Source: Lachnospiraceae bacterium
Lineage (GTDB): Bacteria; Bacillota; Clostridia; Lachnospirales; Lachnospiraceae
Assembly: GCA_021772075.1 (NCBI GenBank)
Contig: JAETNQ010000021.1
Coordinates: forward strand, 1-58,443
DNA: 58,443 nt
Reading direction: 5' to 3'
The notes beneath the pieces are model-generated. The model was not told the DNA's origin. It searched no databases and was given only the letters and a program-made list of their open reading frames with translations. The translations under genes and the position numbers were made by a program. Shown here piece after piece: positions 1 to 58,443 of the stretch. Every line of letters begins with the position of its first letter. Position 1 is the stretch's first letter.

Positions 1-102
1 CTCCGTATAGCGGTATCAAAAGTTGAGACTTAACTTTTAATACCCATGATAGAAATATAGTCTATTGTCACATATTTTGCCGCTATAGTCGAGGTACCTA
101 CT

Positions 103-210
103 ATCTACCGTTTACCCGAAATGGTGGGATACCATAATGTGGAACATTTCAACAGAATGTTTAAAAAATGGAATGGAATTACACCTGCCCAGTACAGAAA
201 AACCATGTGA
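103..210 (+). pseudogene. C-terminal remnant of an AraC-family regulator
   Basis: The frame ending at the TGA of 208-210 reads as the last helix-turn-helix of an AraC/XylS regulator: EMVGYHNVEHFNRMFKK followed by the typical GITPAQYRK ending. Upstream the similarity is lost by about residue 10 of the fragment, and in-frame stops lie at 31-33 and 58-60, so no intact domain reaches the left edge. AraC-type regulators commonly sit beside sugar ABC operons, so this is probably the decayed former regulator of the operon that follows. An assembly join near position 100 would look the same. Confidence 0.5.
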
Positions 211-226
211 AAACGTGGTTTTTCTT
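198..226 (+). terminator. Rho-independent terminator overlapping the AraC stop
   Basis: An AAAAACCATG arm (198-207) pairs with CGTGGTTTTT (214-223), with one G-U pair and a 6-base loop, and the T-run continues into the next bases. The stop codon of the AraC remnant lies in the hairpin. Confidence 0.55.
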
Positions 227-401
227 ACTTTTCATCAAAAAAACTTACCAAAAATCAAAAATTGGAATTGGCATGACCTGAAAAAATATCAAGAAAAATG
301 AAGATATGAAATGGCGGGGAGAATGTCAAGCTGATATTCTTGAAACACAGTTTGGCCAGCTGAAAAACAATGGAAAGAAAAATCCGGGAGGTATTATCAG
401 A

Positions 402-1781
402 ATGAAAAAAAGAATAATTGCTTCTATTTTAACGTGTGCAATGACAGCATCTTTACTGATCGGATGCGGAAGCACAGGAGGAAATACCAATGAAGGAGCT
501 GCCGCAGAACAGGCAGCGGCAGAAGAAGGCGGGGAAGAAGGCGCGGCGCCCGCAGCAGTTTCTAATGAAGAATTGAGCGGTACGCTTACTTTTGCTATTT
601 GGGATAATAACTTAAATGACTTTATTGAAGAAAACGATATGGTAGGAAAGTTCCAGGAACAATATCCGAACATAGATGTAGAAGTGGAAAAAATCAAAGA
701 TGATTCTGAATATTGGAATGCGATGAAGATGAGGGCATCGGTGAACCAGCTTCCTGATATTATGTTCAACAAGCCGTTTACCTTATCCCGGTTTAAGGAT
801 TACCTTATTGATTTGTCAGGAACAGAAGCATGTGCTAACAACGAACTGGCAAGCGGTTACGCATTGGACGGAAAGGTGCTTGGCATACCGATGACATCCG
901 GTTATGAGTATGTGTTCTATTGGAAGGATATGTTTGAGGAGGCAGGGGTAGAGGTGCTTACGACATGGCCTGAGTTTGAGGCGGCAGCAAAAACTTTGCA
1001 GGATTACTTCGGAAAAGAAAATCCGGACTTTATGGCGATTGCCTGCGGGTTGAAGGATGAATGGCCGGATTACCCTTATATGGAATTTATGCCGGCTTTG
1101 GAATCTGCGAACGGACAAAACTGGAATACGATGGCTGCCCAGGACGCGCCTTTTGCGGAAGGGACGGATATTAACAAGGCTTACCATAAAGTGTATGATC
1201 TGTTTACGTCGGGAGTTCTTGGAAAAGATCCGTTAGGGCTTGGCAACGACCAGGTGACAAGTTTGTTTGCGGCGAAGAACGCGGCGATCCTGGCGCTGGG
1301 AGACTGGGGGCTGCAGAATATTGCGAACGGAACGGACGATATTTCCCAGCTGGGAACATTCTATCTTCCTACAAGGGATACGGAATCCGATCCTTATAAT
1401 GTAATCGTGCAGGGTGATTCTTTTATGGGCGTGACGACGCATTCCAAGAATCAGGAAGCGGCAGTTGCATTTGTCGAATGGTTTTATTCAGAGGCTTGGT
1501 ATCCTTCTTACATAAATTATGTATCTTCAGCTTCTTCGATGAAGAATTTCCCGAAGGACAAAGATCCTGTTCTGGCGGAGTCCGATACGCTTTGCCCGGA
1601 TAAGGTGCTGGTGATGTATGACGGCGGAGGCGATGATTTTACAGCGATCCAGAACGAAACTACATTTGATTATAAGAAGCTGGGCGCGCAGATGATGACG
1701 GAAGGCTTTGATTTGAATGCGGCATTGGATGAACTGAATACCAAATGGGCGGAAGCAAGGGCGAAATTAGGGATTCAGTAA
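402..1781 (+). CDS. Sugar ABC transporter, substrate-binding lipoprotein
   Basis: Family 1 extracellular solute-binding protein of about 459 residues, the membrane-tethered receptor of a carbohydrate importer. The start at 402 is chosen because GGGAGG lies 11 bases upstream and the product then opens with MKKR, a hydrophobic stretch and the lipobox LIGC, giving a lipidated cysteine near residue 21. A short Gly/Ala/Glu-rich linker follows, then the alpha/beta binding fold. The frame is open back to 306 but that would bury the signal peptide. Two permease genes follow with no ATPase gene nearby. LacLM downstream suggests a galactoside substrate; that is inference. Confidence 0.93.
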   Translation: MKKRIIASILTCAMTASLLIGCGSTGGNTNEGAAAEQAAAEEGGEEGAAPAAVSNEELSGTLTFAIWDNNLNDFIEENDMVGKFQEQYPNIDVEVEKIKDDSEYWNAMKMRASVNQLPDIMFNKPFTLSRFKDYLIDLSGTEACANNELASGYALDGKVLGIPMTSGYEYVFYWKDMFEEAGVEVLTTWPEFEAAAKTLQDYFGKENPDFMAIACGLKDEWPDYPYMEFMPALESANGQNWNTMAAQDAPFAEGTDINKAYHKVYDLFTSGVLGKDPLGLGNDQVTSLFAAKNAAILALGDWGLQNIANGTDDISQLGTFYLPTRDTESDPYNVIVQGDSFMGVTTHSKNQEAAVAFVEWFYSEAWYPSYINYVSSASSMKNFPKDKDPVLAESDTLCPDKVLVMYDGGGDDFTAIQNETTFDYKKLGAQMMTEGFDLNAALDELNTKWAEARAKLGIQ

Positions 1782-1810
1782 ACCGGAAAGCAGACAGTAA
1801 CCAGAGGACG

Positions 1811-1831
1811 GGGGCTGCGTAGAGCGGCCCC
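1811..1831 (+). promoter_or_regulatory. Intercistronic hairpin between binding protein and permeases
   Basis: GGGGCTGC (1811-1818) pairs with GCGGCCCC (1824-1831) across a 5-base loop, with no T-run. Hairpins in this position often protect the binding-protein message or attenuate the permease genes, giving an excess of receptor over permease. The function here is inferred. Confidence 0.4.
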
Positions 1832-1852
1832 TATTATTACCGGGAGGTAGTC

Positions 1853-2746
1853 ATGAGCAAATTAGGTAAGAAGAGGAAACGGTTTATTTTTGCGGCGCTG
1901 GTGGTGCCGATGCTTCTCCTGATTGCATTTGTTGTTTTTCCGGCCTTCGATTTGTTTCGGATGAGTTTTACGAATTGGGATGGCTATTCGCCGGAAAAAG
2001 ATTTTATCGGGATAGCAAATTATGTATCTATGTTCCAGAATAAGGATTTGTGGATGTCGCTAAAGAATAATGCGGTATATTTTTTCATCCATCTATTTAT
2101 GATTGTGGTGGAGCTGGCTTTTGCCGTACTGCTGACAGGGAAGCTGCGGGCGGCGAAATTCTACAAGACTATGGTGTTTATGCCGTATATTATCAATGGA
2201 GTGGCGATTTCTTATGCCTTTTCCTACTTTTTTTCGCCGATTAACGGGGCATTTGATGCTATTTTATCGGCGGTGCATCTGGAATCGCTGATCAGAAGCT
2301 GGCTGTCGGATCCGAAGATCGTCAATTATGTGCTGGCGTTCGTCTCTTTGTGGAGGTTCAGCGGCTATCATATTATTTTGTTTATGGCGGCGTTGCAATC
2401 TATTCCCCAGGACCAGCTGGAGGCTGCGGAAGTGGATGGGGCGACGACCTGGCAGCTTTTCAAATATATACAGGTGCCGGCAATTATGCTGATGGTGGAT
2501 TTTGTGCTGTTCGATAATATCAGAGGGGCTTTGCAGGTTTTTGATATTCCGTTTGTTATGACGGCGGGCGGGCCCGGATACGCTTCTTCCACATTTACGT
2601 TATATACGATCAAGACGGCGTTTACGTTTTCGAACTTTGGCCTTGCCTCCACGATGGCCGTGGCGATTATGTTTATGATCGTTCTTATTTATGTGGTGCA
2701 GAATTATCTTATTCATGGTCTTGTTTTGAAGGATAGGAGGAAATAG
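1853..2746 (+). CDS. Sugar ABC transporter permease (MalF/UgpA type)
   Basis: A 297-residue inner-membrane protein with six predicted hydrophobic helices, the first after a basic MSKLGKKRKR start. The EAA loop that docks on the ATPase is visible around residues 195-215 (EAAEVDGATTWQLFKYIQVP). A GGGAGG ribosome binding site precedes the ATG. It is one of a heterodimeric permease pair with the next gene, two bases downstream. Length and motif are normal for the MalF-like family (binding-protein-dependent transport inner membrane component). Confidence 0.93.
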   Translation: MSKLGKKRKRFIFAALVVPMLLLIAFVVFPAFDLFRMSFTNWDGYSPEKDFIGIANYVSMFQNKDLWMSLKNNAVYFFIHLFMIVVELAFAVLLTGKLRAAKFYKTMVFMPYIINGVAISYAFSYFFSPINGAFDAILSAVHLESLIRSWLSDPKIVNYVLAFVSLWRFSGYHIILFMAALQSIPQDQLEAAEVDGATTWQLFKYIQVPAIMLMVDFVLFDNIRGALQVFDIPFVMTAGGPGYASSTFTLYTIKTAFTFSNFGLASTMAVAIMFMIVLIYVVQNYLIHGLVLKDRRK

Positions 2747-2748
2747 GT

Positions 2749-3582
2749 ATGCAGAAAAGGGTGTTGACGCAGATTTTCAAACAAATCATATGCCTTTGCA
2801 TGGTTGCAATCGTCCTTGCTCCCATACTTCTTACGTTTTTTGCGGCATTGAAGACAAAGGCGGATATGGCGACGACTTCGCCGCTGCTTTTGCCGGCCTG
2901 GAACAGGGTGACATTTGAAAATTTTCAGGATGTATTGACAGATAAATACTTATTGCTTGGGTTTAAAAATACAGGTATTATATTGATAGTCTCGCTTTTC
3001 TTTAACGTGATGTTCGGCACGGTGACGGCTTTTATTATCGAACGTTTTCAGTTTAAAGGAAAGGGGATCGTGGTAGGGTTGTTTTTTATGGGGATGCTGA
3101 TTCCTACTTTTGTAACAGAGATCGCCAGATTTCAGGTGATTCAGGGGCTGCATCTTTACAATACCATATGGGCGCCCATCGTTATTTATGTAGCATCCGA
3201 TCTGATGCAGCTTTATATTTACCGGCAATTTATCTCGGGATTGTCCGTATCGCTGGATGAGGCGGCGCTGTTGGACGGATGTTCTTATTTCGGGCTGTTT
3301 GTAAAAATTATTTTCCCGCTGCTGGCGCCGGCAACGGCGACGGTCTGCATTATTAAGGCTATCAATATTATTAATGATATGTATATTCCATATTTGTATA
3401 TGCCGAAAAACAAGCTGCGTACATTGACGACATTTTTAATGAATTATGCCAATGCCCAGCAGGGATCGTGGCAGACTTTGGCGGCTGGCATTATTATCAT
3501 TATGATACCTACGATCGCCATTTATATTTTCTTCCAGAAGTATATTCTGGCGGGAGTGGCGGCAGGAGCCGTGAAGGAATAG
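2749..3582 (+). CDS. Sugar ABC transporter permease (MalG/UgpE type)
   Basis: A 277-residue polytopic membrane protein, partner of the preceding permease. The EAA loop is present in the second half (DEAALLDGCSYFGLFVKIIFP). The gene starts two bases after the previous stop, so the two are certainly co-transcribed and probably translationally coupled. The operon continues 10 bases later with lacL. No ATP-binding subunit is encoded here. The UgpC/MsmK-type ATPase at 28629-29738 is the only such subunit in the window and could serve it. Confidence 0.93.
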   Translation: MQKRVLTQIFKQIICLCMVAIVLAPILLTFFAALKTKADMATTSPLLLPAWNRVTFENFQDVLTDKYLLLGFKNTGIILIVSLFFNVMFGTVTAFIIERFQFKGKGIVVGLFFMGMLIPTFVTEIARFQVIQGLHLYNTIWAPIVIYVASDLMQLYIYRQFISGLSVSLDEAALLDGCSYFGLFVKIIFPLLAPATATVCIIKAINIINDMYIPYLYMPKNKLRTLTTFLMNYANAQQGSWQTLAAGIIIIMIPTIAIYIFFQKYILAGVAAGAVKE

Positions 3583-3592
3583 GAGGAAGGAT

Positions 3593-5500
3593 ATGAAAGC
3601 AGAGATCAACTGGCTGGATGACCCGGAGGTGTTTCAGGTTAATCGGCTTCCGGCCCATAGCGACCATCGTTTTTATAAAGACATGGAGGAACTGGAAGAA
3701 GGAAAAAGCGCTTGGGAGCAATCCTTAAACGGTATGTGGAAATTCCGGTATTCCGTAAACGCGGCATCGCGCCCGGCAGAATTTTATCGGGAGGGCTTTC
3801 ACTATGGGGATTTTGATGAAATTGCGGTACCCTGCCATATCGAGATGGCAGGGTATGACAAAATCCACTATATTAATACGATGTATCCGTGGGAAGGGCA
3901 TGTTTACCGGAGGCCGGCTTATAGTCTGGGGAACAGGGCGAAATGGAAAGGGATGTTCAGCCGGGCGGCTTATAATCCTGTGGGTTCTTATATCAAAGAA
4001 TTTGATTTGGAAAAGGGTCTCTGGGACAGGCGGGTGGTCATCTGCTTCGAAGGGGTGGAGCAGGCAATGTATTTGTGGCTGAACGGCAGCTTTGTAGGGT
4101 ATGCCGAGGACAGTTTCACCCCTTCGGAATTCGATTTGACTCCTTATTTGAAGAAAAAGGGGAATGTGCTTGCGGTAGAGGTGCACAAAAGGAGCAGCGC
4201 AGCGTTTTTGGAGGATCAGGATTTTTTTCGGTTTTTTGGAATTTTCAGAAACGTGACATTGTATGCAAAGCCGGAGATGCATGTGGAAGACTTGTGGGCT
4301 TTGCCGGAACTGGAGGAGGACGGAACGGGAAGCTTGGCGGTAAAGTTGAATGTATCTATGGAACAGGGGGGGTCCGGACGGGCGGAAATTATTTTGAAAG
4401 ACGTGGAGGGGAATTGTTTGCTGCATCATAGAATGCCTTTGGCGGCGGGCGGAATGGATAAGGAAATATGCGGACAAATGCCAAGGAAGACATTAGGTAA
4501 GGTGGTTCCTTGGGAAAATAAGAATCCTGCTCTTTATTTTCTGCTGGTTCGCTTATATGACGGAGAGGGCGGACTGGCAGAAGCCGTTCCTTATTGGATT
4601 GGCTTTAGGAAGATAGAAATACGGGATAAGGTGATCCGTCTGAATGGAAAGCGTTTAGTAATTAACGGCGTAAACCGGCATGAATGGAGTGCGGAAAAAG
4701 GCAGATGCATTGGAATGGAAGAAATGCAGAAGGATATGGACTGCTTTTTATCCAATCATATCAATGCCGTACGCACCTGCCATTACCCGAATCAGATACC
4801 GTGGTATGGTTTATGCGACCGGAACGGGATTTATATGATGGCCGAAGCGAATTTGGAATCCCATGGTTCCTGGCAGAAGATGGGGGCATGCGAACCGTCA
4901 TGGAATGTTCCCGGTTCCCTGCCCCAGTGGCGGGAAGCGGCATTGGACCGGGTGAGAAGTAATTTTGAACTTTTTAAGAACCATGTTTCTATTTTATTTT
5001 GGTCTTTGGGAAATGAGTCATATGCGGGCAATAATATAGAAGATATGAACCGCTATTTGAAAGAAAAGCAGGACGGAAGGCTGGTGCATTATGAGGGAAT
5101 CTTCCATAACCGGGCTTATGAAGATACCGTTTCCGACGTGGAAAGCCGTATGTATGCGCCGCCGGACCAAATCCGGGAATATTTGGAGAATGATCCGAAG
5201 AAGCCGTTTGTTCTTTGCGAGTATATGCACGATATGGGCAATTCCTTAGGAGGAATGGATTCTTATATGAAACTGCTGGATGAATATGAGATGTACCATG
5301 GCGGATTTATTTGGGATTATATCGATCAGGCGATCTGGGCGGAAGATGAAGTGACCGGGAGAAAAGTATTACGATATGGAGGGGATTTTGACGACCGGCC
5401 TTCTGATTATGAGTTTTCCGGAAACGGCATTGTATTTGCGGACCGGACGGAAAAACCGGCCATGCAGGAGGTGAGGTATTACTATGGACAATATAAATAA
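3593..5500 (+). CDS. lacL: Beta-galactosidase large subunit (LacL type)
   Basis: Glycoside hydrolase family 2, 635 residues, containing the sugar-binding jelly roll, immunoglobulin-like domain and catalytic TIM barrel but lacking the C-terminal beta-galactosidase small-chain domain. The acid/base is probably Glu475 (GNESYAGNN) and the nucleophile Glu543 (VLCEYMHDMGNS). The N-terminal WLDDPEVFQVNR...AHSDH pattern is that of lactobacillal LacL. GGAGG precedes the ATG. It overlaps the small-subunit gene by 17 bases. It should hydrolyse lactose or galacto-oligosaccharides in the cytoplasm after uptake by the upstream transporter. Confidence 0.93.
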   Translation: MKAEINWLDDPEVFQVNRLPAHSDHRFYKDMEELEEGKSAWEQSLNGMWKFRYSVNAASRPAEFYREGFHYGDFDEIAVPCHIEMAGYDKIHYINTMYPWEGHVYRRPAYSLGNRAKWKGMFSRAAYNPVGSYIKEFDLEKGLWDRRVVICFEGVEQAMYLWLNGSFVGYAEDSFTPSEFDLTPYLKKKGNVLAVEVHKRSSAAFLEDQDFFRFFGIFRNVTLYAKPEMHVEDLWALPELEEDGTGSLAVKLNVSMEQGGSGRAEIILKDVEGNCLLHHRMPLAAGGMDKEICGQMPRKTLGKVVPWENKNPALYFLLVRLYDGEGGLAEAVPYWIGFRKIEIRDKVIRLNGKRLVINGVNRHEWSAEKGRCIGMEEMQKDMDCFLSNHINAVRTCHYPNQIPWYGLCDRNGIYMMAEANLESHGSWQKMGACEPSWNVPGSLPQWREAALDRVRSNFELFKNHVSILFWSLGNESYAGNNIEDMNRYLKEKQDGRLVHYEGIFHNRAYEDTVSDVESRMYAPPDQIREYLENDPKKPFVLCEYMHDMGNSLGGMDSYMKLLDEYEMYHGGFIWDYIDQAIWAEDEVTGRKVLRYGGDFDDRPSDYEFSGNGIVFADRTEKPAMQEVRYYYGQYK

Positions 5501-6503
5501 AAAGGAATGTCAGGAGGAAAAAACGACGGATGCCGGAATGGGTTTGCTGCAAGTGGTCTATGGTGATGCCACGCTGGGAGTCGGGGGGACATATGGAGGC
5601 AAGGAATTCCATTATATTTTTTCTTATGCGGCATCCGGCATGGAATCTCTTGTAATTGACGGACGGGAATGGCTGTACCGCGTGCCTCGTCCTACGTTTT
5701 GGCGGGCGACGACGGATAATGACAGAGGAAGCGGGTTTCCGTTAAAAAGCGGGATGTGGCTGGCGGCGGATATGTTTATCCGGTGTACGGATATTGCCGT
5801 GGCGGTGGACGGCGAGAATATCTCTCTTCCCTGCGCGCCGGAAAATAACCGGTATGCGGATGTCGTTCCAACGGCGGGACGGGTAAAAATTACTTACACA
5901 TATGAGACGATTACGGTTCCTGCCACAAGGGTTTGCGTTGCCTATGAAGTGGCAGGAAGCGGGGATATCCGCGTAGACGTGCATTACTATGGATTAAAGG
6001 GGCTTCCGCAGCTTCCCGTCTTCGGCATGCGTTTTGTAATGCCTACTTATGCGGATCAGTTTCTATATGAAGGCTTGTCCGGGGAAACCTATCCGGACAG
6101 GAAGGCCGGAGGCATACCGGGAGTTTACGAAGTACAAGGATTGCCTGTCACCCCCTATCTTGTTCCCCAGGACTGCGGTATCCATATGGATACGAAATGG
6201 GTGGAAATCTACAGAAGCAATGGCCTGGATAACAGCCGGAAAGATAAAAAAACGTCCGTTTTACATTTTGACTTAGGAAATCTGGCCTTTTCCTGCCTGC
6301 CCTATACCGCTGCGGAACTGGAAAACGCCACCCATCAGGAGGAACTGCCTCCGCCCCGACGGACGGTACTGTGCATCTACGGGGCAGTCCGCGGAGTGGG
6401 CGGCATCGACAGCTGGGGAACGGACGTGGAGGAAAAATATTGGATTGATGCCCAGAAGGATATTGCATTCAGTTTTTCGATTAAGATGAAAGGAAAAGAA
6501 TAA
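5484..6503 (+). CDS. lacM: Beta-galactosidase small subunit (LacM type)
   Basis: A 339-residue protein corresponding to the C-terminal part of single-chain LacZ (Bgal_small_N, domain 5). Motifs such as FWRATTDNDRGSGF (about residues 72-85) and the late Trp-containing DSWGTD segment are typical. The ATG at 5484 lies inside lacL and has its own AGGAGG at 5466-5471. A second AGGAGG at 5511-5516 precedes a later ATG (5538), a possible alternative start. In known LacLM enzymes the two chains form the active heterodimer, which is expected here too. Confidence 0.92.
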   Translation: MDNINKKECQEEKTTDAGMGLLQVVYGDATLGVGGTYGGKEFHYIFSYAASGMESLVIDGREWLYRVPRPTFWRATTDNDRGSGFPLKSGMWLAADMFIRCTDIAVAVDGENISLPCAPENNRYADVVPTAGRVKITYTYETITVPATRVCVAYEVAGSGDIRVDVHYYGLKGLPQLPVFGMRFVMPTYADQFLYEGLSGETYPDRKAGGIPGVYEVQGLPVTPYLVPQDCGIHMDTKWVEIYRSNGLDNSRKDKKTSVLHFDLGNLAFSCLPYTAAELENATHQEELPPPRRTVLCIYGAVRGVGGIDSWGTDVEEKYWIDAQKDIAFSFSIKMKGKE

Positions 6504-6504
6504 C

Positions 6505-6819
6505 TTGAAGAAAGTAAAGATAACCGTTTTAAGAAAAGAATTTTACGCTGATTTTGCAGAAAAATACCTGTCTGACGGAAAAGAAGCCGGAACCTGTCCT
6601 CTGCTGGAAGTAGGAGATACTTTTCTCTTTGAAGGCGGCGCAAAAATGCCGGAAGGTTTTTGCCCGTGGGCATGGGTCGATATATACGGAAATGTCAGCG
6701 CTATCTCCCAAGGGGCAACTTACACCCCATGGAATCGCAAGGAAGGCCAGACGATTGCTTGCTGCACCGACGGTATACGACCAGTTGTCTTTAATATTGA
6801 AGCGATAGACGGCGAATAG
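6505..6819 (+). CDS. TIGR04076-like small protein
   Basis: A 104-residue protein starting at TTG, one base after the lacM stop, with AGGAAAAG just upstream. The pattern of an N-terminal beta strand (VKITVLR), GTCPLLEVGD, EGFCPWAW and a C-terminal CCTDGIRPVVF segment matches the family I know as TIGR04076. Its function is unknown. Conserved cysteines (CP, FCPW, CC) suggest metal or redox chemistry, which is inference. Its position makes it the last gene of the galactoside operon. Confidence 0.75.
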   Translation: MKKVKITVLRKEFYADFAEKYLSDGKEAGTCPLLEVGDTFLFEGGAKMPEGFCPWAWVDIYGNVSAISQGATYTPWNRKEGQTIACCTDGIRPVVFNIEAIDGE

Positions 6820-6839
6820 TTTTTTAAATTTAAAATCCC

Positions 6840-6868
6840 TTGACGATCCCCGCCACACATTATAGAAT
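6840..6868 (+). promoter_or_regulatory. Sigma-A type promoter for the COG3044 ATPase
   Basis: TTGACG (6840-6845), a 17-base spacer and TAGAAT (6863-6868), ending about 57 bases before the likely start codon. Confidence 0.5.
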
Positions 6869-6925
6869 ACAAAGGAATGTAAAATACTGGTTAAAGGCAA
6901 GGACAGAAAGGGAATGATTAACAAA

Positions 6926-8689
6926 ATGAAAACATCATCGGATTTGCAAATATTGCTCAGAAACATAGACCGCAGGGGATATCCTGCTTATAAGGATACA
7001 AAAGGGAGTTACGGTTTCGGGAGCTATATGCTTTCCATCGACCACGTGCAGGGAGATCCGTTTGCTTCCCCTTCCAAGGTAAGCATTCATATAGAAGGAA
7101 AAACAGCGGGATTTCCTGAGGAGTATTATAAGACGAAAGAGAGGAGAGTCGCGCTGCAGGATTATCTGCTGAGATTGTTCCGCAGCGAAGTGGATAAATA
7201 CAATTTTAAGGCGAAGGGTTCCGGCAAGAGCGGGCTTATGTCGGTCAGCAGGCCGGGGCAGGAAGTGCTGGAACGCACCGCATGCGAGATCGATCCGGCA
7301 TCGGGGAAACTGGCGGTCCGGCTGGAGGTCGGTTTTCCGGCCAACGGAAGAACGATCTGTTCTTCGGAACTGATAAAGATCCTGTTTGATTTTTTGCCGA
7401 AATGTGTGCAGGATGTGTTATTTTACCGGAAATTGAACAAAAGCGAAGTAGAAAAAGTCATTTTTTTGGCGGATGACAGGGAATATATTCGGAACAGGCT
7501 GGAGGAAATGGGGCTGGTTGCTTTTGTTGCAAATGGTTCGGTGCTTCCGAGGGAGTCGGGGGTTTCGGACAGGCCGATGAAAAACAGCGTGCTGTTCCGG
7601 TCGCCGGAGTCTATGGAAGTGGAAATGGATCTGCCCCATAAGGGCAAGGTGAAGGGAATGGGCATCCGCAAAGGGATTACCTTGATCGTAGGCGGAGGAT
7701 ACCATGGAAAATCCACGCTGCTGAAAGCGCTGGAGCTGGGAGTATATAACCACATTGCAGGAGATGGCAGGGAATATGTGGCGACGGTTTCCGATGCGGT
7801 GAAAATCAGGGCGGAGGATGGAAGATGTGTGAAGAACGACGATATTTCCATGTTTGTCAATAATCTTCCGAACGGAAAAGAAACGAAAAGTTTTTATACG
7901 GAGGATGCCAGCGGCAGTACCTCCCAGGCGGCGAATGTCATTGAAGCGATGGAAAGCGGAACTTCTCTTTTGTTGATCGATGAGGATACCTGTGCGACGA
8001 ATTTTATGGTGCGGGATGAGCTGATGCAGAGAGTGGTCCACAGGGATAAAGAACCGATTACTCCTTTTATTGAAAGGGCGCGTTACCTTTATGAAAAGAA
8101 GGGGATATCGTGTATTGTCGTGGCGGGCAGCTCCGGTTCTTATTTCAGTATTGCCGATTGGATCGTGCAGATGGATAATTATGTACCGATGGAGATTACT
8201 GCCTTGGCAAAAGCGGAAGCGGAGAAATATCCTCCTTTATCCGTTCCGGAAAAGGAACCGGACGATCCGGATTATAAACGTGTGCCGAGAGCCGGGAAAG
8301 GCGGGAAGGATAAGGGCCATATGCAAAGGGACATGGGGCGCGGAGGAAGAGGCGGCCATGGAGACGGCAGGGATAACAGGGTGAAGATTAAGAGCATGGG
8401 CAAGGAAGGGGTCAGCTTGAACAAAGAAAATGTCAATCTGCATTATGTGGAGCAGATCGCGGACAGCGAACAGGTGACAGCTTTGGGTTATTTGCTGGCT
8501 TATGCGGAAAACCATATGTTTAACGGGAAAGACAGTATGCAGGAAATCGTCGGCAAGCTGATGAAGCTGATGGAGCAGAAGGGGCTGGCGAGCGTAGTGC
8601 CGGGGGATTATCTCCCTTCAGGGCTGGCATTGCCTAGAGAACAGGAGATTTTTGCATGCTTTAATCGTTACAGGGCGATGAATCTTTAA
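6926..8689 (+). CDS. ABC-class P-loop ATPase (COG3044 / PF09818 type)
   Basis: About 587 residues. It opens with the family-typical KTSSDLQ...IDRRGYPAYKDTKG and has DHVQGDPFASPSK near residue 40. The Walker A is GGGYHGKST (about residues 256-264), an ABC-like SGSTSQAANV follows, and the Walker B is LLLIDEDTCATNF. A Gly/Arg/His-rich segment (about residues 455-485) separates the ATPase core from a C-terminal helical region. The start at 6926 fits spacing from AAAGGG (6908-6912) better than the ATG at 6914. The family has no firmly established role. It is preceded by its own promoter and followed by a terminator, so probably monocistronic. Confidence 0.85.
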   Translation: MKTSSDLQILLRNIDRRGYPAYKDTKGSYGFGSYMLSIDHVQGDPFASPSKVSIHIEGKTAGFPEEYYKTKERRVALQDYLLRLFRSEVDKYNFKAKGSGKSGLMSVSRPGQEVLERTACEIDPASGKLAVRLEVGFPANGRTICSSELIKILFDFLPKCVQDVLFYRKLNKSEVEKVIFLADDREYIRNRLEEMGLVAFVANGSVLPRESGVSDRPMKNSVLFRSPESMEVEMDLPHKGKVKGMGIRKGITLIVGGGYHGKSTLLKALELGVYNHIAGDGREYVATVSDAVKIRAEDGRCVKNDDISMFVNNLPNGKETKSFYTEDASGSTSQAANVIEAMESGTSLLLIDEDTCATNFMVRDELMQRVVHRDKEPITPFIERARYLYEKKGISCIVVAGSSGSYFSIADWIVQMDNYVPMEITALAKAEAEKYPPLSVPEKEPDDPDYKRVPRAGKGGKDKGHMQRDMGRGGRGGHGDGRDNRVKIKSMGKEGVSLNKENVNLHYVEQIADSEQVTALGYLLAYAENHMFNGKDSMQEIVGKLMKLMEQKGLASVVPGDYLPSGLALPREQEIFACFNRYRAMNL

Positions 8690-8693
8690 AAAA

Positions 8694-8740
8694 GCAGCGG
8701 ACATATTCTATATTACTTTGATATGTCCGCTGCCTTTTCT
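8694..8740. terminator. Bidirectional rho-independent terminator
   Basis: A perfect 13-bp stem (8694-8706 with 8721-8733), followed by CTTTTCTTTT on the plus strand and by a T-run from AAAAAA on the minus strand. It separates the convergent COG3044 ATPase and hemerythrin genes and can serve both. Confidence 0.85.
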
Positions 8741-8771
8741 TTTAAGATTAAAAGTGATGGAAAAACAGGGT

Positions 8772-9197
8772 TTATTCTTTCATGTATGGTACGAGGTACC
8801 GACCCAATTCCTGGTCCTCTACCAAGACGTGGTTAAACAAAAAGTCCTGTAAATGGTCTTTGATCTGGGGAACCATTTCTTCCGGATGTTTTCCTAGTGC
8901 GGGGAGGTCTATGTCAACAATGCTGGCCCGGAACACGGCATGGGATTTTTTGTGCTGGTTTGTTTGGGGATAATTGTATTTCAGCATCAGATCTTCCTCC
9001 GTGTAGAAATGGTAGGATGTATATTCTCTTAATTCGCAGACGATATCCAGCAATTCTTTTGTAGTGGTGTTTTGGCATCCATGCATGATAAGCTGTTCCA
9101 TTTCGCGGCCAATATGAAATAATATCTGATGCTGTTCGTCGATGGCCGGAACACCGCATTCCATTTCTTTGCACCAGTCAAATTTAAAGTCAAACAT
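8772..9197 (-). CDS. Bacteriohemerythrin
   Basis: A 141-residue four-helix-bundle oxygen or iron-binding protein. The diiron ligands are visible in order: His in DEQHQ (about residue 23), HFYTEE (His and Glu, about 58-62), QHKKSH (about 77-82), and HVLVED near the C terminus. Length and ligand spacing fit the bacterial hemerythrin family. GGAGG precedes the ATG. In anaerobes these proteins are thought to scavenge or sense oxygen or hold iron. It is a single gene, convergent with its neighbour. Confidence 0.93.
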   Translation of the reverse strand: MFDFKFDWCKEMECGVPAIDEQHQILFHIGREMEQLIMHGCQNTTTKELLDIVCELREYTSYHFYTEEDLMLKYNYPQTNQHKKSHAVFRASIVDIDLPALGKHPEEMVPQIKDHLQDFLFNHVLVEDQELGRYLVPYMKE

Positions 9198-9377
9198 ATA
9201 TAGATACCTCCGTTTGGAAATAGTTGTATGATTTGCATATTCTGACGATGAAATAAGTGGTATGATTTTATATTTTATAATAGGAGCATGTAGTATGCAA
9301 CTGTAAATTATGTAAAAATGAAAAGTAAAAGATAGGTCGGAGACAAAAGATAGTATTGGGAAAAGGAATAAAGAAAC

Positions 9378-9875
9378 ATGGGGGAAAAAGGACGGATGAT
9401 TTTGGGGATGGCGCCGGAACAGACGATAATTGCAATAGCGGCGGCAATAGCCATTTTATCGGCAACTGTTATGGCAATATTCTGGGCGGCACGTTTTTAT
9501 AAGAGGAAAAAGATGGGCTTCCTCGACGGATTGGAAGGGCATGAGTTTGAATATTTCTGTGCCAAGCTGTTGAAGGAGAACGGGTTTATCGAGGTGGAGG
9601 TGACCAAGGGAAGCGGCGACTATGGAGTGGATATACTGGCAGAAAAGGATGGTGTCACTTATGCGGTACAATGCAAATGCTATACGGATCCGGTGGGAGT
9701 CAAAGCCGTGCAGGAAGCATACGCAGGAAGGGATTATTATGACCGCATGGTGGGCGCAGTCATGACAAACCAGTATTTTACGGCGCCTGCAGTGAATGCG
9801 GCCCGGAAGCTGAAGATATTATTATGGGACAGGGGATATTTGGAAGATATGATGGGGGAGAATGGAGAATGGTAA
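9378..9875 (+). CDS. Membrane-anchored Mrr-like restriction endonuclease
   Basis: A 165-residue protein with one N-terminal transmembrane helix (about residues 13-36) followed by basic RFYKRKK. The rest is an Mrr-type PD-(D/E)XK nuclease domain: [12 protein letters not shown], then [10 protein letters not shown] and YAVQCKCY, giving the D...QxK catalytic set. The ribosome binding site is weak (AAAAGG, 11 bases upstream). Such small TM-Mrr proteins are common in Clostridia, with roles in DNA degradation or phage defence proposed but not settled. The next gene starts 46 bases downstream. Confidence 0.85.
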
Positions 9876-9921
9876 AATGCAAACTTGGAAGATTGGATCG
9901 GGAAAGGCAGAGGATATGGCA

Positions 9922-11514
9922 ATGGATAGAAAAGAAATGATTATAAACGGCAGGACGGCGCTCGGCATAGAATTAGGTTCTACCAGAATCAAGGCGGTGC
10001 TGATCGGGGAGGACCATTCCCCTATTGCATCAGGGAGTTATGAATGGGAGAACCGGTATGAAAATAATATTTGAACCTATAGTCTGGATATGGTTTGGAA
10101 AGGTTTGCAGGACAGCTACAGCGAACTGGCTGCGGATGTGGAGAAGCAGTACGGGGTTGCTTTAGAGACGGTGGGAAGTATTGGTTTCAGCGCCATGATG
10201 CACGGATATATGGCATTTAATAAGGAGGGGGAGCTTCTGGCTCCTTTCCGCACATGGAGAAATACGATGACCGGGGAAGCGGCAGAGGAATTAACGAAGA
10301 TCTTCCAGTATAATATTCCCCAGAGATGGAGCATTGCGCATTTGCGCCAGGCGATTTTGAATAATGAGGAGCATGTAAAAGATATCGATTATCTGATAAC
10401 CCTTGCGGGATATGTGCATTGGAAAATGACGGGGAAAAAAGTATTGGGAGTGGGAGACGCTTCCGGCATGTTTCCGATCGATACGGATACCAAGGATTAT
10501 TATGCGAGGATGCTGGAGCAGTTCGATGAACTGACGGCGGAAGAAAAATATCCATGGAAACTGAAAGAGATCCTTCCTAAAGTATTAGTGGCAGGCGAAG
10601 ATGCAGGAACTTTGACGGAGGAAGGAGCAAAGCTGCTGGACGTTTCCGGCAGACTGAAAGCGGGCATTCCGGTATGTCCTCCCGAGGGCGATGCGGGGAC
10701 GGGCATGGCGGCCACAAACAGCGTGGCGGTACGCACAGGCAATGTGTCGGCAGGAACCAGCGTTTTCGCTATGATTGTTCTGGAAAAGGAGCTTTCTAAA
10801 GTATATCCTGAGATCGATCTGGTGACGACGCCGGACGGGAGCCTGGTCAGCATGGTGCATTGCAATAACTGTACCTCGGATCTGAATGCATGGGTTAATC
10901 TTTTTAAAGAGTTTATGATGACTATGGGCATGGAAGTTGATATGGATAAGCTTTTCGGAACTTTGTACAATAAGGCGCTGGAAGGCGACAAGGACTGCGG
11001 CGGTCTGCTGTCCTACTGCTATTTTTCCGGTGAGCCGGTAACCGGCTTTGAAGAGGGCCGCCCTCTGTTTGTCCGGGATGTGGACTGCAAGTTTAATCTG
11101 GCGAATTTTATGCGGACGCACCTTTATTCTTCTCTGGCAGCTTTGAAAATTGGCTCCGATATTCTGTTCAAGGAAGAAAAGGTACAGGCGGATGAAATTT
11201 TCGGGCATGGCGGCTTGTTCAAGACAAAGGGCGTAGGACAGGGAATACTTGCAGCGGCTATGGACGCTCCCGTATCCGTTATGGAAACGGCCGGAGAAGG
11301 CGGCGCATGGGGAATCGCGGTGCTGGCCGCTTATATGAAGAATAAGAAGGGCGGGGAAGATTTGGCCCATTATTTGAATGAATCGGTATTCGCAGGAAAC
11401 AAGGGAAGCAAGATGGAGCCTGCGGCAGAGGACGTGGCAGGATTTGACGCATTTATCCAACGGTACAAAGCAGGATTAGCGGTGGAAAAAGCGGCGGTAG
11501 AAAGCATCAGGTAA
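9922..11514 (+). pseudogene. FGGY carbohydrate kinase with an in-frame TGA
   Basis: The full reading frame is 530 codons, normal for a xylulokinase/ribulokinase-like FGGY kinase. The N-terminal nucleotide-binding motif [10 protein letters not shown] and the C-terminal [10 protein letters not shown] are present. A single TGA at 10072-10074 interrupts it after ENRYENNI; the frame resumes unchanged with [11 protein letters not shown]. Homologues have Trp at this place as I recall, so TGG to TGA is the simplest explanation. Unless it is read through or is a sequence error, the gene gives a 50-residue stub, and a restart at 10090 would lack the ATP-binding strand. The start at 9922 is preceded by AGAGG; 9916 is also possible. 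Confidence 0.8.
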
Positions 11515-11539
11515 ATCTGCATAGAAAAATAAGTCCATA

Positions 11540-11566
11540 TGAAACTTTTCCGGTATATGAATCGTA
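11540..11566 (+). promoter_or_regulatory. ECF-type promoter upstream of the sigma gene
   Basis: TGAAAC (11540-11545), a 17-base spacer, and CGTA (11563-11566). This is the -35/-10 pattern of ECF sigma factors such as Bacillus SigW and SigX, placed 35 bases before an ECF sigma gene, so autoregulation is likely. Confidence 0.65.
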
Positions 11567-11600
11567 TTACATATATAAGAACTTAGGATGAGGGGGCATT

Positions 11601-12158
11601 ATGCTGAAAGGTAAGGAAAAGGAAGCGGAGGCGCCGTTTGCGAAATATAAAGACATACTATACCGCGTTGCTTTTTCCAATATGAAGAGTAAAGCGGATG
11701 CCGAAGATGTGGTGCAGGAGGCCTTTTGCAGATATTTAAAGGCGAGGCCTTCGTTTGACAATGAGAACCACGAAAAAGCGTGGTTTATCCGGGTTGTTCT
11801 CAATATTTGCTATGATATCCAGAAAAGCGCATGGTTTTCAAGAACGGTAGCGTTTGACGAAGTGCCGGAATGCGAGATGAAGCATTTCCATCTTCCGTTT
11901 GTGGAGGAAGATGAAACATTATGGCATGTGATGGAGCTGCCGGCGGCTTACCGCAACCCATTGTATTTATTTTACTATGAGGATTATTCTATTAAGGAAA
12001 TTTCCCAAGTAATGGATCTGGGGGAGGGAACGGTAAAAACGAGGCTCCGCCGGGGCCGGGAATTGATCAAAGAACGGATTTTGCATGGGGCGGAAAGAAA
12101 GGGTATGGGTTCTATGGAAAGGACTCTGAAAGAAGGTGGCAGGGATGCGGATTTATGA
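11601..12158 (+). CDS. ECF-family RNA polymerase sigma factor
   Basis: A 185-residue sigma-70 family protein with region 2 (about residues 13-80, ADAEDVVQEAFCRYL then AWFIRVVLNICYD) and region 4 (about 115-165, LPAAYRNPLYLFYYEDYSIKEIS...GTVKTRLRRGRELI). It directs RNA polymerase to a specific promoter set. An ECF-like promoter lies just upstream, which suggests it activates itself. The gene overlaps the next by 14 bases. Unusually, no membrane anti-sigma gene follows: none of the three downstream products has a transmembrane segment. Confidence 0.93.
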   Translation: MLKGKEKEAEAPFAKYKDILYRVAFSNMKSKADAEDVVQEAFCRYLKARPSFDNENHEKAWFIRVVLNICYDIQKSAWFSRTVAFDEVPECEMKHFHLPFVEEDETLWHVMELPAAYRNPLYLFYYEDYSIKEISQVMDLGEGTVKTRLRRGRELIKERILHGAERKGMGSMERTLKEGGRDADL

Positions 12159-12603
12159 GTGGAATAAGGGCATGGCGGAAGCAAAGGGGATGAATAACGG
12201 GCTGGGGAAGTTGAATGCGAAAAAGTCATTGGATATATCGTCGGAGGGCAATAAGGTAAGGCAGGAAGAAGATAATTTCCGCAGCAGTCTCCAGAAGAGC
12301 ATGCACGTCCGGATGGAAACGAACACGGCTTTAAAAACAGGGAAAGAGGTTCCGGTAAGGGAGATCCCGTACAGCGAATGTGATATGGTGGAGGTCAACG
12401 TATTAGAGGGATATGTTCTTAAGGCCAGGAGAGAGAAAACAGGAGAGGGGGAAGAACAGGGAGTACAGCAGGTGTATGTGGAGAAAAAGAACGATGAAGG
12501 GGAAGTAAAGGCATATTTGTTCAACGGATCATATGTCCGGCAGGAGAGCGGGGATGAGATGGAGAAAATGGCTTATGCCGTGTTGAATCGGAAAGGGGGG
12601 TGA
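12145..12603 (+). CDS. Unrecognised soluble protein, ECF sigma operon
   Basis: About 152 residues, highly charged, no signal peptide or membrane helix. The ATG at 12145 is chosen because AAGGTGG lies 5 bases upstream; a GTG at 12136 is in frame. It overlaps the sigma gene, so it is translationally coupled. The N-terminal half is predicted helical (Lys/Asn/Gln rich). The second half has strand-like segments such as DMVEVNVLEGYVLKAR and QQVYVEKKND. No family is recognised. It could be a soluble regulator of the sigma factor or the first target product; neither is shown by the sequence. Confidence 0.7.
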   Translation: MRIYEWNKGMAEAKGMNNGLGKLNAKKSLDISSEGNKVRQEEDNFRSSLQKSMHVRMETNTALKTGKEVPVREIPYSECDMVEVNVLEGYVLKARREKTGEGEEQGVQQVYVEKKNDEGEVKAYLFNGSYVRQESGDEMEKMAYAVLNRKGG

Positions 12604-12606
12604 AAT

Positions 12607-13299
12607 ATGGGAATTGGCGGAATCAGCTTTTCCGTTCAGCATTATTTCAGAGAAGCGGTAAAAAGGAAATATGAAGGGGATGATGCGGAACGGTGGGAAG
12701 GGGAGGACTTGAAAAAAACAAAGGGGACTTTTGTGGAAAACCCGGCAGAAAGAAATGTGGAAAAGCCGCCGGAAGGCCGCAAGCCGGCGATACCCGAGAA
12801 AAACCAAGGCGCGCCCTATTCTTATCTGGCGAATGAAAACGGGGTGATAGAGTATAACGGAACAGTATTTACCTTGGACAACGAGAGAAAATGGCTATGT
12901 CTTGGAAATATTGATTTGAACCATATGGAACAGGTAATACGTATTCCGTTGTCGGAGGGCGGCTGCCTGATGGTGAACAGGAATAATATAGATGATCTGG
13001 CCAAGGCGATCGGCATGTTTTCGCCAGAGGATATCAACCGTATTTTAAGGGCGCTTAAGCTGGACGGCAAGGTACAGCAGATGAAGCGGGAGATCGAGGA
13101 AATGGAGGACGGCATCGGCAAGAGCAGCGAGGAACAGAATGCCGACAGCGTGGAAAATGCGGAAAAAGCAGCGGAGAAGAACGGAAAGACAAACGGTTTC
13201 AACGGATATGAGGGCGGCGGAAAGGAAGAAGGCGTTTTTAAGCTGAAAGAATGGCAGCTGGCTGCTTTGGTGGAGGAAAGAGATGAGCGGAATTTCTAA
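12607..13299 (+). CDS. Unrecognised soluble protein, ECF sigma operon
   Basis: 230 residues, three bases after the previous stop, with a GGGGGG-rich ribosome binding site. It starts MGIGGISFSVQHYFREA, then a Lys/Glu/Pro-rich linker to about residue 72. A folded-looking core follows (about 73-165), including GVIEYNGTVFTLDNERKWLCLGN and a helix-rich SPEDINRILRALKLD. A charged tail comes last. No signal peptide or membrane segment is seen and no family is recognised. The short GIS...YFR opening recurs in the next protein. Confidence 0.7.
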   Translation: MGIGGISFSVQHYFREAVKRKYEGDDAERWEGEDLKKTKGTFVENPAERNVEKPPEGRKPAIPEKNQGAPYSYLANENGVIEYNGTVFTLDNERKWLCLGNIDLNHMEQVIRIPLSEGGCLMVNRNNIDDLAKAIGMFSPEDINRILRALKLDGKVQQMKREIEEMEDGIGKSSEEQNADSVENAEKAAEKNGKTNGFNGYEGGGKEEGVFKLKEWQLAALVEERDERNF

Positions 13300-13765
13300 T
13301 GCGCAGATGTATTTCCGGACGGGAAGGGATGATTTGTTTCATGCCGGAAGGACTGGAAAAAGCAGGAAAGAAGGAGAAAGTTCCAAAAGTATCCGGGATT
13401 TTATCGGCAAGGAAGAGGATACCGAGGATAAGATGGATCTTATTAGAAGGCGAAAGGAAGAAATCGTCGATAAGGTAAGAAGGGGAGAGACAGAGACTTC
13501 CATTCCGATCGGCGCGGGTTCTTATACGATGAAGCAGTGGAATAAGATGATGCGGGGGCTGGACCAGGCGATCGACGACATGCAGGAACGGATCCGCAAG
13601 GATGAAGAAAAAGCCCAAGAAAAGAGGAATGATCCCGTTGCGGCCGATATGCTGGAAAATTTGCCGGGCGTAAATGTAAAAAAAGAAAAGTCCATAGCCA
13701 AAGAGGATCTTTATTACCAAATTACCGGAAAGGAGCGCTTTGACCCGGATACAGGGTTGGGATGA
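13283..13765 (+). CDS. Unrecognised soluble protein, ECF sigma operon
   Basis: 160 residues, overlapping the previous gene by 17 bases, with GGAGG (13272-13276) 6 bases upstream. It is mostly helical and charged, opening MSGISNAQMYFR. A motif ETSIPIGAGSYTMKQWNKMM (about residues 72-91) is followed by an amphipathic helix DQAIDDMQERIRKDEE. The C terminus is DLYYQITGKERFDPDTGLG. No family is recognised. As the last gene of the sigma operon it ends just before a strong hairpin. Confidence 0.7.
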   Translation: MSGISNAQMYFRTGRDDLFHAGRTGKSRKEGESSKSIRDFIGKEEDTEDKMDLIRRRKEEIVDKVRRGETETSIPIGAGSYTMKQWNKMMRGLDQAIDDMQERIRKDEEKAQEKRNDPVAADMLENLPGVNVKKEKSIAKEDLYYQITGKERFDPDTGLG

Positions 13766-13773
13766 AGATGAAC

Positions 13774-13797
13774 GGCGCCGCAGGGGAGTGCGGCGCC
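13774..13797. terminator. Hairpin between convergent genes
   Basis: GGCGCCGCA (13774-13782) pairs perfectly with TGCGGCGCC (13789-13797) across a 6-base loop. The T-run is poor, but the position between the sigma operon and the convergent DUF885 gene supports a terminator role. Confidence 0.5.
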
Positions 13798-13807
13798 TGA
13801 CTATTTG

Positions 13808-15646
13808 TTAGGATCGGTTGAGCAGGGGAAGCTGTTCCAGCTGCAATTGGAGATTGGTAAAGTCCGCCGGCCCGTTTTCCAGGTAAAATTTGTGGAAACG
13901 GTATTCACTGTAACCATTCTTCCAAAGTTTTTTTGCTTCTTCTTTTAAATTCATGATTTCCAGATAGCCTAAGTAATATTTTAAGTAATTGGTCGGTTCT
14001 TCTACAATATATTCATAAATGGACCGGGTAGTGCCGGGGTCGGAAATGCCCACGGAAGAAAGCATATGATGCACCTGGCTGTAGGAAGCGCCTTCGTGGT
14101 GGATGGCAATATCCAGAAGGGAATAGAGGCAAAGCTGTATTTGCCGGTCCAGTTTGTACATTTCATATAGGTATTCTGTTTCCGGCGCTGTCTGCCGCAT
14201 GACTTCTTTGGCGTAATCATAGGATTTCAATTCCACATACATCGCCCATCCTTCCACATAACCTCCATAGGAAAGGATGCAGCGGACAGGAGAGGTTCCC
14301 ACTTTTTGGGAAAAAAGCTGGCTGTATACCGTTTGGTAGAGATGGCCGGGGTAGCCCTCATGGGCCAGGGTGGTGTATAATTCGACTCCATAGGGATTGT
14401 TTTTAGGATTGATATAAATCACATTTTCCCCCATATCGTCCAAAGGAGGGGTGAGGTAAAAAGCAGGGCTACAATATTCCTGGAGGTTTCTGGAAATGGC
14501 TTTTACAGTACAGACGGGCATGGTATTTGCCGCCACATCTGACAGGGCCGGAAAATCGGAAGCCATCATCTGTTGAAGGTTTTTCAACATATCCGCAGGC
14601 TCGCTGTAGGCGAAGGAACTGGAGCTTAAGCCGGAGGCGGAGAGAAGTCCTGGCTGCTTCTGGAGCAGAGAGCGCATGGCGTTGAAACTGTTGCGGAAAT
14701 CCTGGAGCAAAAGCAGCTTAATCTCATCCATATCCCGATAACATCCGGTGTTGGAGCGGATGAGGTAAAGGTAATAGTCTTTTCCTTTGGGGTAATAAAA
14801 AAGGCCGTTTTCATTCTGGCCGCTTCCTTTGAGGAGGATCAGTTCATCCCCCATTTTCTGGTAAGCGGGCAGCATAACGGTAGTAAGCAGTCTTTTATTT
14901 TCTTCTAAATAGGTGTTTTTTTCCTCTTCTGTGATAATATGCTGATCGATCAGTTTGTTCAGGCGCTCCTCGAAAGTGGAATTAAGAAAATGAGATCCGT
15001 TTTCCAGGGATTCTTTATCCATGATCGTGTCGCATTGGTCGATGACTTTATCCACAGAGTAGTCCGGCATAAATAATCCCTGCTCCGACTGGTCTTTGAG
15101 ATAGGAAGCAATTCCCTCAAAATAAGTGTCGGTCTGGTCTAATAAAGCAAGATAGTCCTCGATATCCCGTTTGTTTCGAAATGAATATTCGGCCAACAGA
15201 ATGGGAAGCTGTGATTGCATGCCGGAGGATGGAGAAAGAGGATTGGCATAATAATAGAGAGCCATCCCCTTTGCTTCGTTTTCCAAATAAGGCAGCAGGA
15301 GGCGGTAGGTATAGGATTCCTGCGTCCCCAGTTTGCTGCTGTCAATGGAATGCAGGGTTTCCAATGCGGAGGCTAGTTCCTTCAAAGAATTGTCCCTGCG
15401 TTCCATCGAATAGGAAGGCAGGGAGGGAGTATAGGAATCGATGCCGTAATTGGCGGGATCAGCGACTGTATAGTGCATGTTCAGTGTATTCCCGCTCAGT
15501 TCCGAGATGAAGAAATCAGCACAAAAACGGCGGAAGTTTCTGGCATCTTTGCTTAAGAAGAAAACCGCAAAGGCGGAGAAAACGAGAAACAGAGCCATGG
15601 CGCATAAAGTAGCTTTGAGTTTTCGGGAAAGACGCATAGTTTTCAA
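13808..15646 (-). CDS. DUF885 family putative metallopeptidase
   Basis: 612 residues with an N-terminal membrane anchor or uncleaved signal (about residues 11-31), so the bulk is probably outside the cytoplasmic membrane. The DUF885 zinc-type motif AHEGYPGHLYQ appears around residue 428. The family is related to carboxypeptidase-like metalloenzymes and its physiological substrate is generally unknown. The TTG at 15646 has AGGT about 9 bases upstream; an ATG at 15637 is an alternative. It is transcribed alone and converges with the sigma operon. Confidence 0.85.
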   Translation of the reverse strand: MKTMRLSRKLKATLCAMALFLVFSAFAVFFLSKDARNFRRFCADFFISELSGNTLNMHYTVADPANYGIDSYTPSLPSYSMERRDNSLKELASALETLHSIDSSKLGTQESYTYRLLLPYLENEAKGMALYYYANPLSPSSGMQSQLPILLAEYSFRNKRDIEDYLALLDQTDTYFEGIASYLKDQSEQGLFMPDYSVDKVIDQCDTIMDKESLENGSHFLNSTFEERLNKLIDQHIITEEEKNTYLEENKRLLTTVMLPAYQKMGDELILLKGSGQNENGLFYYPKGKDYYLYLIRSNTGCYRDMDEIKLLLLQDFRNSFNAMRSLLQKQPGLLSASGLSSSSFAYSEPADMLKNLQQMMASDFPALSDVAANTMPVCTVKAISRNLQEYCSPAFYLTPPLDDMGENVIYINPKNNPYGVELYTTLAHEGYPGHLYQTVYSQLFSQKVGTSPVRCILSYGGYVEGWAMYVELKSYDYAKEVMRQTAPETEYLYEMYKLDRQIQLCLYSLLDIAIHHEGASYSQVHHMLSSVGISDPGTTRSIYEYIVEEPTNYLKYYLGYLEIMNLKEEAKKLWKNGYSEYRFHKFYLENGPADFTNLQLQLEQLPLLNRS

Positions 15647-15725
15647 TAGAATTACCTGACGATATTTCTTTTACTATATGCATATGCCCGGAAAAATAAA
15701 AAATGTATGAATGTCAAAGGCCTTA

Positions 15726-16709
15726 TTAGAGCAGGAGGCGGCGCAGTTCTTCGCCGCTTTGCGGACTTAGGTAAGCCGGGGCGATATCGAAGACGGTCTT
15801 GCATCCGGTCATTCCCTCCGACCGCATCCGGAAAGCCGCTCTGGCATATGCAACGATGACCGATGCTGTGAATTCGGGATTGGAGTCGAGTTTCAGGCTG
15901 TATTCTATTACATGGCTGTTTTCCTGGTTCCATCCTGTTTTTCCGCTTCTGATGACGAAACCGCCGTGGGGGATGCCGCTGTGGTTTTTATCCAGTTCGT
16001 CCTGCGTGATAAAATGGACGGTGGTGTCATAATCCGAAAAATAGTTCGGCATGGTTTTAATTTCTTCCGCAATTTTATTCCGGTCCGCCCCTTCTTCTGC
16101 AACGACAAAACACTCGCGCGTATGTTTGTCCCGCACGGAAAGCTGAGGATTTTCACCGTTCCTTACGGCTTTCAGGGCCTTTTCGGAAGGAATCGTATAT
16201 TGTTTGCCATCGGCCACTCCTTCGACTCTGCGGATGGCATCGGAATGCCCCTGGCTGACGCCTTTGCCCCAGAAAGTGTAATCGTTTCCCGCTGGCAGGA
16301 TGGCGTTGGCATAAAGGCGGTTGAGGGAGAACATGCCCGGATCCCATCCAACGGATATCACGGCAATATGGCCGTTTTCCGTGGCCGCTTTATCAACTTG
16401 TTCAAAATGCTGCGGTATTTTCGCATGGGTATCAAAGCTGTCTACGACGTTAAAATATTTGGCATATTCCCTGGTTTGTTCCGGAAGGTCGGCAGCGCTG
16501 CCTCCGCAGAGAATAAGTACGTCTATATCATCCTTATATTTTGTGACATTGCCGGCGCTGTATACAGGAACGCCCTGCGTTAATATTTGCAGCGCCTCCG
16601 GGGCGCGGCGGGTAAATACTGCTTTCAGCTCCATGTCTTCATTCTGCCGGATGGCGCATTCGATTCCTCTGCCAAGATTTCCATATCCCATAATTCCTGT
16701 TCTGATCAT
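15726..16709 (-). CDS. ddh: meso-diaminopimelate D-dehydrogenase
   Basis: About 327 residues. The NADPH-binding GIMGYGNLGRGIE at the N terminus, VFTRRAP, LILCGGSA, VVDSFDTHAKIP and ISVGWDPGMFSLNR are all characteristic of Ddh. It aminates tetrahydrodipicolinate in a single step to meso-DAP for lysine and peptidoglycan synthesis. The start at 16709 is chosen because GGAGAG lies just upstream; an in-frame ATG at 16721 also exists. It has its own promoter, divergent from the transketolase operon. Confidence 0.95.
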   Translation of the reverse strand: MIRTGIMGYGNLGRGIECAIRQNEDMELKAVFTRRAPEALQILTQGVPVYSAGNVTKYKDDIDVLILCGGSAADLPEQTREYAKYFNVVDSFDTHAKIPQHFEQVDKAATENGHIAVISVGWDPGMFSLNRLYANAILPAGNDYTFWGKGVSQGHSDAIRRVEGVADGKQYTIPSEKALKAVRNGENPQLSVRDKHTRECFVVAEEGADRNKIAEEIKTMPNYFSDYDTTVHFITQDELDKNHSGIPHGGFVIRSGKTGWNQENSHVIEYSLKLDSNPEFTASVIVAYARAAFRMRSEGMTGCKTVFDIAPAYLSPQSGEELRRLLL

Positions 16710-16815
16710 TGTTCTCTCCATTTCTGCGCGGCTTTTGTCTCAGTTTTGTTGAGGCTGCGCATTAACAAGTTTGTGTCTGTGCGTGTTTGGTTATGCTATC
16801 AAAAAATTTATCCTC

Positions 16816-16845
16816 ATTATATTCTCTGTCGTTTGCCCGTGTCAA
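16816..16845 (-). promoter_or_regulatory. Promoter for ddh
   Basis: On the minus strand TTGACA (16845-16840), an 18-base spacer and TATAAT (16821-16816), about 105 bases before the ddh start. Confidence 0.65.
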
Positions 16846-16879
16846 ACTCCCAAGGGCAAAAATATAATTTTTTTCATGA

Positions 16880-16908
16880 TTGACAGTTCAGAAGCAGTAT
16901 GGTATATA
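16880..16908 (+). promoter_or_regulatory. Promoter for the transketolase operon
   Basis: TTGACA (16880-16885), a 17-base spacer and TATATA (16903-16908), divergent from the ddh promoter about 35 bases away. Confidence 0.65.
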
Positions 16909-17037
16909 GAATTATGGAATATAATGAGGAAAAACGCAGGAAAATGTATGAAAAAAATAAAATATAAACGAAGATAAGAAAGAGGAATGCCGGGGCAGCA
17001 GATGGGCGGATTTGACGGAAAGGAGAATGGTTGTAAA

Positions 17038-17865
17038 ATGATAAATCGGGAATTGCAAAAAAAGGCCAATGAAGTGCGGAAAGGAATCGTGACATCAGTA
17101 CACAGTGCGAAAGCGGGGCATCCGGGCGGTTCGTTATCCGCAGCGGATATTTTTACTTATCTATATTTTGAAGAAATGAATATAGATCCTGAGAACCCGA
17201 AAATGGAGGACAGGGATCGTTTTGTATTATCCAAGGGGCATACGGCTCCGGGGTTATATGCCGCGTTGGCGCACCGGGGATATTTCCCGGTGGAGGATTT
17301 AAAAACATTGCGCAAGGTCGGCTCTTATCTGCAAGGGCATCCCGATATGAAGCAAATTCCGGGCGTGGATATGTCCACCGGCTCTTTGGGGCAGGGGATT
17401 TCTGTGGCGGTCGGAATGGCTTTGAGCGCGAAAATGAGAGAAAAGGATTATCGTGTATATACTCTTCTGGGAGACGGGGAGATTCAGGAAGGCCAGGTCT
17501 GGGAAGCGGCTATGTTTGCCGGACACAGGAAATTGGATAACCTGGTCGTAATTATAGATAACAATGGATTGCAGATCGACGGCAGGATTGATGATATATG
17601 TTCCCCTTATCCGATCGATGAAAAATTTGCGGCATTCCGGTTCCATGTGATTCATGCGGATGCCCATGATTTTGACGATTTGAGAAAAGCATTCAGGGAA
17701 GCGCGTGAAACAAAGGGGATGCCTACGGCAATCATTGCCCGCAGCACGAAAGGGAAAGGAGTATCCTTTATGGAGAATGAGGCTTCCTGGCATGGGATGG
17801 CTCCAAACGACGAACAATATGCAGTGGCCATGGCGGATCTGGAAAGGATTGGTGCAAGTTTATGA
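17038..17865 (+). CDS. Transketolase, N-terminal (thiamine-binding) subunit
   Basis: About 275 residues, equal to the N-terminal third of full transketolase. Visible motifs are KAGHPGGSLSAADI, SKGHTAPGLYA, the thiamine-diphosphate motif GDGEIQEGQVWEAA with its downstream NN, and GKGVSFME. It works with the next gene's product in the non-oxidative pentose phosphate pathway. The start at 17038 matches the conserved N terminus and follows AAAGGAG. The gene overlaps its partner by four bases (ATGA). A two-gene transketolase is normal in Clostridia and not a frameshift. Confidence 0.94.
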   Translation: MINRELQKKANEVRKGIVTSVHSAKAGHPGGSLSAADIFTYLYFEEMNIDPENPKMEDRDRFVLSKGHTAPGLYAALAHRGYFPVEDLKTLRKVGSYLQGHPDMKQIPGVDMSTGSLGQGISVAVGMALSAKMREKDYRVYTLLGDGEIQEGQVWEAAMFAGHRKLDNLVVIIDNNGLQIDGRIDDICSPYPIDEKFAAFRFHVIHADAHDFDDLRKAFREARETKGMPTAIIARSTKGKGVSFMENEASWHGMAPNDEQYAVAMADLERIGASL

Positions 17866-18809
17866 GCGGAGAAAGAAAGAAAATAGCGACGAGGGAAGGC
17901 TATGGAAGTACCCTTGTGGAGCTTGGAGCGGAATATCCGAATCTTGTGGTGCTGGACGCGGATCTGGCAGCAGCTACGAAGACGGGCATGTTCAAAAAGG
18001 CTTATCCCGAACGCCATATCGACTGCGGCATCGCGGAGTGCAATATGGTCGGCGTGGCGGCCGGTCTGGCATCTACGGGAATGATCCCGTTTGTCAGTTC
18101 TTTCGCTATGTTTGCGGCGGGAAGGGCTTTTGAACAGGTGAGGAACTCGGTGGGATATCCTCATTTGAACGTGAAGATCGGGGCAACCCATGCGGGTATT
18201 TCCGTCGGAGAGGACGGAGCTTCCCATCAGTGCAATGAAGATATTGCCCTGATGAGGACGATCCCCGGCATGGTAGTGATGTGTCCGGCAGATGTTGTGG
18301 AAGCGAAAGCGGCCGTGAGGGCGGCGGTGGAGCATGATGGACCGGTATATTTGCGCTTTGGCCGTGCGGTGTGTCCGGTGTTGAATGATACGCCGGATTA
18401 TCATTTTGAAATGGGAAAGGGGCGGATTGTCAGGGAGGGAACGGATGTTACCATCGTGGCTACCGGAATCTGCGTAGGAAATGCTCTGGAAGCGGCGGAA
18501 AAACTGGAACAGGATGGGATCAGTGCGGAGGTTGTCAATATCTGCACGATCAAGCCTTTGGATGAGCAGCTTGTAGTCACATCGGCGAAGAAAACAGGAC
18601 AAGTAGTGACTGCGGAAGAGCATTCGGTGATCGGAGGACTTGGGAGCGCGGTATGCGACGCGTTATGCAAGGCACATCCCGTACCGGTCTGCAAGATCGG
18701 GATACAGGATGTATTCGGGGAATCCGGTCCTGCGGAGGAGCTTATAGAGAAGTATGGATTGGACGGCGCAGGGATTTATCGGACAGTAAAAGAATTCGTA
18801 GGAAAGTGA
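17862..18809 (+). CDS. Transketolase, C-terminal subunit
   Basis: 315 residues covering the pyrimidine-binding and C-terminal transketolase domains. Motifs include DADLAAATKTGMF, HIDCGIAECNMVGVAAGLA (the Glu that activates thiamine) and GATHAGISVGEDGASHQ. Overlap with the upstream subunit by ATGA implies coupled translation and 1:1 assembly. It is followed after 11 bases by rpe, giving a pentose phosphate operon. Confidence 0.94.
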   Translation: MSGERKKIATREGYGSTLVELGAEYPNLVVLDADLAAATKTGMFKKAYPERHIDCGIAECNMVGVAAGLASTGMIPFVSSFAMFAAGRAFEQVRNSVGYPHLNVKIGATHAGISVGEDGASHQCNEDIALMRTIPGMVVMCPADVVEAKAAVRAAVEHDGPVYLRFGRAVCPVLNDTPDYHFEMGKGRIVREGTDVTIVATGICVGNALEAAEKLEQDGISAEVVNICTIKPLDEQLVVTSAKKTGQVVTAEEHSVIGGLGSAVCDALCKAHPVPVCKIGIQDVFGESGPAEELIEKYGLDGAGIYRTVKEFVGK

Positions 18810-18820
18810 GAATAATAAAA

Positions 18821-19483
18821 ATGTTGATTTTGTCACCCTCTATTCTGGCGGCGGATTTTTCCGTTTTAGGGAAACAGATAAAAGAAGTGGAGGCGGCCGG
18901 GACAGGCTATCTTCATATTGATGTAATGGACGGCTGCTTTGTCTCTTCCATTTCTTTCGGGATGCCGGTGATCCAGTCGATCCGCAAGACAACGGATTTG
19001 ATATTCGATGTGCATCTTATGATCGAGAGGCCGGAGCGGTATGTGGAAGAATTTGCCGCTGCTGGAGCGGATATTATTACTTTCCACATTGAGGCGACAG
19101 AGGATCCGGCGGCGCTGATCCATAAGATACACGATTTGCAGTTAAAGGCGGGATTGGCTTTAAAACCGGCGACTCCTGTCAGCGCGATGATTCCTTATGC
19201 GGATATGCTGGATATGCTTCTTGTCATGACGGTGGAACCCGGATTTGGAGGGCAGGATTATCTGCCGGAATCCACAGGACGGATTGCAGAAGCGAAAAGG
19301 ATCTTTGAGGCCAGGGAGCTGGCAAAGGATATCCAGGTGGACGGCGGTATCCGGGCGGATAACGTCCATGTGGCGCTGGAAGCCGGAGCGAATGTAATTG
19401 TGGCCGGGAGCGCGGTTTTTCAGGGGGATATCGGAAAAAACATAGAAAAAATGCAGAAAGCATTTCTGGATTTTGGGAAGTGA
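18821..19483 (+). CDS. rpe: Ribulose-phosphate 3-epimerase
   Basis: 220 residues, a (beta/alpha)8 barrel. SPSILAADF, HIDVMDG, DVHLMIERPERY, VMTVEPGFGGQ and VDGGIRADN are the standard Rpe motifs with metal-binding His/Asp. It interconverts ribulose-5-phosphate and xylulose-5-phosphate, feeding the transketolase encoded just upstream. The ATG at 18821 gives the conserved N terminus; the reading frame open upstream merely overlaps the transketolase gene. Confidence 0.95.
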   Translation: MLILSPSILAADFSVLGKQIKEVEAAGTGYLHIDVMDGCFVSSISFGMPVIQSIRKTTDLIFDVHLMIERPERYVEEFAAAGADIITFHIEATEDPAALIHKIHDLQLKAGLALKPATPVSAMIPYADMLDMLLVMTVEPGFGGQDYLPESTGRIAEAKRIFEARELAKDIQVDGGIRADNVHVALEAGANVIVAGSAVFQGDIGKNIEKMQKAFLDFGK

Positions 19484-19491
19484 GCAGGGAG

Positions 19492-20367
19492 ATGTATAAG
19501 AAGCTGGACAGAAACGACAGATGCTGGTGCGGGAGCGGAAAGAAATACAAGGTATGCCACGAGGCTTTCGACGATAAGGTGCTCCGGTATCAGATCGAAG
19601 GGCATATCATACCGGACAGGGATATGCTGAAAACGAAGGGGCAGATCGAGGGGATCCGTGAAAGCAGCAAGATCAATATTGCCGTGCTGGATTATGTGGC
19701 CCGCCATATCAGGGAAGGAATGACGACGGAGGCGATTGACCGGATGGTTTATGAAGAAACGACCCGGCTGGGCGGCATCCCGGCGCCTTTGCATTTTGAC
19801 GGATATCCGAAGAGCGTATGCACTTCCATTAATGCGCAGGTCTGCCATGGAATCCCTTCGGAAGATGTGATCCTGAAAAACGGAGATGTTGTGAATGTGG
19901 ATGCTTCGACGATATACAAGGGATACTTTTCCGATTCCTCAAGAATGTTCTGCATCGGAGAGGTATCAGAAGAAGCGGCCCGTCTGGTGCGTGTGGCAAG
20001 GGAATGCATGGAAAAAGGAATTGAACAGGTAAAACCATGGAGTTTTCTGGGGGATATGGCAGAGGCCGTACACAGCCATGCTTTGGAGAACGGATGCAGC
20101 GTGGTAAGGGATATCGGCGGCCATGGAATCGGCCTGGAATTCCACGAAGAACCCTTCGTGAGCTATGTGACCAAAAAAGGCACGGAAATGCTGATGGTTC
20201 CTGGAATGGTATTCACCATCGAGCCGATGGTAAACCTCGGCACGGACGAAATCTATATTGATGACGGAAACGGATGGACTGCCTATACAGAAGACGGCAA
20301 GCTTTCCGCCCAGTGGGAAGTGACGGTACTGGTGACGGAGGACGGCCATGAAATCCTGACCTATTAA
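19492..20367 (+). CDS. map: Methionine aminopeptidase with N-terminal SEC-C zinc motif
   Basis: About 291 residues. An N-terminal SEC-C-like zinc motif (DRCWCGSGKKYKVCH, about residues 8-22) precedes the M24 peptidase domain. Metal ligands are seen in DASTIYKGYFSDSS, GGHGIGLEFHEEP, FTIEPM and the final QWEVTV. It removes initiator methionine from new proteins. The ATG at 19492 follows the rpe stop closely; an in-frame GTG at 19480 overlaps rpe. Type I enzymes with an added SEC-C motif are common in Clostridia and the motif may dock at the ribosome. Confidence 0.92.
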   Translation: MYKKLDRNDRCWCGSGKKYKVCHEAFDDKVLRYQIEGHIIPDRDMLKTKGQIEGIRESSKINIAVLDYVARHIREGMTTEAIDRMVYEETTRLGGIPAPLHFDGYPKSVCTSINAQVCHGIPSEDVILKNGDVVNVDASTIYKGYFSDSSRMFCIGEVSEEAARLVRVARECMEKGIEQVKPWSFLGDMAEAVHSHALENGCSVVRDIGGHGIGLEFHEEPFVSYVTKKGTEMLMVPGMVFTIEPMVNLGTDEIYIDDGNGWTAYTEDGKLSAQWEVTVLVTEDGHEILTY

Positions 20368-20414
20368 ATTTTAAAGATATAAAAAGAGTTCCGGGAAACG
20401 CAAAGCTGCCCATA

Positions 20415-20443
20415 TTGACACCCCGCCTCCTTTATGTTAGGCT
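20415..20443 (+). promoter_or_regulatory. Promoter for metG
   Basis: TTGACA (20415-20420), a 17-base spacer and TAGGCT (20438-20443), about 41 bases before the metG start. The leader is too short for a T-box. Confidence 0.5.
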
Positions 20444-20484
20444 AAAAATTACGGATAATGATAGAAACGGAAGGAGAACGGGAA

Positions 20485-22458
20485 ATGGATAAAGGGAAAT
20501 ATTATATTACCACAGCAATCGCTTATACGTCCGGAAAACCGCATATCGGCAATATTTATGAGATTGTGCTGGCAGACAGCATTGCCAGGTTTAAGAGAAA
20601 AGACGGTTATGACGTTTTTTTCCAGACAGGAACGGATGAGCATGGACAGAAGATCGAGTTAAAGGCGGAGGAGGCCGGCATTACTCCGAAGGAGTATGTG
20701 GACGGCGTGGCCGGAACGATCAGGAAGCTGTGGGACCTGATGGATACTTCCTATGATAACTTCGTCCGTACGACAGATGAACGGCATGAGAAACAGGTGC
20801 AGAAAATTTTTAAAAGGCTTTATGAACAAGGGGATATTTATAAAGGGGCATATGAGGGGATGTATTGTACTCCCTGTGAGTCCTTCTGGACGGAATCCCA
20901 GCTGGTGGACGGGAAATGCCCAGATTGCGGGCGGGAGGTAAAACCGGCGAAGGAAGAGGCTTATTTTTTTAAGATGAGCAAGTATGCGGACAGGCTGATC
21001 GAGCATATTAATGCGCATCCTGAGTTTATACAGCCGGTATCCCGCAAGAATGAAATGATGAATAATTTCCTCCTGCCGGGGCTGCAGGATCTGTGCGTGT
21101 CCAGGACTTCTTTTAAATGGGGCATTCCGGTGGATTTTGATGATAAGCATGTGGTTTATGTATGGCTGGACGCTCTTACGAATTATATTACGGGGATCGG
21201 CTATGACTGCGGCGGAGAGAGCGACGGGCAGTATCAAAAGCTTTGGCCTGCAGATCTGCATTTGATCGGCAAAGATATTATACGGTTCCATACGATTTAC
21301 TGGCCGATTTTTTTGATGGCGCTGGGGGAGCCGCTGCCAAAACGGATTTTCGGACATCCATGGCTTCTGCAGGGCGACGGGAAGATGAGCAAATCCAAAG
21401 GAAACGTATTGTATGCCGATGATCTGGTGGATTTCTTCGGAGTGGATGCGGTCCGTTATTTCGTGCTGCATGAGATGCCTTTTGAGAATGACGGCGTAAT
21501 CTCCTGGGAGCTGATGGTGGAACGGTTGAATTCGGATCTGGCGAATACTCTGGGGAATCTGGTCAACAGGACCATTTCCATGAGCAATAAGTATTTTGGA
21601 GGAATCGTTGCGGATAAGGGCATATCGGATACGATGGACGAGGATCTGAAAGCTTTGGCGACGGGGACTTATGACAGGGTATGCGCGAAAATGGAAGAAC
21701 TGCGGGTGGCGGATGCGATGACGGAAATCTTCGCTTTATTCAAGCGCTGCAACAAGTATATCGACGAAACGGAACCATGGGTACTGGCAAAGGATGAGTC
21801 GAAGAGGGACAGGCTGGCGACAGTGCTCTATAACTTGACGGAGGGAATTATGGCGGGGGCTTCCCTGCTGGAGCCTTTTATGCCTTCAACGGCGGAAAGG
21901 ATCGCAAAGCAGCTGAATGCCTCTTTGTATGGATTTGAGTCCCTGAAGGAATTCGGCAGATATCCTTCCGGCAATCAAGTGACGGAAAAGCCGGAGATCC
22001 TTTTTACCCGTCTGGATATAAAGGAAGTGCTGGAGAAGGCGGAAGCTCTTTTTGAAGCGAGGAAGGCGGAAGCGGAGAAAGGGCAGGAAGCGGACGGCGC
22101 TGCGGAAAATGTGATTGATATCGAAGCGAAAGAAGAGATCGCATACGAGGAATTTGCCAGAATGCAGTTCCAGGTAGGAGAGATCATCGCCTGCGAGGAG
22201 GTGCCGAAATCCAAAAAGCTTCTTTGCTCGAAGGTACGCGTCGGCAGCCAGGTAAAACAGATCGTATCGGGCATTAAACAGCATTATACTGCGGAAGAAA
22301 TGGTAGGAAAGAAGGTGATGGTGCTGGTAAATCTGAAACCGGCCAAACTGGCGGGAGTGGTATCGGAAGGAATGCTGCTTTGCGCGGAGGATGCGGAAGG
22401 CAGTCTGGCGCTTATGGTACCGGAGAAAACGATGCCGGCAGGAGCCGAGATCTGTTAA
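20485..22458 (+). CDS. metG: Methionyl-tRNA synthetase
   Basis: About 657 residues. The class I signatures are HIGN (about residues 20-23) and KMSKSKGN (about 300). A zinc knuckle of two CxxC pairs (CTPC, CPDC) lies around residues 129-149. A C-terminal EMAP/Trbp-like tRNA-binding domain (about 555-657, FQVGEIIACEEVP...VNLKPAKLAG) follows an acidic linker. The start at 20485 follows AAGGAG by 9 bases and gives the conserved YYITTAIAY opening. It charges tRNA-Met, making it functionally linked to the adjacent map. Confidence 0.97.
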   Translation: MDKGKYYITTAIAYTSGKPHIGNIYEIVLADSIARFKRKDGYDVFFQTGTDEHGQKIELKAEEAGITPKEYVDGVAGTIRKLWDLMDTSYDNFVRTTDERHEKQVQKIFKRLYEQGDIYKGAYEGMYCTPCESFWTESQLVDGKCPDCGREVKPAKEEAYFFKMSKYADRLIEHINAHPEFIQPVSRKNEMMNNFLLPGLQDLCVSRTSFKWGIPVDFDDKHVVYVWLDALTNYITGIGYDCGGESDGQYQKLWPADLHLIGKDIIRFHTIYWPIFLMALGEPLPKRIFGHPWLLQGDGKMSKSKGNVLYADDLVDFFGVDAVRYFVLHEMPFENDGVISWELMVERLNSDLANTLGNLVNRTISMSNKYFGGIVADKGISDTMDEDLKALATGTYDRVCAKMEELRVADAMTEIFALFKRCNKYIDETEPWVLAKDESKRDRLATVLYNLTEGIMAGASLLEPFMPSTAERIAKQLNASLYGFESLKEFGRYPSGNQVTEKPEILFTRLDIKEVLEKAEALFEARKAEAEKGQEADGAAENVIDIEAKEEIAYEEFARMQFQVGEIIACEEVPKSKKLLCSKVRVGSQVKQIVSGIKQHYTAEEMVGKKVMVLVNLKPAKLAGVVSEGMLLCAEDAEGSLALMVPEKTMPAGAEIC

Positions 22459-22470
22459 CGGATTGTAAAA

Positions 22471-22500
22471 TTGATGAAATTATTATGAAAACCTTATAAT
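22471..22500 (+). promoter_or_regulatory. Promoter upstream of the alpha/beta hydrolase gene
   Basis: TTGATG (22471-22476), an 18-base spacer and TATAAT (22495-22500). A second TATAAT lies at 22517-22522. Confidence 0.5.
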
Positions 22501-22524
22501 AGCGGATCATATAGTGTATAATGG

Positions 22525-22562
22525 ATTCATAGCACGGAGAGGCCATGCTATGAATTCTTTTT
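22525..22562 (+). terminator. Terminator or attenuator before the hydrolase gene
   Basis: A 10-bp stem (22525-22534 with 22546-22555) is followed by TCTTTTTT. It can end metG transcription, but it lies downstream of the promoter at 22471-22500, so transcripts starting there would have to pass it before the hydrolase start at 22579. Confidence 0.65.
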
Positions 22563-22578
22563 TGGGGGAGGAAAGTAT

Positions 22579-23511
22579 ATGATAAAGAAGGAAGAACTGT
22601 ATTTTGATTCCAGAGATAATGAGAATAAAATCCATGGCGTGAAATGGATTCCGGAAGGAGATCAGCCGGTATGTATTTTGCAGATTATTCATGGCATGGC
22701 GGAATATATAGAGAGGTATGATGAATTTGCCCGGATGATGGCGGAAAAAGGGATATTGGTCGTGGGCGAAGATCATCTGGGCCATGGCAAGTCGGTAGGG
22801 GAAAACGGTACATACGGCTATTTTTGTGAGCGGGATGCCGCTACGGTAGTTGTCCGCGATTCCCACAGGCTGAAAAAAATGACGCAGGAAAAATATCCGG
22901 GCGTGCCTTATGTGATACTCGGCCATAGCATGGGTTCTTTTATTCTCCGAAATTACCTGTGCCGTTACGGAACGGGGATCCAGGGAGCGGTAATCGTGGG
23001 GACGGGAATGCAGCCCAGGGCTTTGCTGGCGGCGGCAAAGGCAGTGGCCGCCGTGCAGAATTTGATTTGCGGTTCCAAGCATCCAAGCGGGCTGCTGAAC
23101 GCGCTGTCATTTGGAAGCTATAATAAAAGAATCAGGAACTGCAGAACGGTGATGGACTGGCTGACAAAAGAAGAAAAAATCGTAGATGCTTATATGGCGG
23201 ATCCGCTTTGCGGCTTTACTTTTACGGTAAATGGATTCCGCACGTTATTTGAACTGGTGGGAAGGCTGCATAAACGGGAGAATCTGGAAAAAATGCCGAA
23301 GGAGCTGCCGGTGCTGTTTGCTGCCGGCGCGGAAGATCCGGTGGGCGATTATGGGAAAGGCGTGGAAAAGGCATACCGGTCTTTCAAAGATGTGGGCATG
23401 AAAAATGCAGAGATGAAACTATATGAGGGCGACAGGCACGAACTGTTGAATGAAAGCGACAGGGAAAAGGTATACGAAGATATTTACCAATGGGTGATGT
23501 CGATCCTGTAA
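22579..23511 (+). CDS. Alpha/beta hydrolase, lysophospholipase-like
   Basis: 310 residues, serine hydrolase of the Hydrolase_4 / monoacylglycerol lipase type. The oxyanion His-Gly is IIHGMAEYIERY, the nucleophile elbow is LGHSMGSF (Ser near residue 117), the acid is probably Asp in AGAEDPVGDYG and the final His is in EGDRHELLNE. No signal peptide, so cytoplasmic. GGGGGAGG precedes the ATG. The substrate cannot be told from the sequence. Confidence 0.9.
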   Translation: MIKKEELYFDSRDNENKIHGVKWIPEGDQPVCILQIIHGMAEYIERYDEFARMMAEKGILVVGEDHLGHGKSVGENGTYGYFCERDAATVVVRDSHRLKKMTQEKYPGVPYVILGHSMGSFILRNYLCRYGTGIQGAVIVGTGMQPRALLAAAKAVAAVQNLICGSKHPSGLLNALSFGSYNKRIRNCRTVMDWLTKEEKIVDAYMADPLCGFTFTVNGFRTLFELVGRLHKRENLEKMPKELPVLFAAGAEDPVGDYGKGVEKAYRSFKDVGMKNAEMKLYEGDRHELLNESDREKVYEDIYQWVMSIL

Positions 23512-23551
23512 AACGAAGAAAAAGAGAAAAATAAGGGAAATAAGGAGAATT

Positions 23552-24487
23552 ATGAAAAAATTGAAAATGATGAAACAAATTTTATCCGTATCAGCGATGC
23601 TTGTTATGGTGTGGATGTTCTGCCTGAATGTCCATGCGGAGGAAGGAAGAACGGTAGTGGCGCTTGGGGCAGACCTGTCTGCGGAACAAAGGGCTGTGGT
23701 GCTTGGCTTGATGGGGATTACGGAAGAACAGCTGGCGGGATATGAAGTGATATATATTACAAACAGCCAGGAACATCAATATCTGGATTCCTATTTGGGG
23801 TCTTCTGTCATCGGCAGCAAGTCGCTGTCCAGCGTAATGCTGAAAAAAGGGGCAAAAGGAAGCGGCGTCAATGTAACGACAAAAAATATCAATTATTGTA
23901 CTACGGGAATGTACCGCAACGCGCTGCTGACTGCAGGGATACAGGATACGGAAGTGATTGTGGCCGCCCCTGCGCAGATATCCGGAACGGCAGCGCTGAT
24001 CGGCGCGGTAAAGGCGTATGAGAAGATGGAAGGAACGACGATTCCGGACGCGGCGCTGTCCAGCGCATTGGATGAACTGATTACCACGGGGCAGCTTGCG
24101 GAAGCGGCGGAAAATGTAAGCGGCGACGAGATGGAGGCGCTGATCGCTTATATTAAAGAGAAGGTGGCGAACGGAGAGCTGGAAACGGACGAGGATGTCA
24201 GGGCGGCAATCGCGGAAGGTTCGGAGAAGTTCGGCGTATTTCTTTCAGAAGAAGAAATACAGAAAATTGTGGATCTGATGAGCAAGTTGAGAAGCATGGG
24301 GCTGAACAGCGAGTATTTGATCAGCCAGGCGGAAAAGCTTTATGATAAGTACGGGGCGGATATCGTAAACCATGCGGATGAAGCGATCAGCGAGGCGGTA
24401 AGCGGCGCGGTCAGCGGGGCAGCCAAAGGTTTTTTCCAAAGCATTAAAGATTCGATAAAAGATTTTTGGAACGGAATTTTTTCTTAA
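23552..24487 (+). CDS. DUF1002 family exported protein
   Basis: 311 residues with a signal peptide (residues 1-29, ending near NVHAEE). The mature part starts TVVALGADLSAEQRAVVL and contains the YEVIYITNSQEHQYL and NVTTKNINYCTTGMY segments typical of DUF1002, a Firmicutes family found outside the membrane whose role is unknown. The second half is helical and acidic, and the end is a basic/aromatic amphipathic tail. A ribosome binding site AAGGAG lies upstream. It sits alone between the hydrolase and a dehydrogenase gene. Confidence 0.88.
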   Translation: MKKLKMMKQILSVSAMLVMVWMFCLNVHAEEGRTVVALGADLSAEQRAVVLGLMGITEEQLAGYEVIYITNSQEHQYLDSYLGSSVIGSKSLSSVMLKKGAKGSGVNVTTKNINYCTTGMYRNALLTAGIQDTEVIVAAPAQISGTAALIGAVKAYEKMEGTTIPDAALSSALDELITTGQLAEAAENVSGDEMEALIAYIKEKVANGELETDEDVRAAIAEGSEKFGVFLSEEEIQKIVDLMSKLRSMGLNSEYLISQAEKLYDKYGADIVNHADEAISEAVSGAVSGAAKGFFQSIKDSIKDFWNGIFS

Positions 24488-24528
24488 ATTTGTGTAAATG
24501 ATAGAAAGGAAAGGAGGGTTATTTTATT

Positions 24529-25524
24529 ATGAAAATAGCGTTTTATGGAACAAAAGCTTATGATAAGATCTGGTTTGAGCCGTTGGGAAAAGATTATGGA
24601 TTTGAGATCCGTTTTATTGAGCTGCCCTGCAACGAGGAAACTATATTTTTGGCGAAGGGCTATGATGCCATATGTATTTTTGTCAATGACTATGTGAATG
24701 CGGAGATGATCGACCAGCTTTATGAGATGAAAGTGAAAGCGATCCTGCTGCGCAGCGCCGGATTTAACCATGTAGACGTAAAGGCGGCGGAGGATAAAAT
24801 AGCGATTCTCAGGGTTCCCAGTTATTCGCCGGAGGCGGTGGCGGAGTATGCGATGGCTTTGCTGCTGACGGTGAACAGGCGCACCCATAAGGCATATAAC
24901 CGTACCAGGGATTTTAATATGAGCCTGAACGGGCTGATGGGGAATGATTTGAACCATAAAGTGGCAGGAGTGATCGGCACAGGAAAAATAGGGCAGGCGA
25001 TGATCCATATCCTGAATGGTTTCCAGATGCAGGTGCTTGCCTATGACCCTTATCCGGCCAAAGGGCTGGAGGCGGAATATGTGACGGTGGAAGAACTGAT
25101 GCGCAAATCCGATGTGATCACCCTGCACTGTCCATTAACAGCGGCGACAAAGCATATTATTAATAAAGATACGATCGCCATGATGAAAGAAGGCGTTTAT
25201 TTGATCAATACTTCCAGGGGAAGCCTGATCGATACGGAAGCATTGATCGGAGGGCTGCTGGAGAAAAAATTTGCCGGGGTAGGGCTGGATGTTTATGAGG
25301 AAGAAGAAGGCATTTTTTATGAAGACCGTTCCGGCGACATTATAGAGGATGAAAATCTGGCAAGGCTGGTTACATTTCCTAATGTGCTGATTACATCCCA
25401 TATGGGATTTTTCACCACAGAGGCAATGCAGGCGATCGCGATAGAAACATTGGAGAATGCCTATGCCCTGGAGAACGGACTGCCTCTGGTAAACAGAGTG
25501 GGAGTGGAGGCTTCAGCGCAATAG
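24529..25524 (+). CDS. D-2-hydroxyacid dehydrogenase (D-lactate dehydrogenase-like)
   Basis: 331 residues. The NAD-binding motif is GVIGTGKIGQAM (about residue 145), and the catalytic Arg, acid and His are in INTSRGSLIDTEAL, VGLDVYEEEEG and ITSHMGFFT. The N terminus KIAFYGTKAYDK resembles fermentative D-lactate dehydrogenase. It probably reduces pyruvate to D-lactate, or a related 2-oxoacid, to regenerate NAD. AAAGGAGGG precedes the ATG. It is monocistronic by spacing. Confidence 0.92.
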   Translation: MKIAFYGTKAYDKIWFEPLGKDYGFEIRFIELPCNEETIFLAKGYDAICIFVNDYVNAEMIDQLYEMKVKAILLRSAGFNHVDVKAAEDKIAILRVPSYSPEAVAEYAMALLLTVNRRTHKAYNRTRDFNMSLNGLMGNDLNHKVAGVIGTGKIGQAMIHILNGFQMQVLAYDPYPAKGLEAEYVTVEELMRKSDVITLHCPLTAATKHIINKDTIAMMKEGVYLINTSRGSLIDTEALIGGLLEKKFAGVGLDVYEEEEGIFYEDRSGDIIEDENLARLVTFPNVLITSHMGFFTTEAMQAIAIETLENAYALENGLPLVNRVGVEASAQ

Positions 25525-25594
25525 AAGCAGAAAGATTTTCTTGTAAGGGTCAGAATAATTTGTTAGAATATAAGGTGGCAGAGATTTTGAAAGG

Positions 25595-26086
25595 ATGAAA
25601 GGAATGGCAGGAACTGTATTTCCGTATGAAATCCGTATGGCATATCAGGGGGAATGGGAGGAAGCGATGGCGCTGGCCTGGAAAACCTTCCTTGAATTTG
25701 AGGCGGATGATTATTCCCCCGAGGGGATCCGGAGCTTTGAGGATTTTATTACGGACAGTACCCTGCGGCGTATGTTTATCATGGGGGCGTACCAGATGTT
25801 TGTTGCGCTGGACGGCGCCAGAATGGCAGGAATGATAACAGTAAGAGGCAATTCCCACATATCGCTGTTGTTTGTGGATAAGGAATACCACAGGAAGGGG
25901 ATCGGAAGGGCATTGATGCAGGATCTGTGCAGATATTTGCGAACCGAGCTGAATATACGCAGAGTGACAGTGAATGCCGCTCCTTTCGGAATTGGGTTTT
26001 ATCATAAAATAGGTTTTACGGATCTGGAACCGGAACAGATGTCTTCCGGCATCCGTTATACTCCTATGGAGATGGTTTTGAAGTAG
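25595..26086 (+). CDS. GNAT family N-acetyltransferase
   Basis: 163 residues. The acetyl-CoA binding motif A is LLFVDKEYHRKGIGRALMQDL (about residues 89-109), followed by the motif B NAAPFGIGFYHKIGF. It transfers an acetyl group from acetyl-CoA to an amine; the acceptor is unknown. The start may be 25595 or the ATG at 25604, both near AAAGG. No operon partner is evident. Confidence 0.9.
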   Translation: MKGMAGTVFPYEIRMAYQGEWEEAMALAWKTFLEFEADDYSPEGIRSFEDFITDSTLRRMFIMGAYQMFVALDGARMAGMITVRGNSHISLLFVDKEYHRKGIGRALMQDLCRYLRTELNIRRVTVNAAPFGIGFYHKIGFTDLEPEQMSSGIRYTPMEMVLK

Positions 26087-26153
26087 TATGCAGGTTTGAT
26101 GTTCACAGGATACATATTAAAAAAGACATTACGAGAGAAGAGGAAAAAATAAC

Positions 26154-26837
26154 ATGGGCAAGTTGTTTAATATTGATAGTCCGGTGATGCGCTTTTTGGG
26201 GAAGGTAGCGGATTTGATGATTTTGAACCTGGTAACATTGGTGTGCTGTATCCCTATTGTGACAATAGGAGCATCTCTTACGGCAATGCATTATGTACTG
26301 CTGAAAATGGTAAGAGATCAGGAAAGCTATATCGTCAGGTCTTTTTTCAAGTCTTTTAAAGCTAATTTTAAGCAGGCGACGGTTATATGGCTCATGATAC
26401 TGCTGGTGCTGGTGATTTTTGCGGTAGATTTGAGGATTATCAATTCCTCTGCGGACTTTCCCCAGATTTTAAAAGTTATGTTATATGCCTTGTTTATGGT
26501 GACATATATGGTCTTATGTTATGTTTTCCCGGTGTTGTCGAGATTCGACAATACTGTCATAAAGACACTCAAAAACGCGCTGTTTATGGCAATTCTCAGT
26601 TTCCCCAAAACGGTATTGATGATGGTGGTATATCTGTTGCCTCTGGCGGCGCTCTATTTTGTGATCGCTGCTGCGCCTCTTGTCTTTCTTTTTGGGATTT
26701 CGCTTCCGGCATATGTATCGGCGATGCTTTATAACGGAACATTTAAGCGTTTTGAGCCAGAGGAGGAACCGGTAACGGACAGATTTGAGCTGGGCGGGGG
26801 AATCGATATGGAAGAGGATCAGGGGGGTTTGAAATGA
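26154..26837 (+). CDS. DUF624 (YesL-like) membrane protein
   Basis: 227 residues with about five hydrophobic helices. The opening NIDSPVMRFLGKVADLMILN and the CCIPIVTIGASLTAMHYVLLKMVRDQE segment are diagnostic of DUF624/YesL. These proteins usually sit beside sugar ABC transporters or two-component systems, with unknown function. It overlaps the following GGDEF gene by four bases (ATGA), so the two are coupled. Confidence 0.9.
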   Translation: MGKLFNIDSPVMRFLGKVADLMILNLVTLVCCIPIVTIGASLTAMHYVLLKMVRDQESYIVRSFFKSFKANFKQATVIWLMILLVLVIFAVDLRIINSSADFPQILKVMLYALFMVTYMVLCYVFPVLSRFDNTVIKTLKNALFMAILSFPKTVLMMVVYLLPLAALYFVIAAAPLVFLFGISLPAYVSAMLYNGTFKRFEPEEEPVTDRFELGGGIDMEEDQGGLK

Positions 26838-28402
26838 ATGATAAACAGATAAAACCTGTAATCATACAATGGCTGATTCCTGTAGCGGCATTAGTCCTTA
26901 TTGCGGCGGCATTGCTCGTTAATTTTTCCTCGGAAAGCCGGCAGACGGCGTCTGACCATGTGGCGGAGCTGTTTCTCAGTACGACGGAAAAATATGCGGA
27001 GGAAGTAAATTATGAAATAAAGGCAATGGCGGCGGCCGGAAAAACAATCATGCAGCTGATCAATAACGAGCAATGGATCAGCGAGGAAAGAATTATAAGA
27101 ATGGCGGAAGCGCTTTATGAAAATTCCGATGCTTATGCGGTTTTATATAACGGCGGAGAAGAACAGGGGCTAATGCATGACGGCAGTAAAATTAAAATTG
27201 CGGATATCAGCTATTTGTCGGCGATTGAGGAACATCTGAAGAGTATGCGCGAGGGCAAAGCGGCCGACGAGGGAGTATGGATCTATTATACATATGTTTT
27301 GGATGATGAGTTAGGGGATGGATGCCCTGCGGTTATTTCGGCTTTAACAGTATCCGGCGGAAACCGTATGCTTTTATTATATTATCCGGTGGAAAAACTG
27401 GATCAGCTTTTTGCAAAATCGAAATTCGGAGCCAGCACTTTTTATGCGGTAGTCAACCCGGAAGGAGAGATTATCCGGCTGAATAACGATACGGGCGGTA
27501 TATTTTCAGAAGACGGAAATATATGGGATGCCGTGGAAGATAATGAAGAAAATAATGATTTGAGGCAGATGGTTACGATCAGGATGAGAAATAAGGCGTC
27601 GGGAAGCTTCAGCGCCGTGATGGGAGGCGTGGAAAGAAGGGTGATATACGCGCCGGTAGGAATCAACAACTGGACGCTGCTCGTAGGAGTAGAGCAGTCT
27701 TATGTGGATTCCCTGATCGAAAAAGAGCTGTATAATTCGCAGCAGATGATCCTGCGCCTTTTGGCAGCGGTAGGAGTGTTTTTGGGAATGCTGATCGTTA
27801 TTAATATTATTGGCAAGCTCAGAAGCAATGAGAGAAGGAAGAAACTGGAGGAAAAGGCGGATACGGATCTGCTGACGGGATTGAATAACAAACTGGCTAC
27901 AGAACGGAAGATCAAGGAGTATATGGAAAAACATCCGAAGGAGCAGGCGGTTTTATTTGTTTTGGACGTGGATAATTTCAAAAAAATTAACGACACCTTG
28001 GGGCATGCTTTTGGAGACGAGGTGCTTTCCTCCCTGGGGCATCAGGTCAAAGCTATGTTCCGGGCCTCGGACATTATCGGACGTACCGGGGGAGATGAGT
28101 TCATGATTCTGCTGAAGAACTTGAACAGTGATGAAGTGATGGAGAAGGAAGCGATGAAGCTGGCGGATTTCTTTAAAGATTTCCAGACCGGGGAATATGT
28201 AAAATATGCGGCGACCGCCAGCATTGGCGCGGCAGTGTTCCCGAAAGACGGCCATGATTTCGAGAGTATGTATAAGGCGGCGGACAGCGCGCTTTATGTA
28301 GCGAAGAAAAGGGGGAAGAGCCAGCTTGCTTTTTATGGCGATGAGAGCGGGAAAAGCGAAGGAAAGAAAAAAGTGGAAAGAGAGAGCCGCGTAAACAAAT
28401 GA
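26834..28402 (+). CDS. Membrane-bound diguanylate cyclase (GGDEF)
   Basis: 522 residues. A transmembrane helix (about residues 12-30), an extracellular sensor region of Cache-like size and a second helix (about 310-330) precede a complete GGDEF domain. The active site is an intact GGDEF near residue 418, and the RASD five residues before it is a typical inhibitory I-site, so it should make cyclic di-GMP and be feedback-inhibited. The tail is basic. Coupling with the DUF624 gene suggests a joint sensor at the membrane. No c-di-GMP effector or phosphodiesterase is in the window. Confidence 0.93.
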   Translation: MNDKQIKPVIIQWLIPVAALVLIAAALLVNFSSESRQTASDHVAELFLSTTEKYAEEVNYEIKAMAAAGKTIMQLINNEQWISEERIIRMAEALYENSDAYAVLYNGGEEQGLMHDGSKIKIADISYLSAIEEHLKSMREGKAADEGVWIYYTYVLDDELGDGCPAVISALTVSGGNRMLLLYYPVEKLDQLFAKSKFGASTFYAVVNPEGEIIRLNNDTGGIFSEDGNIWDAVEDNEENNDLRQMVTIRMRNKASGSFSAVMGGVERRVIYAPVGINNWTLLVGVEQSYVDSLIEKELYNSQQMILRLLAAVGVFLGMLIVINIIGKLRSNERRKKLEEKADTDLLTGLNNKLATERKIKEYMEKHPKEQAVLFVLDVDNFKKINDTLGHAFGDEVLSSLGHQVKAMFRASDIIGRTGGDEFMILLKNLNSDEVMEKEAMKLADFFKDFQTGEYVKYAATASIGAAVFPKDGHDFESMYKAADSALYVAKKRGKSQLAFYGDESGKSEGKKKVERESRVNK

Positions 28403-28628
28403 TGGTTTGTACAACTTGTATAAGAAGCAAACGATTTCTTGTTCAAATTGGTGCGGATGTGAAAAAGAAGTATGCAATATAAGCAATTTTTACAATGGAA
28501 TAAAAAATCTTTGTGTAATGTGAGCATGGTAAAAAACGGGGAACTTCGTTATACTTGCTATAGAGTTAAACGACATTCCGACGAAGATGCGGAAATACAA
28601 TATAAAAATAATCAGGAGGCAAACTAAA

Positions 28629-29738
28629 ATGGCAAGTTTATCATTAAAGAATATCTGCAAGGTATATCCGAACGGATTTGAAGCGGTAAAAAATTTCAAT
28701 CTTGAAATTGCGGATAAAGAGTTTATTATTTTCGTAGGACCTTCAGGATGCGGTAAATCCACTACGTTGCGTATGGTTGCAGGTCTGGAAGATATTTCTT
28801 CCGGCGAGCTGTGGATCGGCGATAAAATGGTGAACGATGTGGAACCGAAGGACAGGGATATTGCAATGGTATTCCAGAACTATGCATTGTACCCGCATAT
28901 GTCCGTATATGATAACATGGCTTTCGGGCTTAAGTTAAGAAAAGTTCCGAAGGATGAAATTGATAAAATGGTAAAAGAAGCGGCAAAGATTCTTGACTTG
29001 ACAGCTCTTCTTGACCGTAAGCCGAAGGCTCTTTCCGGCGGGCAGAGACAGCGTGTTGCTATGGGACGTGCGATTGTCCGTAATCCTAAAGTATTCCTTA
29101 TGGATGAGCCTCTTTCTAACCTGGATGCAAAGCTTCGTGTACAGATGCGTATTGAGATCGCAAAATTGCATCAGAGACTCGGTACAACAATTATTTACGT
29201 AACTCATGACCAGACAGAGGCTATGACGCTTGGTACCAGGATCGTTGTTATGAAAGACGGTATCGTTCAGCAGGTAGATACGCCTCAGAACTTATATGAA
29301 AAACCGCAGAACCTGTTTGTTGCAGGATTCATGGGTTCTCCTCAGATGAACTTCCTGGATGCGGAAGTAGAGGCAAAAGGCAATGCAGCAAGCCTTAAGG
29401 TTGCCGGCAAGAGCATTGAGCTCCCGGCTGCTAAGTCAAAGAAACTGATCGACGGCGGTTATGTAGGAAAGAAAGTAACATTCGGTATCCGTCCGGAAGA
29501 TGTATATGATTCCGATGAATATACGGCATCCGCACAGTGTGTATTCGAGTCTACCATTAAGGTTTATGAGTTGCTCGGTGCAGAAGTTTACTTATACTTT
29601 GATTTGGCTGAGTTCCCGATTACGGCGAGGGTGGATTCCCGTACAACCGCAAGACCCGGCGATACTGTTAAATTTGCTTTCGATGTTGAAAAGATTCATG
29701 TATTCGACAAAGAGACAGAGCAGGTTATTACAAATTAG
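28629..29738 (+). CDS. ugpC: Carbohydrate ABC transporter ATPase (UgpC/MsmK type)
   Basis: 369 residues. Walker A GPSGCGKST, Q-loop FQNYALYPHMSV, signature LSGGQRQRVAMG, Walker B VFLMDEPLSNLD and H-loop TH are all intact, followed by the C-terminal TOBE regulatory domain (GIRPEDVYD). AGGAGG precedes the ATG at 28629. The codon usage looks more biased than that of its neighbours, as expected for high expression. With no permease gene adjacent, it resembles the shared MsmK/MsiK ATPases that power several sugar importers, probably including that at 402-3582. It stands alone between a leader region and a terminator. Confidence 0.95.
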   Translation: MASLSLKNICKVYPNGFEAVKNFNLEIADKEFIIFVGPSGCGKSTTLRMVAGLEDISSGELWIGDKMVNDVEPKDRDIAMVFQNYALYPHMSVYDNMAFGLKLRKVPKDEIDKMVKEAAKILDLTALLDRKPKALSGGQRQRVAMGRAIVRNPKVFLMDEPLSNLDAKLRVQMRIEIAKLHQRLGTTIIYVTHDQTEAMTLGTRIVVMKDGIVQQVDTPQNLYEKPQNLFVAGFMGSPQMNFLDAEVEAKGNAASLKVAGKSIELPAAKSKKLIDGGYVGKKVTFGIRPEDVYDSDEYTASAQCVFESTIKVYELLGAEVYLYFDLAEFPITARVDSRTTARPGDTVKFAFDVEKIHVFDKETEQVITN

Positions 29739-29754
29739 TTTTGGAAGATCATTG

Positions 29755-29783
29755 GGGGGATGCGAAAGCATCCCCTCTTTTGT
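29755..29783 (+). terminator. Rho-independent terminator of ugpC
   Basis: GGGGATGC (29756-29763) pairs with GCATCCCC (29768-29775) across a GAAA tetraloop, followed by TCTTTTGTT. Confidence 0.9.
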
Positions 29784-29879
29784 TACAATAAGCTGGCTTG
29801 CGGAGCGCGACAGCGTTTGTTCAATGTGCAGGACTCGGTTTTCTGTTCCGGAAAAATGAAAAGATTTGGGGGATAAAAT

Positions 29880-30968
29880 ATGATATCAAGTCAGGTAATC
29901 AGGACAAATATTGAAGAGTTACATACGATAACCAAAATCAATTTATGCGTTTATGATTTAGACGGCATGGTTGTGGCATCTACATTTGATACGAATGATA
30001 TCCAGGCAGGAATTATCGGCGATTTTATGGTTTCGCCGGCAGACAGTCAGATAATAGGAACAGATCATCTTTTGAAAATCAGGGACGAAGGGGAATTGGC
30101 ATATATTCTGGTTGCAAGGGGAAGCAGCGATGAAGCATATATGGTTGCCAGAATAGCGGTAAGCCAGCTCCAGAATCTGATTATTGCATATAAAGAGAGA
30201 TTTGACCGCAATAATTTTTTCCAGAATCTTCTGTTGGATAACCTTTTGCTGGTGGATATTTATAACAGGGCGAAAAAGCTCCATATAGAAGTATTGGCGC
30301 CAAGGATAGTGATTATAGTAGAAACGCGGAACGGCAAGGATGGGACTGCGTCCGAGCTTTTGGGCGGGATGTTTTCGACCCAATCGGGGGATTATATTAC
30401 TGCGGTAGATGAAAGCAATGTCATCCTGATAAAAGCTCTTGAAATCGGGGAAGACTATGGGGCAGTGGAACGAACTGCCCAGACGATTGTGGATATGATG
30501 AACACGGAAGCGATGATGAACGTACGCGTTGCTTATGGAACGATCGTCAATGAATTGAAGGATGTATCCAAATCTTACAAAGAAGCAAAGATGGCTCTGG
30601 ATGTAGGAAAAATATTTTATGTGGAGAGAAAGGTTAATTCCTACAGCGCGTTGGGAATAGGACGGCTGATTTATCAGCTTCCAGTCAACCTATGCAAAAT
30701 TTTTATCAATGAGATCTTCGGGGCGGAGGCACCGTTGGATTTTGACGATGAGACGTTGACAACCATTAATAAGTTTTTTGAGAATAACCTGAATGTCTCA
30801 GAAACATCGCGGCAGTTGTATGTCCATAGGAATACGCTGGTATATAGGATAGAAAAACTGGAAAAAAGCACGGGGCTGGATATTCGTACCTTTGATGACG
30901 CGCTGACGTTTAAAATTGCTTTGATGGTAGTAAATTATATGAAATATCTGGATACATTAGAATATTAA
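29880..30968 (+). CDS. CdaR/PucR-family transcriptional regulator
   Basis: 362 residues. The N-terminal region resembles a sugar-diacid recognition sensor (CdaR type, about 1-130), a GGDEF-like central domain follows, and the C terminus has the PucR helix-turn-helix (about 300-355: NLNVSETSRQLYVHRNTLVYRIEKLE). It probably controls a carbohydrate-linked operon; its position right after ugpC makes that gene a candidate target. GGGGG precedes the ATG. Confidence 0.88.
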   Translation: MISSQVIRTNIEELHTITKINLCVYDLDGMVVASTFDTNDIQAGIIGDFMVSPADSQIIGTDHLLKIRDEGELAYILVARGSSDEAYMVARIAVSQLQNLIIAYKERFDRNNFFQNLLLDNLLLVDIYNRAKKLHIEVLAPRIVIIVETRNGKDGTASELLGGMFSTQSGDYITAVDESNVILIKALEIGEDYGAVERTAQTIVDMMNTEAMMNVRVAYGTIVNELKDVSKSYKEAKMALDVGKIFYVERKVNSYSALGIGRLIYQLPVNLCKIFINEIFGAEAPLDFDDETLTTINKFFENNLNVSETSRQLYVHRNTLVYRIEKLEKSTGLDIRTFDDALTFKIALMVVNYMKYLDTLEY

Positions 30969-31106
30969 TGAGCAAAGTATGAGGTAAAGAAAAGGGAAGA
31001 GTTTTGGTTCCGCTTGCGGCTGTCCGCGGCGCAACAGCTTGTCAGCATAAATGGGAAACCGTCCGCATAAAATTAGAAAATGGGAGATGCGGAAAGGAGG
31101 ACGTCC

Positions 31107-32090
31107 ATGGCTGGCTATTATAAAAAGGTGATTTATCTTTCCTATTTGGAACAGGGAAACCGGATCAAGAGCGCCGGATTCATAAAAGCGGAAGTTGCGG
31201 GGACTCGGTGGGTTTTTGATATGCGCGTATCGGGAATGGCGGAACTGGCAGAGAAAAGATATGACATATATGTCGGAAATGCAAAGAAAGAATATGTGAT
31301 AGGCCGCATATTTCTTCATAAAGGGAGCGGGGAATGGAAGAGGAGCGGAGAGGGGAATTTGCCGGATACGGAAGGACTGACCGTAGGAGAAGTGAACCGT
31401 TTTTTTATAAAAATATCGGATACAGAGGTAATTGAAGGCAAATACCAGGCGCTGCCGATAGCGGAAGAAAAGAAGAAAGAAAAGAAAGAGGAACGCCCGA
31501 AAGAAAATACGGACCATCTGAGGGAAAAAAAGGAATTCCATGCGGCAGAGAAGAAGGAGGAAGCGAAGAGGCCGCCCCATGCGGAGGAAGCGGCAGAGCC
31601 GAAGAAAAAAATAAACAGGGAGAAGCTGGGCGGAAGCCTGGAAAAAGAAATCCGGCTGGAGGATGTTATTTTAGACGACAAATGGGAGCAGCTTTGCAGG
31701 ATGTATCCTGTGGTGCATCCTTATGAAGATGAGAGGGAATACATATCCATACAGCCTAAAGATTTTGTGGTTATGACAGGAGATTACCAGCATTTGGCCA
31801 ATAACAGCTTTTTGCTCCACGGGTTTTATAATTACCGCCATATTATCCTTGGGAGAGAGCCGCTGGAGGAAGCGGATGGGGATGGAACGGCGAAAGGGGC
31901 GGAGAAAGAAAAGGCGAATCAGGGGAAGAAAAGAGAGAAATACGGAAACTTTTATCTTGGTGTGCCGGGGGTGTATTATGAAAGGGAAAAAATGGTGGCC
32001 TTAATGTTCGGATTCGAAGCTTTCGAATGCTGCGGCGGCAGGGCAGAGCCGGGGAAATTCGGATATTATCTGCGCAGGGTCAAGATATAA
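31107..32090 (+). CDS. Unrecognised protein with Lys/Glu-rich linker
   Basis: About 327 residues, start fixed by AAAGGAGG (31094-31100). Residues 1-115 form a beta-rich domain (YYKKVIYLSYLEQGN, AGFIKAEVAGTRWVFDMRV, YDIYVGN). About 115-185 is a Lys/Glu/Pro-rich low-complexity linker. The C-terminal domain has NSFLLHGFYNYRHIILGR, YLGVPGVYYEREKMVALMFGFEAFE and a final FGYYLRRVKI. I have seen the C-terminal pattern in Lachnospiraceae proteins of unknown function, possibly DUF6128. No signal or membrane segment, so cytoplasmic. Function unknown. Confidence 0.75.
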   Translation: MAGYYKKVIYLSYLEQGNRIKSAGFIKAEVAGTRWVFDMRVSGMAELAEKRYDIYVGNAKKEYVIGRIFLHKGSGEWKRSGEGNLPDTEGLTVGEVNRFFIKISDTEVIEGKYQALPIAEEKKKEKKEERPKENTDHLREKKEFHAAEKKEEAKRPPHAEEAAEPKKKINREKLGGSLEKEIRLEDVILDDKWEQLCRMYPVVHPYEDEREYISIQPKDFVVMTGDYQHLANNSFLLHGFYNYRHIILGREPLEEADGDGTAKGAEKEKANQGKKREKYGNFYLGVPGVYYEREKMVALMFGFEAFECCGGRAEPGKFGYYLRRVKI

Positions 32091-32092
32091 GC

Positions 32093-33037
32093 TTATATGC
32101 CGGAGCAGTCAAAAAGAGGAATAAAACTTTCCAGACAGGTAGTTCCCTCCTGGATGAAACCATTCTCTATCCCAATGCGCAGGGCATAGTCCGTCAGTTT
32201 ATCATATTCCTTGGGAGAGACGGTACGGTTTAGTTCGGGATAGGCTTGTGCATCCAGGTAAGAGGGGATGGGGGTATATTGGTTCATAATACTGACATAT
32301 ATGTCATTTTTGTATGTGCTATATAAATATTCCAGAACTTTCCGGGAATCTTCCATGCATTCGGGGAGCATAAGATGCCTTACGATTACGCCCTTTTTCA
32401 TCAGAGGGCCGGAGTAATCATCTTCCCCGCTTTCTGTTTCAGCCAGAGGCTGGGGGGCAAAAACAGGCGGGCCTGCCTGGCGCACCATTTCTTGGATGGC
32501 AGAAGAAGCATAAATAAAATAATCTTCAGCAAACGAATATTTTTTGCTGAGAGCGGGGGAAATGTATTTCAGATCCGGCAGATAAATATCGATCAGGCCG
32601 TCTAATTCTTTCAGGGTATCTGCTTTTTCGTAAGAGCTGGTGTTATAAACAACGGGTATGGAGAGACCGGAGGTTTTCGCGTATTCCAGCGCTTTTTTGA
32701 TTTGGGGGATGAAATGGGCAGGGGTAACAAGATTGATGTTGCATGCGTTTTGTGCCTGAAGTTCCAGAAAAATATCCCCAAGGCGTTCCGGGGATATTTT
32801 TTTCCCTGTCGTGCCTTTGGAAATAGTATGGTTTTGGCAGAAAACGCAGCCCATATTGCAGCCTGAAAAAAAGACAGTACCTGAACCGGCCTGTCCTGAA
32901 ATGCAAGGTTCCTCCCACATATGAAGCGCGGCCCTCGCCGCCCTTATTTGATCTGTTTCGCCGCAATATCCGGTCTGGCCGTTCGCCCTGTCGGCGTGGC
33001 AGTTTCTTGGGCAAAGCGTGCAATCATGTAAGTTCAT
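32093..33037 (-). CDS. PflA-like radical SAM protein (COG1313 type)
   Basis: 314 residues. The radical SAM cluster motif is CNMGCVFCQN (CxxxCxxC, about residues 59-66). The N terminus holds extra cysteines (CTLCPRNC, GYCG) typical of COG1313 proteins. The family resembles pyruvate formate-lyase activating enzyme but the client enzyme is unknown. The gene is convergent with the previous one with only two bases between the stops, and lies about 40 bases downstream of the SRP RNA gene on the same strand. Confidence 0.9.
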   Translation of the reverse strand: MNLHDCTLCPRNCHADRANGQTGYCGETDQIRAARAALHMWEEPCISGQAGSGTVFFSGCNMGCVFCQNHTISKGTTGKKISPERLGDIFLELQAQNACNINLVTPAHFIPQIKKALEYAKTSGLSIPVVYNTSSYEKADTLKELDGLIDIYLPDLKYISPALSKKYSFAEDYFIYASSAIQEMVRQAGPPVFAPQPLAETESGEDDYSGPLMKKGVIVRHLMLPECMEDSRKVLEYLYSTYKNDIYVSIMNQYTPIPSYLDAQAYPELNRTVSPKEYDKLTDYALRIGIENGFIQEGTTCLESFIPLFDCSGI

Positions 33038-33076
33038 TCCAGATTCCTTTATATCAAAGCTTTTCCAGTATAAAAT

Positions 33077-33341
33077 ACCGTGCGTCCTGTATTGAGCCGC
33101 ATCAATATACGTTACCTTTACAGTTAACTCCGCCAGGCACCCTTACGGCACATGGGAAATTCTGCTTAGTGCTGCTTTGTTCCCAACCTGACACGGTTCG
33201 CAGATTCCCATTGCGTAAGACCCGAACTTCAACGCCACTTATAAAGGGCAGCTATACCAAATAAAAGCCCGCGACAGAACATCACCCCTACTAAAGCGGA
33301 TTGTAGGTACAGGACACCGCTAACGCCCCGGCTGCACGGTG
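33077..33341 (-). ncRNA. ffs: Signal recognition particle RNA, large bacterial type
   Basis: Read on the minus strand, the sequence matches Bacillus scRNA in arrangement: a 5' CCGTGCAGCCGGGGCGTTAGC, then GTGTCCTGTACC, CAATGGGAATCTG, the domain IV segment GTGTCAGGTTGGGAACAAAG with AGCAGCAC after it, then CATGTGCCGTAAGGGTGCCTGG and a 3' GACGCACGGTA pairing with the 5' end. Domain IV keeps a GGAA tetraloop closed by UUG/CAA. The length of about 265 nt is that of the Alu-containing form. It binds Ffh and directs membrane proteins to FtsY and SecYEG. Confidence 0.93.
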
Positions 33342-33346
33342 TTTTT

Positions 33347-33375
33347 AGTATACTGTTTTTGAAGGGGATTGTCAA
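33347..33375 (-). promoter_or_regulatory. Promoter of the SRP RNA gene
   Basis: On the minus strand TTGACA (33375-33370), a 17-base spacer and TATACT (33352-33347), about 6 bases before the RNA 5' end. It is a near-consensus promoter, as expected for a stable RNA. Confidence 0.85.
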
Positions 33376-33396
33376 TGTTTTATAGGCATGAAGCGC

Positions 33397-33765
33397 GAAA
33401 ATCAATTTTTGCAGACGGCGGGCAGGGCAGAGCGGGAAAGAAGAAAGGCGGCGGCAGGAAGGCAGGGGGAGCAGATGGGGGATGGCTTCGCCGTGCCGGC
33501 TCCGGGAAATAGATTTTCTAAATATTCCGGCATCGTTGTACCAACCGGACGCAACCGTCCGCGATTCGCCATCCGGGCTCATTGCGGACTTTTGATGACA
33601 TCCTTGTCATCAAATTGCTGCCTGTCAAACAGAATATTAAGAAAATCTCGTTTCCCTGCGTGAGGCAACGGCGAAGCCATCCCCCATCTGCTCCCCCTGC
33701 CTTCCTGCCGCCGCCTTTCTTCTTTCCCGCCCCGCCCTGCCCGCCGTCTGCAAAAATTGATTTTC
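33397..33765. repeat. 369-bp element bounded by 98-bp inverted repeats
   Basis: The arms 33397-33494 and 33668-33765 are reverse complements over 98 bases with two mismatches by eye (in a GGGCAGAGCGGG/GGGCGGGGCGGG stretch). Weaker inverted similarity continues inward (GGGAAA...GATTTTCT.AATATTC). The centre holds further hairpins, including a perfect 10-bp stem TTTGATGACA/TGTCATCAAA around 33590-33613. The arms are strongly purine/pyrimidine skewed. It fills exactly the gap between the tadA stop and the ffs promoter and contains no believable gene. It could be a non-autonomous mobile element or a very large RNA hairpin. Confidence 0.85.
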
Positions 33766-34285
33766 ATGGGCATGAAGTTTCTTCTTCTGAAGTTTTGCCG
33801 GAAATGTTTCCAGAGGTTTTTCTATCCTTATTTTTCTGGCGGAGTTCTTTGAAAAAAGTGGTTATCATATTGCTGCATTCCTTTTCGAGTACGCCGCGCG
33901 TTACTTTGACTTGATGATTGAACTGGGGCATTTCCAGCAGATTGAGGATGGAGCCTGCACAGCCCGCTTTGGGGTTCATGCATCCCATAACGACTTCGGG
34001 AATGCGGGCCTGGACAATGGCGCCGGAACACATCTGGCAAGGCTCCAAGGTGACATAAAGCGTACAGTTTTCCAGCCGCCAGTCGCCGATTTTTTTGCTG
34101 GCTTTATGGATAGCGGTTATTTCCGCGTGAGAAAGGGTGTTTTTGTCCGTATTGCGGCGGTTATAGCCCCTGCCTATGATTTTTCCTTCATGGACGATGA
34201 CGCAGCCGATAGGGACTTCGCCGAGCAGATATGCTTTTTTGGCTTGTTTTAAGGCTTCTTTCATATATTTTTCATGTATATCCAT
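33764..34285 (-). CDS. tadA: tRNA-specific adenosine deaminase
   Basis: 173 residues, cytidine-deaminase fold. Zinc ligands and the proton shuttle are in SHAEITAI (HAE, about residue 53) and EPCQMCSGAIVQARI (PCxxC). It converts A34 to inosine in tRNA-Arg(ACG). The C-terminal tail beyond the normal end (from about residue 150, basic then SEEETS) is longer than in E. coli. Its stop codon overlaps the end of the inverted-repeat element. The tadA-SRP RNA order is conserved in Firmicutes. Confidence 0.95.
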   Translation of the reverse strand: MDIHEKYMKEALKQAKKAYLLGEVPIGCVIVHEGKIIGRGYNRRNTDKNTLSHAEITAIHKASKKIGDWRLENCTLYVTLEPCQMCSGAIVQARIPEVVMGCMNPKAGCAGSILNLLEMPQFNHQVKVTRGVLEKECSNMITTFFKELRQKNKDRKTSGNISGKTSEEETSCP

Positions 34286-34394
34286 CGTTACCTCATTTCA
34301 CTCACGGAAATCAATTTTTTCGGGCATTTCACTTTTGCAATATGGTGCCGATACAAGTATAATATATATTGCTGGAAAGGGCAAGGAGGCGGTT

Positions 34395-35087
34395 ATGATG
34401 AGAATATGCGGGTTGAATAAGACGACGCTTTTGGATTATCCCGGGCATGTGGCTGCTGCGGTTTTTCTCGGGGGCTGTAATTTTCGGTGTCCCTTTTGCC
34501 AGAACGGGGATTTGGTGTTGAAGCCGGAGAGCCAGGCGGCAATCGGGGAGGAAGAGCTGTTTTCTTTTTTGAAGAAAAGAAAGGGTATTTTGTCGGGCGT
34601 ATGTATAACCGGCGGGGAACCGACGCTGGAAAAGGATCTTGGGATATGGATCGGGAAAATCAAGGAGCTGGGCTATCTTGTGAAATTAGACACTAACGGC
34701 TATCGGCCGGAAGCAGTCGGGGAGCTGCTGGGAGACGGGCTGTTGGATTATATTGCCATGGATGTGAAGAACAGTATGGAACGTTATGGGGAAACAGCCG
34801 GCGTGGGGAAGCTGGATACGGGAAGGATCAGGGAAACAATAAATCTCATTATGAAAAGCGGAATCGATTATGAATTTCGGACGACTGTGGCGAAAGAGCT
34901 GCATAGAAAAGAGGACATAGAAGCCATAGGAAGCGAAATAAAAGGGGCAAGGGCGTATTTTCTGCAAAGTTATCAGGAAAGCCCTGGAGTAATTGCGCCC
35001 GGCTTCCATGCGTATAGCAGGGAGGAAATGGAAGAACTGGCGGCGGCGGCACGATTCTTTGTACCCAATGTACAGATCAGAGGTTAA
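34395..35087 (+). CDS. nrdG: Anaerobic ribonucleotide reductase activating protein (NrdG-like)
   Basis: About 230 residues of radical SAM type. The cluster motif CNFRCPFCQN (CxxxCxxC) is at about residues 27-34, the glycine motif CITGGEPTLEKD follows, and VKLDTNGYRPE is typical of the NrdG2 subfamily. It would make the glycyl radical on class III ribonucleotide reductase, although the NrdD partner is not in this window. The start follows AAGGAGG; the ATG at 34398 is equally possible. An open frame upstream overlaps tadA and is not part of the gene. Confidence 0.88.
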   Translation: MMRICGLNKTTLLDYPGHVAAAVFLGGCNFRCPFCQNGDLVLKPESQAAIGEEELFSFLKKRKGILSGVCITGGEPTLEKDLGIWIGKIKELGYLVKLDTNGYRPEAVGELLGDGLLDYIAMDVKNSMERYGETAGVGKLDTGRIRETINLIMKSGIDYEFRTTVAKELHRKEDIEAIGSEIKGARAYFLQSYQESPGVIAPGFHAYSREEMEELAAAARFFVPNVQIRG

Positions 35088-35103
35088 AGCGGGCAAGCGC
35101 TTT

Positions 35104-35436
35104 CTATTCTCGATTGTTTTCGCCCCAAACGCATAATTGGTCTAAAACCTTCATCAGGGATTTTCCCCTGTCACTGAGCCGGTATTCAACCTTGGGCGGT
35201 ATCTGGGGATATTCTTTTCGGATAATCAGTCTGTCCGTTTCCAATTCTTTTAAATTATTGCTGAGAGTTTTATCTGATACACTTTTTAAATATCGCTTTA
35301 ATTCGTTAAATCTGACAACTTCGAACTCCATCAAGCAATACAGGATAACCATTTTGTGCTTTCCTGATATAAGCGATAGCGTATAACTAAACCCAGTATC
35401 TTCAAAATTCGCCTTATCAATATAGTTTTTTATCAT
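35104..35436 (-). CDS. HxlR-family transcriptional regulator
   Basis: 110 residues, winged helix. LISGKHKMVILYCLME, RFNELKRYLKSVSDKTLSNNLKELETDRLI and YPQIPPKVEYRLSDRGKSLM are the HxlR hallmarks. Many members sense redox or electrophile stress, often via a cysteine, and control a divergent flavin or quinone reductase. Here cysteines are at about residues 35 and 104. It is divergent from the flavin reductase gene with overlapping promoters. Confidence 0.93.
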   Translation of the reverse strand: MIKNYIDKANFEDTGFSYTLSLISGKHKMVILYCLMEFEVVRFNELKRYLKSVSDKTLSNNLKELETDRLIIRKEYPQIPPKVEYRLSDRGKSLMKVLDQLCVWGENNRE

Positions 35437-35464
35437 TTCATTACACTTTCCTTTAAGATAGTAC

Positions 35465-35519
35465 TTGTTCTTTTTCTATTACCAGCTATAATTATAGGTG
35501 TAAATAAAAACTCTGTCAA
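35465..35519. promoter_or_regulatory. Overlapping divergent promoters around a 12-bp palindrome
   Basis: On the minus strand TTGACA (35519-35514), 17 bases and TATAAT (35496-35491) point to the HxlR gene. On the plus strand TTGTTC (35465-35470), 16 bases and TATAAT (35487-35492) point to the flavin reductase. Both -10 boxes lie within the perfect palindrome CTATAATTATAG (35486-35497), so only one polymerase can bind at a time. Confidence 0.6.
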
Positions 35520-35546
35520 TCCTATATAAGAAAAGAGGTAATCAAA

Positions 35547-36113
35547 ATGAGAAAGAAACTTAGTATAACGGAAGGTATTTTTCCAATGCCGGTTTTGATG
35601 GTGGCTACCTACAATGAAGATGGCAGCGTAAATGTTATGAATGCTGCTTGGGGTACTATGCAGGAGAGAGGCAATGTAGCCCTCAATTTGTCTGAGACAC
35701 ACAAAACAGTTAAGAACATCAAGGCAAGAGGGGCTTTTACCGTAAGTATTGCTGATGCTGCCCATATAATAGAAGCAGATTATTTTGGCGTGGAGTCAGG
35801 CAATAAAGTTCCAAATAAGTTTGAAAACAGCGGCCTTACTGCAAGTAAGTCCGAGATGGTGGATGCGCCGGTCATCAATGAATTCCCTCTCTGTCTGGAA
35901 TGTGAATTTATCGAATATCAGAATGGGGAATATGGGTGCGGCGTTATTGGCAGGGTAGTCAATGTTACCGCAGATGAAAGTGTCATGGCCGGCGATAAGG
36001 TGGATATGTCCCTGGTAAATGCTATCGCCTTTGACCCTTATACGCATGGCTATTATAAAGTAACGGAAAGAGTAGGCGAAGCCTTCAAAGATGGCTTGCA
36101 ATTAAAAAAATAA
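35547..36113 (+). CDS. Flavin reductase / FMN-binding split-barrel protein
   Basis: 188 residues. The opening SITEGIFPMPVLMVATYNEDGSVNVMNAAWGT and NLSETHKTVKNIKARGAFTVS are typical of the flavin reductase-like (PF01613) family that binds FMN. It probably reduces flavin or a small electrophile with NAD(P)H. It is divergent from an HxlR regulator, the usual control arrangement, and followed by a terminator. Confidence 0.92.
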   Translation: MRKKLSITEGIFPMPVLMVATYNEDGSVNVMNAAWGTMQERGNVALNLSETHKTVKNIKARGAFTVSIADAAHIIEADYFGVESGNKVPNKFENSGLTASKSEMVDAPVINEFPLCLECEFIEYQNGEYGCGVIGRVVNVTADESVMAGDKVDMSLVNAIAFDPYTHGYYKVTERVGEAFKDGLQLKK

Positions 36114-36180
36114 TATCTGTAAAAACAGGTCTCTCCGAAAGGCGGATACCTATAAGGAAGTAAGTAAAATTTCCGGTGAA

Positions 36181-36211
36181 ACCGGCGTAGCGAAGGTTAC
36201 GCCGGCTTTTC
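36181..36211 (+). terminator. Terminator of the flavin reductase gene
   Basis: CCGGCGTA (36181-36188) pairs with TACGCCGG (36197-36204), followed by CTTTTCTG. Confidence 0.7.
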
Positions 36212-36233
36212 TGTGCCAATGATAGGTGTCGGT

Positions 36234-37235
36234 TTATGAAGCGGGATGCAGATTTTCCCAATATAACAGGAGCCATATAATGCAATGAGCTAAAAGAATA
36301 AAAATATCCTTTACCGCTATCGTCCCGTTTCCGGTTGACAAGGCCATAATGCCCTCGAATGTTGCTTGCGAGGGGACAACGTAGAAAATTGCAGAAAGAA
36401 GCGGCTGACTTATTCCCACGAGAAAGCTCAAGATTGGTACAGCAATAAACAGCAGCATTACGATTTTTATATAAACCACGCCGGCCATCAGTCCATTGGA
36501 AGCTCTGCCAATGAATAAGCCTATCCATGCTGCAGCCAATGCGGAAAGAACAATAAGCACCAGCATGAGAGCCGCATTTTGCAAAGAAAGCCGGAAGCAG
36601 ATACAAACCGTAATAATAGAAGACAAGCACCCGCAGATAAATCCAACAAAGAGCTTTTGCATGATATATTGGCTCTGGGTCATTGGCAAAATCTCGTTGA
36701 TAAATGCAACGCCATCCTCCTTTTCGGAGATCATGTTCATTGCGTTAAAGGTGCATCCCATAAACATAGCGACAATCAATGTAACAGCAATAAACATATC
36801 GTGAAATCCCGCCATCACATTGGGACATTCTAAAATATGAACCTTTGTCTGCCCTGCGGCATTTCGTTGCTCATATAGATTGGGGAGCGTGTCAGCCGTT
36901 TGGCGAAACATATCCAACTCGTCACCGGAAATGATTGTTTTGATGCCGCTTCCATCAGATTCCACACCGATTAGATTTGTAGACGGCTCTTGGATTGCGT
37001 CCATCAGTTCCTCCATCGTGGGATAAATTGTTACCGAGCCATATCGTTCCAGCCATGTGGTTGTTCGTGTCGGCAAATCATCTTCTAAAACCCCAAAATG
37101 TAACTCGCCCAGCGTAGAAAGGTCGATGGAGCCAACAAAATTCAAAGCTGACGCAACAACGATGGGTAAAAGAAAAGTCATCAAGCAAAACTTGTCGTGC
37201 AATACGTTTTTTAGTTGGCAGCGTAAACTTGTCAT
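36234..37235 (-). CDS. ABC-2 type transporter permease
   Basis: About 333 residues. A first helix (about residues 17-35) is followed by a large extracytoplasmic domain (about 40-170) and then five more helices, the ABC-2 exporter layout. The start at 37235 (MTSLRCQLKNVLHDKF) lies two bases after the upstream permease stop and follows GGAGGG; the frame is open further upstream but overlaps that gene. It is the last gene of the six-gene operon that starts with the response regulator. The exported substrate is unknown; a peptide antibiotic is plausible. Confidence 0.85.
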   Translation of the reverse strand: MTSLRCQLKNVLHDKFCLMTFLLPIVVASALNFVGSIDLSTLGELHFGVLEDDLPTRTTTWLERYGSVTIYPTMEELMDAIQEPSTNLIGVESDGSGIKTIISGDELDMFRQTADTLPNLYEQRNAAGQTKVHILECPNVMAGFHDMFIAVTLIVAMFMGCTFNAMNMISEKEDGVAFINEILPMTQSQYIMQKLFVGFICGCLSSIITVCICFRLSLQNAALMLVLIVLSALAAAWIGLFIGRASNGLMAGVVYIKIVMLLFIAVPILSFLVGISQPLLSAIFYVVPSQATFEGIMALSTGNGTIAVKDIFILLAHCIIWLLLYWENLHPAS

Positions 37236-37237
37236 AT

Positions 37238-38236
37238 TCAGCCCTCCTTTCTCATTTCCTTGCAGAACACGTGCTGTACGCCTGCGAATAATACCGCGAT
37301 TGCAGTCAGACATCCCAAGTAATAGGCAGGACTATTCATAGGAGTTCCAAAGTAAGCATTTTTCAGCCCCATATAAATATGGTAAAATGGATGGAAGTAA
37401 ATCCAGTCCAACTTTACCGCCGTATTTGCAGACAAGAACACCGGAGTTGCTACAAAAATGGCAATCAGGAGATAGGCCGATGTAAACTGCCGGAAGTCTT
37501 TTAGAAGCAGGGCGCAGATGAGCCCGGCCAAGGACATAATCAAGGACAGGAGCGCCGTTTGGATCAATACCTCAGGCAATATAGATGCGGTATCCAATAG
37601 TCCAACATTCAGCACAGTGAGCAGTATTGCAAAGACCAGATCGGACAGCAGGAAGATTGCCAGTTTAGACAGGATAAACAGGTTTTTCCGTAAGGGCAGA
37701 ATGGCATGGACACGGATCACACCCATTCCTTTTTCCTTGAACAATACTGCGGCAATCCCTAAAAATCCAGCAGCGGCTATTTCAAAAAACAACAGTTCAC
37801 AAGTAATCTCTTTTCTCGCCTTTTGCTCCGGCGTATTGGAACCAATCACCTCGGCATTGCAATTCCCTGGCGGTTGCAAGAGAGAAAGAGCATAGTCGAT
37901 CCGGTGGCAGTCAGTTTGTTCCGTCCCCTCATAAAATACAAGCTGTGGCTCCCCGGCGCTGGCATCAATGCCGACACCATTGGTATCATCGAGTAAAATC
38001 GTATCAAGCGCTTCTTTTGATGAAACTCGCTGAACCAGCGTGGAAACTGTTGTCTGTGTTTTCGCCGGGTCATACAGGTACACATTGTATAGCTGGGCAT
38101 CCATAAACTTAATATATCCAAAGTTCACGTATAGTGTGTAAAGTACCAAAAAGCCTGACGACATGAGGAAAAACTTCCCGGACACCATCATCCGGCAATC
38201 TTTTTTGAATAAGGAACAAAGGTTTTTCCACATCAA
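37238..38236 (-). CDS. ABC-2 type transporter permease
   Basis: 332 residues with the same plan as its partner: one helix near residues 20-40, an extracytoplasmic domain to about 165, then five helices. The start overlaps the ATPase stop by four bases (ATGA), so translation is coupled. The two permeases are similar in layout but different in sequence and probably form a heterodimer, like LanE/LanG-type self-protection exporters or multidrug exporters. Confidence 0.85.
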   Translation of the reverse strand: MMWKNLCSLFKKDCRMMVSGKFFLMSSGFLVLYTLYVNFGYIKFMDAQLYNVYLYDPAKTQTTVSTLVQRVSSKEALDTILLDDTNGVGIDASAGEPQLVFYEGTEQTDCHRIDYALSLLQPPGNCNAEVIGSNTPEQKARKEITCELLFFEIAAAGFLGIAAVLFKEKGMGVIRVHAILPLRKNLFILSKLAIFLLSDLVFAILLTVLNVGLLDTASILPEVLIQTALLSLIMSLAGLICALLLKDFRQFTSAYLLIAIFVATPVFLSANTAVKLDWIYFHPFYHIYMGLKNAYFGTPMNSPAYYLGCLTAIAVLFAGVQHVFCKEMRKEG

Positions 38237-39081
38237 GACAGCCCCCTTCCTGTATATTTGATAAACATATCCTCCAATGTCGGTTCTTGGGAATGAATGC
38301 TAATAATTTCGTCATGTGCAAAAGGGATGCCTATTTCTAATTCCGGGGCCTCAATCGTTTTTTCCTCTCGCCTCCCCTGATACAGATAGTCAATCACAAT
38401 GCGGCGATTACTGTTGCGCTCTTTTAAGTGTTTAGGAGTGTCCAGCGCCTTGATTTCGCCGTCTGCGATAAATGCCACCCGGTCGCACAGCAGATCGGCA
38501 TCCAACATATTGTGAGTAGTCAGAAATACCGTCGTGCCTTTCTTGCGCTCTTTCTCTATGATCTTGCGGAACAGGACAGCGCCAGACGGGTCAAGCCCGC
38601 TGGTCGGCTCATCTAAAAATAACAGTTTAGGATTACTGATCAGTGCCCGAGCCATGCTTATCCGCTGACGCATTCCCTTGGAGTAAGAAGAAACCGGCTT
38701 TTTTAAGAAGTCCTGCTTAAATTCCAATTCATTCAAAACTTCCTCAATACTGCGTATCTGCTCTTTTGGATAGAAGGAAGAAAAATATTTGAGATTATCA
38801 ACGGCGCTCAAATTGGCATACAGATAGGGAAACTCAAACAAAACGCCGATTTTTTGGAAAAACTTCTGTGTATGTGCCGCAGAAATATCCTGCCCGAACA
38901 GCGACGCCTTGCCGCCATGTCCTTTCAAAATCCCGGTCAGGATTTTTTGGGTCGTTGATTTCCCGGAGCCATTCGGTCCCAGAAAGCCAAAGATTTCTCC
39001 ATCTTCCACAGTGAAGTCCAGACCGTGCAGCGCCTGCTTGTCTTTGCCATAGGAGAAAGTCAAATCTTTTACTTCAATCAT
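38233..39081 (-). CDS. ABC exporter ATP-binding protein
   Basis: 282 residues. Walker A GPNGSGKST (about residues 35-43), a signature in SSYSKGMRQRISMARAL, Walker B LLFLDEPTSGLDPSG and the switch His in TTHNM are intact. It is of the drug/peptide exporter (CcmA/NatA-like) class. Its start overlaps the stop of the 52-aa membrane peptide and its end overlaps the first permease, so the transporter cassette is fully coupled. Confidence 0.93.
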   Translation of the reverse strand: MIEVKDLTFSYGKDKQALHGLDFTVEDGEIFGFLGPNGSGKSTTQKILTGILKGHGGKASLFGQDISAAHTQKFFQKIGVLFEFPYLYANLSAVDNLKYFSSFYPKEQIRSIEEVLNELEFKQDFLKKPVSSYSKGMRQRISMARALISNPKLLFLDEPTSGLDPSGAVLFRKIIEKERKKGTTVFLTTHNMLDADLLCDRVAFIADGEIKALDTPKHLKERNSNRRIVIDYLYQGRREEKTIEAPELEIGIPFAHDEIISIHSQEPTLEDMFIKYTGRGLS

Positions 39082-39232
39082 TCGTCATCCCCCATTTCCC
39101 GTGCTGTTCCTTTTTCTTTTCCTGCTCCCGTTTGCTCCACCTCTTCATAAACTTAATCTTGAATGGGATAGAGATTACCGGCACGGCCACAATCACCAGC
39201 CACCAGTACCATTCCAAATCGAAAAGCATCAT
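39074..39232 (-). CDS. 52-residue membrane peptide in the ABC operon
   Basis: A small frame of 52 codons with a very good ribosome binding site (AGGGAGG, 8 bases before the first of two ATGs) and an 8-base overlap with the ATPase gene. It has a single hydrophobic helix starting WYWWLVIVAVPVIS, then a basic tail (FKIKFMKRWSKREQEKKK), giving an N-out/C-in topology. No family is recognised. It could be a small accessory subunit of the exporter or of the neighbouring sensor kinase. Confidence 0.75.
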   Translation of the reverse strand: MMLFDLEWYWWLVIVAVPVISIPFKIKFMKRWSKREQEKKKEQHGKWGMTND

Positions 39233-39295
39233 AAAAATTACCTCCCTTGTCTATGAGGGCTGACCGCCCTCTTATTAAGGTAAATTTATGAAAAT

Positions 39296-39339
39296 GGGGT
39301 GAAGTCGGTGTGAGGCCGGTGTGAAATTGGCGTGAAATA
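39296..39339 (-). promoter_or_regulatory. Four tandem 11-bp repeats, probable response-regulator site
   Basis: Four directly adjacent 11-base units (39296-39306, 39307-39317, 39318-39328, 39329-39339) share GGYGTGAR on the plus strand, or TTCACRCC on the minus strand. One helical turn per unit is the spacing used by OmpR/PhoB-type regulators. The array lies about 65 bases before the 52-aa gene, and AT-rich -10-like sequence (TTAATA, about 39273-39278) follows in the direction of transcription. Confidence 0.6.
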
Positions 39340-39398
39340 TTCAAAATAAAACGGCCCTGCCTTTGAATAGAAGCAGAACCGTCTATAGAAAACATGGT

Positions 39399-40475
39399 TT
39401 AACTGACGGATGGAATAGAAAAATAAAACTCCACGCCATCGGAACAATTTTTTACGCCGAAGTCCGATTCCTGCATGGACAGAATTTGTGCAACAATAGC
39501 AAGCCCAAGCCCGGAACCGCTGTATTTGGAATTGCTGTCCCGATAGAATTTCGTCCAGATTTTTGAAAAGTTCTCCTGCGGAATTTGGGAGCCTTGGTTG
39601 TAGATGGAAAAGTGCAATACTCCCGGCTGCTCCAGCAGGGATAATTTCAAAGCACCTCCCGGTTGGACATTTTTCTTTGCGTTGACAATCAGGTTGTCTA
39701 AAACCTGTTCCATACGGGCCTTATCCGCATAGACATAAACCTTGTGTTCGGGAAGTTCATAGTGTAATTCAAAATTGGCATCCGGCATGTCAATCAACAG
39801 CCGCCCGGCAACAGTTTCCAGAAATTCCACGAAGTCAAACCGTTCCGGGATAAGCCGGGAAGCCCCGGTTTGCAAAGCGGATAAATCTAAAAGTGTTGTT
39901 ATCAGCCTGCTCATTCGTTCCGTTTCTGTTATGATGATCTCCGAATACTTCTGCTTTTTGGTTTCATCGGTTTCGTCCTGTAAGCCCTCGGCATAGGCGC
40001 GGATCACACCCAGCGGGGTTTTCATTTCATGGGAAATCTGGTCCACCAGTTCTTTGCGTTCGGCCAATAACTGCCGCTCCTGCTCCACATCTCTTTCAAG
40101 CTGCATATTTGCTGCTTCCAGTTTTGCAATGGCTTGTTGCAGATTATCAGCCATCGTATTGAGGCTTGAAGCCAATTCTCCAAATTCATCATTGGTCGTA
40201 ATGGTGCAAGGGACGGAAAAATCCAGCGTTGTCATCTTCCGGGCCGTTTGATTGAGTTTCTCAATGGGCTTAGAAATAAAGTGTCCCATTAGAAAATCAA
40301 CAACAAGGATAATCACAATCACAAAGGCAAACCAAAGGACAAGTGAAACATCAGGATTAATTTCCAATTTGGCCGAAAGGATGTATGAAAGGATAAGCAG
40401 AATACCAGCCAGCTTAGAAACCATAAGCATCTTCTTGCGGACTGTACGAACCGTAAAATGATCCTTTAATTTCAT
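39399..40475 (-). CDS. Sensor histidine kinase
   Basis: 358 residues. Two transmembrane helices (about 18-35 and 43-65) with a very short outside loop, then HAMP (about 65-120), a HisKA domain with phospho-acceptor His in ISHEMKTPLGVIRAYAEG (about residue 150) and an HATPase domain with N-box DNLIVNAKKN and GSGLGLAIV. The tiny loop suggests it senses within the membrane or through the ABC transporter, as BceS-like kinases do. It overlaps the response regulator by four bases. Confidence 0.93.
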   Translation of the reverse strand: MKLKDHFTVRTVRKKMLMVSKLAGILLILSYILSAKLEINPDVSLVLWFAFVIVIILVVDFLMGHFISKPIEKLNQTARKMTTLDFSVPCTITTNDEFGELASSLNTMADNLQQAIAKLEAANMQLERDVEQERQLLAERKELVDQISHEMKTPLGVIRAYAEGLQDETDETKKQKYSEIIITETERMSRLITTLLDLSALQTGASRLIPERFDFVEFLETVAGRLLIDMPDANFELHYELPEHKVYVYADKARMEQVLDNLIVNAKKNVQPGGALKLSLLEQPGVLHFSIYNQGSQIPQENFSKIWTKFYRDSNSKYSGSGLGLAIVAQILSMQESDFGVKNCSDGVEFYFSIPSVS

Positions 40476-41140
40476 ACTGTCACCTCGAATTTATAGCCGG
40501 AGCGAATGAGGGTGACAATATGTTTTCCTTCGTCGCCTAATTTTTGGCGCAGGGTTTTGATATGGGTGTCTACCGTTCGGGTCGTTCCCTCGAAGTCATA
40601 CCCCCAAATTCTGTTCAGCAGTTGGTCACGGGTGAAAATTTGTCCGGGATTTACCATGAAAAAATACAGCAGTTCATATTCCTTGTGGGTAAGCGTGATT
40701 TCCTGCCCGTCCAGAAAGACATTATGGGATGCGGGGATAATTGAAATTTTCCCTGCGTTCAGGGTGTCAGTCGGCGTAATAGAGGAACGGCGCAGCAGAG
40801 CGCCTACCTTTGCCAGCAGCACTTTAGGGCTGAATGGTTTTGTAATATAATCATCGGCTCCCAGTTCATAGCCTTTTAGTTTATCTTCTTCCTCGCTTTT
40901 CGCTGTCAGCATGATAATCGGGAGGTTGCTTATTTCCCTTGCCGCCTTGCAGACGGAAAAGCCGTCAAGATGAGGCATCATCACATCCAGTATCATCAAG
41001 TCCATCGGCTTGTTTTTTAATATCATTAAAGCGTCCACGCCATCGTCAGCCGTAAAGCAGATATGGCCGCCGCGCTGCATATACTCGGCAATAATGCTTT
41101 GCATATTTTTTTCATCTTCTACGATCAAAATATTTGCCAT
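40472..41140 (-). CDS. OmpR-family response regulator
   Basis: 222 residues. The receiver domain has the acidic pair EDE near residues 7-9, the phospho-acceptor Asp in LMILDVMMP (about residue 53) and the Lys in KPFSPKVLL. The C-terminal winged helix has LTHKEYELLYFFM and RTVDTHIKTLRQKLG. It is the first gene of the operon and the likely binder of the 11-bp repeats at 39296-39339. Confidence 0.95.
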   Translation of the reverse strand: MANILIVEDEKNMQSIIAEYMQRGGHICFTADDGVDALMILKNKPMDLMILDVMMPHLDGFSVCKAAREISNLPIIMLTAKSEEEDKLKGYELGADDYITKPFSPKVLLAKVGALLRRSSITPTDTLNAGKISIIPASHNVFLDGQEITLTHKEYELLYFFMVNPGQIFTRDQLLNRIWGYDFEGTTRTVDTHIKTLRQKLGDEGKHIVTLIRSGYKFEVTV

Positions 41141-41175
41141 AACAATATAACCCCTTTTTTACTAAATGTGTGCCG

Positions 41176-41227
41176 ATGGCAATGCACTTAATGTTGCCAT
41201 TATAATTTATTTTTTCCTTAATCGCAA
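41176..41227 (-). promoter_or_regulatory. Promoter and possible operator of the two-component/ABC operon
   Basis: On the minus strand TTGCGA (41227-41222), 17 bases and TATAAT (41204-41199). An inverted repeat ATGGCAA-11-TTGCCAT (41176-41200) begins at the -10 and runs into the leader. Confidence 0.55.
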
Positions 41228-41234
41228 CATGAGA

Positions 41235-41279
41235 AAACTTCTATGCAATCGAACCAACCTTTTGCATAGAAGTTTTTTT
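41235..41279. terminator. Terminator, strong 14-bp stem
   Basis: Positions 41235-41248 pair perfectly with 41262-41275, followed by TTTT on the plus strand and TTCTC on the minus strand after the AAA/TTT of the stem. It is positioned to end the minus-strand kinase-like gene at 41357. Confidence 0.7.
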
Positions 41280-41356
41280 CCGTTTACCTGGCATATGTCA
41301 TAAGTTTTGCCATGTTTCCTTATGGGCTGCTGCTTAAAGGAGAGGTCTTGCTTGCA

Positions 41357-41830
41357 TTAAAAAATAGAATAATATTTTCGGCGGACACGCCTGGTAAATC
41401 CATAGTCAATAATGACGGGGCGGCCATGAATAAACCCCCAGTTGGCCGGACGGCAGAGATCGACAGCCAGCAGATTGTATTTGTGGGGAATATACTGAAA
41501 ATCGCCGAGCTGGAAAAGCTCCCGATTCGTCTTTACATGGAAATAGTCGCGGATAACGGAGAAATCGGAAACGGGATCGGCTTTCTCCATAATAAGATAA
41601 CGGTTATCCGGGGAAATAAACAATACTTTGGCGAAAAGGTCGGAATCATCCATTTCAGAAATAATGGATTCCACCTGATTTTGTGCATAGCCCTTGGCAT
41701 TGCGGGCGGCCTTTAATGCGGTGCCGTTTTCAAGATCATAGACCCTGCGTCCCGAGCCGCTGCCGAGCAAAGGATATGCGCCATTGGAAAGATGATCGAT
41801 GATCAACGATAGATCCATTGCAGTATTCAT
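41357..41830 (-). CDS. Small protein-kinase-like protein
   Basis: 157 residues, about half the size of a usual kinase or phosphotransferase. PLLGSGSGRRVYDLENGTALKAAR resembles a glycine loop followed by the nucleotide-binding Lys. DLCRPANWGFIHGRPVIIDYGFT resembles the C-terminal part of the catalytic and DYG/DFG loops of aminoglycoside-phosphotransferase folds. The catalytic Asp of a normal HxD is not evident, so activity is uncertain. No membrane segment. It may be a compact or degenerate kinase fold; the partner is unknown. Confidence 0.65.
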   Translation of the reverse strand: MNTAMDLSLIIDHLSNGAYPLLGSGSGRRVYDLENGTALKAARNAKGYAQNQVESIISEMDDSDLFAKVLFISPDNRYLIMEKADPVSDFSVIRDYFHVKTNRELFQLGDFQYIPHKYNLLAVDLCRPANWGFIHGRPVIIDYGFTRRVRRKYYSIF

Positions 41831-41951
41831 ACGGCATCACCTGAAATATTTGTAATATATTATCATTATATGGCGGGAAATGGAGAAGGGTTCGTAGAAC
41901 TCATTCAGGAAAATCCATTAGTTTTTTCGTGCAAAAACCAAGAGAATGTGT

Positions 41952-41957
41952 TATAAT
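41952..41957 (+). promoter_or_regulatory. Extended -10 promoter element
   Basis: TATAAT preceded by TGT (extended -10) about 75 bases before the 38-aa frame. No good -35 is seen. Confidence 0.4.
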
Positions 41958-42031
41958 ACAACAATCGGATCATTTCATTTGGACAAGAAGATAAGGGTAT
42001 AAGAATGAAAAGGGAAAAGAGGTAAAAAATA

Positions 42032-42148
42032 ATGGAAATTTTGATTCTGGGCGGCGGTTTGCTTATTTGTATCATTGCAGTGGTTATATCGGCGGTGACT
42101 TCCGTAGTGTCGGCGGTAGCTGCGAGCGAGGACGAGGAGAACTTTTGA
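42032..42148 (+). CDS. 38-residue single-helix membrane peptide
   Basis: A short frame with AAGAGGT about 9 bases before the ATG. The product is one hydrophobic helix (residues 2-30, with GGG and many Ile/Val/Ala) followed by an acidic tail SEDEENF. It is preceded by an extended -10 promoter. It resembles small regulatory or toxin-like membrane peptides but belongs to no family I recognise. The 215 bases between it and the next gene hold only AT-rich sequence, a short direct repeat (ACTCACTAT twice, about 42267-42288) and a terminator. Confidence 0.5.
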   Translation: MEILILGGGLLICIIAVVISAVTSVVSAVAASEDEENF

Positions 42149-42311
42149 ATTTAATATTATTTTAGATTTAGTTTATGAATGGTTATGAAATTTTATAGGT
42201 TTTTTTAAAACTAAACACATAACGGACACATTTATCACTTATTATTATCTCAGATAGTTGAAGAACTCACTATTTAAAACTCACTATCTCCCCCCTCATA
42301 AGAAAATAAAG

Positions 42312-42346
42312 AAAAAAGCTCCGTTGGAACGGGGCTTTTTTCTTTT
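42312..42346 (+). terminator. Rho-independent terminator
   Basis: An A-rich arm AAAAAAGCTCCGTT pairs with AACGGGGCTTTTTT (one G-U pair) with a minimal loop, followed by TCTTTT. It separates the 38-aa gene from the MutS-like cluster; if transcription enters from upstream it could act as an attenuator for that cluster. Confidence 0.8.
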
Positions 42347-42363
42347 GTAAAAGGAGAGGAATT

Positions 42364-44019
42364 ATGGAAAATCTCAGTCTTTTGTATCCGAGCGGATATG
42401 GTGAGGCTTCGCGTGCCTCGCACCGGATGAAAAATTATGATTTTGTTAAGGAATTGCAGTTAGAATCTTTAGTTGTTCTTGTAAAAGACGGCTATCGGGG
42501 AATGACGAATTTGAAGCTCCAGGATTTTTTCTCAACGGACGAGGAGGTGCTGCGGTACCGGCTGGATATCGTGGAGGACATACTAAAAAATAGAGAATGG
42601 TACGATGTGTTTTGCAAAGCTGTTCCGACGATTCAGAATGTGGCGGATATGCGCCGGTCGATGAACGGGGAATTTTCAGTGGAATCCGCGCTGGGTTCCA
42701 TCCGGTTCCTGGAAATGTACATCGAGATCGTGGATTTGTTTGCAGAGAATATTCTTGTTTTGGAAACAGATTCCAAAGGACTCCGCGCTTTGCAGGATAA
42801 AGTAAGAGAAGTGGCGGAGGGGGAAGAATACCGGAATCTGAAAAAGGAACTTGCCAGAGAAGAAACGAATTTCGGGCTTGTAAAGAGCATAACGCTTGGG
42901 ATCAACTTAGATGAGACGCTGCATGTGCAGGAGGCGGGAATCGTTTCGGTTAATATGGAAAGATTCCATCCGGGAACGGTGATGGATAGGCTTTTGAAGA
43001 AAACAGGCAAAGAAAGCATGTCTTATATGACGCCGCTGTTTTCGATCAATAAGGGGCTGCATATAGGGGATGCGAAAGCGGTGGAAACATCTGCCCGCTC
43101 GGCTTTGAATACAATTTTTGCCCGAACGATCAGGAGCTTCGGCCCTGCGGTGCAAAAATATTTTTCTTTGAATACGTCATGGCTGGTGCAGATACTGGAT
43201 GATATCCGTTTTCTGACGGCCGGCGTAAAGTTTATTCTGGATATGGAAGAAAAGGGATTTTTCTTCTGCAAGCCGGAAGTTGCTCTTATGGATGAGAAAA
43301 AGTGTGACCTGACGGAAGTTTACAATCCGGTATTGGCTGTTAAAGAGGTGGAAAAAACGGTAGTTTCCAATTCTTTTTCCTATGATGAAAGGGGAAGGTT
43401 CTACTTGGTGACAGGGCCGAACCATGGCGGCAAGTCTATTTTTGCTTATTCGGTCGGAATGGCCCAGGCATTGTTCCAGCTGGGGCTGTTTGTGCCGGCG
43501 CGTGCCGCGCGGATTAGTCCGGTGACGGGGATCTTTACTCATTTTCCGGTATCGGATGAGAATAACTATGGAAAAGGAAGGCTGGAAAGCGAGTGCGCCA
43601 GGCTGGGAAAAATCATGGAGGTATTGGAAGATACAGATATCCTTTTGATGGATGAGTCGTTTGCCAGCACAAGCGGAATGGAGGCCGGGTATATTGCTTC
43701 TGAAGTTTTATCCAACATTGGGGTAATCGGATGCGGCGGGATTTTTGTCACCCATATCCATGACCTGACGCAGAAGCTGGAAGAATATAACCATTATCCG
43801 GGAAACAGGGGAAAGATTGATAATCTGGTGGCGCAGATGGAGGACAAGGAGGGCGGCATCCGGAGCTATAAGGTGGAACGGACGACGCCGGATGGATTGA
43901 GCTATGCAAGGGATATTGCCGCGCGCTATGGATTGCTGTGCAGATTGCCCGGCTATGCAGATCATGATATTATGAATTGCGCTGATGCGCAAGCAGGTCA
44001 TCAGCCTGGCGGCTGGTGA
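42364..44019 (+). CDS. MutS-like ATPase lacking the mismatch-binding domain
   Basis: 551 residues. The N-terminal 330 residues are helical and resemble MutS core/lever regions. The C-terminal ATPase has Walker A GPNHGGKS (about 351-358; canonical MutS has GPNMGGKST), Walker B-like DILLMDESFASTS and the signature His in GGIFVTHIHDL. The N-terminal mismatch-recognition domain with its Phe-x-Glu is absent, so a mismatch repair role is unlikely. AGGAGAGG precedes the ATG. It is the first gene of a cluster with VWA, MoxR and LRR genes; MutS-like proteins of this size act in recombination or on other nucleic-acid structures. Confidence 0.85.
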   Translation: MENLSLLYPSGYGEASRASHRMKNYDFVKELQLESLVVLVKDGYRGMTNLKLQDFFSTDEEVLRYRLDIVEDILKNREWYDVFCKAVPTIQNVADMRRSMNGEFSVESALGSIRFLEMYIEIVDLFAENILVLETDSKGLRALQDKVREVAEGEEYRNLKKELAREETNFGLVKSITLGINLDETLHVQEAGIVSVNMERFHPGTVMDRLLKKTGKESMSYMTPLFSINKGLHIGDAKAVETSARSALNTIFARTIRSFGPAVQKYFSLNTSWLVQILDDIRFLTAGVKFILDMEEKGFFFCKPEVALMDEKKCDLTEVYNPVLAVKEVEKTVVSNSFSYDERGRFYLVTGPNHGGKSIFAYSVGMAQALFQLGLFVPARAARISPVTGIFTHFPVSDENNYGKGRLESECARLGKIMEVLEDTDILLMDESFASTSGMEAGYIASEVLSNIGVIGCGGIFVTHIHDLTQKLEEYNHYPGNRGKIDNLVAQMEDKEGGIRSYKVERTTPDGLSYARDIAARYGLLCRLPGYADHDIMNCADAQAGHQPGGW

Positions 44020-44072
44020 CATGTGATAAAATGGAAAAATAGAAAAAGCGAAAGCATAAAGGATGGTAAAGG

Positions 44073-45410
44073 ATGGCAGGAGAAAGGGAGCGGGGAGGAG
44101 AAGAACAGGAGCGGCAGGAAAAAATCGGGGAGCTGGCCGGCCGGGTGATGCAGCTGGCGCGGGACAGCATCGTGGTGAATATGCGTTTTCTGGATGCGGC
44201 CTTGTCCCGGCTGGAAGCCGAGGCGCGCGGCGGGCTGGGGGGAGCCGCGTCAGATGGCGGCAAATTATATTACGACCCGCTTTGGTTATTGAAAAAATAC
44301 AAGGAAGAACCGGGATATCCGGTTCGGTTATATCTTCATGTGCTGCTTCATTATGTGTTTTACCATAGTTATCGTTATGGAGAAAAGGAAGAGGAACAGT
44401 GGGATCTGGCGGCGGATGCCGCCGTGGAAAATGTCATATTGGAAATGGGGCTTCCGATGGGACGGCTGGAAAGCGATGAGGAGGCAAAAAACAAGCTGCA
44501 TTATCTGAAAGAAGATGCGGGGGCGCTGACAGCAGAAAGGATATACCGCTATTTAAAAAATAATGCGCCGACACCGGAAGAAAAGGGACAGTGGCGCCGG
44601 TTATTCTGCAGGGATGCCCATGTATACTGGAAGGAGCAGGAAAAGCTGGAAATCACGCTGGAGCAGTGGAAGAAAATCAGCGAAAGGATAAAAGCGGATA
44701 TCAAGTCTTTTTCTAAAGATAAGAATTCATCGGAAAGCCTGGAAAAAAATCTGGCGGAGGCGACGAGGGACAGATACGATTATGGAGAACTGCTGCGGCG
44801 CTTTACTGTTATGGGCGAAGATCTGCAGGTGAATGACGATGAGTTCGATTATATTTATTATACCTACGGATTGTCGCGGTATGGGGATATGCCGTTGGTG
44901 GAACCTTTGGAATATAAGGATGCCAAAAAGGTGAAGGAGTTTGTCATTGCCATCGATACTTCGGCTTCCTGCCGGGGGGAGACCGTTAAAGCGTTTGTCA
45001 GGAAAACATATTCTATTTTGAAGGGGACGGAGAATTTTTTCCAAAAAATCAACGTGCATATTATCCAATGTGACAGCGATGTCAGAAATGACACAAAAAT
45101 TACCTGCCAGGAGGACTTTGACCGCTTTTTGAAAGAAGGGAAATTAAAAGGTTTCGGTTCCACGGATTTCCGCCCGGTGTTTGAGTATGTGGATCAACTG
45201 GCAGGGAAGGGGGAATTTGAGAATTTAAAGGGATTGATTTATTTTACGGACGGATACGGGGTATATCCTGTGCGGATGCCGGTCTACGATACAATTTTTG
45301 TATTTTTGGACGACAACGGGGAACGGCCTGAGGTTCCGCCTTGGGCGATTCCGGTAGTATTGAATGAAGATGAAATAGAAGGGATGGCTGCCGGAGGGCA
45401 GGAAAGTTGA
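44073..45410 (+). CDS. VWA-like protein with metallopeptidase-like N terminus (COG3864 type)
   Basis: 445 residues. The N-terminal part has HVLLHYVFYH (HxxxH, about residue 90) followed by DLAADAAVENVI, the DUF2201/putative metallopeptidase pattern. The C-terminal part is VWA-like with the metal-ion site DTSAS (about residue 293), then FGSTDFRP and IYFTDGYG. Such proteins are the usual partners of MoxR ATPases. The gene overlaps the MoxR gene by four bases. It may act as a co-chaperone or substrate adaptor, as ViaA does for RavA. Confidence 0.88.
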   Translation: MAGERERGGEEQERQEKIGELAGRVMQLARDSIVVNMRFLDAALSRLEAEARGGLGGAASDGGKLYYDPLWLLKKYKEEPGYPVRLYLHVLLHYVFYHSYRYGEKEEEQWDLAADAAVENVILEMGLPMGRLESDEEAKNKLHYLKEDAGALTAERIYRYLKNNAPTPEEKGQWRRLFCRDAHVYWKEQEKLEITLEQWKKISERIKADIKSFSKDKNSSESLEKNLAEATRDRYDYGELLRRFTVMGEDLQVNDDEFDYIYYTYGLSRYGDMPLVEPLEYKDAKKVKEFVIAIDTSASCRGETVKAFVRKTYSILKGTENFFQKINVHIIQCDSDVRNDTKITCQEDFDRFLKEGKLKGFGSTDFRPVFEYVDQLAGKGEFENLKGLIYFTDGYGVYPVRMPVYDTIFVFLDDNGERPEVPPWAIPVVLNEDEIEGMAAGGQES

Positions 45411-46948
45411 GAATGAATATAAAGCAGGCGAAGGAACATATCAGAAATACGGTGAAATTATACTTAAAAAAGGATGAGTTCGGAGAATACAGGATTCCCG
45501 TGGTGCGCCAGCGGCCGGTTTTTCTGCTGGGAGCGCCGGGAGTAGGAAAAACGGCAGTTATGGAGCAGATCGCCCAAGAACTTGGAATTGCGCTGGTGTC
45601 TTACTCCATGACGCACCATACAAGACAGTCCGCGCTGGGGCTGCCCTTTATCGAGGAAAAAAAATACGGGGAGGAAAGCTGCCGGGTATCGGAATATACG
45701 ATGAGCGAGATCATTGCTTCCATTTATGACGTGATGGAGAAAAGCGGCATAAAAGAGGGTATTTTATTTTTGGACGAAATCAACTGCGTGTCGGAAACTT
45801 TAGCACCGTCCATGCTGCAATTTCTCCAGTATAAGGTGTTTGGCAGACATAGAGTGCCGGAGGGATGGGTAATCGTTACTGCCGGAAACCCGCCGGAATA
45901 TAATAAGTCGGTGAGGGAATTTGACGTGGTGACGATGGACAGGCTGAAGGTTCTGGATGTGGAGGCGGAATACGGCGTATGGAAGGAATATGCGCAGGAG
46001 CGGGGGATCCATAATGTGGTCACAAGTTATCTGGAACTGAAAAAGGAGCATTTTTACCGGATAGAGACTACGGTAAAGGGGCGTTCTTATGTGACGGCGA
46101 GAGGCTGGGAGGATTTGTCCCAGATTCTTTATTTGTATGAAGAAGAAAAGCTGGCGGTGGACGAGGTATTGATTGGGCAATATTTGAGAAATGAGCGGAT
46201 TGTCAAAGAGTTTGCTGCTTATTATGATCTGTACCATAAATATAAAAAGAATTATCATGTGGAAGAGATACTGAATGGGAATGTGCCGGAAGAAGCTGCT
46301 GCCAGGGCAAAAGCGGCGCCTTTTGACGAAAGGCTGTCCCTGCTCAGCATGCTGATGGATATCGTGCTTGGAGAAATAAGGAGAGGAGTGGAAGGCGCTG
46401 ATTATCTGAATGATTTGATGCCTTTATTAAAAGGGTTGAAAAATCTGGCGGAAAAGGAAGCGGATACCGCTGCATTTATGAATACGGACGCATTCATGGA
46501 TATGCTGGAGAGGCAGGAGGAAGCAAAGAGGAAATCGGCGGATTCCCTGCTTCTTGCGAATGCCTTATCCGAGGGGGATAAAAGGAAATACAGGAAAACG
46601 ATCCGCTTTTTGGAGGAGGCGAAGAAGGAACTATATGCCGGGGAGGCAGGAACGGCCCAAGAAGCTTTTTCGCATATCAAGCGGAAGTTTGATATTCAGG
46701 TCAGTGAGATGAAGGAAGCGGTCGGGGAAACGAAGAAGAGGCTTCACCAGTTATTTGAGTTTGTAAAAGAGGCTTTTGGGGAAGAAAATGAGATGCTGGT
46801 TTTGGTGACAGAGCTGACGGTAAATACTTCGAGCGCCCGTTTTATCGGTATGTTCGGCAGCGAGGACTACCAAAAGTATAATGGAAAACTGAGGCTGTCG
46901 GGACGCGGGGAGGATCTGCGCCGTGAGATCGAAAGGCTGGAGTTATGA
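45407..46948 (+). CDS. MoxR-family AAA+ ATPase
   Basis: 513 residues. Walker A GAPGVGKTAV (about 41-50), Walker B ILFLDEINCV (about 121-130), sensor 1 VTAGNPPEYNKS and the lid helix follow. The C-terminal 200 residues are helical and charged. MoxR proteins remodel or activate partner complexes using ATP. Both ends overlap neighbours by ATGA (VWA upstream, LRR downstream), so three proteins are made in coupled fashion and probably work together. Confidence 0.92.
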   Translation: MRMNIKQAKEHIRNTVKLYLKKDEFGEYRIPVVRQRPVFLLGAPGVGKTAVMEQIAQELGIALVSYSMTHHTRQSALGLPFIEEKKYGEESCRVSEYTMSEIIASIYDVMEKSGIKEGILFLDEINCVSETLAPSMLQFLQYKVFGRHRVPEGWVIVTAGNPPEYNKSVREFDVVTMDRLKVLDVEAEYGVWKEYAQERGIHNVVTSYLELKKEHFYRIETTVKGRSYVTARGWEDLSQILYLYEEEKLAVDEVLIGQYLRNERIVKEFAAYYDLYHKYKKNYHVEEILNGNVPEEAAARAKAAPFDERLSLLSMLMDIVLGEIRRGVEGADYLNDLMPLLKGLKNLAEKEADTAAFMNTDAFMDMLERQEEAKRKSADSLLLANALSEGDKRKYRKTIRFLEEAKKELYAGEAGTAQEAFSHIKRKFDIQVSEMKEAVGETKKRLHQLFEFVKEAFGEENEMLVLVTELTVNTSSARFIGMFGSEDYQKYNGKLRLSGRGEDLRREIERLEL

Positions 46949-47913
46949 CTATGACAGGAAAAAACGATGGAACATTCGGCTATAGAGTGGACAGGCAGAG
47001 GGATGGGCAAGGAGAACCCTGGATCGCGATTACGGATTATAAAGGAGGACATGCAGAGGTGCATGTGCCGGAAAAAATAGACGGGCTCTCCGTGAAAGTG
47101 CTGGCAAAAAAAGCTTTTTTGAGCAGAAAAAATCTGAAAAAGGTATTTTTGCCGGAAAGCCTGGAGGAAGTGGGCGATTGGGCATTCGCCTACTGCACAG
47201 GCTTGGAAAGCGTATATCTGCCAAAGAAAAACATAAAATTAGGCAGCGGGGTTTTTATGGAATGTCCCAAAATCAAGACGATCTATGCATATGGAGGAGA
47301 GAGAGAGGAAAGGATGCTGCCTGGCGGGCAAGGAAACAGGGAGGGGGAACGGAAAAAGCAGTCGGACCAGACCGCCGCACTGCTGGCAGCGGCTGTGGCA
47401 TTGGATGCGGAATACTTGCTGGATATGGAAGAAGCCGGGACGGAACAGTGGATAAGGAAATGGGATGCCCGGATGAAGGCAATCATGGAAACGGAAGACG
47501 GGGACGGGTATACGAGAATGATATTATGCGGCGAAGAGGATTATGGATGCAGCCTGGAGGAGTTTATAAAGAATAAGAGAAAAAACAAGGTGCGCCTGGC
47601 TATGCTGCGGCTGCTGAATCCGGTCGGGCTTGCGGAAGAGAACGAAGCTTTATGGAAGAAATACCTCTTGGATCACACTAAGGGATGCCGGTCGGAGGAA
47701 ACCTGGGAGGTGATATGGAAGGAGCATGGCTATGAAGAAGAGTACTTTCAACTTTTTGCCGATATAGGAGGGATAAAGGAAGAGAACTTTGACGGGATGC
47801 TGATCGACATGGGGGAAAATTACGCGGAAATGAAAGCATTTTTTATTAGCTATAAAGAAAGGCAGATGGGCGGAAAAGATTTTTTTGACGATTTGACGCT
47901 GGATGATTGGTGA
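46945..47913 (+). CDS. Leucine-rich repeat (BspA-type) protein
   Basis: 322 residues. Residues 10-110 form an LRR_5 segment with the repeats typical of BspA (EVHVPEKIDGLSVKVLAKKAFLS, LKKVFLPESLEEVGDWAFAYC, LESVYLPKKNIKLGSGVFMEC). The remaining 200 residues are helical and charged with no recognised domain. There is no signal peptide, so it acts inside the cell, unlike most BspA proteins. Translational coupling to MoxR suggests it is a client or a recognition subunit of the MoxR/VWA machine. Confidence 0.85.
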   Translation: MTMTGKNDGTFGYRVDRQRDGQGEPWIAITDYKGGHAEVHVPEKIDGLSVKVLAKKAFLSRKNLKKVFLPESLEEVGDWAFAYCTGLESVYLPKKNIKLGSGVFMECPKIKTIYAYGGEREERMLPGGQGNREGERKKQSDQTAALLAAAVALDAEYLLDMEEAGTEQWIRKWDARMKAIMETEDGDGYTRMILCGEEDYGCSLEEFIKNKRKNKVRLAMLRLLNPVGLAEENEALWKKYLLDHTKGCRSEETWEVIWKEHGYEEEYFQLFADIGGIKEENFDGMLIDMGENYAEMKAFFISYKERQMGGKDFFDDLTLDDW

Positions 47914-47938
47914 TTGGAAGAAGAAAGGGTGCAGGATA

Positions 47939-48163
47939 ATGGATGAAAGGCTGATTGAGGACATCCTGAGACATTTGGACAGCGAGACGCAGATGGGCGT
48001 AATGAGGATGAGCGTGGAAATGGATGAAAAGAGCAGCGGGGATGCCCGGGTTTCGCACAAATGCTGCAATATGTATGGGAGGCCGGCAAATGAAACGGTT
48101 GGGCTTCTGGACAGCTATACGGATCTGAACGCAGGGAGGCCGGACAACGAAAAAATCGAGTAG
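47939..48163 (+). CDS. Small unrecognised protein ending the MoxR cluster
   Basis: 74 residues, starting 25 bases after the LRR gene with GAAAGGG upstream. The first half is an acidic amphipathic helix (ERLIEDILRHLDSETQMGV). The second half has two adjacent cysteines (HKCCNMYG). No family recognised. Its position makes it the fifth gene of the MutS-like/VWA/MoxR/LRR unit. Confidence 0.65.
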   Translation: MDERLIEDILRHLDSETQMGVMRMSVEMDEKSSGDARVSHKCCNMYGRPANETVGLLDSYTDLNAGRPDNEKIE

Positions 48164-48249
48164 GAAAGAATGCTTTTCCTGCCCGATTTATATTTCATAA
48201 GCCGGCCCGCGAAGCGAGGCAGCGTTCGGCCGCTAATTGTTGTTGGATT

Positions 48250-48723
48250 TTATAATGCAGAAAATATGTATGAAAGAGAGGATACAATACAGTTAAATGC
48301 AAAGAAAGCCATGATAACAGTTACGACGATGGACTGTGTCCGGTTGCTTTGCATGGGTTTTCTGAACTCATCTACGATGCATTGGGAGGGGTCGGAAGGA
48401 ATATAGCAGACGCGGTAACTGCCGCCAATATTATAATGCCCTTTCCTTTTTTCTGCAAAATCCAAGCTTACGGTATAGTTTTGGGAGTCAACAGTATATG
48501 ATATAACAGGGTATTCGTTGGTCCAGCGGAAAGAACGGTTCCGGCGGCGGACGTTTACTACCTCGCTGATACGTCCGTCTGCCGTGCCAGTCATTTCATG
48601 CGCGCGGTTTAATAAGCCGTTCATCTTTTGGAAACGGCGGAAAAAAGTCCATGCGATAAATGCAAGGAGAAGACCAAAAACAAGAGCGATGGCTCCTGAA
48701 GCAATATAAAAACTGCTATCCAT
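48250..48723 (-). CDS. DUF3592-like membrane protein
   Basis: 157 residues. An N-terminal helix (about residues 5-27) and a C-terminal helix (about 130-150) flank a beta-rich outer domain with EYPVISYTVDSQNYTV and GSYRVCYIPSDPSQC, the DUF3592 pattern. Function unknown. The ATG at 48723 follows AGGAGG; an open frame upstream is ignored. It is convergent with the MoxR cluster. Confidence 0.8.
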   Translation of the reverse strand: MDSSFYIASGAIALVFGLLLAFIAWTFFRRFQKMNGLLNRAHEMTGTADGRISEVVNVRRRNRSFRWTNEYPVISYTVDSQNYTVSLDFAEKRKGHYNIGGSYRVCYIPSDPSQCIVDEFRKPMQSNRTQSIVVTVIMAFFAFNCIVSSLSYIFSAL

Positions 48724-48850
48724 AATAAATGTACCTCCTATGTATGTGAATATTGATATTATTTTATAATAAAAGGAGGGACGGCGCAAGGAATTTTGGG
48801 GAAGCTGTATGGAAATTAATTTGAGAGGGATGTAAGTATCGGGTGCTATA

Positions 48851-48880
48851 GAAAAACCACCGGATGAAAATCCGATGGTC
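48851..48880 (-). terminator. Terminator downstream of tRNA-Ser
   Basis: On the minus strand a 10-bp stem (48879-48870 with 48865-48856, one G-U pair), a 4-base loop and a TTTTTC run, directly downstream of the tRNA gene. Confidence 0.85.
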
Positions 48881-48885
48881 TTTGA

Positions 48886-48973
48886 CGGAGATGGAGAGAT
48901 TTGAACTCTCGCGCCGGTTGCCCGACCTACCGCATTTCGAGTGCGGACCCTTCAGCCACTTGGGTACATCTCC
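48886..48973 (-). tRNA. tRNA-Ser (anticodon CGA)
   Basis: 88 nt. The acceptor arm GGAGATG/CATCTCC closes. The anticodon stem CCGCA/TGCGG holds the loop CTCGAAA with anticodon CGA (reads UCG). A long variable arm, expected for serine, follows, and the T arm has GAGAGTTCAAATCTCTC. The genomic sequence after the discriminator is TCA, so CCA is added after transcription. Confidence 0.96.
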
Positions 48974-49081
48974 ATAAAAATATTATTATAGATGTAAAGA
49001 ACAGATTTCATTCTATCTTATATTTGCAATTTTATCAAGATGAAAATGTAATTTTTTACGGAAAATATATGAAAACATCAG

Positions 49082-49110
49082 TTGTGGTAAAAAGTAAATT
49101 ATTATATAAT
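49082..49110 (+). promoter_or_regulatory. Promoter for pfk
   Basis: TTGTGG (49082-49087), a 17-base spacer and TATAAT (49105-49110), about 64 bases before the pfk start. Confidence 0.55.
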
Positions 49111-49173
49111 GAAATAATGAGTTAATAGCAAGGGCTTGGAATGAGCTAGAGGAAGCTTAAAGGAGGATGAGCA

Positions 49174-50247
49174 ATGAAAAGAATCGGGATGTTGACCAGC
49201 GGCGGTGACTGCCAGGCATTGAATGCGGCTATGCGCGGAGTGGCGAAATGCCTTTTTCACAGCGGGGAAGAATTGGAAATGTACGGTTTTTTGGAGGGGT
49301 ACAAAGGGCTTATATATGGCAATTTCCGTATGCTGACCCCTGCTGATTTTTCAGGGGTGCTGACAAAAGGAGGAACCATATTGGGAAGTTCCAGGACTCC
49401 TTTTAAGCAGATCAGGGAGCCGGATGAAAATGGTTTGGACAAGGTAGAAGCGATGAAGCAGAATTATTATAAGCTCCGTCTGGACTGCCTTGTGATTTTA
49501 GGAGGAAACGGTACTCATAAAACGGCGAATCTTCTGCGCAGCGAGGGATTGAACGTAGTGACGCTGCCTAAGACCATTGACAATGACTTGTGGGGGACGG
49601 ATATGACTTTCGGATTCCAGAGCGCGGTGAATATTGCTACGGATGCGATTGACTGTATCCATACGACGGCCGCTTCCCACGGGCGCGTGTTTATCGTGGA
49701 AGTAATGGGGCATAAAGTAGGTTATCTGACATTGAATGCCGGAATGGCGGGAGGCGCGGATATCATATTGATTCCTGAGATTCCTTATGATATCAAGAAA
49801 GTAATCGATAAGATAGAAGAAAGAAATAAAAACGGCAGCAAATTTACGATTTTGGCGGTGGCAGAGGGCGCGATTTCAAAAGCGGATGCCAAGCTGTCGA
49901 AAAAAGAGTATAAAGAGAAAATGAAGAATTATAAATATCCATCGGTTTCTTATGAGATCGCGGCGAAGATCCAGGAGAAGACGGGATATGATGTAAGGGT
50001 GACGGTACCCGGCCATACGCAAAGAGGCGGAAGCCCCTGCCCGTATGACAGAGTATTTGCGAGCAGGCTCGGCTCGGAAGCGGGCAAGCTTATTCTGAAG
50101 GGCGAATATGGATTTATGGTAGGGTATCGAAACAGGGAAGTTGTCAAAGTGCCGCTGGAAGAAGTAGCGGGCAAGCTTAAGATGGTAGCTCCGGATGCGA
50201 GCATCGTGAAAGAGGCAAAACTGCTGGGAATCAGTTTTGGCGATTAG
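49174..50247 (+). CDS. pfkA: 6-phosphofructokinase
   Basis: 357 residues. GMLTSGGDCQALNAAMRG, GTILGSSRTPF, the catalytic LPKTIDNDLWGTDMTFGFQSA, VEVMGHKVGYLTLNAGMAGGA and GHTQRGGSPCPYDR are all PFK motifs. The nucleotide motif is GGNGTHK rather than GGDGS. The Gly that favours ATP over pyrophosphate is kept, while the Mg-binding Asp is Asn, so the phosphoryl donor is not certain. AAAGGAGG precedes the ATG. It catalyses the committed step of glycolysis. Confidence 0.94.
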   Translation: MKRIGMLTSGGDCQALNAAMRGVAKCLFHSGEELEMYGFLEGYKGLIYGNFRMLTPADFSGVLTKGGTILGSSRTPFKQIREPDENGLDKVEAMKQNYYKLRLDCLVILGGNGTHKTANLLRSEGLNVVTLPKTIDNDLWGTDMTFGFQSAVNIATDAIDCIHTTAASHGRVFIVEVMGHKVGYLTLNAGMAGGADIILIPEIPYDIKKVIDKIEERNKNGSKFTILAVAEGAISKADAKLSKKEYKEKMKNYKYPSVSYEIAAKIQEKTGYDVRVTVPGHTQRGGSPCPYDRVFASRLGSEAGKLILKGEYGFMVGYRNREVVKVPLEEVAGKLKMVAPDASIVKEAKLLGISFGD

Positions 50248-50271
50248 GATATAAGGATATAGAGGTTTGTG

Positions 50272-51837
50272 ATGTCTTATACAGCATTGTACCGCAAGTT
50301 CCGTCCTGGAAGTTTTGGGGAAGTGAAGGGACAGGATCATATAGTAACTACATTGACGAATCAGATAAAGGCAGAACGTATCGGACACGCTTATCTTTTC
50401 TGCGGAACCCGGGGAACAGGGAAAACCACCATCGCCAAGATTTTTGCAAAGGCTGTAAACTGCGAACATCCGGCGGATGGGAGTCCCTGCGGGGAATGCG
50501 CCCTTTGCAGGGCGATCGCATCGGGCGCAAGCATGAATGTCATTGAAATCGATGCCGCTTCCAATAACGGGGTGGATAATATCCGTGAAATCGTGGATGA
50601 AGTGTCTTATTCCCCTGCAGAGGGAAAATATAAGGTTTATATCATCGATGAAGTTCATATGCTTTCCATGGGGGCGTTTAATGCGCTTCTGAAAACGTTG
50701 GAGGAACCGCCGTCGTATGTTATTTTTATTTTGGCGACAACGGAAGTGCATAAGATACCGATTACGATCTTGTCCAGATGCCAGAGGTATGATTTTAAGA
50801 GAATAACGATAGATACTATTGTTGGAAGAATGCAGGAGCTGATGGAAGCGGAGGCGGTCAAGGTCGAGGAAAGGGCTTTGCGGTATATTGCCAAAACCGC
50901 CGATGGCTCCATGCGCGACGCGCTCAGCCTGTTGGATCAGTGTATTGCTTTTCATTTTGGAGAGGAATTAACTTATGATAAGGCGCTGGAGGTTCTGGGG
51001 GCGGTGGATACCTCCGTATTCGGCCGTTTGTTTGAACTTGTGCTGGCGGAGAATGTAACAGGGTGTATAGAACTGCTGGAGGAGATCGTTATCCAGGGAC
51101 GGGAGCTTTCCCAGTTTGTCACAGATTTCACATGGTACTTACGGAATCTGTTGTTGGCCCGGAGTTCGGAAAAGATCGAAGATGTTATTGACGTGTCCAC
51201 GGAAAATATGGAGAGGCTGGCTGCAGAGGCACAGATGACGGATGTCAGCGCATTGATGAGATATATCCGCATTTTCTCCGAACTTTCAGGGCAGATCAAG
51301 TATGCTTCCCAGAAGAGGATATTAATCGAGGTAGCGCTGATCAAATTGTGCCGGCCGGGCATGGAGACGGATATGGATTCTCTTTTGGCCCGCGTACGGG
51401 ATCTCGAAAAGAAGATAGAAAATGGCATAACCTTTGCGCCGCAGGGAACAGGAATGGGCGCGCCCGAAAGCAGGGAAAAAGAAAGGCGGCCGGAATCAGA
51501 ACTGCCGAAAGCAGTTCCGGCAGAGGTGAAAAAAGCGGTGGAGCGCTGGGCGTCGATCGTAGCCGGAATGAACCAGCCTATGAAAACCTATCTAAAGGAC
51601 GCGCGCCTCAGTCTTGGCGGGGACAATAAACTGGTGATTGTGGTGGAAGAAGGACTTGCCTCGGATTACCTGATCAAAAATCCTGAAAACAGGGAATTGC
51701 TGGAAAGGGCGGTCTGCGAAGCCGTTCAAAGGGAAGTTCAGGTAGATATCCAGAGCATTGCGGAGAATCATGCATTTGAAGATTCTTATATTGATTTAAG
51801 CAAGATGATCCGCATGGAGATAGAAGTGGAAGATTAG
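50272..51837 (+). CDS. dnaX: DNA polymerase III subunit gamma/tau
   Basis: 521 residues. SYTALYRKFRP opening, Walker A GTRGTGKTT (about 45-53), a zinc module with four Cys (CEHPADGSPCGECALC), Walker B VYIIDEVHML, and ILSRCQRYDF with sensor motifs. A linker and the tau-like C-terminal domain follow (about 410-521). It is the clamp-loader motor of the replisome. The start at 50272 is preceded by AGAGG. The dnaX-ybaB-recR order is conserved in Firmicutes. Confidence 0.97.
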   Translation: MSYTALYRKFRPGSFGEVKGQDHIVTTLTNQIKAERIGHAYLFCGTRGTGKTTIAKIFAKAVNCEHPADGSPCGECALCRAIASGASMNVIEIDAASNNGVDNIREIVDEVSYSPAEGKYKVYIIDEVHMLSMGAFNALLKTLEEPPSYVIFILATTEVHKIPITILSRCQRYDFKRITIDTIVGRMQELMEAEAVKVEERALRYIAKTADGSMRDALSLLDQCIAFHFGEELTYDKALEVLGAVDTSVFGRLFELVLAENVTGCIELLEEIVIQGRELSQFVTDFTWYLRNLLLARSSEKIEDVIDVSTENMERLAAEAQMTDVSALMRYIRIFSELSGQIKYASQKRILIEVALIKLCRPGMETDMDSLLARVRDLEKKIENGITFAPQGTGMGAPESREKERRPESELPKAVPAEVKKAVERWASIVAGMNQPMKTYLKDARLSLGGDNKLVIVVEEGLASDYLIKNPENRELLERAVCEAVQREVQVDIQSIAENHAFEDSYIDLSKMIRMEIEVED

Positions 51838-51857
51838 GAAACATGGAGGAAAATGAA

Positions 51858-52208
51858 ATGGCAAAAAGAGGCGGTTTCCCGGGCGGGATGCCTGGCAACA
51901 TGAACAATATAATGAAACAGGCACAGAGGATGCAGCGCCAGATGGAAGAAAACCAGAAAGAACTGGAAACGAAGGAGTTTGCGGCAGCAGCCGGGGGCGG
52001 CGCAGTGGAAGTAACAGTGACGGGGAAAAAAGAGGTAGTGAAAGTAAAGCTTTCGGAGGAAGTGGTGGATCCGGATGATATTGAAATGCTGGAAGACCTG
52101 ATTATGGCTGCGACAAATGAAGCGATCAGGAAAGCGGAAGAGGCTAATGCGGAAGTAATGAATAAGATGGCAGGGGGACTGGGCCTTGGAGGAGGCTTTC
52201 CGTTCTGA
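51858..52208 (+). CDS. ybaB: YbaB/EbfC family nucleoid-associated protein
   Basis: About 116 residues. The glycine/methionine-rich start (GGFPGGMPGNMNNIMKQAQRMQRQMEE), AAAGGGAVEVTVTGKKEV and DPDDIEMLEDLIMAATNEA are typical. It binds DNA as a dimer. GGAGG lies 8 bases before the ATG at 51858. Its TGA overlaps the recR ATG by one base. Confidence 0.95.
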   Translation: MAKRGGFPGGMPGNMNNIMKQAQRMQRQMEENQKELETKEFAAAAGGGAVEVTVTGKKEVVKVKLSEEVVDPDDIEMLEDLIMAATNEAIRKAEEANAEVMNKMAGGLGLGGGFPF

Positions 52209-52804
52209 TGGAATTATACAGCGGACATATTAACAGATTAATCGACGAGCTGGCGGCGCTTCCGGGAATCGGGACTAAATCCGCGCAGCGCCTGGCTTTC
52301 CATATGATCAATATGCCTAGGGACAAAGTAGAGCGTCTGGCGAAAACAATGGTGGATGCCAGGGAAAATGTTTGTTATTGCAAGGAGTGTTATACCCTTA
52401 CGGACCAGGAATTATGTCCTGTCTGCAGTAACTTGAAGAGAGACCATAACACGATTATGGTGGTGGAGAATGCCAGGGATCTGGCGGCTTATGAAAAAAC
52501 CGGAAAATATGAAGGCGTATACCATGTATTGCATGGGGCGATTTCCCCTATGCTGGGGATCGGGCCGAATGATATCCGGTTGAAGGAATTGATGGCAAGG
52601 CTGGAAGGAGACGTGAAAGAGGTAATTGTTGCCACGAATTCCAGTCTGGAAGGGGAAACAACGGCGATGTACATTGGCAAATTGATTAAACCCACGGGCA
52701 TTAAAGTAACGAGGATCGCCAGCGGCGTTCCCGTAGGCGGCGATCTGGAATATATCGATGAGGTGACATTGCTCAGGGCGCTGGAAGGGAGAACCGAATT
52801 ATAA
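52208..52804 (+). CDS. recR: Recombination protein RecR
   Basis: 198 residues. Helix-hairpin-helix LAALPGIGTKSAQRLAFH, a four-cysteine zinc finger (CYCKEC...CPVC) and a Toprim domain (MVVENARDLAAYEKT, IVATNSSLEGETTAMYI). It acts with RecO and RecF in loading RecA at gaps. It is translationally coupled to ybaB, in the conserved dnaX-ybaB-recR unit. Confidence 0.97.
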   Translation: MELYSGHINRLIDELAALPGIGTKSAQRLAFHMINMPRDKVERLAKTMVDARENVCYCKECYTLTDQELCPVCSNLKRDHNTIMVVENARDLAAYEKTGKYEGVYHVLHGAISPMLGIGPNDIRLKELMARLEGDVKEVIVATNSSLEGETTAMYIGKLIKPTGIKVTRIASGVPVGGDLEYIDEVTLLRALEGRTEL

Positions 52805-52855
52805 GGCAGGCCCAGGGTTTAACGAAGAAAGAAAAAAGAAAGGCGGACCATAAAA

Positions 52856-53899
52856 ATGAAGACAGAAAAAACAGTCTTTGGAACAATGGAAGACGGTACG
52901 AAGATTTATTTATATAGTATGGAAAACAGCCGGGGGATGAAAGCCCAGGTAATCAATTATGGAGCGATCCTGGCCGGGCTTTATGTGCCTGATAAAAACG
53001 GGAATGTGGAAGATGTGGTATTGGGATATGATAAACTGGAAGGCTATTATGACAATAGTCCCAATTTTGGCGCGACCATAGGACCGAATGCTAACCGTAT
53101 TGCCAACGCTTCTTTTACATTGGACGGAACAGAGTATCAGTTGGATGCGAACGACGGAAAAAATAATCTGCACAGCCATCTGGCGCGCGGATATCATAAA
53201 CAGGTTTGGGATGCAGTGGAAAATGAGGATGGAGTTACGTTTTCGCTGGAAGGCCCTGACGGCGATTTGGGATTTCCCGGAAATAAAAAGATTTGCGTCA
53301 CCTATTCTTTGACGGAAGAAAACGAGCTTAAGATTCATTATCATGGGACGAGCGATAAAAGGACGATCCTGAATATGACAAACCATAGTTATTTTAATTT
53401 GGCAGGCCATGGCGCGGGAGAAATATATGATCACGTACTTACATTAAATGCGGCAAATTATACGCCGGTAGTGGCGGGAGCAATCCCCACAGGGGAAATC
53501 GCTCCGGTGCAGGGGACTCCGATGGATTTTACCAGGCCGAAGAGAATTGGGGATGAAATCGATGCGGATTTTGAACAGTTAAAGCTGACGGGGGGCTATG
53601 ACCATAACTGGGTATTGGATGGAGAAGAAGGGACTTTGCGCCATATTGCAACGGCAGAAGAGCCGTTAAGCGGAAGGATTATGAAAGTATATACGGATTT
53701 GCCGGGCGTACAGTTCTATGCCGGTAATTTCCTTGAAAAAGAAGAGGGGAAAGAGGGGAAAATATACCACAGAAGATATGGATTCTGCCTGGAGACCCAG
53801 TACTATCCCGATACGGCAAATGAACCATCTTTCCCGTCTGCGGTTTATGGACCGGACAGAGAATATGATACTACTACAGTTTTTCAATTTGAAGCATAA
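52856..53899 (+). CDS. galM: Galactose mutarotase (aldose 1-epimerase)
   Basis: 347 residues. NYGAILAGLYVPDKNG, GPNANRIANASFTLDG, the catalytic His in NLHSH...GYHKQVWDA and in TNHSYFNLAGHG, and the base Glu in FCLETQYYPD are the GalM set. It interconverts alpha and beta galactose after lactose hydrolysis, feeding the Leloir pathway, and links with LacLM at the left end. AAAGGCGG precedes the ATG, and a clear terminator follows. Confidence 0.95.
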   Translation: MKTEKTVFGTMEDGTKIYLYSMENSRGMKAQVINYGAILAGLYVPDKNGNVEDVVLGYDKLEGYYDNSPNFGATIGPNANRIANASFTLDGTEYQLDANDGKNNLHSHLARGYHKQVWDAVENEDGVTFSLEGPDGDLGFPGNKKICVTYSLTEENELKIHYHGTSDKRTILNMTNHSYFNLAGHGAGEIYDHVLTLNAANYTPVVAGAIPTGEIAPVQGTPMDFTRPKRIGDEIDADFEQLKLTGGYDHNWVLDGEEGTLRHIATAEEPLSGRIMKVYTDLPGVQFYAGNFLEKEEGKEGKIYHRRYGFCLETQYYPDTANEPSFPSAVYGPDREYDTTTVFQFEA

Positions 53900-53907
53900 C
53901 AAGTCGG

Positions 53908-53938
53908 AGCGGAACCGGAGGATGGTTCCGCTTTTTCC
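53908..53938 (+). terminator. Terminator of galM
   Basis: AGCGGAACC (53908-53916) pairs with GGTTCCGCT (53924-53932) across a 7-base loop, followed by TTTTCC. Confidence 0.9.
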
Positions 53939-54081
53939 TTATAAAAAATTAGGGCGAAAAGCGCATGTGTGGGGGCGAAAAAGTCGATAAAAGAAAGGTG
54001 TATTGTGACATATTATGATAAAAATAGCGAACGGCCGGTGATAAAATAAATAGGGATATAATATGGAAGGGGGGATAAGAT

Positions 54082-54726
54082 ATGGAATTGCCGGTGGCGG
54101 CCAGCTTGGTTGGGACGATAGAAGGGGATCAAATCATTTACATAGAAGATTATGCGCTGCAATATTTAAGGGCTCTGTGCAGGGAGAGGGCGATAGAAGA
54201 GGACAAGTTCGTTTTGTATGGGAAACGGAAAAATGATTTGGAAAAAGAAGTGTATATTATATATGGAATCTGCAGACAGGAAGAGCGGCAGCATGATCAG
54301 GAAAAAGCGGATCAGAGATATGAATGGGTAGGAAATTTGGAAGTAGAGAAGGGGAGCGCCGGAGAGGAACTTGGGAAAATGTTCCTGACCGGAAAGGAAA
54401 ATGGCAGACAGGAGATTAACGGATATTATATTTTTTATGATGCGGACGATACGATGAAGGAACGGTTGGGCGAATATTATGAAGAAAGCGTAAATTACAG
54501 CCGATATAAACAGATAGCGGGGAAGAAAGCGGAACTGGTGGCGTTAAGCATGGAGGAGCAGACGGGGGGAGCATCTTTGTATATTTGGATTCGCATCGCT
54601 GTTGCAGCGATATTGATTGTTTTTTGCGCAATAGCCGTTACGACGATAAACGAATATGATAAAATGAGCGATTTTGTCCAGGCAGCTGTCCATACAGGAG
54701 AGATGATAGCGGACTCTCAGCGTTGA
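54082..54726 (+). CDS. Unrecognised protein with C-terminal membrane anchor
   Basis: 214 residues. The soluble N-terminal part (about 1-160) has IEGDQIIYIEDYALQYLRAL, KEVYIIYGICRQ and INGYYIFYDADDTMKERL. One transmembrane helix (about 172-192) and a short tail follow. GGGGGG lies upstream. No family recognised. The IS element starts 47 bases after its stop, so a longer original gene or a lost downstream partner is possible. Confidence 0.7.
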   Translation: MELPVAASLVGTIEGDQIIYIEDYALQYLRALCRERAIEEDKFVLYGKRKNDLEKEVYIIYGICRQEERQHDQEKADQRYEWVGNLEVEKGSAGEELGKMFLTGKENGRQEINGYYIFYDADDTMKERLGEYYEESVNYSRYKQIAGKKAELVALSMEEQTGGASLYIWIRIAVAAILIVFCAIAVTTINEYDKMSDFVQAAVHTGEMIADSQR

Positions 54727-54773
54727 GGAATAAAAACTTTTCGCAATAAAGTAGCCAGATTTCATGCAAAAAA

Positions 54774-56203
54774 ACCATCTGTGCGGTAAAATGTATATAA
54801 CAAATTTTTCGCACAGGTGGTTTTGCAAATGACAAAAGAAGAAAGAAGGAAACACAAAAAACGGGACAGGGGAATTGTTGATTTCATGATGGTCATGAAT
54901 CATTTTTTTCATTCCCTGAGAAAGTGGATTCTGGAAATGGATGATCCCAGGAACCAGAGCTATATAAAGTATACGCAGGCGGATCTTGGATACATGGCGA
55001 TTCTTAAGAACGTATGCGGCCAGCATTCCATGCGGGAAATGGAAGAAAACTTTAATAAAGAAACATGCATTGACACGCTCCGCATTCTGTCGGGACACCA
55101 GGCCCTTGAAGAAATGCCCCATTATGATACACTGAATTATTATCTGGAAAAGGCTGTCGCTGGAATGTCTTTCGGAATTAAGACGGAAAATGGTGACAAG
55201 CCTGATCAGAGGGAAACAGTTTAACAGGAACAGGCTTCTTGGAAAATACTGGAGGGTAATACTTGACGGGACAGGTCTGTTCTGTTTTAAGGAGAAACAC
55301 TGTGAAAACTGTCTGCGCACGGAAAGGCGGACGGACGATGGGAAAAAGGAAAAGCTGTATTACCATAAGGTTCTGGAAGCAAAGATTGTGCTGGGCGACA
55401 GCATGGTAATCAGTCTGGGGACAGAATTTATAGAAAACGAAAAGGAAGATGTGGAGAAACAGGACTGTGAGACAAACGCAGCAAAACGTCTTATGGAGAG
55501 GATCAAAAAGGATTATCCGAGGCTGCCTATCTGCATACAGGGCGACGCCCTGTACGCAACGGAGCCGATGATGGAGCTGTGCAGGGAGAAATACCATTGG
55601 GCGTATATTTTTACGCAGAAGGATACGCGCCAGAAATTACTGGATGAGGGGTTTGAATGGATCAAAAGCGGCGGCATAAAAAAGGCAAGCGGGCTGTGTG
55701 AAGAAAAGGGGACGGGCTGCTATGCCAACCATGTGGAAGAAGTGGCGGGCAAAAAAGAGAGCATGAACGTATTTGAATACGAATACGAAAAGAAGGATAA
55801 AAAAGGGAAAAAGTACAGAGTACGGTTCCGCTGGATAAGCAGTCTGGAGCTTACGGGGAAAAATCTGGAGGAAATGATATATGCGGGAAGAGGACGCTGG
55901 AAAATAGAAAACGAGGGCTTTAACAACCAGAAAAACGGAATATACCGGATAGAACACCTTAACAGCAGGAACAGTAACGCGATGAAGAACCATTACCTGC
56001 TGACACAGATTTCAGATATCCTGATGCAGCTTTATCTGGCATGGAATCCCTATATAAAAAAACTGAAGCAGACAGTAAAGAATACATCTTCCGGGTTACT
56101 TGAAAGTTTTCGCGGACTGACGGTAACAGCGGAAGATGTATCCTACATTTACAGATACACAACCGTGTATCTTGAATGACAAGGTTATTTTAGCACAGGT
56201 GGT
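54774..56203 (+). mobile_element. IS4-like insertion sequence, about 1.43 kb
   Basis: The left end ACCATCTGTGC (54774-54784) and right end GCACAGGTGGT (56193-56203) are imperfect inverted repeats, with TAAAAT/ATTTTA just inside both. A copy of the right-end motif also lies at 54811-54821 before the transposase, making a hairpin at the left end. One transposase gene, frameshifted, fills the element. No clear target-site duplication is seen, so the outer limits are approximate. Confidence 0.7.
54829..56179 (+). pseudogene. DDE transposase, frameshifted
   Basis: Two overlapping frames together encode about 450 residues: 54829-55224, then from about 55154 to 56179 in the next frame. The join is at 55150-55154, where one G too many after LEK breaks the frame; in the shifted frame the text continues LSLECLSELRRKMVTSL. 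The DDE residues are in VILDGTG, CIQGDALY and GRWKIENEGFNNQ, the last like the IS4-type YREK box. A +1 shift is unusual for programmed frameshifting, so the copy is probably inactive. Confidence 0.8.
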
Positions 56204-56452
56204 GGTTGAATGGAAGATGAAATAACAGAATAATTTTCCACAGATTTCAAAAACTGGCTTACCGGCCCCATCATATGTGAATATCAATTAAAAAAATTTG
56301 AAAAATGTGGATAATTAAGAAAACATGCAGGGAAATGCATGAAGCATCGGAATAATAAAATTTATTCCTCACCGCTGGCGGACTCTGAAAAGAATTGAAG
56401 ACGAAGGACAAGTGTGCTACAATAAAAGACATATTTATATATGGAGGTTGAA

Positions 56453-57658
56453 ATGGCAGGCGTCAGGGAGTATTTACGTTCCAGGGCAAGAGGGACAAAA
56501 GAAGGACGTAGTATTAATTATAAAGAAAGAATCAGAAGCCATAAATTGGCTGTTTTTTATAGAGGTGTTCTTGGAGTTGCCTTGGCAGTTGCTGTAGCAG
56601 CGATGATAATTGTCAGTTGGAATAACCGGGAATATGAAGAAAGCGTTATCGTGAATTCCATTCCGGTTACAAGGGTAGAGGGTTCTACTTATTTATCTCT
56701 TGGAGACCATATTCTTACTTATAGTAAAGACGGCGCTAATTGCATGAACAGCAGGGGTGAAGTGCTGTGGAACCAGACTTATGAAATGCAGAACCCCATC
56801 GTGGATATTAATGGCTCGGTAGCAGCCATAGGAGATTATAACGGAAGAACGATATATGTCATGAATACATCGGGCCGTATGGGGGAAATAACAACCAATC
56901 TTCCGATACGTAAGTTCAGCGTAGCGGCAAATGGAGTTGTGGCTGTAATTTTAGATGATTCCCGAATCACAAGGATACATTTATATGATACTTCTGGAAA
57001 AGAATTGGTAGAAAGCGAAACGACGATGGACAGATCCGGATATCCGCTGGATATCAGCATTTCCCCCAATGGGGAGCTGCTGGCTATTTCTTATTTATAT
57101 GTGGACAGAGGTATCCTGAAATCTTCGATTGCATTTCATAATTTTGGAGAGGTAGGGCAGAACCTGTCTTCGGATCGTTTTGTAAGCGGATATGATTATC
57201 GGGGAACGGTGGTTCCGTTCATTCATTTTATGAACAGCAGCACGGTGTTTGCCGTATCGGATGACAGGATCATGTTTTTTACTGGAAGCCAGAAACCGGT
57301 CAGTGCGGCAGAGAATCTGCTGAGCGTCAAAGTGCAGGGTGTTTTTTATAACGAGGAGTATGTCGGACTGGTCTTTTTGAATACAGAGGGAGACGGAAAA
57401 TACAGGCTGAATATATATGACGATAGTGGAAATCTGATAACGAGTAAAAGCTTTGATACGGAATATACAAATATTATTTTTCATAAAGACGAATTTATTA
57501 TATGCAGCGATATTGAGTATAACGTATATAATATACATGGAACGGAGCGTTTCAGCGATCAATTTGATGAGATCATATACTTATTTGTTCCGCAGGAGAA
57601 AAGCAATCGCTTTCTTATTATGACACAAAATGCGATGAGAGTAATGGAAATGAAGTAG
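56453..57658 (+). CDS. DUF5711 family membrane-anchored protein
   Basis: 401 residues. A basic N terminus, one transmembrane helix (about residues 38-60) and a large outer domain rich in beta strands that reads as a beta-propeller (repeated blades such as DGANCMNSRGEVLWNQTY and DSRITRIHLYDTSGKELVES). This is the DUF5711 pattern. The ATG at 56453 follows GGAGG by 5 bases. It is followed after 35 bases by a cvpA-like gene, an arrangement I have seen in Lachnospiraceae; function unknown. The gap 56204-56452 upstream contains no gene. Confidence 0.87.
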   Translation: MAGVREYLRSRARGTKEGRSINYKERIRSHKLAVFYRGVLGVALAVAVAAMIIVSWNNREYEESVIVNSIPVTRVEGSTYLSLGDHILTYSKDGANCMNSRGEVLWNQTYEMQNPIVDINGSVAAIGDYNGRTIYVMNTSGRMGEITTNLPIRKFSVAANGVVAVILDDSRITRIHLYDTSGKELVESETTMDRSGYPLDISISPNGELLAISYLYVDRGILKSSIAFHNFGEVGQNLSSDRFVSGYDYRGTVVPFIHFMNSSTVFAVSDDRIMFFTGSQKPVSAAENLLSVKVQGVFYNEEYVGLVFLNTEGDGKYRLNIYDDSGNLITSKSFDTEYTNIIFHKDEFIICSDIEYNVYNIHGTERFSDQFDEIIYLFVPQEKSNRFLIMTQNAMRVMEMK

Positions 57659-57693
57659 ACGGTAATAGTTCAGCGGTATGCTGAACTATCGCT

Positions 57694-58191
57694 ATGAATG
57701 AGGAAACTAAAGTGAATATATTGGCGGTAATTTTTATTATATTAGTTGTGTGCGGCGTTTGGAAGGGATTTAAGAATGGACTGGCCGGTGAGATAAACGG
57801 ATTGATCTCTCTGTTTATGGCGCTTGTGGTTATTTCAACCGCACTTCTGCTTTTGGGAGGAATATTGCAAAAGAATACAAAGGTGATAGTCATATCGGCT
57901 GTCATACTCGTTATCGTGAGCTTTCTTTACCGGCTGCTGGGAATGCTGATGAAATCGATAGAAACGGTGGCGAAACTTCCGTTGATCAGCCTGGCAAACC
58001 GTTTGGCAGGAGCAATGGCGGGAGCTGTGGAGATCCTTATTATATTTTGGATGATATATATTATAGTAGATAGCTTTCCCACCGGTTTGTTTGGGAGGCG
58101 GATTATGGAGTGGACCAATGAGAGTGCTTTGCTTATGAATATATATAATAGAAATTATATTGCCAACTGGATTATGGGTTTGGGTTTATAG
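57694..58191 (+). CDS. CvpA family membrane protein
   Basis: 165 residues with four hydrophobic segments (about 8-22, 30-58, 66-90 and 105-128). VWKGFKNGLAGEINGLISL and NRLAGAMAGAVEILIIFWMIY are typical of CvpA (colicin V production-like) proteins. The role in Firmicutes is not defined. It ends about 90 bases before the rRNA-type promoter. Confidence 0.88.
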   Translation: MNEETKVNILAVIFIILVVCGVWKGFKNGLAGEINGLISLFMALVVISTALLLLGGILQKNTKVIVISAVILVIVSFLYRLLGMLMKSIETVAKLPLISLANRLAGAMAGAVEILIIFWMIYIIVDSFPTGLFGRRIMEWTNESALLMNIYNRNYIANWIMGLGL

Positions 58192-58282
58192 ATAGGAAAT
58201 GTATAGGAAACAATATATAACCACAAGATATAGTGGGTAAAAAAATCTTTAAAAAAAACTTGAAAAAACTTTAAAAAATATG

Positions 58283-58312
58283 TTGACAATTTGGGGATAG
58301 AGGTGCTATACT
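58283..58312 (+). promoter_or_regulatory. rRNA-type promoter with A-tract upstream element
   Basis: TTGACA (58283-58288), an 18-base spacer and TATACT (58307-58312), preceded by repeated A-tracts (58230-58280) resembling an UP element. Confidence 0.75.
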
Positions 58313-58443
58313 CAATTTCGTTGCCGGCGAAATAAGAAAAAAGCGGCAGCGAAGCGAACCTTGGCAAATGAACAGCAATGCAGCCCTGAAAATTCCGAGA
58401 GCCCCGAAGAAACGGGGCGGAAAATTCAGAGGAAATTCAAAGA
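58313..58443 (+). other. Probable 16S rRNA leader, cut by the window edge
   Basis: Transcribed leader after a strong promoter, with no reading frame. It contains a GCCCCG/CGGGGC hairpin (about 58394-58411) and GAAAATTC/GAAATTC repeats like those of pre-rRNA leaders in Lachnospiraceae. The 16S gene itself would begin beyond the right edge. Confidence 0.55.

What the first reader, a model, noticed from the sequence alone, without database searches (positions are those of the whole stretch)
42364..48163. MutS-like / VWA / MoxR / LRR / small protein gene cluster
MoxR with a COG3864-type VWA protein is a known pair. Here an upstream MutS-like ATPase without mismatch domain and a downstream cytoplasmic LRR protein plus a 74-aa protein complete a five-gene unit, three of them joined by ATGA overlaps. 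A nucleic-acid-structure ATPase, a AAA+ remodeller with a metallopeptidase-like partner and a recognition repeat is the composition expected of a conflict or quality-control system; vWA-MoxR ternary systems have been proposed as such.
Basis: partly seen in the sequence, partly recalled or inferred. Interest (0 to 1): 0.7.

Follow-up and report, generated by a model that had tools for sequence, protein, structure and literature searches.

The report
Three-part LRR–VWA–MoxR protein-remodelling machine
In Lachnospiraceae bacteria a protein-remodelling motor, a partner that looks like a protease with its cutting residue missing, and a leucine-rich-repeat protein nearly always occur together, so they probably form one uncharacterised three-part chaperone, while the DNA-repair-like gene beside them is a separable neighbour.

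Summary
Five ORFs are present, but they are not one five-gene unit. The conserved unit is three genes: VWA (44073-45410), MoxR (45413-46948) and LRR (46945-47913). In 116 related genomes the C-terminal domain of the LRR protein occurs in 40 of 41 genomes with this VWA subfamily and in 0 of 75 without; 25 of those genomes supplied rows to the search profile, and of the other 16 it finds 15. Distances among the three proteins correlate at r = 0.97-0.98. The MutS-like gene adjoins the triad in seven genomes of one clade; 34 named loci outside the genus have it without VWA or MoxR in the flanks held. The VWA protein keeps three histidines (HxxxHxxxxH) of a metallopeptidase site but has no catalytic Glu in 57 of 57 proteins examined; canonical COG3864 partners mostly have HExxH. 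Best reading: an LRR-adapted MoxR/VWA chaperone with a pseudo-metallopeptidase domain, working like NorQ/NorD or RavA/ViaA; client unknown. A conflict role is not supported but not excluded. Structure prediction did not finish, so the mechanism is inference.

The parts
44073..45410 (+). VWA protein (DUF2201_N + DUF2201); first gene of the triad
   Evidence: Pfam; alignment A1; co-occurrence
44337..44366 (+). HxxxHxxxxH (H89, H93, H98): metallopeptidase-type site without the catalytic Glu
   Evidence: three His in 35 of 35 aligned proteins; no Glu in 57 of 57 window-type proteins with the site, one of which (L308) has Asn for the third His
44955..44969 (+). MIDAS DxSxS of the VWA domain (D295-S299)
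   Evidence: invariant in 22 of 22
45413..46948 (+). MoxR-type AAA+ ATPase, 511 aa, longer at its C-terminus than the canonical partners (mostly about 350-375 aa)
46945..47913 (+). LRR_5 + C-terminal-domain protein; third gene of the triad, proposed adaptor
47497..47910 (+). conserved C-terminal domain of the LRR protein (residues 185-322), no credible Pfam match
47881..47910 (+). aromatic-acidic C-terminal tail (FFDDLTLDDW) of the LRR protein
   Evidence: tail pattern in relatives
47939..48163 (+). 74-aa protein, next to the triad in 12 genus members, elsewhere in the genome in two other genera
42364..44019 (+). MutS-like ATPase (domain V, weak III), lineage-specific neighbour, not part of the conserved unit
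42151..42345 (+). conserved noncoding element ending in a terminator (small RNA candidate), upstream neighbour

Best explanation
The functional unit is a three-protein, ATP-driven remodelling machine. MoxR forms the AAA+ ring. The VWA protein is its partner and uses its MIDAS to hold an acidic peptide. The LRR protein is a dedicated adaptor whose repeats bind the client and whose C-terminal domain and aromatic-acidic tail dock on the VWA/MoxR part, possibly as the MIDAS ligand. The N-terminal domain of the VWA protein is related to a metallopeptidase domain but lacks the residue needed to cut by the usual mechanism; its three histidines probably still bind a metal, for structure, for gripping a client, or for delivering the metal. 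The likely job is assembly, activation or metal loading of a client protein complex, as with NorQ/NorD, CbbQ/CbbO and RavA/ViaA. Shown: the triad, its co-occurrence, the missing Glu, the kept histidines and MIDAS, the separability of MutS. Inferred: the complex, the adaptor role, tail docking, metal binding and function. The client is unknown.
For: C-terminal domain of the LRR protein in 40 of 41 genomes with window-type VWA and 0 of 75 without; the exception (G036) has an LRR ORF cut by a contig end. Leaving out the 25 genomes that gave rows to the profile: 15 of 16. A search with the window's own LRR C-terminal part alone hit 20 genomes, every one a triad genome. Outside the genus 28 of 29 against 0 of 71. 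In 59 stretches with window-type VWA or MoxR the domain was found in 51, upstream of VWA or downstream of MoxR in most. Distance correlations 0.974-0.980 over 29 loci and 0.879-0.942 over 18 outside the genus, 0 of 2000 permutations as high. MIDAS and ATPase residues invariant in 22 of 22. Three His kept, Glu absent. 23 of 54 LRR proteins end in [FY][DES][LF] against 3 of 854 other proteins of 200 aa or more from the fetched loci. Several genomes carry two or three VWA-MoxR pairs of this type. MIDAS domains bind an acidic residue of the target (PMC9976466, passages); MoxR/VWA pairs remodel targets (PMC7159879 section 8; PMC13036017, passages).
Against: No client gene recurs beside the triad in the neighbours scanned. 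Of 59 stretches eight lack the LRR domain: five at contig ends (L120, L127, L131, L138, L141) and three not (L291, L303, L309). In four the LRR gene lies 2.9-7 kb away (L129, L134, L290, L295), and in L130 VWA lies about 9 kb from the MoxR-LRR pair. One VWA (L308) has Asn for the third His. The profile was built from proteins found next to VWA, so divergent free-standing relatives could be missed. The proteins and genomes counted are related, so the probabilities are too small. The window type is rare beyond the order: 4 of 299 phylum genomes, own genome included.
Confidence: 0.6

Rival explanations
1. The triad is a conflict or defence system of the vWA-MoxR ternary kind, with the LRR protein as sensor of an invader.
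For: Patchy presence: 12 of 16 same-genus genomes, 41 of 116 overall. MoxR-vWA ternary systems with other third parts have been proposed as conflict systems (PMC7159879, sections 7 and 8). A marginal Pfam bpMoxR match, 27.4 bits against a cut-off of 27. A few single neighbours match candidate-defence models strongly (PDC-S01 2.6e-151, MzaA 4.7e-68, PDC-S03 7.4e-46; one of 97 each).
Against: None of the four described third components (VMAP, iSTAND, FtsH, beta-propeller) was recognised among the five proteins. No effector domain. PADLOC gives the five proteins only weak similarities. No defence family matches more than one of 97 neighbours; no background set was run. The LRR domain is 0.70 identical within the genus, like the C-terminal domain at 0.68.
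Confidence: 0.15
2. The five genes are one functional unit in the clade that has them, the MutS-like ATPase having been recruited to the machine.
For: Same order in seven genomes, with MutS to VWA spacings from about -35 to 100 bp in six of them; the seventh (G013) has MutS in two pieces. The MutS-bearing genomes are one side of a branch in the MoxR and VWA trees of 14 rows, support 100/99. Over 116 genomes MutS orthologs and VWA are nominally associated (7 of 41 against 3 of 75, p 0.022).
Against: One origin only. Five genus members keep the other four genes without MutS; G008 has MutS without a triad. Within the genus p 0.57; outside it 0 of 29 triad genomes have an ortholog.
Confidence: 0.1
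3. The VWA protein is an active protease that the LRR protein aims at targets.
For: Canonical relatives carry HExxH, and in jumbo phages the vWA-fused metallopeptidase was proposed to process structural proteins (PMC7824862, passages).
Against: No Glu in the motif in 57 of 57 window-type proteins with the site, while the three His stay in all but one.
Confidence: 0.05

Closest known systems
Canonical COG3864-type pair: MoxR + vWA fused to an N-terminal metallopeptidase (jumbo phages, Clostridia)
   Same: Same two Pfam domains, same kind of MoxR partner; described for jumbo phages in PMC7824862 (passages).
   Different: Window type: VWA gene first, MoxR about 500 aa instead of mostly 350-375, no catalytic Glu, and an LRR third protein; no LRR-profile match in the canonical stretches examined (many with only 1.5 kb flanks, + strand ORFs of 250 aa or more).
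NorQ/NorD, CbbQ/CbbO, RavA/ViaA
   Same: MoxR AAA+ plus MIDAS-bearing VWA; works-like comparison from PMC9976466 and PMC13036017 (passages).
   Different: No client gene recognised alongside; a metallopeptidase-related N-terminal domain; a dedicated LRR partner.
vWA-MoxR ternary conflict systems (VMAP, iSTAND, FtsH, beta-propeller)
   Same: MoxR, vWA and a third conserved protein (PMC7159879, section 7).
   Different: Third protein is LRR + an unnamed C-terminal domain; no effector modules found.
MutS1, MutS2, KamC
   Same: Shared ATPase domain V.
   Different: Scores 80, 65 and 66 bits against curated cut-offs 480, 400 and 300; not a member of any of them by these models.

Membership tests
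vWA-MoxR ternary conflict systems (PMC7159879) | third component is VMAP, iSTAND, FtsH or a vWA-fused beta-propeller | tested here: not met
   no such family in Pfam, NCBIfam or PADLOC scans; definition from section 7. No dedicated VMAP or iSTAND model was searched.
vWA-MoxR ternary conflict systems (PMC7159879) | effector modules among the components | tested here: not met
   no effector domain in the five proteins
COG3864 MoxR/metallopeptidase-vWA pair | DUF2201_N + DUF2201 over the curated cut-offs | tested here: met
   49.8 and 45.2 bits against 23.2 and 26.4
COG3864 MoxR/metallopeptidase-vWA pair | HExxH metallopeptidase motif | tested here: not met
   HVLLH in the window; no Glu in 57 of 57 window-type proteins with the site
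MoxR/VWA chaperones (NorQD type) | Walker A/B in MoxR and DxSxS-T-D MIDAS in VWA | tested here: met
   invariant columns
MoxR/VWA chaperones (NorQD type) | physical complex and remodelling of a client | not testable with these tools
   needs biochemistry; structure prediction unavailable
Anti-phage defence systems in PADLOC | strong match to a system protein | tested here: not met
   best 1.2e-6 over residues 7-64 of MoxR
MutS1/MutS2/KamC | score over the curated cut-off | tested here: not met

The most novel reading that the evidence does not exclude
A new class of metal-loading or metal-gated chaperone: a relative of HExxH proteases that lacks the catalytic base but keeps all three metal ligands, driven by a MoxR ring and aimed at clients by an LRR protein whose aromatic-acidic C-terminus is the built-in MIDAS ligand, so that client binding switches the motor; paralogous triads in one genome would serve different clients.
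Probability: 0.2. Interest if true: 0.75.

Novelty: new variant of a known kind. Interest (0 to 1): 0.5.

Why it matters
MoxR/VWA machines are widespread, yet few clients and no common rule for client choice are known (my understanding of the field, not from a call). A triad with its own LRR partner and a protease-type site without its catalytic base gives a testable rule: a separate adaptor chooses the client and its tail tells the motor. It would also give a role to a gene set found in 41 of 116 sampled relatives, and it shows that canonical and pseudo-protease versions can be told apart from sequence. In the held library I found 0 papers with COG3864 and four with DUF2201, seen as listing only. 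Two combined searches with LRR terms showed none on this triad (20 of 172 listed, 3 of 3 listed). Subscription journals are largely not held, so this is no proof that it is unpublished.

Tried and rejected
Five-gene unit: rejected by the distribution of the MutS-like gene. KamC lead (a MutS-type reactivase ATPase named in NCBIfam): the window protein scores far under the cut-off; my paper search listed 15 of 63 papers and none of those titles concerns KamC. Defence island: 97 of 162 listed neighbours from 41 loci scanned; 20 PADLOC families at E <= 1e-10, each matched by one member, some strongly; members not identified further and no background run. Mobile element: the plasmid search with VWA gave five records, 43-47% of the query covered, all under 60% identity; with MutS 43 records, all under 60%; the phage record collection was not searched. 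The viral scan with VWA gave 274 relatives, best 80 kept, 22-36% identity in the best segment; MoxR gave one distant relative, MutS none. Small protein as core: 14 of 41 triad genomes, 0 of 75 others, in two of the 14 at another locus. Riboswitch for the operon: only sub-threshold Rfam matches. Arms-race LRR: not seen.

Rows set aside before counts. Of 44 genomes with a VWA match I set aside three (G054, G084, G096; E 3e-10 to 4e-7) as canonical, from the loci, leaving 41. Of 18 genomes with a MutS match I counted as orthologs the ten with at least 46% identity; the eight others (G044, G056, G073, G078, G096, G099, G104, G110) match at 33% or less, and two of them (G044, G056) also have a triad, on another contig or about 25 kb away. 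The 20 of 21 count for HExxH was made by eye (L154-L169, L171, L173, L175, L176, L180; L173 has HQxxH; L183-L185 left out as second pieces or copies). The 76 of 80 counts HExxH anywhere in the ORF. The 58 VWA proteins include one 147-aa fragment without the site (L131), leaving 57, some cut at the other end. The finding that MutS-bearing genomes are one clade rests on 14 rows; G005 was left out as partial.
Full report
What is there. Five same-strand ORFs lie at 42364-48163: a MutS-like ATPase, a VWA protein with DUF2201_N and DUF2201, a MoxR AAA+ ATPase, an LRR_5 protein and a 74-aa protein. Only MoxR and LRR share an ATGA overlap. The nearest named relative held is Lachnospiraceae bacterium 28-4, whose MutS-like protein is 93% identical.

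The five genes are not one unit. I searched single genes in the same 116 related genomes. The MutS-like protein (524 residues, without the repeat-derived end) matches 18 at E <= 1e-20; ten hold an ortholog of at least 46% identity, the other eight only distant relatives. VWA matches 44, MoxR 48, the small protein 14 and the window's LRR C-terminal part 20. The five genes stand together in seven same-genus genomes (G000-G003, G012, G013, G015; in G002 the small gene was found by tblastn only, and in G013 MutS is in two pieces). Five other genus members (G004, G005, G007, G009, G010) have the other four without MutS, and G008 has MutS without a triad. A scan of named genomes gave 37 loci with the MutS-like gene. 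Three are the genus itself; the other 34 (51-68% identity in the best segment) show no VWA or MoxR match in the flanks available, up to 10 kb a side and often shorter at contig ends; two of them (L075, L076) hold a large generic LRR protein. The MutS-bearing genomes are one side of a branch in MoxR and VWA trees of 14 rows (100/99). The same noncoding element lies upstream of MutS in six of the seven (the contig of G013 starts at MutS) and upstream of VWA in G007, G009 and G010, so MutS came or went between these neighbours. In G009 another gene (446 aa) lies between element and VWA. In G004 and G005 the element is on another contig.

The conserved unit is three genes. Beyond the genus, the VWA-MoxR pair of this type keeps an LRR_5 protein beside it, upstream of VWA or downstream of MoxR. 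These proteins share a C-terminal domain of about 130 residues without a credible Pfam match; 22 of 22 scanned have LRR_5. Searching that domain in the 116 genomes gave 40, all with the window-type VWA: 40 of 41 against 0 of 75 (Fisher 1.9e-30, but related genomes are not independent). The profile was built from VWA neighbours, 25 of these genomes among its sources; of the 16 other VWA genomes 15 have it. The single-sequence search is free of that circularity: 20 of 20 genomes hit are triad genomes. For MutS orthologs the whole table gives 7 of 41 against 3 of 75 (p 0.022), the genus alone p 0.57, and outside the genus 0 of 29. The small protein occurs in 14 of 41 and 0 of 75. In 59 stretches with window-type VWA or MoxR, 51 hold the LRR domain; of the eight others five are at contig ends and three (L291, L303, L309) are not; in four of the 51 the LRR gene is 2.9-7 kb away, and in L130 VWA is about 9 kb from the MoxR-LRR pair. 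Pairwise distances of the three proteins correlate at 0.974-0.980 over 29 loci and 0.879-0.942 over 18 outside the genus, with no permutation of 2000 as high.

A distinct subfamily with a dead protease site. In the canonical loci MoxR (mostly 350-375 aa) comes first, VWA carries HExxH (20 of 21 distinct loci, counted by eye) and no LRR-profile match was seen, though many of these stretches have only 1.5 kb flanks. Among 80 viral loci 76 have HExxH and none an LRR match in + strand ORFs of 250 aa or more. In the window type VWA comes first, MoxR has about 500 residues, and the motif is HxxxHxxxxH: three invariant histidines in 35 of 35 aligned proteins, no Glu in 56 recognised motifs nor in L308, which has Asn for the third His. 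The MIDAS and ATPase residues are invariant in 22 of 22. In a class sample 21 of 196 genomes match DUF2201_N; in a phylum sample 4 of 299, own genome included, have the window type. No window-type copy appeared in the viral searches (best 80 of 274 for VWA; one distant relative for MoxR) or the VWA plasmid search.

The tail. 23 of 54 distinct LRR proteins end in [FY][DES][LF], against 3 of 854 other proteins of 200 aa or more from fetched loci; many of the rest, the window's included, end in related aromatic-acidic strings. MIDAS sites take an acidic residue of the target as the sixth metal ligand (PMC9976466, passages), so the tail is a candidate for a built-in ligand. This is inference; the two structure jobs did not finish. 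The last helices of the domain look ankyrin-like to my eye; no call shows it.

How it most likely works. By analogy with NorQ/NorD, where the VWA partner docks in the AAA+ ring and is twisted by it (PMC13036017, passages), I propose that MoxR drives VWA, that the LRR protein brings the client, and that the three-histidine domain grips or metallates it. Several genomes carry two or three such pairs, most with their own LRR protein (G028 and G067 have a second pair without one detected), as expected if adaptors serve different clients. No neighbour family recurs enough to name the client (97 of 162 listed neighbours scanned; MatE, at 5, is the commonest).

Against a conflict role. The four described vWA-MoxR ternary systems have other third components (PMC7159879, section 7). 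PADLOC gives the five proteins only weak similarities. Among the neighbours no defence family matches more than one of 97, though a few single matches are strong and no background was run. Within the genus the LRR domain is as conserved (0.70) as the C-terminal domain (0.68); the N-terminus (0.47) and linker (0.25) vary more. Patchy presence (12 of 16 in the genus) fits either reading.

Verdict. A new variant of a known kind: an LRR-linked, pseudo-peptidase MoxR/VWA triad. The conflict reading and the inclusion of MutS are not supported by the evidence here.

Noticed in passing
window 42151-42345 (+): Noncoding element, 85% mean column identity in 8 sequences, matched in 16 of 16 same-genus genomes including those without MutS or triad, with an invariant C-rich stretch and a terminator hairpin whose stem, by eye, changes on both sides; shorter matches elsewhere in many of these genomes. 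Candidate small RNA; only sub-threshold Rfam matches.
   Followed up: partly
window 42032-42148 (+): A 38-aa hydrophobic ORF directly upstream of that element, with similar DNA in relatives; a small membrane peptide or toxin-like gene is possible.
   Followed up: no
window 43936-44019 (+): The end of the window's MutS-like ORF runs into a sequence found at several other places of the genome, an interspersed repeat.
   Followed up: no
window 42345-42364: Only 18 bp separate the terminator from the MutS start in the window, against about 58-137 bp in five relatives, so the usual promoter stretch may be missing here.
   Followed up: no
window 48884-48974 (-): tRNA-Ser (CGA) downstream of the cluster, before genes that I read by eye as phosphofructokinase, dnaX and recR.
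   Followed up: no
L190-L269: Canonical VWA proteins with HExxH are common in IMG/VR contigs (274 relatives, best 80 kept; a MoxR match in the same locus in 59 of 80).
   Followed up: partly
L045, L046, L047, L049, L050: Distant MutS-like relatives occur as neighbouring pairs in other Clostridia, and as two joined pieces on a few plasmids.
   Followed up: no
L290, L295: A repeat protein that looks TPR-like by eye stands directly upstream of VWA (seen in L177, L178 of the same loci), while the LRR gene lies 6-7 kb off.
   Followed up: no
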